Assembly: GCA_020851255.1 (NCBI GenBank)
Contig: JADZDA010000009.1
Coordinates: forward strand, 1-33,272
Length of the DNA: 33,272 bases
Direction: 5' to 3'
Source: Burkholderiales bacterium
GTDB lineage: Bacteria > Pseudomonadota > Gammaproteobacteria > Burkholderiales > Casimicrobiaceae
Of this stretch, positions 1 through 33,272 are shown piece after piece; the stretch's first letter is position 1, and each line of letters opens with the position of its first letter. The position numbers were made by a program, and so were the translations under genes. Below the pieces are notes generated by a model. The model worked only from the letters and a program-made list of their open reading frames with translations, was not told where the DNA came from and searched no databases.

Positions 1-1
1 G

Positions 2-88
2 CTCGACGTCGAGCGCATCCTGCCGCTGCACGGGCGTGTGGTGCCGGTGAAGGAGCTTTACACCGCCGTCGGCCGCCCGTCTCCGTAG
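2..88 (+). CDS. C-terminal fragment, possibly MBL-fold metallohydrolase
   Basis: Only the last 28 codons are present; the gene begins outside the window and ends at TAG 86-88. The peptide contains the stretch RILPLHGRVVPVKELYTAVG, which resembles the C-terminal tail of some metallo-beta-lactamase-fold hydrolases (a Pro-x-His-Gly-Arg-Val-Val-Pro segment just before the end). No metal-binding HxHxDH motif can be checked because that part is missing. It converges on the diol dehydratase small subunit, with a strong hairpin between them. The family assignment rests on a short tail and is tentative. That this is a real coding end is more secure. Confidence 0.4.
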   Translation, partial: LDVERILPLHGRVVPVKELYTAVGRPSP

Positions 89-105
89 CGGACGTCGCCC
101 GGCAT

Positions 106-137
106 CGCCGCCGGCGCCGCGGGAGCGGCCGGCGGCG
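106..137. terminator. Perfect 10-bp hairpin between convergent genes
   Basis: CGCCGCCGGC (106-115) pairs perfectly with GCCGGCGGCG (128-137) across a 12-nt loop. It sits between the stop codons at 88 (plus strand) and 166 (minus strand), so it could end transcription from both sides. There is no T-tract, so this is a stem-loop-only candidate. Confidence 0.45.
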
Positions 138-165
138 GTGCGCCCTCGCTGCTCGCCGGACGGAA

Positions 166-543
166 TCAGGGCGATGGGCGCACGATGCCTCGCGCGCGGT
201 AGGCGTCGGCGGCCTCGCGTACGAATGCCGCGACCCTCGGCATGTCCTGGGAAGCGAGGTCGTCGGCGAGACGATCGAGTTCGGCCCAGGTCGCGCGCCC
301 GGGACGCAGCATCGCGTAGATCTCGAACACGCGCTCGTTGGGGACGCGCGTGAGTTCGCCGGCCCGCCGCAGGTTCTCGGCGAGCTGCGGATGTCCGGCC
401 GCCTCGGCGGCCGCGGCCTGCACGTCGAGCTGTTCGCGGCTGATGCGGAAATCGTCGCCGCCGCTCCGGCCGTCCCGCAACGCTTCGATCGTCAGGTCGC
501 CGAGCGGACGACCGGTCCAGGCATGCACGGTCGCGGCGCTCAT
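166..543 (-). CDS. pduE: Diol dehydratase small (gamma) subunit
   Basis: This 125-residue protein is the small subunit of an adenosylcobalamin-dependent diol/glycerol dehydratase, which converts 1,2-diols to aldehydes. The recognisable core runs from TGRPLGDLTIEAL near the N-terminus through PQLAENLRRAGELTRVPNER and LRPGRATWAEL to a C-terminal AAFVREAADAYR helix. It lacks the longer N-terminal extension of enterobacterial PduE (about 170 residues), which is linked to solubility and shell targeting. Its ATG overlaps the TGA of the upstream large/medium gene (ATGA, 540-543), so the two are translationally coupled. No reactivase or microcompartment shell gene follows within the window. Confidence 0.9.
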   Translation of the reverse strand: MSAATVHAWTGRPLGDLTIEALRDGRSGGDDFRISREQLDVQAAAAEAAGHPQLAENLRRAGELTRVPNERVFEIYAMLRPGRATWAELDRLADDLASQDMPRVAAFVREAADAYRARGIVRPSP

Positions 544-2843
544 CGCTCCTCCACCGATCCGGCCGTCGCGACACCCGGGCGCGCGAGGTCCGCGGCTCCC
601 CCGGCGTGCCCGGCGGGTTCAGCGGCCGGACGCAGTTCCGCCGGCGGGCGGTCGCGCCGCACGCTGCGCGTTTCGCGCAGGTGCATCAGCGTCGTCTGCA
701 CGATCAGGCGCAGCCGCGCGGTGTTGTCGCTGCGCACCGGGATCGGCGGCACCGGCTTGCGCTGCGCGTGCAGCGCGGCGTTGCGGCCGATATGCCGGTA
801 GACGTCGAGGTCGAGGTTGGGCGCCATCGCGAAGAGCTCGAGGTTCTCGAGCGGGACGAGGTCCTCGCGGTGGATCACCGTCGTGCCCTTCGACTGGATG
901 CCGATCGCCACGCCCGAGCCGGAGAGCTTCGCGCCCGCGTGACCGATGAAGGCGCAGTCCGACGTGTGGTGTATGCGGACGATCCGCGCCGCGACGCCTT
1001 CGGACCGGATGCCCGACACGATCGCGTCGAGCACCGCCCGGTGATCGAGGCCGCCGATCGTCCTGGTGATGGCCTCGCCGAACGCCGGACCGATCGCCAC
1101 GACGACCTCCCGCCCGGATCCCCGCTGCGCCGGACCGGTTTCCACCAGCCAGCCCGCGGCGCCCGACGCCGCGAGCCGGTCCCCGTAGTGTCGCGGGTCC
1201 CAGGCCTGCGGCAAGTCCTGCAATTGCGCCCAGCGTTCGCCTTCGACGCGATACCCGGTGCCCGGACCGCGGTAGTCGTTGGGATCGGTGAGCGCGCTCA
1301 AGACCCGGTAGTCCCGATCGAAGATCGCCGACGGCTGCAGGTAATCACCGATCACGCGCTGCCGCTGCATCGAGAGCACGTTCGCCGCGACGTCGGCGTA
1401 GCCGGCGGCGTCGAGCGCACGCACGACATCGAGCGCGGTCATCGGCCCGGCGAGCAGCGACTGCGCCGCGTCGATGTCGGCCACGCGGTCGCGGTCGGGC
1501 ATGTCCTCGGAGCCGTACGCGCCGGTCGCGGCCAGGATCTCGGCCTCGGTGATCGGCGGGAAGCCCAGCCGCGCGAACACCGCCTGCATCGCGCGCGCCG
1601 CGCGCTCGCGCGCCGCGAGCACGCGCGCCTCGTCGACCGGTGTGATCCCGCCGTCGATCCTGAGGTCGCGCTGCAGGACGTGCCAGTCGTCCAGCTCGGA
1701 GACGTCGAAGTTGCCGCCGCCGAACATGTTGTCGGGACGCGGAATCGCGCCGTAGCCCGACGTGATGAAGTCGGTACCGGGGATGAACTGCAGCATGAGC
1801 TTCGCGGCCTTGCGGATGTCCGAATGCGAGGCGAGCGCGTCGTTGCCCGACGCGACCTCGAGTCCGAGCAGCATCGCGATCAGGTTCTCGGCCAGCACGG
1901 CACGCACGCCGTCGGGCAGCGACTCGGGCAGCGCGATGCAACTGATCGATCCGTTCTGCGAGCCCTGGCTGCCGGCGGCGCGCGTGACCAGCAGGCTGCG
2001 CGCCTCGAGGTAGAGCATCGACCGGCCCTCGGCGTGCCCCATCAGCGCCGGCGCGCCGGCGCCGGAGGTGAACCGCGTCTTGACCCCGCGGCTCGCGTAC
2101 GCCGCGCCGAGGAACGCCTTCGACCAGGGCGTGTCGTCGCCGTCGACGAACGCGCGCTCCGTCGCGTAGACCGAAAGCGTCTCCGAGTAGCTCGTGAGTC
2201 CCTTGAACGCGAGCTTGAGGTTGGTCGCCTCCTCGACCGCGCACTGCGTGAGGACGCCGGGACGTCCGACCTGCGTGCCGACGAGCAGCGCCAGCGCGTT
2301 GAACGGCGCGTAGCGTCCGACCGCTGCGGTCGTCTCGACCTCCGCGAAGCCGCGCAGCGCCGCCTCCGCCGCGTCGGCGGCGAGCAGCACCGGGTGCTCC
2401 TTGCGGTTGGTCACGTGCGCCTGGTTGGCGGGCGTGCGCCGGCCGCGCATCTTCGCCAGCCCCATCATCATCTCGAGCACGTTCATCGCATCGACGATCT
2501 CGACGATCTTGGCCGGCGTGCATCCGGCGAAGATCGCGAGCACGTCGGCCCGCGGCACGTTGATGTCGACGATCATCCGCGCGATCTCCTGCGACGGCGT
2601 CGACATCGCGCGCTCGGCGACCGTTACGTCGATCGCGTGCCGGGCGATGAACCGCTCGACCAGGTCGAAGTCCGCGGCCGCGACCCCGTCCATTTCGACG
2701 ACCGCGCCGTCGCGGATCGCGATGCCCGGCCTGGGGTCGTGGGGACTGCCGATCGCCGACAGCCCGACCTCCGGCCAGGGCCGGATGAAGGTCTCGCGGT
2801 TCACCGGCCGTTCGGCCAGTCGCTCGAATCGCCTGGATCGCAT
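540..2843 (-). CDS. pduCD: Fused large and medium subunits of B12-dependent diol dehydratase
   Basis: The 767-residue protein joins the TIM-barrel large subunit (about residues 1-555) to the cobalamin-contacting medium subunit (about 575-727). A short linker rich in Gly and Ala joins them, and the charged C-terminal tail is low-complexity. Residues used for catalysis and substrate binding in Klebsiella oxytoca diol dehydratase are all present at the same numbers: Q141, H143, E170, E221, Q296, D335 and S362. The enzyme therefore looks catalytically competent. I chose the ATG at 2843 because GAGGG lies 6 bases upstream; the open frame runs further upstream (to 2996) but that part does not look like the family. 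The gene is translationally coupled to the small subunit. The substrate (1,2-propanediol, glycerol or another diol) cannot be told from sequence. Confidence 0.9.
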   Translation of the reverse strand: MRSRRFERLAERPVNRETFIRPWPEVGLSAIGSPHDPRPGIAIRDGAVVEMDGVAAADFDLVERFIARHAIDVTVAERAMSTPSQEIARMIVDINVPRADVLAIFAGCTPAKIVEIVDAMNVLEMMMGLAKMRGRRTPANQAHVTNRKEHPVLLAADAAEAALRGFAEVETTAAVGRYAPFNALALLVGTQVGRPGVLTQCAVEEATNLKLAFKGLTSYSETLSVYATERAFVDGDDTPWSKAFLGAAYASRGVKTRFTSGAGAPALMGHAEGRSMLYLEARSLLVTRAAGSQGSQNGSISCIALPESLPDGVRAVLAENLIAMLLGLEVASGNDALASHSDIRKAAKLMLQFIPGTDFITSGYGAIPRPDNMFGGGNFDVSELDDWHVLQRDLRIDGGITPVDEARVLAARERAARAMQAVFARLGFPPITEAEILAATGAYGSEDMPDRDRVADIDAAQSLLAGPMTALDVVRALDAAGYADVAANVLSMQRQRVIGDYLQPSAIFDRDYRVLSALTDPNDYRGPGTGYRVEGERWAQLQDLPQAWDPRHYGDRLAASGAAGWLVETGPAQRGSGREVVVAIGPAFGEAITRTIGGLDHRAVLDAIVSGIRSEGVAARIVRIHHTSDCAFIGHAGAKLSGSGVAIGIQSKGTTVIHREDLVPLENLELFAMAPNLDLDVYRHIGRNAALHAQRKPVPPIPVRSDNTARLRLIVQTTLMHLRETRSVRRDRPPAELRPAAEPAGHAGGAADLARPGVATAGSVEER

Positions 2844-3155
2844 GTTGGCCCTCGGTGCGCGTCTACACGACGCGGCACAGGCTTGCGTCGACAATGATCG
2901 CGGGTCGGCTCTGGCTCGTTCGCGCTGCGAAATCGACGAATGCCAGCACGATGTCCCGGGACAAACCGAGGCACGCGATGGAGGCCCACGCCGCAAAGCG
3001 TCGGCAGACGTGCCTGCGGATTATACGGCGCGACGCCGCCGTGTGGCTCGGTGGCTGCGCGCCGAGGAGCGATGCGCGAACCGCGCGACGCCCACGGATC
3101 GCGTCGGTCCCTCGATCCGGTACCATCGCCGCTCTCCAGCCGCGGAGCCGTGACC
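2844..3155. other. Divergent intergenic region, dehydratase / GNAT
   Basis: This 312-base region separates the diol dehydratase operon (leftward) from the acetyltransferase gene (rightward). It holds a perfect TATAAT on the minus strand (3020-3025) and a TACCAT on the plus strand (3121-3126), either of which could be a -10 element. I looked for a cobalamin riboswitch B12 box because of the B12 enzyme and did not find one. No convincing gene is visible here. Confidence 0.5.
3020..3025 (-). promoter_or_regulatory. Candidate -10 element (TATAAT) for the diol dehydratase operon
   Basis: The minus strand reads TATAAT, an exact match to the sigma-70 -10 consensus, inside otherwise GC-rich DNA. It would give a leader of about 170 nt before the ATG at 2843. 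No good -35 hexamer is found 16-18 bases upstream, so an activator would probably be needed if it is real. Confidence 0.3.
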
Positions 3156-3839
3156 GTGTCCGTCGACCTCCTGTCCAACATCGTCTGGCACAGCCTCACC
3201 GGGAATCAGGCGCGGCTGTCCGAGGGGACGCCGAACGTACGCCGCTACGCGCGCGGCTACACCCCGCTCGTCGGTTTCGCCGACACCCTGCGTCCCGACC
3301 TGGCCGCGCTCGCGACCTGCTGCGATCCGGGTGAGCATCTGTACTGCGGCGGCTGGAACGGACCGGCGCCGTCGGGATGGACGATCGAAGCCGACAGTGC
3401 CGCCCACCAGATGACTTTCGACGGTCCCGCGCCTCCGCAGGACGATGCGCTCGATGCGCGCAGGCTCGACGCGCGCGATGCTCGCGAGATGCTCGCGCTC
3501 GCCCAGCTCACGCGCCCCGGCCCGTTCGGCGAGCGCACGGTCGAGATGGGAGAGTACTGGGGTGTGTACGACGCCGGGCGGTTGATCGCCATGGCCGGCG
3601 AGCGGATGCACGCGGGCGCGCTGCGCGAGGTGAGCGGCGTGTGCACGCACCCGGACTTCCAGGGACGCGGCCTCGCGCGCCGTCTGGTCGAGCGGCTGCT
3701 GCGCCGGTCGATCGCGCGCGGCGAGCGCCCGTTCCTGCACGTGATGGTCGACAACGACGGCGCGCGACGGCTCGACGAGCGGATGGGATTCGACCATCGC
3801 GGCGAGATTCCGGTGCGCGTGCTGTCTCTCCAGGGCTAG
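3156..3839 (+). CDS. GNAT family N-acetyltransferase
   Basis: The 227-residue protein has a GCN5-related acetyltransferase fold in its C-terminal half. The acetyl-CoA-binding motif A is clear (VSGVCTHPDFQGRGLARRLV), preceded by a strand with GVYDAGRLIAMAGERM. The C-terminus has the usual N-D-x-x-A-R-x-L-x-E-R-M-G-F pattern of motif B. The layout resembles FR47-type GNAT proteins; the acyl acceptor is unknown. The GTG at 3156 is preferred because GGAG lies 8 bases before it; a GTG at 3150 is the alternative but is too close to that site. The gene is monocistronic and ends inside a palindrome shared with the convergent LuxR gene. Confidence 0.85.
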   Translation: MSVDLLSNIVWHSLTGNQARLSEGTPNVRRYARGYTPLVGFADTLRPDLAALATCCDPGEHLYCGGWNGPAPSGWTIEADSAAHQMTFDGPAPPQDDALDARRLDARDAREMLALAQLTRPGPFGERTVEMGEYWGVYDAGRLIAMAGERMHAGALREVSGVCTHPDFQGRGLARRLVERLLRRSIARGERPFLHVMVDNDGARRLDERMGFDHRGEIPVRVLSLQG

Positions 3840-3855
3840 AACCCAGGTTCTAGCC
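3834..3855. terminator. Palindrome holding both stop codons of convergent genes
   Basis: GGCTAGAACC (3834-3843) and GGTTCTAGCC (3846-3855) form a perfect 10-bp inverted repeat with a CA centre. The TAG of the acetyltransferase (3837-3839) is in one arm and the TAG of the LuxR gene (complement of 3850-3852) is in the other. It probably works as a bidirectional terminator, although no T-tract follows. Confidence 0.5.
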
Positions 3856-4956
3856 GTCGCCGGTCTCCCGGCCACGCCCGGCGCAGCGTATGCGCAGCTC
3901 GTCGGCCGAGTGGACGTCGAGCTTGTCGTAGATCTTGCGCACGTGGTCGGTGACCGTCGAGCGCGACACGCCCAGCCGCTCGGCGACGTCGGGCTGCGAC
4001 AGGCCCTGCAGCAGCAGCGCGCACACTTTCTTCTGGACGATCGACAGCGGGAGCGCCTCGATGGCTTCCAGGTCGCGCACGTCGCGCGGCACGAGGTGGC
4101 GGATGGTGACGCCGACCAGGCACGGCTGGGCGTCGTCGATCGCCTCCAGGCGTTCGGCGCGGAAATCGAACCGGCCCCAGGCGTTCGTGAGCGTCAGCGC
4201 GCACGGGGCCGACTGGGTGTCGTCCGACCGGCAAACCTGCCGGTGCAGGAGCGCGAGCGTCGGGAAGTCCTGCGACGCCGGCGCGTTCGCCGACGAGGCC
4301 GGTGAGATGTCACCGTGCGCGAGCAGCAGCACCTTGTGCGCGTTGCGCGAGAGGTGGACGATCCGTCCGCCGGCGTCGAGGTTGACCTGCGCGGCGCGCC
4401 GGTCGCTGGCCGCGTAATCGACCGGCCGGGATCCGCCGCCGGACAGTCCGCGCGCGACGTACGGCAGCAATGTGGCGAGCTTCTGCTCGTCGTCCCGGTC
4501 GAAGATCCGGTCGCCCTTCTCGCGATAGAGCACGAGCGAGCCCAGCGGCCTGCCGTCGGCCGCGCGCACGATCGCCTCCAGCCGGTAATGGAGGCGTTGC
4601 GGCTGCCAGATCTCGTGGTAGAGCGCCGATTCGAAGAAGTGCGGGTGGTTCAGTTCGTCGGCGCTGCGGATCGACGTGCTCCCGCGGATGACCTCGGCGT
4701 ACTTGGGCATCGCCTCGGCCTCGCGGCGGTTGTAGAACTCGTCGAAGTACAGGCGCGCGACCGCGTGGTCGATCGGGCCCTCGAAGTAGTAGCGCTGGAT
4801 GCTGCCCTCGGCGTTCACCCAGTCGAACAGGTTGCGCGCCGACGGGATCACGCGATGCAGCGCCTCGAGGAGCGCCGGGATCAGCAATTCGCCGGAAAGC
4901 CCCAGCGAGCACAGCTCCCGGATGTACGCGGTGGCGGCGGCGTTCTTCATCGGCAT
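3850..4956 (-). CDS. LuxR-type helix-turn-helix transcriptional regulator
   Basis: The 368-residue protein ends with a LuxR/FixJ-type DNA-binding domain (about residues 300-358). Its recognition region is QGLSQPDVAERLGVSRSTVTDHVRKIYDKL. The N-terminal 290 residues form an uncharacterised sensor-like region, with no receiver-domain aspartate pattern and no ATP-binding motif, so it is neither a standard response regulator nor a MalT type. ATG at 4956 has AGGGAG 6 bases upstream and the open frame beyond it is not conserved-looking. It is divergent from the secreted protein at 5207, with a 16-bp perfect palindrome between them that could be its operator. Its signal and targets are unknown. Confidence 0.85.
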   Translation of the reverse strand: MPMKNAAATAYIRELCSLGLSGELLIPALLEALHRVIPSARNLFDWVNAEGSIQRYYFEGPIDHAVARLYFDEFYNRREAEAMPKYAEVIRGSTSIRSADELNHPHFFESALYHEIWQPQRLHYRLEAIVRAADGRPLGSLVLYREKGDRIFDRDDEQKLATLLPYVARGLSGGGSRPVDYAASDRRAAQVNLDAGGRIVHLSRNAHKVLLLAHGDISPASSANAPASQDFPTLALLHRQVCRSDDTQSAPCALTLTNAWGRFDFRAERLEAIDDAQPCLVGVTIRHLVPRDVRDLEAIEALPLSIVQKKVCALLLQGLSQPDVAERLGVSRSTVTDHVRKIYDKLDVHSADELRIRCAGRGRETGDG

Positions 4957-5094
4957 GGCGCGCTCCCTGCGCGGCGGTCCCGCCGGCCGCCGCCGCCCCC
5001 AGCCTACGCCCGGAGCCGGCGCCTGCCAACGGTCGTTCCGGAGCGTGATCCGGCCGGACCCGTCGACAGCCTGCCGCGCCTCCACCAGCCGGCA

Positions 5095-5110
5095 CCCCCC
5101 GGCCGGGGGG
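5095..5110. promoter_or_regulatory. 16-bp perfect palindrome upstream of LuxR and secreted-protein genes
   Basis: CCCCCCGGCCGGGGGG is fully self-complementary. It lies in the 250-base divergent region between the regulator start (4956) and the secreted-protein start (5207). LuxR-type dimers bind palindromes of about this size, so it may be an operator. It may equally be a GC-rich chance hairpin. Confidence 0.3.
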
Positions 5111-5206
5111 CGACGGCGCGGCACCGTTTCCGCCACGATCATCGCCGGGGGGAACGTGCGGCGCGCAGGTCGTGCCGCATTCCGGAACCGGAACGAGGAT
5201 ACCGCC

Positions 5207-5734
5207 ATGACCCGATCGATCCCCGGCAGGACCGCACAGGCCGCCGCACTGCTCCTGACCGGCGCACTCGTCTTCCATGCGCCGACGGCCGCGGCGATCA
5301 GCGACGAGAACGATTTCGTCCATGATTTCGGAATGATCGCGATCGTCGCCGGACAGACCGCGCGCCTCTCCGTGCTGAACGCGATCGGCGACCCGGACAG
5401 TCGTCCCTGCACGGTCGAGCTGCGCTCCCTCGACAGCCGCGGCGGGTCGCTCGGCGGACCGGACACGAAAGTGCTGGGCGCACGCGAGGCGGCGTTCCTG
5501 GACCTGCCGTTCCCGCGCGTCGCCGGCGCGCCGATGAACGCGCGGCTGGAGGTCCACGCGGGCGTCACAGCGAAGTTCGCGAACCCGCGCGAGCGGCGCG
5601 CCTGCTCCAACAACCTGATCCCGACGCTGCAGGTGTTCGACGACGCGACCGGTGCGACGCAGTTCCTGCACCCGGGCGTGATCCGCGGCTTCAACCCGCA
5701 GCCGGACCCGCCCGGGACTCCGGGAAAGACCTGA
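5207..5734 (+). CDS. Secreted protein of unknown function with NPQPDPP tail
   Basis: The 175-residue product begins with a clear signal peptide: a basic start (MTRSIPGR), a hydrophobic core (AAALLLTGALVF) and a probable cleavage after APTAAA. ATG at 5207 has GAGG 8 bases upstream. The mature part is predicted to be mostly beta-strand, contains two cysteines (PCTVE and RACSNN) that could form a disulfide in the periplasm, and ends in GFNPQPDPPGTPGKT. Short secreted or surface proteins ending in a GFNPQPxPPG-like tail occur in other bacteria, to my recollection without an assigned function. It is divergent from the LuxR regulator, which may control it. I do not recognise a function. Confidence 0.7.
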   Translation: MTRSIPGRTAQAAALLLTGALVFHAPTAAAISDENDFVHDFGMIAIVAGQTARLSVLNAIGDPDSRPCTVELRSLDSRGGSLGGPDTKVLGAREAAFLDLPFPRVAGAPMNARLEVHAGVTAKFANPRERRACSNNLIPTLQVFDDATGATQFLHPGVIRGFNPQPDPPGTPGKT

Positions 5735-5751
5735 ATCGTCCTCCGGGGACG

Positions 5752-5780
5752 GCCCGCCCGGGTTCGACGCCCGGGCGGGC
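5752..5780. terminator. Bidirectional terminator-like hairpin (11-bp stem)
   Basis: GCCCGCCCGGG (5752-5762) pairs perfectly with CCCGGGCGGGC (5770-5780) across the 7-nt loop TTCGACG. It lies between the stop codons of two convergent secreted-protein genes (5734 and 5790), where a shared terminator is expected. Confidence 0.6.
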
Positions 5781-5789
5781 GCGTCGAGG

Positions 5790-6266
5790 TCAGGGCTTCA
5801 CGCGAGTGCAGGTGAGCGTCCAGTTCGTGGTCCGCTCGCCCGGCGCTCCGATCGACGTGAAATACGAATGCGTCGCACGGTTGGTTTCGGAGAGCCGGTC
5901 CTCGCGCAGCGTGAGCTCGGTGCCGAAGTCGACGAAGTCGAAGACGCCGACGTCGTTGTAGTAGCTGATCGTCACGCGGTAGGACTTGTCCGCCTCGTGC
6001 GTGGCCGACGCGTCGAAGAAGCGGAACCGCGTCACGGTCGAGAAATCCTCCTTGTAGGGCACGCCGGCGCTCACGGTGAAGTCGCGCTGGTAGGTCGAGC
6101 GCAGCACGTTGTTGAACAGGTAGTCGACTTGCATCGCGCAGGCGACGGTGCGAACGTCTTCGGCGTACGCCGCGAGCGGAGCGCCCAGGCAGGTCGCCGC
6201 GAGCGTCGCGGCGGCGATCCTGGCGATCGCGGGGAAACGGGGAGTGGAACGCGTGGCATGGCTCAT
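5790..6266 (-). CDS. Secreted protein of unknown function
   Basis: This 158-residue protein has a signal peptide (basic MSHATRSTPRFPAIAR, then IAAATLAATCLGAPLA) with likely cleavage after AAYA. The mature domain begins EDVRTVACAMQVDY and contains alternating hydrophobic strands such as SYRVTISYYNDVG and TELTLREDRLSE. It ends NWTLTCTRVKP, placing one cysteine near each end of the mature protein, so a disulfide between the termini is plausible. The pattern suggests a small periplasmic beta-sandwich. The start at 6266 is chosen because the signal peptide begins there; the ribosome-binding site is weak. No family is recognised. Confidence 0.65.
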   Translation of the reverse strand: MSHATRSTPRFPAIARIAAATLAATCLGAPLAAYAEDVRTVACAMQVDYLFNNVLRSTYQRDFTVSAGVPYKEDFSTVTRFRFFDASATHEADKSYRVTISYYNDVGVFDFVDFGTELTLREDRLSETNRATHSYFTSIGAPGERTTNWTLTCTRVKP

Positions 6267-6706
6267 GTCGGATCTCGTCGTGGTCGAGTTGGCTGGGCGG
6301 GCGGAGCGCGGGGGCGCGCCCCGCCCGTGCCCATCGAGATCGCGCGCTAACGAGCCGATCGGGCAGGTTGCGTCTCGCACGACTCGGGCCAGCCTCGCAC
6401 GCGGAGCGCCGCGCGGGCCCGGATCGCGTTCAACTCGTTGATCCGTAGGAACTCGACGGTCCTCCTGCCACCGGCGCCGCGGACGGCGCCACCGGTTCTT
6501 CGCGGGGGAAATCCCCCCATCGCCCACCACCGGTGCGTGATATCGCCCGGCGCATGACGACCGGCCGGTCGACCGGCGAGACCGAAACAGCCGCTCGCTC
6601 GCGTGTCTGACGGAAGGATAGGTCTTAGAATGCCGGCCACTCCGCCGCGCACCCGGGCCCTCCGGGCGGCGCATTCCTCCGCCCCCGACCGACCCTACCG
6701 CCCGCC
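6267..6706. other. 440-base intergenic region upstream of thrH
   Basis: This region lies between two divergent genes. It contains a small hairpin (GGGGG 6504-6508, loop AAAT, CCCCC 6513-6517), two copies of CACCGG around a GGCGCC-rich spacer, and a TAGAAT hexamer at 6626-6631 that could be a -10 element for thrH. Short open frames exist on both strands but none has a family-like sequence or a good ribosome-binding site. I see no RNA gene. Confidence 0.45.
6626..6631 (+). promoter_or_regulatory. Candidate -10 element (TAGAAT) for thrH
   Basis: TAGAAT matches the sigma-70 -10 consensus at five of six positions and stands out in GC-rich DNA about 75 bases before the thrH ATG. No clear -35 hexamer precedes it at the usual spacing. 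Confidence 0.25.
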
Positions 6707-7327
6707 ATGCGCATCGTCTGCCTCGACCTCGAAGGCGTCCTCGTCCCCGAGATCTGGATCGAATTCTCCCGCCGCACCGGCATCGCCGAATTGAGCCGCA
6801 CGACCCGCGACGAGCCGGACTACGACAAACTGATGCGCGGGCGGCTCGCGATCCTGCGCCAGCGCGGGCTCGGCCTCGCCGCGATCCAGGAGGTCATCGA
6901 CGCGATGGGACCGATGGACGGCGCGCGCGCGTTCCTCGATGCGCTGCGCGCCGACTACCAGGTGATCATCCTGTCGGACACGTTCTACGAGTTCGCCCGA
7001 CCGCTGATGCGCCAGCTCGGGATGCCGACGCTCTTCTGCCATTCGCTCGTCGTCGACGGCAGCGGGATGATCGCCGACTACCGGCTGCGGATGCCCGACC
7101 AGAAACGCGAAGCGGTCAGGCGCCTGAAGGAGCTGCGCTTCACCGTCGTCGCCGCCGGCGACAGCTACAACGACACCGCGATGCTGGGCGAAGCGCACGG
7201 CGGCATCCTGTTCCATCCGCCCGACAACGTCGTGCGCGAGTTTCCGCAGTATCCGGTCGCGCGCGAATACGCGTCGCTGCGCCGCGAGATCGACAGCGCG
7301 TTCGCCCGCGCCGCCGGACTCGGATGA
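6707..7327 (+). CDS. thrH: ThrH phosphoserine/homoserine phosphotransferase
   Basis: The 206-residue HAD-superfamily enzyme closely follows Pseudomonas ThrH. That enzyme removes phosphate from phosphoserine and can pass it to homoserine, linking serine and threonine synthesis. Motif I is DLEGVLVPEIW with D7 and E9, the DxE variant typical of ThrH rather than the usual DxD. Motif II is ILSDTFYEF (S90, D91), K133 is the conserved lysine, and motif III is GDSYNDTAML (D152, D156). The length equals the family's usual 200-206 residues. It appears monocistronic or loosely linked to the small membrane protein downstream, with a strong hairpin between them. Confidence 0.93.
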   Translation: MRIVCLDLEGVLVPEIWIEFSRRTGIAELSRTTRDEPDYDKLMRGRLAILRQRGLGLAAIQEVIDAMGPMDGARAFLDALRADYQVIILSDTFYEFARPLMRQLGMPTLFCHSLVVDGSGMIADYRLRMPDQKREAVRRLKELRFTVVAAGDSYNDTAMLGEAHGGILFHPPDNVVREFPQYPVAREYASLRREIDSAFARAAGLG

Positions 7328-7334
7328 TCGCCGC

Positions 7335-7366
7335 GGCGGCGGGTGCGGCATTTCCGACCCGCCGCC
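7335..7366 (+). terminator. Hairpin after thrH
   Basis: GGCGGCGGGT (7335-7344) pairs perfectly with ACCCGCCGCC (7357-7366) around a 12-nt loop that includes ATTTCC. It starts 8 bases after the thrH stop and ends 7 bases before the next ATG, so it could also lie in the leader of that gene. Confidence 0.45.
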
Positions 7367-7373
7367 GACATTC

Positions 7374-7769
7374 ATGCGCGACCAGATCCACGCCGCACTC
7401 TGGTTGTCCGCGATGCCGGTCGCGATCGGCGTCGTGATGAGCGGATTCGGGCAGATCGGCAGTGCCGGCCCGCTCGGGGTCTTCGGGCCGCTGGTCGCGC
7501 TCGCCTGCGCCTGGATCGCGTTCCTCGCCGTCGCCCTCGCCGCCGCGCTGGCCCTGCGTGCGACCGGGCAAGCCGGCGTCGCATTGCGCACCCGGGTCGA
7601 CTGCCCCGCCTGCGGCGCGTCGATCCCGATCATCGTCACCCGCTGCACCGTCTGCCGGGAGGCGATCGGGATACCGGCCGCGTCGCGCCCGACCTGGGCG
7701 ATCACGATGAGCGCCTGGGGCGTGTTCCTGCTCGTTCTGCACCTCCGGCCGGACCGGTGGCTCGCATGA
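7374..7769 (+). CDS. Small membrane protein with a zinc-ribbon-like CPxC/CxxC knuckle
   Basis: The 131-residue protein has two predicted membrane helices (about 8-30 and 36-62), then a soluble segment with C77-P-A-C80 and C91-T-V-C94. It finishes with a third hydrophobic helix (about 108-123). Two CxxC pairs ten residues apart form a typical zinc-ribbon spacing. No known family is recognised. The ATG at 7374 has no good ribosome-binding site, and the gene follows thrH by 46 bases. Codon use looks like that of its neighbours. It is probably real, but the function is unknown. Confidence 0.6.
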   Translation: MRDQIHAALWLSAMPVAIGVVMSGFGQIGSAGPLGVFGPLVALACAWIAFLAVALAAALALRATGQAGVALRTRVDCPACGASIPIIVTRCTVCREAIGIPAASRPTWAITMSAWGVFLLVLHLRPDRWLA

Positions 7770-7848
7770 TCCTGCCTGCGCTGGCGGCGAACGGGCGTGC
7801 GGATGCGCCAGTCCCGATCGCGGCGGACGGTGGCGTTCTCTCCCCGCG

Positions 7849-8820
7849 TCAATCGCCGACGAGCCCCAGCGGCCGCGCCACCCGGTAGATCACCGGCGGC
7901 AGGTAACGCAGGCGGGTCGCCATGACGACGCCGTCGGCCGTGCGAAACGAAAGCGGGGCGTCGGCCACGCGACCCGCCGCCACGGCGTCCAGCCGAGTCA
8001 CCGGCAGCCACTCGCCGTCGATCGCGATGCGCAACAGGCCGAACGCGCGCAACCGGCGGTGCAATTCGTCGGACGACAGGTCGCCCGGACGGTCGATGCG
8101 CATGATCGCCTGCGCATCCGCCTCGGAGCGGTATCCGGCCGGTCCGGTCTGGGGGACGCCCGGAGCGCGCTCGACCATCATCCGCAGCACGTCGCGCAGG
8201 TGACCCGACGCGGCCGACGCCTTCGCGAGGTCGAGGTCCGCCGTGCTCGCGCGATCGGCGGTCGGCACCTCTCCGGCGACCAGCACCGGACCGGCGTCGA
8301 TCGCCGGCGTCATCCGATGAAAGGCGTAGCCGCTGGTCGCGTCGCCGCGATAGACGGACCAGGCGGTCGCGCGCAGCCCGCGACAGCCCGGCAGTCGTCC
8401 GTTGTGGTAATTGACCGCGACATCGAACCGGTCGAGCAGCCGTTCGTCGAGCCGGCGCGGCCAGTAGTAGGACAGTGCGAGCGTGCAGTGCAGCGCCCGC
8501 AGTCGCGCGATCAGCGCCTCGTCGCCCGCCGCATCGCACGCGACGATCACCTCGAAGCGTCGCCGCTTCGCCTCCCGCTCGACGTCGACCGGCGCCGGCG
8601 AGCGCACGCGCCTTTGCGCCGGATCGAACCATGACTTCACGCGTACCGCGAGATCGAGCCAGAGCCGCCGAGACATCCGCCGGATGCGCGACGTCGGCGA
8701 ACCGAGCACCAGCGCGACGACCTCGATATCGGCCCGGGAATCCAGCGCGGCGAGCGTCGCGCGCAGCAGCAGGTTCGGGACGCCCGATGGCTGGGCGCAG
8801 AAAATCACCAGACGATCCAT
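7849..8820 (-). CDS. Formyltransferase-family protein (Fmt-like)
   Basis: The 323-residue protein has the formyltransferase catalytic signature: N137-Y-H139-N-G-R-L-P, followed by R-G and D175-A-G-P. These are the Asn/His/Asp triad used by methionyl-tRNA, sugar and GAR formyltransferases to move a formyl group from 10-formyl-tetrahydrofolate. The N-terminus (MDRLVIFCAQPSGVPN) and the presence of a C-terminal region with an HRRLRAFG segment resemble Fmt and ArnA-like architecture. However, the first 90 residues diverge and the sequence is not ordinary Fmt. The true substrate may be an amino sugar or other amine. Its ATG at 8820 has no clear ribosome-binding site. It is divergent from a secreted hydrolase. 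Confidence 0.75.
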   Translation of the reverse strand: MDRLVIFCAQPSGVPNLLLRATLAALDSRADIEVVALVLGSPTSRIRRMSRRLWLDLAVRVKSWFDPAQRRVRSPAPVDVEREAKRRRFEVIVACDAAGDEALIARLRALHCTLALSYYWPRRLDERLLDRFDVAVNYHNGRLPGCRGLRATAWSVYRGDATSGYAFHRMTPAIDAGPVLVAGEVPTADRASTADLDLAKASAASGHLRDVLRMMVERAPGVPQTGPAGYRSEADAQAIMRIDRPGDLSSDELHRRLRAFGLLRIAIDGEWLPVTRLDAVAAGRVADAPLSFRTADGVVMATRLRYLPPVIYRVARPLGLVGD

Positions 8821-8968
8821 CGTCCGGCCATTGTCGGCCGCGGCCGCCCCCTTGTCACGGCGAGGCGACACGCTCATTGTCGCCAGGCGAGTGTTTGACC
8901 CGCGCGGGCGGGCGGCGGTAGTCTCGCCGGCCGCGCCCACCTCCGAACCGCGCCCCTTGCTTCGCTCG

Positions 8969-9829
8969 GTGACCCGACGCTTCCGCACCGGCATCGCGTT
9001 CCTGGCCGCCGCGATCGTCGCACTGCCGTCGTCCGCGCAGCGGGCAGGCGTCGGTGCCGAGCGCACCGAGGCCGCCCGGCTCGACGGCCAGGAGACCGTC
9101 GTCGATGTCTACCCGCCCCGCGAAGCACCGGTCGCCGGTGTCGCGATCGTCGCGCACGGATTCACCCGCACCCGCGAACGGCACCGGGATCTCGCCCGCG
9201 ATCTCGCGGCGGCCGGCGTGATCGCCGTCGTCCCGGACCTGCCGAACGTCGTCGATCACGCAGGCAACGGCACCGCGGTGGCCGACCTGGTGGAGTCGCT
9301 GGAACGCGGCGCGCTCGGACTCGCGCCGATCGAGCGGGCGCGCATCGTGCTGATCGGCACCTCCGCCGGTGGCCTCGCGACCTTGATTGCAGCCGAACGG
9401 CTGCCAGGCATCGCCGGCTGGATCGGGCTCGATCCGGTCGACAGCACCGGCATGGGACGCTTGGCCGCCGGCCAACTGCGCGCACCGGCCGTGGTCCTGC
9501 TCGCCGACGACTCGAGCTGCAACCTGTTCGGCAGCGGCCGCCAACTGGGTCGCGCGCTCGAGACGCTCGTGGGGATGCGCCGGATCGACGGTGCGTCGCA
9601 TTGCGACTTCGAGGGACCGACGAATCGCGTCTGCACGAATCTGTGCGGACGCGCGTCGCCCGACCGCCAGCGCGAGGCCCGCGAAGCCGCCGTCGGTGCC
9701 GCACTCGACCTGCTCGCGCCCGCGAGGCCGATGCGCGCCGTCGAGCTCGGCCCCGGCGAACCGAACGCGCCGGATACGCAGGATGCAACGAGTGCCGGGA
9801 GCCCGCCTCGCTACCCGGCATCGGACTGA
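8969..9829 (+). CDS. Secreted alpha/beta hydrolase
   Basis: The product (286 residues from GTG 8969) has a signal peptide (RRFRTGIAFLAAAIVALPSSAQ). An alpha/beta-hydrolase fold follows, with an oxyanion-loop HGF at about 63-65, nucleophile elbow G-T-S132-A-G and a likely catalytic histidine at GASH211. D153 or D180 could supply the acid. Cysteines at 184, 212, 222 and 226 suggest disulfides in the periplasm. It resembles PHB-depolymerase- or dienelactone-hydrolase-like esterases, but the substrate is unknown. The start is uncertain: TTG 8957 is possible and no ribosome-binding site helps the choice. GTG 8969 places the basic residues directly before the hydrophobic core. Confidence 0.75.
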   Translation: MTRRFRTGIAFLAAAIVALPSSAQRAGVGAERTEAARLDGQETVVDVYPPREAPVAGVAIVAHGFTRTRERHRDLARDLAAAGVIAVVPDLPNVVDHAGNGTAVADLVESLERGALGLAPIERARIVLIGTSAGGLATLIAAERLPGIAGWIGLDPVDSTGMGRLAAGQLRAPAVVLLADDSSCNLFGSGRQLGRALETLVGMRRIDGASHCDFEGPTNRVCTNLCGRASPDRQREAREAAVGAALDLLAPARPMRAVELGPGEPNAPDTQDATSAGSPPRYPASD

Positions 9830-9862
9830 TCCGTCCGATCGGCTGTCACGCGTACCCCGTCG

Positions 9863-10330
9863 CTAGACCGGCAGCGCGGTCTCGTACTTGACTTCGCGCA
9901 GCACGACGTTCGACCGGATCGTTCCGACCGACTGGATCTTGTACATCACGCGCCGCAGGAAGGCGTCGTAGGCCTTGATGTCGGGGACGACCACCTTGAC
10001 GACGTAATCGGCATCGCCGGTCAGGCTGTGGCACTCGATGACCTCGGGGCAGGCCTGCATCGCCGTCTCGAATTCCGCGGCAGCGCTTTCGGTCTGACGC
10101 GCGAGCGACACCTGCGCGAGGATGCACGTCGACAGGCCGACTTTCTCCCGCGCGACCAGCGCCGTGTAGCGGCGCAGGATTCCCGCACTCTCGAGATCCT
10201 TGACGCGCCGCCAGCATGGCGAGGCCGACAGGCCGACTTTCGCCGAGAGCTCCTGGACCGTCTGCCGGGAGTCGAGCTGGAGCTCGCGCAGGAGCCGCCG
10301 CGAAACTGCGTCTAGAACAATATTCTCCAT
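9863..10330 (-). CDS. Lrp/AsnC-family transcriptional regulator
   Basis: The 155-residue protein has the full Lrp layout. The N-terminal helix-turn-helix includes SRQTVQELSAKVGLSASPCWRRVKDLE. The C-terminal RAM ligand-binding domain (about 65-150) includes CHSLTGDADYVVKVVVPDIKAYDAFL. Proteins of this family respond to amino acids. Its start is 69 bases from that of the indolepyruvate oxidoreductase on the other strand, so it very likely controls that gene and itself in response to an amino acid or its 2-oxoacid. A sequence matching 11 of 15 positions of the E. coli Lrp consensus lies directly upstream (10334-10348). Confidence 0.92.
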   Translation of the reverse strand: MENIVLDAVSRRLLRELQLDSRQTVQELSAKVGLSASPCWRRVKDLESAGILRRYTALVAREKVGLSTCILAQVSLARQTESAAAEFETAMQACPEVIECHSLTGDADYVVKVVVPDIKAYDAFLRRVMYKIQSVGTIRSNVVLREVKYETALPV

Positions 10331-10399
10331 ACTTACATAATTTTGGAATGAACTACCGATAACATCGCATTTGAAAGGTCGAAAAGCAACTAAATTCCG
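10331..10399. promoter_or_regulatory. AT-rich divergent control region with Lrp-like site
   Basis: By hand count this 69-base stretch has 24 G/C, about 35 percent, in a very GC-rich neighbourhood. It separates the Lrp-type regulator from the oxidoreductase. TACATAATTTTGGAA (10334-10348) fits 11 of 15 positions of the E. coli Lrp consensus YAGHAWATTWTDCTR. TAACAT (10360-10365) is a possible plus-strand -10. The site touches the regulator's start, which would fit autoregulation. Confidence 0.5.
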
Positions 10400-13300
10400 A
10401 TGCCGAGGGCGAAACTCGACCCGATGCAGCGTGACCCCGTGCAAGTCGACACGACCGAGGCGACCGGCGACCCGTCGGATCCGCCCGCGGAATTGCGGGA
10501 TTTCCGCCTCGACGACGCGCTGACCGCCGGGCGCGGGCGGATCCTGATCTCGGGCACGCAGGCCTTGGTCCGGCTGGCGCTCACACAGGCGCGCCTCGAC
10601 CGGGACCGCGGCCTGGCGACCGCCGGCTTCGTCACCGGCTACCGGGGATCCCCGCTCGCCGCGCTCGATCTCGCCCTGTGGAAATCGCGGCCGTTGCTCG
10701 ACACGGCCGGCATCCGCTTCCTGCCGGCGATCAACGAGGAGCTCGCCGCCGCGGCCGCGCTGGGCAGTCAGCGGGTAGCGTCGGATCGCGAGCGCACGGT
10801 CGAAGGCGTTTTCGCGCTGTGGTACGGCAAGGGGCCCGGCCTCGATCGCGCCGGCGACACGATGCGCCACGGCAACGCCTACGGCGCCTCGCCGACCGGA
10901 GGCGTGCTCGCGGTCGTCGGCGACGACCACGGCTGCGTGTCGTCGGGCATGCCGTTCCAGAGCGACCGCGCGTTCATCGCCTGGAGCATGCCGGTCCTGC
11001 ATCCGGCGACGCTCGGCGAGATGATCGAATTCGGGCTCTACGGCTGGGCGTTGTCCCGCTATAGCGGTGCCTGGGTCGGCCTGAAGGCGATCTCGGAGAC
11101 GGTCGAGAGCACGGGCGGTGTCGACCTCGATGCGATACGCACCGGATTCGGCGCGCTGCCCGACTTCCGACCGCCGTCCGGCGGACTGCACTTCCGGCTG
11201 CAGGACCTGCCCGGCCCGGGCATCGAAGAGCGCCTCGCCGCCAATCTCGACGCCGCGCGCGCGTTCGCGCAGGCCAATCCGATCGACAAGCTGGTCATCG
11301 CGCCCCCGGCGGCGCGCGTGGGCATCCTGACTTGCGGCAAGGCGCACCTGGACGTGATGGAGGCGCTGCGCCGGCTGGAGATCCCGCGGGGCGCGCTCGC
11401 CGCCGCCGGCGTGCGCCTCCTCAAGATCGGACAGGTCTTCCCGCTGGATCCGGTGCGATTGCGGACGTTCGCGGAAGGACTCACCGAGATCCTCGTCGTC
11501 GAGGAGAAGGCGCCGATCGTCGAGGAGCAGGTCCGCGCCCTGCTCTACGACGCCGACCGGCGGCCGCGCGTACTCGGCAAATCCGACGGGCACGGCGGCG
11601 CGCTGCTGAAAGCGACCGGCGAGACCCGACCCTCGCGGGTGATGCCGGTGCTCGCCGACTGGCTCGCACGCCACGCCGCCGCACTGGACCGGCGCCCGCG
11701 CGTGCCGGTGTTCGCGCCCACGCCGGTGCTCGCGAACGAGGCGGACGGCGTGCGCCGCGTGCCGACCTTCTGTGCCGGCTGCCCGCACAACCTGTCGACG
11801 CGGGTCCCGGACGGGTCGGACGCGAGCGGCGGCATCGGCTGCCACGGCATGTCCGGCTGGATGAACCGCCGCAACTCGTTCGCGCAGGTGCCGATGGGTT
11901 GCGAAGGCGTCGACTGGGTCGGCCAGTCGGCGCACACGCGTACGAAGCACCGCTTCCAGAACATGGGCGACGGCACCTACTCGCACTCCGGATATCTCGC
12001 GATCCGACAGGCCGTCGCCGCCGCTGCGAACATCACCTACAAGATCCTCTACAACGACGCGGTGGCGATGACCGGCGGCCAGCCGGTCGAGGGGCGGCTC
12101 ACGGTCCCGCAGATCGCCCGGCAGCTCGAGGCCGAGGGCGTGGCCCGGCTCGCCGTGGTCGCACGGGATCCCGCCCACTGGCGCGAGCGGTCGAACGAGT
12201 TCCCGCCGGGAACCCGCTACGCCGGTCGCGACGAACTGGACTCGGTGCAGCGCGAACTGCGCGACACGCCGGGGGTCACCGCGCTCCTCTACGACCAGGT
12301 CTGCGCCACCGAAGAGCGGCGCCGGGTTCGACGCGGACTCGCCCGGGCCCGTTCGACGCGGGCGTTCATCCACCCGGACGTCTGCGAGAACTGCGGCGAC
12401 TGCACCGCGCTGTCGAACTGCGTCGCCATCCAGCCGATCGACACTCCGCTGGGACGCAAGCGGCGCGTCGACCCGTCGACCTGCAACGACGATCTCGCCT
12501 GCGTGCCCGCCGAGTGCCCGGCGATCGTCACGCTCGACGGCGCCGTGCCGAAGCGCTGGGCGATCGATCCGGCGCACGCCGGCGGCATCGAGCGCGCCGC
12601 CGCGGCGTTATCCCGACCGCCGGCGTGGCGCTGGACCGGACCCTACGATCTGGTCGTCGCCGGCGTCGGCGGTACCGGCATCGTCACGCTGGGCGCGCTC
12701 GTCGCGACCGCAGCCCACCTCGAAGGCCTCGCGGCATCGGTACTCGACTTCACCGGCATGGCGCAGAAGGGCGGGTCGGTGATCGCCTACGTCCGGCTCG
12801 CCCGCGACCCGTCGCTGCTCCATCAGACGCGGATCGACACGCAGCAGGCCGACGCGATGCTCGCCTGCGACCTGGTCGTCGGCGCATCGCCCCAGGCGCT
12901 CGACACGCTCACGCGCGGGCGCACGCGCGTCGTCGCCAGCCTCCACGAAGCGGCGACCGCCGCGTTCATGTCCGACCCGGACGCCCGCGTACACGCACAG
13001 GCGCTGCTCGCGAAGATCCGGCACGCGATCGGCTCGGACGCGGTGATCGCGCGCGACGCCCACGCGCTCGCCCGGCGCTTTCTCGGCGGAACGATCACCG
13101 CCAACGTACTGCTGCTCGGCGCCGCCTGGCAGGCCGGCCTCGTGCCGGTCGGGCTCGCGGCGCTCGAGCGCGTCATCGAGCTCAACGGCGTCGACGTCGC
13201 CGCCAACCGGCTCGCGTTCTCGATCGGCCGGCTCGCGGTCGGCGATCCGCCGGCGCTGGACTCGCTGGCGGGCGACGAAGGCGGCACCGGGAAGTCGGTC

Positions 13301-13996
13301 GCGGACGGGAATCTCGACCGCGTGATCGCGGACTGGCGCGCGCGACTCACCGCCTGGCAGGACGGCCGCTGTGCGCAGCGCTACGTCGCCCGGGTCGAGC
13401 GCGTGCGCGCCGCCGAGCGCGCGATCGCCGGGGATCGCGACGGCGACCCCGAAACCCTGACGCGCGCGTTCGCCGCGCAGTATGGACGGCTGATCGCGGT
13501 CAAGGACGAGTACGAGGTCGCACGGCTCTATGTCGACGGCAGCCTCGAGCGCGCGATCGCCGGCGACTACGAGAAGACGAGCCGCGTGCGCTACCACTTC
13601 GCGCCGGAAGCGCTCGTGCGCCGGCGCGCGGACGGGCGTCCCGCGCGCAAGATCGCGCTGGGACGCTGGGCGAGACCGCTGCTGGGGCTCGTCGCCGCCG
13701 CCAGGGTGCTGCGCGGCACGCGCCTCGATCCGTTCGGGTCGGGCGCCGAGCGGCGTGCCGAGCGCGCGCTCGCCGACGAGTACGCGGATGCCGTGCTGGC
13801 CTGTGTGGAGTACGCCGGCGCGGCCGGGCGCGCGAAGGCGCTCGAACTCACTCGCCTGGCGGAGTCGGTCCGAGGTTTCGGCCGCACGCGGCGCGAGTCC
13901 GCCACGCGACTGCGCGCGGCGCTCGCCGCCGCGACCGGCGCGGATACTCCCGCGGCAGGGGGCGGCGCACGCGCCGCTCAGACGTACGCCGGGTAG
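10400..13996 (+). CDS. Indolepyruvate ferredoxin oxidoreductase family protein (fused)
   Basis: This 1198-residue protein fuses the alpha and gamma halves of an indolepyruvate:ferredoxin oxidoreductase, an oxygen-sensitive enzyme that oxidatively decarboxylates aryl-2-oxoacids to acyl-CoA. The N-terminal pyrimidine-binding domain starts near GFVTGYRGSPLAALD. The TPP region has FCAGCPHNLSTRV and GIGCHGM (about 455-486). An iron-sulfur region has C662, C665, C668 and C674 and a second cysteine group (CNDDLACVPAEC). The gamma domain begins near 745 with VVAGVGGTGIVTLG. The C-terminal 250 residues form the helical extension common to these long fusions. ATG 10400 is taken as start; ATG 10424 is an alternative. 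Divergent Lrp suggests amino-acid-dependent control. The real substrate may be a branched-chain or aromatic 2-oxoacid. Confidence 0.9.
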   Translation: MPRAKLDPMQRDPVQVDTTEATGDPSDPPAELRDFRLDDALTAGRGRILISGTQALVRLALTQARLDRDRGLATAGFVTGYRGSPLAALDLALWKSRPLLDTAGIRFLPAINEELAAAAALGSQRVASDRERTVEGVFALWYGKGPGLDRAGDTMRHGNAYGASPTGGVLAVVGDDHGCVSSGMPFQSDRAFIAWSMPVLHPATLGEMIEFGLYGWALSRYSGAWVGLKAISETVESTGGVDLDAIRTGFGALPDFRPPSGGLHFRLQDLPGPGIEERLAANLDAARAFAQANPIDKLVIAPPAARVGILTCGKAHLDVMEALRRLEIPRGALAAAGVRLLKIGQVFPLDPVRLRTFAEGLTEILVVEEKAPIVEEQVRALLYDADRRPRVLGKSDGHGGALLKATGETRPSRVMPVLADWLARHAAALDRRPRVPVFAPTPVLANEADGVRRVPTFCAGCPHNLSTRVPDGSDASGGIGCHGMSGWMNRRNSFAQVPMGCEGVDWVGQSAHTRTKHRFQNMGDGTYSHSGYLAIRQAVAAAANITYKILYNDAVAMTGGQPVEGRLTVPQIARQLEAEGVARLAVVARDPAHWRERSNEFPPGTRYAGRDELDSVQRELRDTPGVTALLYDQVCATEERRRVRRGLARARSTRAFIHPDVCENCGDCTALSNCVAIQPIDTPLGRKRRVDPSTCNDDLACVPAECPAIVTLDGAVPKRWAIDPAHAGGIERAAAALSRPPAWRWTGPYDLVVAGVGGTGIVTLGALVATAAHLEGLAASVLDFTGMAQKGGSVIAYVRLARDPSLLHQTRIDTQQADAMLACDLVVGASPQALDTLTRGRTRVVASLHEAATAAFMSDPDARVHAQALLAKIRHAIGSDAVIARDAHALARRFLGGTITANVLLLGAAWQAGLVPVGLAALERVIELNGVDVAANRLAFSIGRLAVGDPPALDSLAGDEGGTGKSVADGNLDRVIADWRARLTAWQDGRCAQRYVARVERVRAAERAIAGDRDGDPETLTRAFAAQYGRLIAVKDEYEVARLYVDGSLERAIAGDYEKTSRVRYHFAPEALVRRRADGRPARKIALGRWARPLLGLVAAARVLRGTRLDPFGSGAERRAERALADEYADAVLACVEYAGAAGRAKALELTRLAESVRGFGRTRRESATRLRAALAAATGADTPAAGGGARAAQTYAG

Positions 13997-15645
13997 TGCG
14001 GGTCGTACATCTGCGACTTCACGAACGCGTGCACGTGCAGCGGATGCTCGATGGTCGCGAGCCCCTCCTTCCACGCGACCTCGGCGACGTCGGCGGCGAT
14101 CTTCGCCGAGACCTCGCGCACGTCGGCGAGCGGCGGGTAGAGGCTACCCTGCGCGAGATCGTCCTCGGTGACGGCCGCCGCGAGGGCGCGCGCCGCGGCC
14201 ATGAACATCGAGTCGGTCACGTGCAGCGCGTGGCAGGCGATAGCGCCCATGCCCACGCCGGGGAAGATGTAGCAGTTGTTGCCCTGCCTCGGCACGTGCC
14301 GGTGGCCGTAGAGCGTCACCGGATCGAAGGGACTGCCCGAGGCGAACAGCGCGCGGCCCCCGCTCCACTGGTAGGCCTGCTCGGCCGTGCACTCGGACTT
14401 CGACGTCGGGTTGGAGAGCGCGAAGACGATCGGCCGCTTGTTGTGTCGGCCCATCGCCTCGATCACCGGCTGCGTGAACGTCGAAGGCGTCGCGGCGACG
14501 CCGATGATCGCCGTCGGCTTGAGCGCCTCGACCGCCGACAGGAAGTCGGCGGCGGGCAGGTGCTCGTGCGCGTACGGCCGCTTGTGCGCGGCGAGATCGC
14601 CGCGGCTCGCGACGACCAGCCCTCTGGAATCGACCAGCCAGCAGCGCCGGCGCGCGTCGCGCTCGGAGAGCCCGTCGTCGACCATCGCATGGGTGAGCAG
14701 GTCCGAGATGCCGGTCGCCGCCTCGCCCGCGCCCAGGCACAGGAACGTCTGCTCGCGCATCGGCTTGCCGGTGACCCGCAGCGCCGAGTAGATCCCGGCC
14801 ACCGTGACCGCCGCGGTCCCCTGGATGTCGTCGTTGAACGTGCAGATCCGTTCGCGGTAGCGTTCGAGGAGCCGGAACGCGTTGTGGTTGGCGAAGTCCT
14901 CGAACTGGACGACGACGCCGGGGAACACCCGCTGCGTCGCGTCGATGAACTCCTCGACCAGCGCGTCGTACTCGTCGCCTTCGAGCCGCGGCAGCCGGGT
15001 GCCGAGGTAGAGCGGGTCGTGGCGCAGCACCTCGTTGTTCGTGCCGACGTCGAGCATCACCGGCAGGCAGCGCGACGGGTCGACGCCGGCGCAGGCGGTG
15101 TAGAGCGCGAGCTTGCCGATCGGGATGCCCATGCCGTTCGCCCCCAGGTCGCCCAGTCCGAGGATGCGCTCGCCGTCGGTGACGACGATCATCGCGACCT
15201 CGCGCTGCGGCCAGTTGCGCAGGACCTCGGCGACGCGTCCGCGGTCGTCGCGACTGACGAAGATGCCGCGCGGCTTGCGGTAGATGTGCCCGAACTGCTG
15301 GCAGGCGAGACCGACGGTCGGCGTGTAGATGATCGGCAGCATCTCGTCGGGGTGGCTCATCACGACGCGGTAGAACAGCGCCTCGTTGCGGTCCATCAGC
15401 GCCTCGAGCAGGATGTAGCGCTCGAGCGGCGAATCGAGACGGCGGAAGTTCTCCAGCACGCGCGAGACCTGCTCTTCCTGCGTCGACACGTGCGGCGGCA
15501 GGAGTCCGCGCAGTCCCAGCGCGTCACGCTCCTCCTGCGTGAACGCCGTGCCCTTGTTGAGCGAGGGCTCGCGCAGCAGCGCGACGCCGCGCGGGAACCA
15601 CGACGGGATGTGATGGTGCGGCCGCCAGGGCCGGTTGCGCTGCAT
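13978..15645 (-). CDS. maeA: NAD-dependent malic enzyme
   Basis: The 555-residue enzyme oxidatively decarboxylates malate to pyruvate in the cytoplasm. It matches the MaeA/SfcA class (about 565 residues) and not the shorter, or phosphotransacetylase-fused, MaeB class. Visible are the catalytic Y107 in IIYTPTVGLACQQFG, K178 in IPIGKLALYTACAGVDPSR, metal ligands E249 and D250 in VVQFEDFANHN and D273 in FNDDIQGTA. The NAD-binding loop is GAGEAATG (305-312) and a conserved SNPTSKSECT segment follows. ATG 15645 has GAGGAGG 7 bases upstream. The gene lies 140 bases downstream of the Bug/amidohydrolase unit on the same strand, with hairpins between, and overlaps the oxidoreductase gene tail to tail by 19 bases. 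Confidence 0.92.
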   Translation of the reverse strand: MQRNRPWRPHHHIPSWFPRGVALLREPSLNKGTAFTQEERDALGLRGLLPPHVSTQEEQVSRVLENFRRLDSPLERYILLEALMDRNEALFYRVVMSHPDEMLPIIYTPTVGLACQQFGHIYRKPRGIFVSRDDRGRVAEVLRNWPQREVAMIVVTDGERILGLGDLGANGMGIPIGKLALYTACAGVDPSRCLPVMLDVGTNNEVLRHDPLYLGTRLPRLEGDEYDALVEEFIDATQRVFPGVVVQFEDFANHNAFRLLERYRERICTFNDDIQGTAAVTVAGIYSALRVTGKPMREQTFLCLGAGEAATGISDLLTHAMVDDGLSERDARRRCWLVDSRGLVVASRGDLAAHKRPYAHEHLPAADFLSAVEALKPTAIIGVAATPSTFTQPVIEAMGRHNKRPIVFALSNPTSKSECTAEQAYQWSGGRALFASGSPFDPVTLYGHRHVPRQGNNCYIFPGVGMGAIACHALHVTDSMFMAAARALAAAVTEDDLAQGSLYPPLADVREVSAKIAADVAEVAWKEGLATIEHPLHVHAFVKSQMYDPHYPAYV

Positions 15646-15734
15646 CGAGGTCCTCCTCGTCGACGGGGGCCGGGTCGGCCGGGTTCGTCGCCCGGTCCGC
15701 CCGCCGGCGGGGATTGTCGCATCGACGCGGCCCG

Positions 15735-15767
15735 GCCGGTACGACCGGCGCGGGCGGCGATGCCGCC
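15735..15767 (-). terminator. Two tandem small hairpins after the Bug gene
   Basis: GCCGGT-ACG-ACCGGC (15735-15749) and GGCGGC-GAT-GCCGCC (15753-15767) are two perfect 6-bp stems with 3-nt loops, back to back, starting 19 bases beyond the Bug gene stop. They may terminate the amidohydrolase-Bug transcript before the malic enzyme gene. No T-tract is present. Confidence 0.35.
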
Positions 15768-15785
15768 GCCCTCGTGGCGCCGCCC

Positions 15786-16781
15786 CTACTCGGCCGAGAT
15801 CTTCGCCCGCCGGACCACGCCCGCCCACTTGGCGAGGTCGCGCTCGACCAGTGCGCGCAGATCCTCGGGCGTCGAGGTCGCCGGCACGAGCCCCTGGCCG
15901 GCGAAGAAACCGGCGAGCTGGGGCGCCGCGATCAGCGCGGCCAGTTCGCCGTTCAGCCGGTCGACGACGGGCCGCGGCGTGGCCTTCGGCGCGAACAGGC
16001 CGTACCACATGTCGACCTCGACGCCGTCGACGCCGACTTCCTTCAGCGTCGGCACGTCCGGGGCGAGCGCCGAGCGTTGCGGACTGCCGATCGCGAGCGC
16101 GCGCAGCTTCCCCGCCTTGACGTGCTGGAGGCCGACGTGGACCGGCAGGAACATCGCCTGCACCTGCCCGCCCAGCAGGTCGTTGACCGCACCGGCCGTG
16201 CCCTTGTAAGGCACGTGCAGCAGCTCGACGCCGGCCACGTTGCGGAAGAGTTCCATCGACATGTGGTGCGGCGTGCCGATGCCCGGTGACGCGTAGCTGA
16301 TCCTCCCCGGCGCCGCCTTCGCCGCACGGACGAATTCGCCGACCGTCGCGACGTTGAGCGACGGATGGGCGACCAGCATCAGCGCACCCCACGCGGTCAG
16401 CGACACCGGCTCGAAGTCGCGCACCGGGTCGTAGGGCACGGACTTGAACAGGCTCACGTTCATCACCAGCGTGCTCACCTGCATGAGCAGCGTGTGCCCG
16501 TCGGGACTGGCCCGGGCGACCAGCTCGGTGCCGATGTTGCCGCTCGCGCCCGGCTTGTTGTCGATGACGACCGGCTGGCCCCATTTCTCGGCCAGGCGCG
16601 CGCCCAGCGCGCGCGCGATGATGTCGATGCCGGTGCCCGGCGTGAACGGCACGACGATCGTGACCGGGCCGGTCGGCCAGGCCTGCGCGATCGCCGGCGG
16701 AGCGGCGAGGACGGCGACGGCCGCGGCGAACGACACGGCGATGCGCGGCAGGGCATGGCGAAGGCGGCGGATCGTGTTCAC
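15786..16781 (-). CDS. Bug/TTT-family solute-binding protein
   Basis: The 331-residue periplasmic protein belongs to the tripartite tricarboxylate transporter (Bug) solute-binding family, which is greatly expanded in Burkholderiales. The signal peptide covers about residues 1-33 (MNTIRRLRHALPR, then a hydrophobic core ending PPAIAQA). Family signatures are WPTGPVTIVVPFTPGTGIDI, a GQPVVIDNKPGASGNIGTE loop, SPDGHTLL and LHVPYKGTAGAVNDLLGGQV. No TctA or TctB membrane genes are nearby, so it is an orphan binding protein that either shares a distant transporter or acts in sensing. Its ATG overlaps the TGA of the amidohydrolase gene (16778-16781). It may bind the aromatic or carboxylic acid substrate or product of that enzyme. 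Confidence 0.93.
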   Translation of the reverse strand: MNTIRRLRHALPRIAVSFAAAVAVLAAPPAIAQAWPTGPVTIVVPFTPGTGIDIIARALGARLAEKWGQPVVIDNKPGASGNIGTELVARASPDGHTLLMQVSTLVMNVSLFKSVPYDPVRDFEPVSLTAWGALMLVAHPSLNVATVGEFVRAAKAAPGRISYASPGIGTPHHMSMELFRNVAGVELLHVPYKGTAGAVNDLLGGQVQAMFLPVHVGLQHVKAGKLRALAIGSPQRSALAPDVPTLKEVGVDGVEVDMWYGLFAPKATPRPVVDRLNGELAALIAAPQLAGFFAGQGLVPATSTPEDLRALVERDLAKWAGVVRRAKISAE

Positions 16782-17794
16782 GAGACCTCCCGTTTCATCA
16801 GCCGGCGGGCGTTACCTTCGTAGATGGCGTGCCGTTCGTGCGGCGCGAGGTCGAGGCGGTCGACGATCTCGATGGTGGTGCGCGTGTACATCGAGCCCTT
16901 CTCCGGATCGAACGGCGCGTCGGAGGCGAACAGCACGCGGTCGGGGCCGAAGAAGCGCAGCCCGCACTTGGTCGCCTCCCACGCGCCGAAGAGCGCGGTG
17001 TCGGCGTAGAACATGCGGAAGTAGTCCACCGGGCGCTTCTCGAGCCTGTCGAGCAGCTTGCCATAATCGACGTCGGACGTGCGCTTGCCGAGCTGGTCCC
17101 AGCCCGGCCCGACGCGCCCCTCGAAGTAGGGGATCATGCCGCCCATGTGGTGGGTGATGATCTTGAGGTCCGGGTGCTTGTCGAACAGGCCCTCGAAGAC
17201 GATGTGGGCCATCGCCGCCGAGGTCTCGTACGGCCAGCCGAAGGTCCACCAGATCTCGTAATGGCTCTTCCTCTCGTTCCGGTAGTCGGGGAAGTCCGCC
17301 CCGCGCGCCGGGTGCATCCAGATCGGCGCGTCCAGCTCGGCCATCAGGTCGAAGAGCGGCAGCGTCTCCGGCGCGGTCAGCGGGCTGCCCAGCACGTTGG
17401 TGAACACCTGCACGCCGACCGCGCCCAGTTCCTCGATCGCGCGGCGGGCCTCCTTCAGCAGACCGTCCGGGTCGTTCATCGGCAGCGACGCGACGAACGC
17501 GGGAAAGCGCTTCGGGTGCTTCGCGACGAGCTCGGCGAAGCCGTCGTTCATGATCTTCGCGAGCTCGCGGGTCGCGCGCGGCGGGCCGAACACCTCGATC
17601 GGCGGCGAGCCGGCGCAGATCACCTGCCGGTAATCCTCGCCGAAGCGGTCCATGATCCGGAAGCGTTCGTCCAGGTCGACGATGCAGGGGATCTCGCGCA
17701 CCCGCTTGTGCATGTCCTTGCCGTCGGGCGCGAGCTTCTGCATCCGCTCCCAGGCCTTGCGCGGGAAAAAATGGTTGAATATGTCGATCTTCAT
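16778..17794 (-). CDS. Amidohydrolase, ACMSD / aromatic decarboxylase-like
   Basis: This 338-residue protein is an amidohydrolase-2 family TIM barrel, a group that contains ACMS decarboxylase, gamma-resorcylate decarboxylase and 5-carboxyvanillate decarboxylase. Likely metal and catalytic residues are H161 (IWMHPARG), H215 (IITHHMGG) and D292 (LFASDAPF), at positions similar to H177, H228 and D294 of Pseudomonas ACMSD. The usual N-terminal H-x-H pair is changed to F6-N7-H8 (MKIDIFNHFFP), so one metal ligand is absent. It may be a nonhydrolytic decarboxylase or a hydrolase of unknown substrate. It is the first gene of a unit with a Bug protein and is divergent from a MarR regulator, which suggests catabolism of a small aromatic or ring-cleavage acid. 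Confidence 0.85.
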   Translation of the reverse strand: MKIDIFNHFFPRKAWERMQKLAPDGKDMHKRVREIPCIVDLDERFRIMDRFGEDYRQVICAGSPPIEVFGPPRATRELAKIMNDGFAELVAKHPKRFPAFVASLPMNDPDGLLKEARRAIEELGAVGVQVFTNVLGSPLTAPETLPLFDLMAELDAPIWMHPARGADFPDYRNERKSHYEIWWTFGWPYETSAAMAHIVFEGLFDKHPDLKIITHHMGGMIPYFEGRVGPGWDQLGKRTSDVDYGKLLDRLEKRPVDYFRMFYADTALFGAWEATKCGLRFFGPDRVLFASDAPFDPEKGSMYTRTTIEIVDRLDLAPHERHAIYEGNARRLMKREVS

Positions 17795-17840
17795 CGTCTC
17801 CTCCGGGCCGGTTGCGGCGGGGTCCGCGCCGCCGGTCGAT

Positions 17841-17852
17841 CGTATGTATACG
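17841..17852. promoter_or_regulatory. Probable MarR operator between divergent genes
   Basis: CGTAT-GT-ATACG is a perfect inverted repeat with 5-bp arms, overlapped by a second perfect palindrome, ATACGTAT (17848-17855). It lies in an AT-rich patch of the 71-base gap between the amidohydrolase start (17794) and the MarR start (17866), 13 bases before the latter. This is the place and size expected of a MarR operator. Confidence 0.55.
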
Positions 17853-17865
17853 TATTATTCTTCCG

Positions 17866-18396
17866 ATGGCGGCCACTAGACCACGAAGGACACCCGGGGT
17901 CAACGGCCCGGCGGCCCGGAGCGGGGGCGCCGGTCGCGACCGCGCCGGCGGTACGCCCGACCCCCGGCTCGCGACGCTCTACCGGCGACCCGGGCACCTG
18001 CTGCGCCGCGCGCACCAGGTCTCGGTGGCCGCCTTCGCGGCCGAGTGCGGCGACCTGGGGCTCACGCCCGCCCAGTACGGCGCGCTCCACGCGCTGGCGG
18101 CCCTGGGCGAGGTCGACCAGGTCGGGCTCGCCCGGGCGCTCGGGCTGGACGCCGCGACCGCCGGACAGGTGCTGAAGGGATTGGAGCGACGCCGTCTGGT
18201 CGAGCGCGCCCCCGCGCGCGACGACCGCCGCCGGACGCGCGTGCGCGTGACGCCGGCCGGACGCGCGCTCGCTCGCGCCGCCGCCGCCGGTGTGCGGCGG
18301 GCGCAGGCCCGGCTGCTCGCGCCGCTCAACGCCGCCGAGCGCCGGCGGTTCCTCGCGCTGCTCGCGCGCGTCGCGTTCGCTCCGGAACGAAACTGA
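17866..18396 (+). CDS. MarR-family transcriptional regulator
   Basis: The 176-residue protein carries a MarR winged helix-turn-helix (about 70-135). It has the recognition-helix region LARALGLDAATAGQVLKGLERRRLV and the wing DDRRRTRVRVTPAG, with the typical D-x-R signature. The N-terminal 35 residues are rich in Arg, Gly and Pro and may be flexible or not translated in full. ATG 17866 has no good ribosome-binding site, and an in-frame ATG at 17812 would place the start inside the operator region. Its position next to the amidohydrolase and Bug genes suggests that it represses them until an aromatic or organic acid ligand binds. Its stop lies in an inverted repeat shared with the next gene. Confidence 0.88.
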   Translation: MAATRPRRTPGVNGPAARSGGAGRDRAGGTPDPRLATLYRRPGHLLRRAHQVSVAAFAAECGDLGLTPAQYGALHALAALGEVDQVGLARALGLDAATAGQVLKGLERRRLVERAPARDDRRRTRVRVTPAGRALARAAAAGVRRAQARLLAPLNAAERRRFLALLARVAFAPERN

Positions 18397-18420
18397 CCGC
18401 CGCGGGCGCGAGGGTCAGTT
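18391..18420. terminator. Inverted repeat holding both stop codons of convergent genes
   Basis: AACTGACC (18391-18398) pairs perfectly with GGTCAGTT (18413-18420) across a 14-nt GC-rich loop. The TGA of the MarR gene (18394-18396) is in one arm and the TGA of the flavoprotein gene (complement of 18415-18417) is in the other. A shared terminator is likely. Confidence 0.5.
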
Positions 18421-20043
18421 GCGCTCCGGCTCCATCCGGATCGCGCCGCACGGGCACTCCGACGCGCAGATGCCGCAGCCCTTGCAGTAATCGAGGTTGA
18501 ACCGGTAGCGGCGCCCCTCGCCCAGCTTGATCACCGCGTTGTCCGGGCACACGCCGTAGCAGTTGTCGCACTCGAAGCAGTTGCCGCAGGACAGGCACCG
18601 GCGCGCCTCGAACAGCGCGTTGCCCTCGTCGAGGCCGCCCTGGACTTCGTCGAACGTCGACGTGCGCCGCAGCGCGTCCAGCATCGGCCGCACGGTCTTG
18701 GGCGCGTCGGCGTAGTACCAGGGGTTCAGGTTCTCCGCTTTCGCGATCTCATGGCGCGCCGGGGGCCGCCACTCGCCGCCGGAGAGCCACGCGTCGATGT
18801 GGCGCGCCGCCTGCTTGCCGTGGCCGACGGCGACGGTCACCGTGCGCTCCGAGGGCACCATGTCGCCGCCGGCGAAGATCCCCGGATGGCCGGTCATCAT
18901 GTTCGGCCCGACTTCGACGACGCCATCGCGGATCACCAGTCCGGGCACCCCGTCGAGCAGCGACAGGTCCACGTCCTGGCCCAGCGCCAGCACCAGCGAA
19001 TCGGCCTCGAGCGTCTCGAACTCGCCGGTCGGCTGCGGGTAGCCTTTGTCGTCGAGCGCCATCTTCTCGACGGTCAGCGTCGCCTCGCCGGCGACGTTCT
19101 TGATCGTCGACAGCCACTTGATCAGCACGCCTTCCTGCAGCGCCTCCTCGACCTCGAAGTCGTGCGCCGGCATCTTCTCGCGCGTGCGCCGGTAGACGAT
19201 GATCGCCTCGGTCGCACCCAGTCGCTTGGCCGTGCGCGCGACGTCGATCGCGGTGTTGCCGCCGCCGTAGACGACGACGCGCCGCCCGAGCATCGGCTTC
19301 TCTTCGCCTTCCATGCCGCGCAGCACCGATACCGCGTCGACGATCCGCGCGGCGGCGCCCGCCGGGATGTAGGCCCGCTTGCCGATATGCGCCCCGACGG
19401 CGAGGAACGCGGCGTCGAACCCACCCGCCTCGCGCTCGGCGCGCACGTCGGTCACCTTGCGGTTCAATTCGATCTCGACGCCGATGTCGAGGATGCGGCG
19501 GATCTCGGTGTCCAGCACGTCGCGCGGCAGCCGGTACTTGGGGATGCCGAAGCGCATCATGCCGCCGGCGGCCGGACCGGCCTCGACGATCTTCACCGCG
19601 TGGCCCGCGCGTCGCAGGTGGTAGGCGGCCGAGAGCCCCGACGGACCGGCGCCGACGACCAGCACCCGCTTGCCGGTCGACTCGGCCGGCGCGTCGAGCC
19701 GCCAGCCGCGCCGGATCGCGAGGTCTCCGAGGAAGCGCTCGACCGAGTTGATGCCGACCGCCGCGTCGATCGTGCCGCGGTTGCAGGCGCCCTCGCACGG
19801 GTGGTAGCAGACGCGGCCCATCACCGCCGGCATCGGGTTGTCCCGGACGAGCAGCCGCCAGGCGGCCTCGTAGTCGCCGGCCTCGGCATGGAACAACCAG
19901 CCCTGGACGTTCTCGCCCGCCGGGCAGGCGTCGTTGCACGGCGGCAGGCGGTCGACGTAGACCGGGCGCGTCGTGCGCCAGCTCCCGGTCTTGTTGGCGA
20001 GCGAGGTGCCGACGTCGAGCGTGATCGCGAACGGTTTGTCCAT
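18415..20043 (-). CDS. Fused PorD-type ferredoxin and GltD-like NAD(P)H flavoprotein
   Basis: The 542-residue protein is the electron-transfer subunit of the adjacent 2-oxoacid oxidoreductase. It opens with a PorD-like segment (NKTGSWRTTRPVYVD), then a GltD N-terminal iron-sulfur domain (C36, C40, C79, C83, C87). An FAD dinucleotide fold (VLVVGAGPSGLSAAYHL) and an NAD(P) fold (VVVYGGGNTAIDVARTAKRL) follow. A C-terminal ferredoxin domain with two [4Fe-4S] motifs (CLSCGNCFECDNC... and CKGCGICASECPC) closes it. The GltD-like module thus appears inserted inside a PorD-like ferredoxin. It would pass electrons from the TPP subunits through FeS clusters to FAD and NAD(P), or the reverse. Its ATG overlaps the TGA of the beta gene by one base. 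Confidence 0.9.
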   Translation of the reverse strand: MDKPFAITLDVGTSLANKTGSWRTTRPVYVDRLPPCNDACPAGENVQGWLFHAEAGDYEAAWRLLVRDNPMPAVMGRVCYHPCEGACNRGTIDAAVGINSVERFLGDLAIRRGWRLDAPAESTGKRVLVVGAGPSGLSAAYHLRRAGHAVKIVEAGPAAGGMMRFGIPKYRLPRDVLDTEIRRILDIGVEIELNRKVTDVRAEREAGGFDAAFLAVGAHIGKRAYIPAGAAARIVDAVSVLRGMEGEEKPMLGRRVVVYGGGNTAIDVARTAKRLGATEAIIVYRRTREKMPAHDFEVEEALQEGVLIKWLSTIKNVAGEATLTVEKMALDDKGYPQPTGEFETLEADSLVLALGQDVDLSLLDGVPGLVIRDGVVEVGPNMMTGHPGIFAGGDMVPSERTVTVAVGHGKQAARHIDAWLSGGEWRPPARHEIAKAENLNPWYYADAPKTVRPMLDALRRTSTFDEVQGGLDEGNALFEARRCLSCGNCFECDNCYGVCPDNAVIKLGEGRRYRFNLDYCKGCGICASECPCGAIRMEPERN

Positions 20044-21038
20044 CACGCCCCCGTGCCTTCGAGGCCGAACTTGACGATGTTGCGCTCGGCGATCGCCTGG
20101 ATGTGCGCGAGCCGCGCCTCGCCGCCGGGCTGGAACAGGTGCGCGAAACGTTTCTGCAGCCTGAGGTAGTCGGCGGTCGGCGTCCGCCGGCGGATCTTGG
20201 TCGACGACACGATCTCGCCGTTCACCGCCTCGAACAGCGGGAACAGGCCCGACTCCACCGCCGCGCGGGCGACCTTGATCGTGTCGGCCGGCGCGCTGCC
20301 CCAGCCGAGCGGACAGGGCACGTGGATGTGCACGTAGCGCGCGCCGCGGAATTCCATCGCGCGCGTCACCTTGTACTCGAGATCGCGCAGGTTGGCGACG
20401 CTCGCGGTCGCGACGTAGGGAATCTGGTGCGCGACCGCGATCAGCGGGACGTTCTTGCCGGTGCCGAACACGTTCCCCGGTTCCGGACCCATCGCCGGCG
20501 TCGTGGCGGTGCGCGCGGCCGGCGGCGTCGCGCTCGAGCGCTGGACGCCGGTGTTCATGTACGCCTCGTTGTCGTAGCAGAGATAGAGGACGTCGTCGTT
20601 GCGTTCGAACATGCCGGACAGGCACCCGAAGCCGATGTCGGTCGTGCCGCCGTCGCCCCCCTGCGCGATCACGCGCACGTCGTCGGTGCCCTTGCGCCGC
20701 ATCGCCGCGGCGACACCCGAGGCGACCGCCGCCGCGTTGCCGAACAGCGAGTGGATCCACGGGATCTGCCACGACGTCTCCGGATACGGCGTCGAGAACA
20801 CCTCGAGGCAGCCGGTCGCGTTGACGGCGACGATCTTCCCGCCGGTCGCGCGCATCGCGGCGTCGATCGCGTAGCGCGCACCCAGCGCCTCGCCGCAGCC
20901 CTGGCAGGCGCGGTGGCCGGAGGTGAGCGCGTTCGCGCGCTGCGCCTCCGCCTGGACCGAGCGCTCGTGCGGCGCGAGCAACCGGTTGCCGACGGTGAAC
21001 GTGCCGGTCTGGTAGAACCTGACGGTCTGCATCTCCAT
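20043..21038 (-). CDS. porB: 2-oxoacid:acceptor oxidoreductase beta subunit (TPP-binding)
   Basis: The 331-residue subunit binds thiamine diphosphate and one [4Fe-4S] cluster. The TPP motif is GGDGGTTDIGFGCLSGMFER with the downstream YDNEAYMNTG. The four cluster cysteines expected in this family are C45 and C48 (HRACQGCGEALG), C77 (NATGCLEVF) and C242 (HVPCPLGWG). Together with the alpha subunit it forms the decarboxylating active site that makes acyl-CoA. AGGGGA precedes the ATG at 21038 and the gene follows alpha by 9 bases. The symbol denotes the family; the substrate (pyruvate, 2-oxoisovalerate, phenylglyoxylate or other) is not resolved. Confidence 0.9.
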   Translation of the reverse strand: MEMQTVRFYQTGTFTVGNRLLAPHERSVQAEAQRANALTSGHRACQGCGEALGARYAIDAAMRATGGKIVAVNATGCLEVFSTPYPETSWQIPWIHSLFGNAAAVASGVAAAMRRKGTDDVRVIAQGGDGGTTDIGFGCLSGMFERNDDVLYLCYDNEAYMNTGVQRSSATPPAARTATTPAMGPEPGNVFGTGKNVPLIAVAHQIPYVATASVANLRDLEYKVTRAMEFRGARYVHIHVPCPLGWGSAPADTIKVARAAVESGLFPLFEAVNGEIVSSTKIRRRTPTADYLRLQKRFAHLFQPGGEARLAHIQAIAERNIVKFGLEGTGA

Positions 21039-21047
21039 GGCTTTCCC

Positions 21048-22301
21048 CTACCCGATCCGCGCCGAGACCGTGCCCAGGCGCTTCAGCAGCGCCTCGGCGG
21101 TCGGACCGCTGCGGCGCGTGCCGGCCTCGCGGTCGAGCTCGTGCGCGACGAGGTCGGTGTTGAGGTCGAGGAAGGTCACCGCCTCCAGCGCGTCGCGCCC
21201 GGCCTCCTCGAACAGGCGCTTCAGCGATGCGCGCGTGATCGCGCGCCCGCCCAGGCCGGCGACGACCGTGTAACCGTTGAGCTGGATGCCGGACAGCGCC
21301 TTGCGCACGCCGTCCGACACGATGCCGCCCAGACCGACCGCGAGGCACTTCTCCAGCACGACGACGCGCTTCGCGTGCATGAGCGCCTCGCGCAGCGCGG
21401 CGAGCGGGAACGGCCGGAACGAGGTGATCGCGACCGACCCGATCGCCACGCCCGCCTCGCGCATCTCGTCGACGACTTCCTGGATCGTGCCGTTGACCGA
21501 GCCCAGCGCGACGACGATCGTCTCCGCGCCTTCGGTACGGTACGGACGGATCAGCCCGCCCGACGCGCGCCCGAAGCGGCGCTCGAACTCGGCGGCGAGC
21601 GCGGGGATTCGCTCGAGCGCGCGCATCTGCTTGTGGTGCGCGAGATAGCGGACCTCGGTGAACGCCTCGGGTCCGACCATCGCGCCGATGGTCACCGGCT
21701 CGGCCGGGTCGAGCACCTGCCGCGGCTCGAACGGCGGCAGGAAGGCGTCGACCTCCGACTGCGAGGGAACGTCGACACGCTCGTAGGCGTGCGTCAGGAT
21801 GAAGCCGTCCATGCACACCATCACCGGGCAGGAGAGTTCCTCGGCGAGCCGGAACGCCTGGATGTGCAGATCCAGCGCCTCCTGGTTGGTCTCGGCGTAG
21901 AGCTGGATCCAGCCGGCGTCGCGCATCGACATCGAGTCCGAGTGGTCGTTCCAGATGTTGATCGGCGCGCCGATCGCGCGGTTGCCGATGGTCATCACGA
22001 TCGGCAGGCCCAGCCCCGACGCGTTGTAGACCGCCTCGGCCATGAACAGCAGCCCCTGCGAGGACGTCGCCGTGTAGGTGCGCACGCCCGCCGCCGACGA
22101 GCCGATCGCCACGGAGAGCGCGGCGAACTCGCTCTCCACGTTGATGAACTCGCAGTCGGCGAGTTCTCCGGCCTTGACCATCTCGCCCAGTCCCTCGACG
22201 ATGTGCGTCTGCGGCGTGATCGGATAGGCGCAGATCACCTTCGGCCGGCACAGCGCGACCGACTCGGCGATCGCGTGCGAGCCTTCAGTCTGCTTGAGCA
22301 T
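21048..22301 (-). CDS. porA: 2-oxoacid:acceptor oxidoreductase alpha subunit
   Basis: The 417-residue subunit combines the pyrimidine-binding transketolase-like domain and the transketolase C-terminal domain. Visible are CAYPITPQTHIVEGLGEMV, the substrate-side NVESEFAALSVAIGSSAAG, and the C-terminal ETIVVALGSVNGTIQEVVDEM and SFRPFPLAALREAL. The length is normal for PorA/VorA. GGAG lies 7 bases before ATG 22301. The start overlaps the end of the gamma gene by 17 bases, so the two are coupled. It supplies the main substrate-specificity surface of the complex, but I cannot read the substrate from the motifs. Confidence 0.92.
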   Translation of the reverse strand: MLKQTEGSHAIAESVALCRPKVICAYPITPQTHIVEGLGEMVKAGELADCEFINVESEFAALSVAIGSSAAGVRTYTATSSQGLLFMAEAVYNASGLGLPIVMTIGNRAIGAPINIWNDHSDSMSMRDAGWIQLYAETNQEALDLHIQAFRLAEELSCPVMVCMDGFILTHAYERVDVPSQSEVDAFLPPFEPRQVLDPAEPVTIGAMVGPEAFTEVRYLAHHKQMRALERIPALAAEFERRFGRASGGLIRPYRTEGAETIVVALGSVNGTIQEVVDEMREAGVAIGSVAITSFRPFPLAALREALMHAKRVVVLEKCLAVGLGGIVSDGVRKALSGIQLNGYTVVAGLGGRAITRASLKRLFEEAGRDALEAVTFLDLNTDLVAHELDREAGTRRSGPTAEALLKRLGTVSARIG

Positions 22302-22872
22302 GCGATGTCTCCAGGAGCGCGCGGGTCGCCTCGTACGCGGCGCGCGCGGCGGCGATGTTCGCGTCGCGGATGCGACCGGCGAATTTCGCGGCGATCGCGG
22401 CCTCTACCGAGGCCAGGTGGACGATGCCGGTCAGCGCGGCGAACGCGCCCAGCAGCGGGACGTTGGGCACCGGGCGCCCGACGTGTTCGACCGCGATGTT
22501 GGTGGCCGCCAGCGTCACGATCCGCCCGGGTCGGATACGGCGTGCGAAGTCGGCGATGCCGAGCTGGTCGTAGCCGCGCCGGGAGTTGAGCAGCACGTAC
22601 CCGTCGGCGGCGAGCCCGTTGAACAGGTCGACCTGGTGGAGCAGCGTCGAGTCCTGGATCACCAGCACGTCGGGCGCCATCACCGGCTCGCGCACGCGGA
22701 TCGGCTTGTCGTCGATCCGGCAGAACGCCATCACCGGCGCGCCCATGCGCTCCGAGCCGAAGCTCGGGAACGCCTGCGCGTGGCGTCCCTCGTGGAACGC
22801 CGCGATCGACAGCATCTCCGCGCCGGTGACCACGCCCTGGCCGCCGCGTCCGTGCATGCGGACCTGGATCAT
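22285..22872 (-). CDS. porG: 2-oxoacid:acceptor oxidoreductase gamma subunit
   Basis: The 195-residue subunit is the small Rossmann-like gamma domain (about 185-200 residues in the family). It begins MIQVRMHGRGGQGVVTGAEM, a highly conserved gamma-subunit start, and contains PSFGSERMGAPVMAFCRID and a VLLNSR segment. AGGAGG lies 8 bases before ATG 22872, which is why this start is preferred over an upstream ATG at 22932. It is the first gene of the operon gamma-alpha-beta-flavoprotein. Two FNR-type boxes lie 87 and 128 bases upstream, fitting expression under low oxygen for an oxygen-sensitive enzyme. Confidence 0.93.
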   Translation of the reverse strand: MIQVRMHGRGGQGVVTGAEMLSIAAFHEGRHAQAFPSFGSERMGAPVMAFCRIDDKPIRVREPVMAPDVLVIQDSTLLHQVDLFNGLAADGYVLLNSRRGYDQLGIADFARRIRPGRIVTLAATNIAVEHVGRPVPNVPLLGAFAALTGIVHLASVEAAIAAKFAGRIRDANIAAARAAYEATRALLETSHAQAD

Positions 22873-22958
22873 GTCGCCATCCTCCTGTGTCGGTCGGGCG
22901 GGCTCGTGTACGCGACCCGCCGCAGGCGCCATCGTTGGGCGACCGGGCGCCGGCGCCC

Positions 22959-22972
22959 TTGACGGAGGTCAA
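22959..22972 (-). promoter_or_regulatory. FNR/Anr-type box upstream of the oxidoreductase operon
   Basis: TTGAC-GGAG-GTCAA is a perfect inverted repeat that fits the CRP/FNR-family consensus TTGAY-N4-RTCAA in all ten positions. Its centre is 22965.5. If transcription starts near 22924 (52 nt before the ATG), the site lies at -41.5, the class II activation position. AACGAT (complement of 22931-22936) would then be the -10. The transcription start is chosen to fit and not observed. Confidence 0.55.
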
Positions 22973-22999
22973 CCCGGCGGGAATCGACGCGGTCCGGGT

Positions 23000-23013
23000 T
23001 TGACGCCGGTCAT
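23000..23013 (-). promoter_or_regulatory. Second, imperfect FNR-type box
   Basis: TTGAC-GCCG-GTCAT matches nine of ten positions of TTGAY-N4-RTCAA. Its centre (23006.5) is exactly 41 bases from that of the first box, close to four helical turns, so two regulators could bind the same face. It would sit at -82.5 with the start site proposed above. Confidence 0.4.
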
Positions 23014-23099
23014 TTCGACCGTTCCGCCCGAACCCGGGCCCCGCGTCTACGGTCGCGGGCGACCCGGCCCGGCGGCACGGCGGCGCGGTCGGCCCGCGC

Positions 23100-23834
23100 T
23101 CACCCCGGATGACGCGCGCGCAGCAGCGAGACGGCCTCCCGGTGCGCGGCGATCGCCGGCGCGAGCACCGCCGGATCGATCCGGATTCGCTCGCCCGACC
23201 CGGCTTCGCGTTCCGGGTCCGCGAGTACCCGGCCGGTACGGATGTTCGGCGACGGATCGCCCAGTCCGGGCGCCCCGGTGAGGGGGAACGTCCGGTACCG
23301 CGATTCGAGCGGCGACGCGAGTCCGAGCCAGCGCGCGATCCGCGCGAGCGCGGCATCGGTGTCGTCGACGAGCGACTCCGAGGCCACGAAGAGCGCACGC
23401 GATCCGGCGCGCGCGCCGGTCGCCACGATTCCGGCGAGCCGGTCGATGTAGTACGACACCGCGCCCTCGGGCGTCGTCGCGATGTTCTCCGGACTATTGG
23501 CCTGCTCGCGCGCGACCTTGACCACGCTGGGTATCGTCGTCACCGGGTCGCGCACCAGCAGCAGCAGCCGAAGCTCGGGCGTGCGGATCACGTCGTCCGA
23601 CATCGTCCCCTCGTTGTGCAGGATCTTGTCGAGCAGCCAGCGGCCCTTGCGGCGCTCGCCGGTGTTCTGCTCGATCCGCGGTCCCATCGCCGACAGGTCG
23701 TAGCGCGATTCGTAGGCCCGCAGCTGCTCGGCGTAGCCGTCGATCTCCGGGTGGCTCCCGAGGATGTGCGTGAGCAGCGTCGAGTAGCTGCGCATGTGGG
23801 AGATCACGAACAGGTAGCCGGTCTGTCGTCGCAT
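23100..23834 (-). CDS. Sulfotransferase-family protein
   Basis: The 244-residue protein resembles bacterial sulfotransferases, which transfer sulfate from PAPS. The N-terminal 5'-phosphosulfate loop is ISHMRSYSTLLTHIL (about 11-25), reached directly after a short strand (GYLFV). The 3'-phosphate-binding segment is LLLLVRDPVTTIPSVVKV. The acceptor is unknown and could be a lipid, glycan or small molecule. The start at 23834 is chosen because the family fold starts there; no strong ribosome-binding site is present and the frame is open to 24233. It is monocistronic and divergent from the MgtE-type gene. Confidence 0.8.
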   Translation of the reverse strand: MRRQTGYLFVISHMRSYSTLLTHILGSHPEIDGYAEQLRAYESRYDLSAMGPRIEQNTGERRKGRWLLDKILHNEGTMSDDVIRTPELRLLLLVRDPVTTIPSVVKVAREQANSPENIATTPEGAVSYYIDRLAGIVATGARAGSRALFVASESLVDDTDAALARIARWLGLASPLESRYRTFPLTGAPGLGDPSPNIRTGRVLADPEREAGSGERIRIDPAVLAPAIAAHREAVSLLRARHPG

Positions 23835-23991
23835 CGTCGGGAACGTTTCCAGGGACGGGGGGATATCTCGGGTCGGCCGATGGGCGCCCGGCCCCGGAGT
23901 CCGGCCGCCTCGGAGCTGTGGCCGGGCGTAAGCCCGGAGTGCAGCCGCGCCCTGGCCCACCGCCGGGTGTTCGCGATGCGCCGAATTGGAG

Positions 23992-23997
23992 TATAAG
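23992..23997 (+). promoter_or_regulatory. Candidate -10 element (TATAAG) for the MgtE-type gene
   Basis: TATAAG matches five of six positions of the -10 consensus and sits in a short AT-rich run (AATTGGAGTATAAGG), giving a leader of about 70 nt before ATG 24073. The -35 region is poor. No M-box-like structure is evident in the leader. Confidence 0.25.
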
Positions 23998-24072
23998 GCG
24001 CGGTATCCGGCGCCGGCCCGGGTCGTTGCATGTCGCCGGATGGCACCCGATCCGACCAGAGGGAGTTTATCG

Positions 24073-25089
24073 ATGCGGCTGCGACGCAAGAAGGCCGGTG
24101 CCGACGACCATCCGTATCCGGAGCGCTCGGTCGGCCGGATGATGGAACCGCCGCTCGCGGTGTTCGTCCCCGAGCAGACGGTCGGCGAGGCGATCGATTC
24201 GATCCGCGAACTCGTCAAGCAGGCGTTCATCACCTACGCCTGGGTGCTCGAGGTCGACGGCAAGCTGGTCGGCGTGATCACGATGCGCGACCTCCTGTTC
24301 TCCGAGCGCAGCGCCAAGCTCGGCGAGGTGATGCTGCGCCAGGTGTTCGCGCTGCGCGCCGACCTGCCGATGCTCGACGCGATGAAGCTCACGCTCGACA
24401 AGCATTTCCCGGTCTACCCGGTCGTCGACGCCGAGGGCCGGCTCCTGGGCACGGTGCGCGGCCAGAAGATGTTCGAGGCGCAGGCGGTCGAGTTGACCGC
24501 GCAGGCCGGCGCGATGGTCGGTGTCACCGGCGAGGAACGGCTCGCCACCCCGTGGCTGCGCAGCCTGTGGTTCCGCCACCCCTGGCTGCAGCTCAACCTG
24601 CTGACCGCGTTCGTCGCCGCCGGCGTCGTCGGCGCCTTCGAGGGCACGCTCGAGAAGATCGTGCTGCTCGCCGTGTTCCTGCCGGTGCTCGCCGGCCAGT
24701 CGGGCAATACCGGCTGCCAGTCGCTCGCGGTCACGCTGCGCGGCATGACGCTGGGCGAACTCAAGCCGGGCGGGACGCCGGCCGCGGTGACCAAGGAAGC
24801 GATCCTCGGCCTCTGCAACGGCGCGCTGGTCGGCGTGACCGCCGGCCTGGGCATGTTCGCCTACGCCTGGATGCAGGGCAACGCGCAGGCGCTCACGCTC
24901 GCGTTCGTCACCTTTCTCGCGATGATCGTCGCCTGCGTGGTCAGCGGTGTCTCCGGCGTGCTCGTGCCCACCGCGCTGCAGCGGATGGGGGCCGACCCCG
25001 CGACCGCCTCGAGCATCTTCCTGACGACCGCGACCGACGTCGTCAGCATGGGATCGTTCCTGGGACTCGCGACGCTGATCCTGCTCTGA
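24073..25089 (+). CDS. MgtE-type divalent cation transporter lacking the N domain
   Basis: The 338-residue protein contains a CBS pair (about 22-145) followed by the MgtE membrane domain of about five helices (175-338). The membrane domain shows the family signature AGQSGNTGCQSLAVTLRG and a conserved Asp near the end (D322 in LTTATDVVSMGSF), equivalent to the pore Asp of Thermus MgtE. The helical N domain of full-length MgtE (about 450 residues) is absent, so magnesium-dependent gating may differ. AGAGGGAG lies 8 bases before ATG 24073. It is probably a Mg2+ or other divalent cation importer. It converges on the antiporter gene. Confidence 0.88.
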   Translation: MRLRRKKAGADDHPYPERSVGRMMEPPLAVFVPEQTVGEAIDSIRELVKQAFITYAWVLEVDGKLVGVITMRDLLFSERSAKLGEVMLRQVFALRADLPMLDAMKLTLDKHFPVYPVVDAEGRLLGTVRGQKMFEAQAVELTAQAGAMVGVTGEERLATPWLRSLWFRHPWLQLNLLTAFVAAGVVGAFEGTLEKIVLLAVFLPVLAGQSGNTGCQSLAVTLRGMTLGELKPGGTPAAVTKEAILGLCNGALVGVTAGLGMFAYAWMQGNAQALTLAFVTFLAMIVACVVSGVSGVLVPTALQRMGADPATASSIFLTTATDVVSMGSFLGLATLILL

Positions 25090-25147
25090 TCCGGCGCGCA
25101 GGCGCGCGCGAAGGCCGCGCGGCGCGTCCGTTGCGGGACGCCCCCGG

Positions 25148-26470
25148 TCAGGACCGGTGGCCGGCCGCCTGCGCCTCGGCGAGCTTGCGGTTCATTTCGT
25201 CGCGCTGCTCGGCCATCTTCGTGACCTGCTCGCGGATCGCGGGATAGCGCCGCAGGATTTCGTCGAAGTCGCTGCGCGTGAGCTTGAGGAACTTGCAGTA
25301 GTCGAGCGCCGTGACGTCGGCGGAGCGGGTGCCGCCGCTGATGAGCGCCATCTCGCCGAAGAAGCTGCCTGCGCCGAGCCGTATGTGCTTGCCGGCGACG
25401 ACCACCTCGACCTCGCCCGACGAAACGAAGAACACGGCGTCGGCCTCGTCACCGTGGCGGATGATCCGCTCGCCCGGCTGCGCCGCGTGCGGCAGCAGGT
25501 GCAGCAGCACGACTTCGCGCTGCTCCGAGGTCAGGCTCGAGAACATCGGGAAGTGCGCGACCAGCTCCTCGGGCGACATCGTCTTGTGCGCGGCGGCCTT
25601 CGCCTCGGCCGCGATACGGGCGTTCTCGAGGTCCTGCACGAGCAGCGCGAACTTCGGGGCCCGCGCGTCCTCGACGATCGTCCGGACGCCGGGTCGCGCG
25701 AGGGCCGCGGCGGTGATCGCGGTTCGGCCGGCGAACACGAGTCCGTTGAGCGTGATCGAGATGATCGATCCGGCGAGCAGCAGGGACAGGCCCTCCGGCG
25801 GCAGCAACGCGAAGCCGATGCCCAGCCCGGCGAGGATGAACGAAAACTCGCCGATCTGCGCGATCGACCCGGCCACGTACGTCGCCGTGCTCAATGGAAA
25901 GCCCATCGCCAGCACGATCGCGGTCGCGTTGAGCGCTTTCACGACCAGGATGAACGCGAGGATCGCGGCGACCATCAGCGGCTCGCGCCAGAGTATCGAC
26001 GGGTCGAACAGCATGCCGACCGACACGAAGAAGAGCACGGCGAACGCGTCCTGCAGCGGCAGCGAGTTCGCCGCCGCCTTGTGCGACAGGTCCGACTCGT
26101 TCAGCACGACCCCGGCGAAGAACGCGCCGAGTGCGAAGGAGACGCCGAAGAGCTCCGCCGACCCGAAAGCGATGCCGAGCGACAACGCGAGCACCGCCAG
26201 CGTGAACAGCTCGCGCGAGCCGGTCCGTGCGACCTGCCGCAGGATCCACGGCAGCACCCGGGGACCGACCAGCAGGACGATCGCGCCGAACGCGGCGACC
26301 TTCACCAGCGTCAGCGCGAGCGACGCGACCAGTCCGTGTTCGCCGGCACCGCCGGGAACCTTGCCGCCGAGCGCCTCGGCGAGCGCGGGCAGCAGCACGA
26401 GGACCATGACCATCGTCAGGTCTTCGACGACCAGCCATCCGATCGCGATCCGGCCGTTGGGGGCCGACAT
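25148..26470 (-). CDS. Cation:proton antiporter C-terminal part with cNMP-binding domain
   Basis: The 440-residue frame continues the antiporter begun at 26893, after an in-frame TAG. It carries the remaining membrane helices of a KefB/YbaL-type CPA2 exchanger (family segment NGRIAIGWLVVEDLTMVMVL near the start). A cyclic-nucleotide-binding domain follows (about 310-420), with the phosphate-binding cassette FGEMALISGGTRSADV including the conserved Arg. A short helical tail closes it. The ATG at 26470 directly follows the stop (TAGATG) and GAGGAG lies 9 bases before it, so reinitiation could produce this part separately. Otherwise the whole locus is a pseudogene or the stop is a sequencing error. 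Confidence 0.75.
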   Translation of the reverse strand: MSAPNGRIAIGWLVVEDLTMVMVLVLLPALAEALGGKVPGGAGEHGLVASLALTLVKVAAFGAIVLLVGPRVLPWILRQVARTGSRELFTLAVLALSLGIAFGSAELFGVSFALGAFFAGVVLNESDLSHKAAANSLPLQDAFAVLFFVSVGMLFDPSILWREPLMVAAILAFILVVKALNATAIVLAMGFPLSTATYVAGSIAQIGEFSFILAGLGIGFALLPPEGLSLLLAGSIISITLNGLVFAGRTAITAAALARPGVRTIVEDARAPKFALLVQDLENARIAAEAKAAAHKTMSPEELVAHFPMFSSLTSEQREVVLLHLLPHAAQPGERIIRHGDEADAVFFVSSGEVEVVVAGKHIRLGAGSFFGEMALISGGTRSADVTALDYCKFLKLTRSDFDEILRRYPAIREQVTKMAEQRDEMNRKLAEAQAAGHRS

Positions 26471-26893
26471 CTAGTTGCGCTCCTCGACCCCCTTCAGCAC
26501 CACGACGGTGCTCGCGACCGACAGGCACAAGCCGAGGATCATACCCGCGCCCAGCGTCCACCCCCAATACTTCGCGAGCACGATCCCCACACCGGTGGCA
26601 ATCGCGATCTGGACGACCGCACCGACGACGACGATCCGGCGCACGGCCATCAGGTCGGCGACCGAGAAATGCAATCCGACCCCGAACATGAGCAGGATGA
26701 CGCCGATGTCGGCGAGCTGCCCGGCGATCTGGCTCGTCGCGACCATGTCGGCCGCGTAACGCCCGATCAGGACACCGGCGACCAGATAGCCCACGAGCGG
26801 GGGCAAGCGCAGCCGGGTCGCGATCCAGGCGAAGATGAACGCGAGCACGAATCCCACGGCGAACGTGGCGATGATGGAAACGTCGTGCGGCAT
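26471..26893 (-). CDS. Cation:proton antiporter N-terminal part, ends at in-frame TAG
   Basis: The 140-residue frame starts MPHDVSIIATFAVGFVLAFIF and contains the first helices of a KefB/YbaL-type K+/H+ or Na+/H+ antiporter, including LRLPPLVGYLVAGVLIGRY and GVILLMFGVGLHFS. It ends ...STVVVLKGVEERN-TAG, exactly where relatives continue as EERNLLDxxNGRIA. The next frame resumes in the same phase with no gap, so only one codon is affected (a Leu codon such as TTG to TAG would explain it). Both parts together give about 581 residues, normal for YbaL-like proteins with an extra cyclic-nucleotide domain. Confidence 0.75.
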   Translation of the reverse strand: MPHDVSIIATFAVGFVLAFIFAWIATRLRLPPLVGYLVAGVLIGRYAADMVATSQIAGQLADIGVILLMFGVGLHFSVADLMAVRRIVVVGAVVQIAIATGVGIVLAKYWGWTLGAGMILGLCLSVASTVVVLKGVEERN

Positions 26894-27053
26894 GCGCGGG
26901 CTGGGCGGAGGTCGTGGGCGGGCGTAGGTCGCTGGCGGCGCGGCACCCGGCGGCGGCGATCGTCGCCGGGCCCCCCGGGCAGCCGGATTCTGCCACGTGC
27001 GGGCTCCGGCCGGGTCCGGCGGTCGCGATCGGGCGCGGGATTCGTGTCGCCGG

Positions 27054-28007
27054 CTACGCGGCCCCGCGCGCCGTGGCCACGATCCGCTTCGCAGCCGCGA
27101 CCACGCCCAGAACCGCGAGGCCGGCGGAGACACCGACGATCGCGTCGTAGACGAGCGAGACGACCACGGCGAGCGCCGCACCGGCGCCGGGTCCGCCGCT
27201 CACCGAGGCGGCGACCGACACCGCCGCATGGTGCAACGGCGGCACGCCATGGACGAGGATGCCGCCGCCGACCAGGAACATCGCGGCGGTTCCGGCGACC
27301 GACAGCCCCTTCATCAGCCAGGGCGCGCCGGCGAGGATCGCTGCGCCGAACGACCGCTGCAACCGCGCCCACGCGCCGTCGCCTTCGCGGCGGGCGAGCC
27401 AGAGTCCGGCGTCGTCGAGCTTGACGATACCCGCGACCAGCCCGTAGACGCCGACGGTCATCAGCACGGCGACCGCAGCCAGCACGAGGACGCGCGTCGG
27501 GAACGGCTGCATGCCGACCGTGCCCAGCGCGATCACGATGATCTCGGCGGACAGGATGAAGTCGGTCCGGATCGCGCCCTTGATCCTGTCGCGCTCGATC
27601 GCCGCGAAGTCCGCGTGCGGATCGACCAGCGCGGCCTTGAGCGCCTCGTGCTCCGCGTCGTCCTGCGTGCCGTGCAGTGCGCGGTGCGCCAGCTTCTCGA
27701 CGCCCTCGTAGCAGAGGAAAGCCCCGCCGATCATGAGCAGCGGCGCGATCGCCCAGGGCGCGAACGCGCTGATCGCGAGCGCCGCCGGCACGAGGATCGC
27801 CTTGTTGACCGTCGAACCCTTCGCGACCGCCCAGACGACCGGCAACTCGCGTTCGGCGCGCACGCCGGCGACCTGCTGCGCGTTGAGCGCGAGGTCGTCG
27901 CCGAGCACGCCGGCGGTCTTCTTGCCGGCGACCTTGGTGAGCAGCGCGACGTCGTCCAGGACGCTCGCGATGTCGTCGAGCAGCGCGATCAGTCCGGTGC
28001 CGGCCAT
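27054..28007 (-). CDS. yedI: DUF808 inner-membrane protein (YedI-like)
   Basis: The 317-residue membrane protein matches the DUF808/YedI family in length (about 300) and in motifs. The start is MAGTGLIALLDDIASVLDDVALLTKVAGKKTAGVLGDDLALN, followed by helices including AILVPAALAISAFAPWAI and LLMIGGAFLCYEGVEKL. A charged loop follows (residues about 110-150), then AEIIVIALGTV and further helices. The family has no established function. It starts 39 bases after the dcp stop on the same strand, so dcp and this gene may be cotranscribed. Confidence 0.88.
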   Translation of the reverse strand: MAGTGLIALLDDIASVLDDVALLTKVAGKKTAGVLGDDLALNAQQVAGVRAERELPVVWAVAKGSTVNKAILVPAALAISAFAPWAIAPLLMIGGAFLCYEGVEKLAHRALHGTQDDAEHEALKAALVDPHADFAAIERDRIKGAIRTDFILSAEIIVIALGTVGMQPFPTRVLVLAAVAVLMTVGVYGLVAGIVKLDDAGLWLARREGDGAWARLQRSFGAAILAGAPWLMKGLSVAGTAAMFLVGGGILVHGVPPLHHAAVSVAASVSGGPGAGAALAVVVSLVYDAIVGVSAGLAVLGVVAAAKRIVATARGAA

Positions 28008-28046
28008 CGGAGCGTGCGGTTCGTTCGCGACGTGTGCCCGGCGGCG

Positions 28047-30104
28047 CTAGCGCCCGGGCGTTGCCACGAGCCCGCGATCGGCGAGCATCGGTTCGACGAC
28101 CGGATCGCGACCGCGGAACGCGCGGTACGCGGCGTCGGGGGCGAGCGTGCCGCCGGCCGAATAGACGTAGCGCTCGAGTCTTCCGGCGGTCGCGCGGTCG
28201 AAGACGTCGCCCGCCTCGACGAACGCGTCCCAGCCGTCGGCCTCGAGCACCTCGGCCCACAGGTAGACGTAGTAGCCGGCCGCGTACCAGGATCCGGCGA
28301 ACACATGCTCGAAATGCGGCAACCGGTGGCGCATGACGATCTCGCCCGGCATGCCGATGCGGGCGAGCTCGTTCTGCTCGAACGTCCCGATGTCGACGTC
28401 GCCGCCCTCCGCCGAGTGCAGCGCCATGTCGACCAGCGCGCTCGCGACGTACTCGACGGTTTCGAAGCCCTGGTTGAACCGGCGCGCCGCGTTCATCCGC
28501 TCGACCAGCGCCGCCGGAATCGGTTCGCCGGTGCGCGCGTGCCGCGCGTGCTTGGCGAGCACCGAGGGCTCGAACGCCCAGCGCTCGTAGAGTTGCGATG
28601 GCAGCTCGACGAAATCCTGCAGCACGTTGGTGCCGGACAGGCGCTCCCACGCGGTGTTCGAGAGCAGTCCGTGCAGTCCGTGCCCGAATTCGTGGAACAG
28701 CGTGCGCACGTCGTCGGCCGACAGGAGCGTGGGCTCGCCGGCGGGTGCCTCGACGAAGTTGTTGTTGTTGAGGATGACCGGGAGCACTTCGCCGTCGGAA
28801 TTCGACTGCTCGCGCAGGTACGACATCCACGCGCCGCTGCGCTTGCCCTGCCTCAGGAAGTTGTCGGCCATGAAGAGCCCGACGACCCGCCCGCCGCGCC
28901 GCACTTCGTAGGCGCGCACGTCCGGATGCCAGACCGGGAGCCCCGCGCGCGGCACGAACGCGAGCCCGAAGAGGCGCCCCGCGCAATCGAACATCGCCTC
29001 GGACATCCGCTCGAGCGGGAAATACGGCCTGACCTCGTCCTCGTCGTAGGCGTAGCGCTCGTGCCGGACCTTCTCGGCGTAGTAGCGCCAGTCCCACGGC
29101 TCGATCGGGTGGGTCGCGCCGAGTTTGCGCGCATGGTCGGCGAGCGCGTCGCGTTCGGCGAGCGCCTTCTCGCGCGCCGGGCGCCAGACCCGCTCGAGCA
29201 GGCCCGCGACCGCGCCGGGCGTGCGCGCCATCCGGTCGCCCAGCGCGTAGTCGCCGTAGGTCCGGTGTCCGTGGAGCCGGGCGAGTTCGCGGCGCAGCGA
29301 GAGGATTTCGCGCGCGACCGGCCGGTTGTCGTGTTCGCCGCCGTGCTCGCCGCGCGAGGTCCACATCCGGAACGCGCGCTCGCGCAGGTCGCGCCGGTCC
29401 GCGTGGCTGAGGAACGGCACGACCGCGGAGCGCGACATCGTGACGAACCATGCGTCCGGCTCGCCCCGGTCGATCGCCGCCTCGCGGGCGGAGGCGCGCA
29501 GCTCGGCGGGCAGGCCGGCGAGCTGGGCCTCGTCGCGCAGCAGCAGGCCGCGCGTCTCCTCGTCGTGCCGCACGTTCTGCCGGAACGCGGTGTTGAGCGC
29601 AGCCAGCCGCTCGACGATCGCGGCCACGCGGCGGCGCGAGGTTTCGTCGAGCTTCGCGCCGGCGAGCGTGAAATCGAGGTGGAAGCGCTCGACCAGCATC
29701 CGGGACCCGGCGTCGAGCCCGAGCGCGTCACGCCGCGAGTGCAACTCGTCCAGCCGCGCGTACACGCCGGCGTCGGTCAGGATCGCCTGCCGGTGCGCGG
29801 CGAGCCTGGGCGCGATCTCGCGCTCGACCGCCTCGAGCTCGGGCGAGGTCGCCGACGAGGTCAGCGTGTGGAAGACGTGTTCGAGTCGCGCCTGCGCACG
29901 GCCGGCGCGATCGAGCGCCGCGACCGTGTTGTCGAACGTCGGCGGCGAGCGATCGCCCGCGATCGAGGCGACCGCGTCGCGGTGCGCGCGCATCGAGACG
30001 TCAAAGGCCGGCGGGAAGTGCTCCGGGCGGATGCGATCGAACGGCGGCAGGCCGTAGGGAGCGGTCCAGGGACCGAGCATCGGGTTGTCGACGGGAGCGA
30101 GCAT
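28047..30104 (-). CDS. dcp: Peptidyl-dipeptidase Dcp (M3 metallopeptidase)
   Basis: The 685-residue zinc peptidase releases C-terminal dipeptides from oligopeptides. It follows E. coli Dcp along its length, beginning NPMLGPWTAPYGLPPFDRI. The zinc motif is H471-E-F-G-H475, the third ligand is E500 in DFVELPSQ, and the conserved SGTN and GSWYAAGYYVYLW segments of the active-site lid are present. ATG 30104 is used; a second ATG at 30080 is possible because neither has a good ribosome-binding site. No signal peptide is visible, so it is probably cytoplasmic. It is divergent from the DUF2868 gene and lies just upstream of the DUF808 gene. Confidence 0.93.
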   Translation of the reverse strand: MLAPVDNPMLGPWTAPYGLPPFDRIRPEHFPPAFDVSMRAHRDAVASIAGDRSPPTFDNTVAALDRAGRAQARLEHVFHTLTSSATSPELEAVEREIAPRLAAHRQAILTDAGVYARLDELHSRRDALGLDAGSRMLVERFHLDFTLAGAKLDETSRRRVAAIVERLAALNTAFRQNVRHDEETRGLLLRDEAQLAGLPAELRASAREAAIDRGEPDAWFVTMSRSAVVPFLSHADRRDLRERAFRMWTSRGEHGGEHDNRPVAREILSLRRELARLHGHRTYGDYALGDRMARTPGAVAGLLERVWRPAREKALAERDALADHARKLGATHPIEPWDWRYYAEKVRHERYAYDEDEVRPYFPLERMSEAMFDCAGRLFGLAFVPRAGLPVWHPDVRAYEVRRGGRVVGLFMADNFLRQGKRSGAWMSYLREQSNSDGEVLPVILNNNNFVEAPAGEPTLLSADDVRTLFHEFGHGLHGLLSNTAWERLSGTNVLQDFVELPSQLYERWAFEPSVLAKHARHARTGEPIPAALVERMNAARRFNQGFETVEYVASALVDMALHSAEGGDVDIGTFEQNELARIGMPGEIVMRHRLPHFEHVFAGSWYAAGYYVYLWAEVLEADGWDAFVEAGDVFDRATAGRLERYVYSAGGTLAPDAAYRAFRGRDPVVEPMLADRGLVATPGR

Positions 30105-30299
30105 GGCGGGTCGTGGCACGCTCGTGGCGCGCGGGTTCGGGCCGGTGGGCCCCGGGAGGGGCGTCATTGTGCCATTCGCGCACGGTTCCGTCCCGGTCGG
30201 TGGCCGGGCCCCGCGGCCAGAGGCCGCTTCCCGGGCCCACGGCGACGCCGCCGCGCCCGCCCGCCGCCCTGCGCCGCTCGCCGCCGGTCGTTCGCCGCG

Positions 30300-30305
30300 T
30301 AGAAT
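30300..30305 (+). promoter_or_regulatory. Candidate -10 element (TAGAAT) close to the DUF2868 start
   Basis: TAGAAT matches five of six positions of the -10 consensus. Transcription would start around 30312, within a few bases of ATG 30315, which predicts a leaderless or nearly leaderless mRNA. No good -35 hexamer is visible. Confidence 0.3.
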
Positions 30306-30314
30306 CGTCCCGCG

Positions 30315-31733
30315 ATGGATGAACGATCGGCCCTCGTCGTCACCGCGGTTCGCGCCGCCGAGACCGCCGACGCGCTGCGCCAGCCCTGGACCGACGCCGA
30401 CCGCGCGTGGGCGAGCCGGGCGGCGGCGGAGGTCGTCGGCGAGTCCGCGTCCGGCGAGGCGTTCCTCGCGCGCCGCGCCCGGCTCGCGCTCGAGCGCCTG
30501 GACGATCGCGTGCCGGCGATCGGCCGGGCGGTCGCGGCGCTGGGGTGGCGGCCGTGGATCGGCGCCGCGCTCGTCGCCGGCGGGTTCGTGGCCGGCTTCG
30601 CCGCCGACCGGATCGCAGACGCCCAGCGCGTGAACATCCTCGCGCCGCCGGTGCTCGCGCTTCTCGCCTGGAATCTCGCGATCTACGCGATCCTGGTCGC
30701 GCGCCTCGTCGTCCATTACGGCGAGCCGGTCGCCTCCGGCGGCCTGCGACGGCTGGTCGCGCGGGTGGCCGGCGGCAGCGCGCGCGACGCCAAGGGAGCG
30801 GCGGCCGATGCGGTGGGCGCCCTCGCGCGCGACTGGGCGGCATTGGCCGCGCCGCTGTACGCGGCCCGGTCGGCGCGCATCCTCCATCTCGCCGCCGCCG
30901 CGCTCGCGATGGGCGTGGTCGCCGGCCTGTACCTGCGCGGCATCGCCTTCGAATACCGCGCCGGCTGGGAGAGCACGTTCCTCGAAGCGCCGGCGGTCCG
31001 CGCGATCGTCGCGGCGCTCTACGCACCGGGCGCCGCGGTCACCGGCCTCGCGGTACCGCCGGTCGAGGCGATCGCCGCGATCCGCGCGCCGGACGGCGAG
31101 ATCGCGGCGGGCTGGCTCCATCGGATCGCCGCGACGCTGATCGTCGTGGTCGTCGTGCCGCGCATCCTGCTCGCGCTCGTCGCCGGCTGGGTCGAGACGC
31201 GGCGGTCGCGGACGATGCCGGTCGGGCTCGACACGCCGTACTTCCAGCGGCTGCTGCGCGGATTCCGCGGCGGGCCGGCCCGCGTACGCGTCGTTCCCTA
31301 CAGCACGACGCCCACCGCGGAGGCGCGGGTCGGAATCGAGCGCATCGTCGCGCGCGTGTTCGGCGGCAGCGCCGCGCTGGCGATCGTTGCGCCGGTCGCC
31401 TACGGCAGCGACGAGCCGGTAGCCCCGCTCGTCGATCCGGGCGACACCGTCCTGGCGCTGTTCAACGCCACGGCGACGCCGGAGCCCGACGTACACGGCG
31501 AGTTCCTCGCGGCGATCCGCTCGCGGGCCGCGGCGCTCGTCGCGCTGGTCGACATCGATGCGCTCGTGCGCGTGCGCGGCGGCGACACGGCGGCGGTCGA
31601 ATCGCGGATCGAGGCGTGGCGCGCGGTCGCGCGCGACGCGGGCGTCGCGCTGGTCGCGGCGGGCCTCGCCGATCCCGACCTCGCCGACGTCGAGGAAGCG
31701 CTCGACGACGCGCTGGGTGGGGCGGGCGCATGA
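30315..31733 (+). CDS. DUF2868 membrane protein
   Basis: The 472-residue protein is a DUF2868 member. It has a soluble N-terminal helix-rich part (1-75), several membrane helices (about 79-100, 110-132, 190-212, 270-292) and a C-terminal soluble Rossmann-like part (from about 320), with strands AALAIVAPVAYGS and GDTVLALFNATATPEPDVHG. The family is uncharacterised and is usually found next to a DUF3482 GTPase, as here. The TGA (31731-31733) overlaps the ATG of an 8-codon mini-ORF leading to the GTPase gene. The two proteins probably work together at the inner membrane. Confidence 0.85.
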   Translation: MDERSALVVTAVRAAETADALRQPWTDADRAWASRAAAEVVGESASGEAFLARRARLALERLDDRVPAIGRAVAALGWRPWIGAALVAGGFVAGFAADRIADAQRVNILAPPVLALLAWNLAIYAILVARLVVHYGEPVASGGLRRLVARVAGGSARDAKGAAADAVGALARDWAALAAPLYAARSARILHLAAAALAMGVVAGLYLRGIAFEYRAGWESTFLEAPAVRAIVAALYAPGAAVTGLAVPPVEAIAAIRAPDGEIAAGWLHRIAATLIVVVVVPRILLALVAGWVETRRSRTMPVGLDTPYFQRLLRGFRGGPARVRVVPYSTTPTAEARVGIERIVARVFGGSAALAIVAPVAYGSDEPVAPLVDPGDTVLALFNATATPEPDVHGEFLAAIRSRAAALVALVDIDALVRVRGGDTAAVESRIEAWRAVARDAGVALVAAGLADPDLADVEEALDDALGGAGA

Positions 31734-31752
31734 CCGGGCGGGAGGACGACGA

Positions 31753-33216
31753 TTGAGCGGGAACATCGCGCTCTCGCTCGTCTCGCACACCAACGCCGGC
31801 AAGACGACGCTGGCGCGCACGCTCCTGGGCCGCGATGTCGGCGAGGTGCGCGACGCACCGCACGTCACGCATGAAGCGACCGCGTATCCGCTGATCGGCA
31901 CGCCCGAGGGCGACTCGCTCGTGCTCTGGGACACGCCCGGCTTCGGCGACAGCGCGCGGCTCGCGCGCCGGCTCTCGCAGCAGGGCAATCCGATCGGCTG
32001 GTTCCTGTCCGAAGTCTGGGACCGGTTCCGCGACCGCGCGTTCTGGCATTCGCAGCAGGCGGTGCGCAATGTCCGCGACCGGGCGGACGTCGTCCTCTAT
32101 CTCGTCAACGCGTCGGAAGCGCCGGCGGACGCGGGCTGGCTCGCGCCCGAGATGGACGTGCTCGCCTGGATCGGCAAGCCGATCGTCGTGCTGCTCAACC
32201 AGACCGGACCGCCGGGCCCGCGCGACGAAGAGGCCGCCGACGCGGAACGCTGGCGACGCGCGCTCGCGGGCAGGCAGGGCGTGCGGACGGTGCTCGCGCT
32301 CGACGCGTTCGCGCGCTGCTGGGTACAGGAAATCGTGCTGTTGCGCGCGATCGAGGCCGCGTTGCCGGCGGCCGGGCGCGAGACCTGCGCGCGGCTCACC
32401 CGCGCCTGGCAGGCGAAACGCCTGTCCGAGTTCGACTCCTCGATGGCGGTGCTCTCAGGACCGATCGCCGGCGCCGCGCTCGATCGCATAGCCGTGACCG
32501 AGTCCGGCGTGAAGAGCGCGTTGCGCCAGCTCGGGCGCGCGATCGGCGTCACCGGCACGTCCGAGGACGACCCGAGGTCGGCTGCCGCGCGCGCGCTCGA
32601 GACCCGGCTCGCGACCGATCTCGCCGCCGCCGCCGACCGCGTGATCGCGATCCACGGCCTCGAAGGCCATGCGCGCGAGGTCCTGGCCGGGCGCATCGCC
32701 CGGGCGACCGCGCTGGTGGCGCCGGTGAACGAAGGCAAGGCGGCGCTCGTCGGCGGCGCGGTGTCCGGCGCGGTCAGCGGACTCGCCGCCGATCTCGCGG
32801 CCGGCGGACTCACGTTCGGCGCCGGCATGCTGGCCGGTGCGGTGCTCGGAGCGCTGGGTGGCGCGGGACTCGCGCGCGGCGTCAACCTCGCGCGCGGCCA
32901 GGACGGCACGTACTTGCGCTGGGACGCGCGCTTCCTCGACGGGCTCGTCGCGGCGGCGTTGCTCCGCTATCTCGCCGTCGCGCACTTCGGACGAGGTCGT
33001 GGCGAGTGGGCCGAGTCCGAGGTTCCGCCGTTCTGGCACGAACGCGTCGCGACAGCCGTCGACGGCCGCGCCGCGGCGTTGTCCGACCTGTGGGGCCTAC
33101 GCGAGGCCATCGATCGCGATGCGCTCGCGGAGCGCCTGGCCGATGTCCTCGGCGGCGCCGCGATGGAAATCCTCGAGGGCCTCTACCCCGGTGCGCTCGG
33201 TGGCGACGCGGCGTAG
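31753..33216 (+). CDS. DUF3482 GTPase
   Basis: The 487-residue protein has an N-terminal Era/MnmE-like GTPase domain: P-loop S11-HTNAGKT18-T, a switch-II DTPGFGD and an NQTG in place of the NKxD specificity motif. The C-terminal DUF3482 region includes a long Gly/Ala-rich hydrophobic stretch (about 329-383) that may insert into or pack on the membrane. The start is TTG 31753, because GGGAGG sits at 31738-31743 and the family's SLVSHTNxGKT begins a few residues later. An alternative is that it begins at ATG 31730 and the present sequence has a one-base shift. It pairs with the DUF2868 gene; the biological role is unknown. Confidence 0.87.
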   Translation: MSGNIALSLVSHTNAGKTTLARTLLGRDVGEVRDAPHVTHEATAYPLIGTPEGDSLVLWDTPGFGDSARLARRLSQQGNPIGWFLSEVWDRFRDRAFWHSQQAVRNVRDRADVVLYLVNASEAPADAGWLAPEMDVLAWIGKPIVVLLNQTGPPGPRDEEAADAERWRRALAGRQGVRTVLALDAFARCWVQEIVLLRAIEAALPAAGRETCARLTRAWQAKRLSEFDSSMAVLSGPIAGAALDRIAVTESGVKSALRQLGRAIGVTGTSEDDPRSAAARALETRLATDLAAAADRVIAIHGLEGHAREVLAGRIARATALVAPVNEGKAALVGGAVSGAVSGLAADLAAGGLTFGAGMLAGAVLGALGGAGLARGVNLARGQDGTYLRWDARFLDGLVAAALLRYLAVAHFGRGRGEWAESEVPPFWHERVATAVDGRAAALSDLWGLREAIDRDALAERLADVLGGAAMEILEGLYPGALGGDAA

Positions 33217-33219
33217 GTG

Positions 33220-33269
33220 AAATTGGGGTCAGACTCGAATTACCGGCAAATTGGGGTCAGACTCGAATT
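33220..33269. repeat. Tandem repeat of a TTGGGGTCAGACTCGAA unit
   Basis: Two identical 22-base units (33220-33241 and 33248-33269), each with the core TTGGGGTCAGACTCGAA flanked by A/T-rich ends, are separated by ACCGGC, for a period of 28. Each is an imperfect palindrome with GTC-A-GAC at its centre and AAATT...AATT(T) ends. Units like this occur as dispersed repeats in betaproteobacterial genomes, often near REP-type tyrosine transposases. The array may continue beyond the window. Confidence 0.75.
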
Positions 33270-33272
33270 TCC

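Follow-up and report, generated by a model that had tools for sequence, protein, structure and literature searches.

The window analysed here, one entire contig of 33,272 bases (G000:C9), belongs to a draft assembly that totals 4.28 Mb over 313 contigs and for which computed estimates give 86% completeness and 4.8% contamination. The feature under study lies on the minus strand, 25148–26893(-), a strand that the initial annotation had left unstated. Translation of this stretch gives, in a single frame, 140 residues ending in EERN, an in-frame TAG, 440 residues beginning with MSAPNG, and a terminal TGA, so that the two frames are in phase and touch, as had been claimed. The N-terminal piece occupies 26474–26893(-), the TAG 26471–26473(-), and the adjoining in-frame ATG, a possible restart codon, 26468–26470(-); the same ATG opens the C-terminal piece, which together with its TGA runs over 25148–26470(-). 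Nine bases ahead of the ATG, where the initial annotation had placed it, stands the Shine–Dalgarno-like GAGGAG (26480–26485(-)), which is also read as two glutamate codons. The TAG site, which is no homopolymer, falls in a polar stretch with a hydrophobic segment on either side, the centres of the hydrophobic windows at residues 121–128 and 156–172 flanking residue 141, the position of the stop.

The two pieces match consecutive parts of each profile or structure compared. In the Pfam profile PF00999 (Na_H_Exchanger), the N-terminal piece covers positions 2–128 (E 2e-19) and the C-terminal piece positions 136–369 (E 8.8e-29); in the NCBIfam YbaL profile (NF007950), they cover positions 1–139 and 146–385; and in solved KefC (8bxg chain), they match residues 16–138 (E 2.4e-9) and 144–367. 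A genome-wide PF00999 search, with three matches in the source genome and the antiporter among them, joins the pieces across the stop, and the domain is thus present at full length (positions 2–369) with one TAG inside; having flagged this TAG, the search method is able to detect internal stops. The codon-usage score is positive and similar on either side of the stop (0.66 and 0.69) and, taken together with the consecutive profile matches, indicates that what lies before and after the TAG belongs to the coding sequence of a single gene. Beyond the remainder of the Na_H_Exchanger domain, the C-terminal piece carries, at its residues 330–409 (25244–25483(-)), a cyclic-nucleotide-binding domain (Pfam PF00027, E 3.9e-19). 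This domain is found instead of TrkA_N, which is absent from the Pfam domains of the antiporter; KefB, KefC, and YbaL carry a C-terminal TrkA-N (KTN) domain. The best scores against the KefB/KefC/YbaL equivalog profiles, 291.9 and 165.2 bits, miss the cut-off of 700, the pieces having been scored apart, which lowers each. Owing to the cyclic-nucleotide-binding tail and the scores below cut-off, we name the predicted product a YbaL-like, CPA2-type cation/proton antiporter with a C-terminal cyclic-nucleotide-binding domain, and not a YbaL. Directly after the break lies a conserved acidic VEDL segment, which has a role in ion binding, with QD in its place in remoter relatives.

The antiporter gene is convergent with a gene for a divalent cation transporter with CBS and MgtE domains (23986–25089(+); Pfam PF01769 and PF00571), and a DUF808 gene lies upstream of it (27054–28007(-); PF05661, E 9.6e-110). 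Among the five genus relatives examined, three (G014, G019, and G001) keep the order MgtE–antiporter–DUF808, with the MgtE neighbour about 82% identical and the DUF808 neighbour 65–67% identical in the same place; in the stretches from the other two (G005 and G015), a search at 45% identity and E 1e-30 recovered neither of these neighbours. On the strength of this kept order, the antiporter is probably a vertical orthologue. That the assembly contains a second, intact copy was considered and rejected, as a DNA search gave a 31-base stub and otherwise no place but this one; the other protein matches in the source genome are 25–33% identical (three of the four others, among the matches listed). 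Elsewhere in the window, the large and medium subunit domains of a dehydratase (PF02286 and PF02288) share an unbroken open frame at 543–2996(-), as they would in a fusion, and a 1200-codon open frame at 10394–13993(+) combines POR and DUF6537 domains, like indolepyruvate-type ferredoxin oxidoreductases.

Relatives were collected by tblastn, with the antiporter as query and an X at the stop, against 112 loci; 111 of them gave a best stretch, and removal of the window's own two left 109. Of these, 90 are at least 52% identical and 19 are remote homologues below 45%; 16 cover at least 550 residues, and the stop position lies within the aligned stretch of every one of the 109. None carries a stop at that position or elsewhere in its best aligned stretch. 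The residue found there is Leu in 53, Glu in 19, Ala in 12, Ile in 9, Val in 8, and another in 8, and the six closest genus orthologues have Glu, Thr, and, in four of them, Ala. The initial annotation was right that a single codon is affected, but the conserved leucine that it saw replaced by the stop is rejected on these counts; the position is a tolerant, variable site within the polar stretch. Searches with the N-terminal piece (E up to 1e-20) gave matches in 11 of 22 genus genomes and 13 of 64 family genomes, counts that take in the source genome. Outside the window, the family genomes gave 16 matches, spread over 12 of the 63 that remain when the source genome is set aside; these matches comprise orthologues and paralogues at 37–77% identity, each lying within a longer open frame of 397–1439 amino acids, and none is split. 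The TAG that was to be sought in related genomes is hence confined to the window in both sets, and the sense codons of the relatives, by the rule that the initial annotation itself had laid down, point to an error or to a mutation of the strain or lineage. The 397-residue match (L020, in G020:C347), a remote homologue, has a frame change about half way, with two tblastn pieces in different frames, and this appears to be a separate lesion, or an error, of that other draft genome.

Apart from the TAG, the gene looks intact. One tblastn piece aligns the entire antiporter gene with the closest relative at 75% identity, with only a three-residue gap in the window's antiporter, and neither tblastn nor alignment against this relative revealed a second stop or frameshift. 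Differences from it at the three codon positions are 0.17, 0.09, and 0.36 in the N-terminal piece and 0.18, 0.13, and 0.37 in the C-terminal piece; for two intact relatives compared with the same closest relative, the values are 0.17–0.18, 0.12–0.13, and 0.32, a pattern that the antiporter shares. Ten relatives agree with one another at 187 columns; the window differs from them at seven of these, within the range of 0 to 21 obtained when the relatives are left out one at a time. Private changes at sites where three outgroups agree number 22 in the window and 11 in the closest relative (p 0.08), distributed as 7 and 5 in the N-terminal piece and as 8 and 5, and 7 and 1, in two parts of the C-terminal piece, and are at best a weak hint of relaxed constraint or a longer branch. 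The initial annotation had argued for a recent event from the want of further lesions, and this reading holds, one in-frame TAG with no other lesion speaking for recency. Neither further lesions nor a loss of codon-level constraint, as expected of a decaying pseudogene, was found in the antiporter, and a young pseudogene would look alike. The constraint comparisons suggest that the stop is young, or has been of little cost so far, and by this measure a functional split would resemble a young pseudogene.

As to what the TAG does, recoding or readthrough as an amino acid, which the unchanged frame and protein sequence past the TAG would permit, is very improbable. The source genome encodes RF1 (prfA) above its cut-off, and a CUA anticodon was seen in none of 40 typed tRNAs, one of the 41 tRNA matches being untyped; since the draft is incomplete and tRNA-Trp and tRNA-Ile are not named among those typed, the missing CUA tRNA is no proof of absence. 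In a rough set of 163 ORFs from 274,715 bases, which includes the N-terminal piece itself and may hold wrong ORFs, 40 end in TAG, 121 in TGA, and 2 in TAA. The other internal TAGs that the initial annotation proposed to look for are missing from the 100 ABC_tran and 62 response-regulator matches of the same genome, 162 in total, which contain no internal stop of any kind. From these four observations genome-wide recoding of TAG is rejected, and TAG is an ordinary stop in this genome. A codon-usage scan of the same 274,715 bases found 19 of 1494 in-frame stops, the antiporter's included, with coding-like flanks on both sides; of the other 18, the 11 inspected by eye all resemble borders between neighbouring genes. 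One of the 11, the TAG at 21048–21050 within the window, was checked with Pfam: a POR_N/PFOR_II gene and then a TPP_enzyme_C gene, of the 2-oxoacid:ferredoxin oxidoreductase type, occupy 20046–22301(-) and meet in frame at this TAG, which is an ordinary gene border that mimics a split gene in a simple scan. Readthrough does find an advocate in PMC7918605 (Belinky and others), where, in the available part of the text, many bacterial genes with in-frame stops are argued, from purifying selection on them, to be frequently read through and not to be pseudogenes. The main rival is instead an error of the consensus or the assembly, in which the population would have a sense codon and only the draft consensus a TAG. 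The fragmented, incomplete, and partly contaminated draft, the single differing codon in an otherwise intact and constrained gene, and the lack of this stop in all 109 relatives speak for such an error, but the 162 stop-free family matches give no general error signal and the TAG site has no homopolymer, and we regard an error as possible but unlikely.

A functional split, in which the halves are made separately by termination–reinitiation and assemble in the membrane, draws on the same features that suggested it to the initial annotation, namely the ATG adjoining the TAG and the GAGGAG upstream of it, and further on the placing of the break in a polar stretch and on the constraint kept in the coding sequence of both halves. 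Termination–reinitiation at overlapping gene pairs is, according to the available text of PMC6728339, established in archaea and bacteria. However, the motif that had been read as a ribosome-binding site is explained as coding sequence: its residues are Glu-Glu or Glu-Asp in all ten of the closest full-length relatives, none of which has the stop, though in only 28 of the wider set of 109, and in the sample glutamate is more often encoded by GAG than by its other codon (2788 versus 898), so that in this branch selection for initiation need not be invoked for the motif. Of internal codons, 6.4% have a start codon of some kind no more than ten codons away together with a Shine–Dalgarno-like match of at least 4, and conservation of the arrangement in relatives, on which a functional split would lean, is lacking in all 109 relatives and all 16 other family matches. 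The exact layout of TAG, ATG, and Shine–Dalgarno-like match is uncommon, though it was noticed after the fact: an ATG adjoining a given internal codon, with a match of at least 4, occurs at 0.27% of the 67,474 internal codons in the sample. Methionine at the restart position, present in 1 of the 109 relatives, is the best point for a split, and this rarity and the 0.27% fit a selected split slightly better than chance. No evidence here supports selection for a reinitiated C-terminal piece, and we judge a functional split improbable overall; the specific version in which the TAG and the rare adjacent ATG form a working split, with N- and C-terminal pieces of 140 and 440 residues made by tight termination–reinitiation from the Glu-Glu codons and assembling into an active protein, is distinctly improbable.

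The best explanation is probably a recent nonsense substitution private to the lineage or strain. It is supported by the lack of the stop in all 109 relatives, the open frames of the 16 family matches, the kept gene order, the lack of a second lesion, and codon-position differences like those among intact relatives, and a single in-frame nonsense codon is an ordinary kind of event in bacterial genomes; in the available text of PMC7918605, in-frame stops in bacterial genes are described as widespread and mostly on the time scale of population polymorphism. By this account, a single nonsense codon would have arisen in the CPA2 antiporter gene, within the polar loop that immediately precedes the hydrophobic segment bearing VEDL, in an event that would be recent and, as far as seen, private to the lineage or strain. 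Most ribosomes would then stop after 140 residues and leave a membrane stub, with the transporter off or strongly reduced; the readthrough argument of PMC7918605, as far as the available text presents it, counts against such a stub. Some C-terminal piece may still arise by termination–reinitiation, since the ATG adjoins the stop and has a purine-rich stretch nine bases upstream of it.

If true, a working split would show how a tiny change can give a membrane transporter two chains in place of one. On present evidence, the locus is a further example of a young nonsense allele, or of an error in a draft genome, and a reminder that a Shine–Dalgarno-like stretch beside a new stop may be plain coding sequence.

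Among known systems, the antiporter resembles the YbaL family of putative K+ efflux transporters (NF007950) and KefC/KefB in that both of its pieces match consecutive parts of their profiles, and in the acidic VEDL segment (QD in remoter relatives) that follows the break. It differs from KefB, KefC, and YbaL in having a cyclic-nucleotide-binding domain in place of their TrkA-N (KTN) domain, and in falling short of the equivalog cut-off. With the termination–reinitiation pairs in the available text of PMC6728339, it shares a stop and a start that touch and a Shine–Dalgarno-like stretch within the upstream frame, whereas those cases are pairs of separate genes and the antiporter is a single gene, interrupted in a single genome. 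The large-scale part of PMC7918605, in its available text, concerns stops shared by at least two species, whereas the antiporter's stop is seen in one genome; what the two have in common is a single stop in a gene that is otherwise under constraint.
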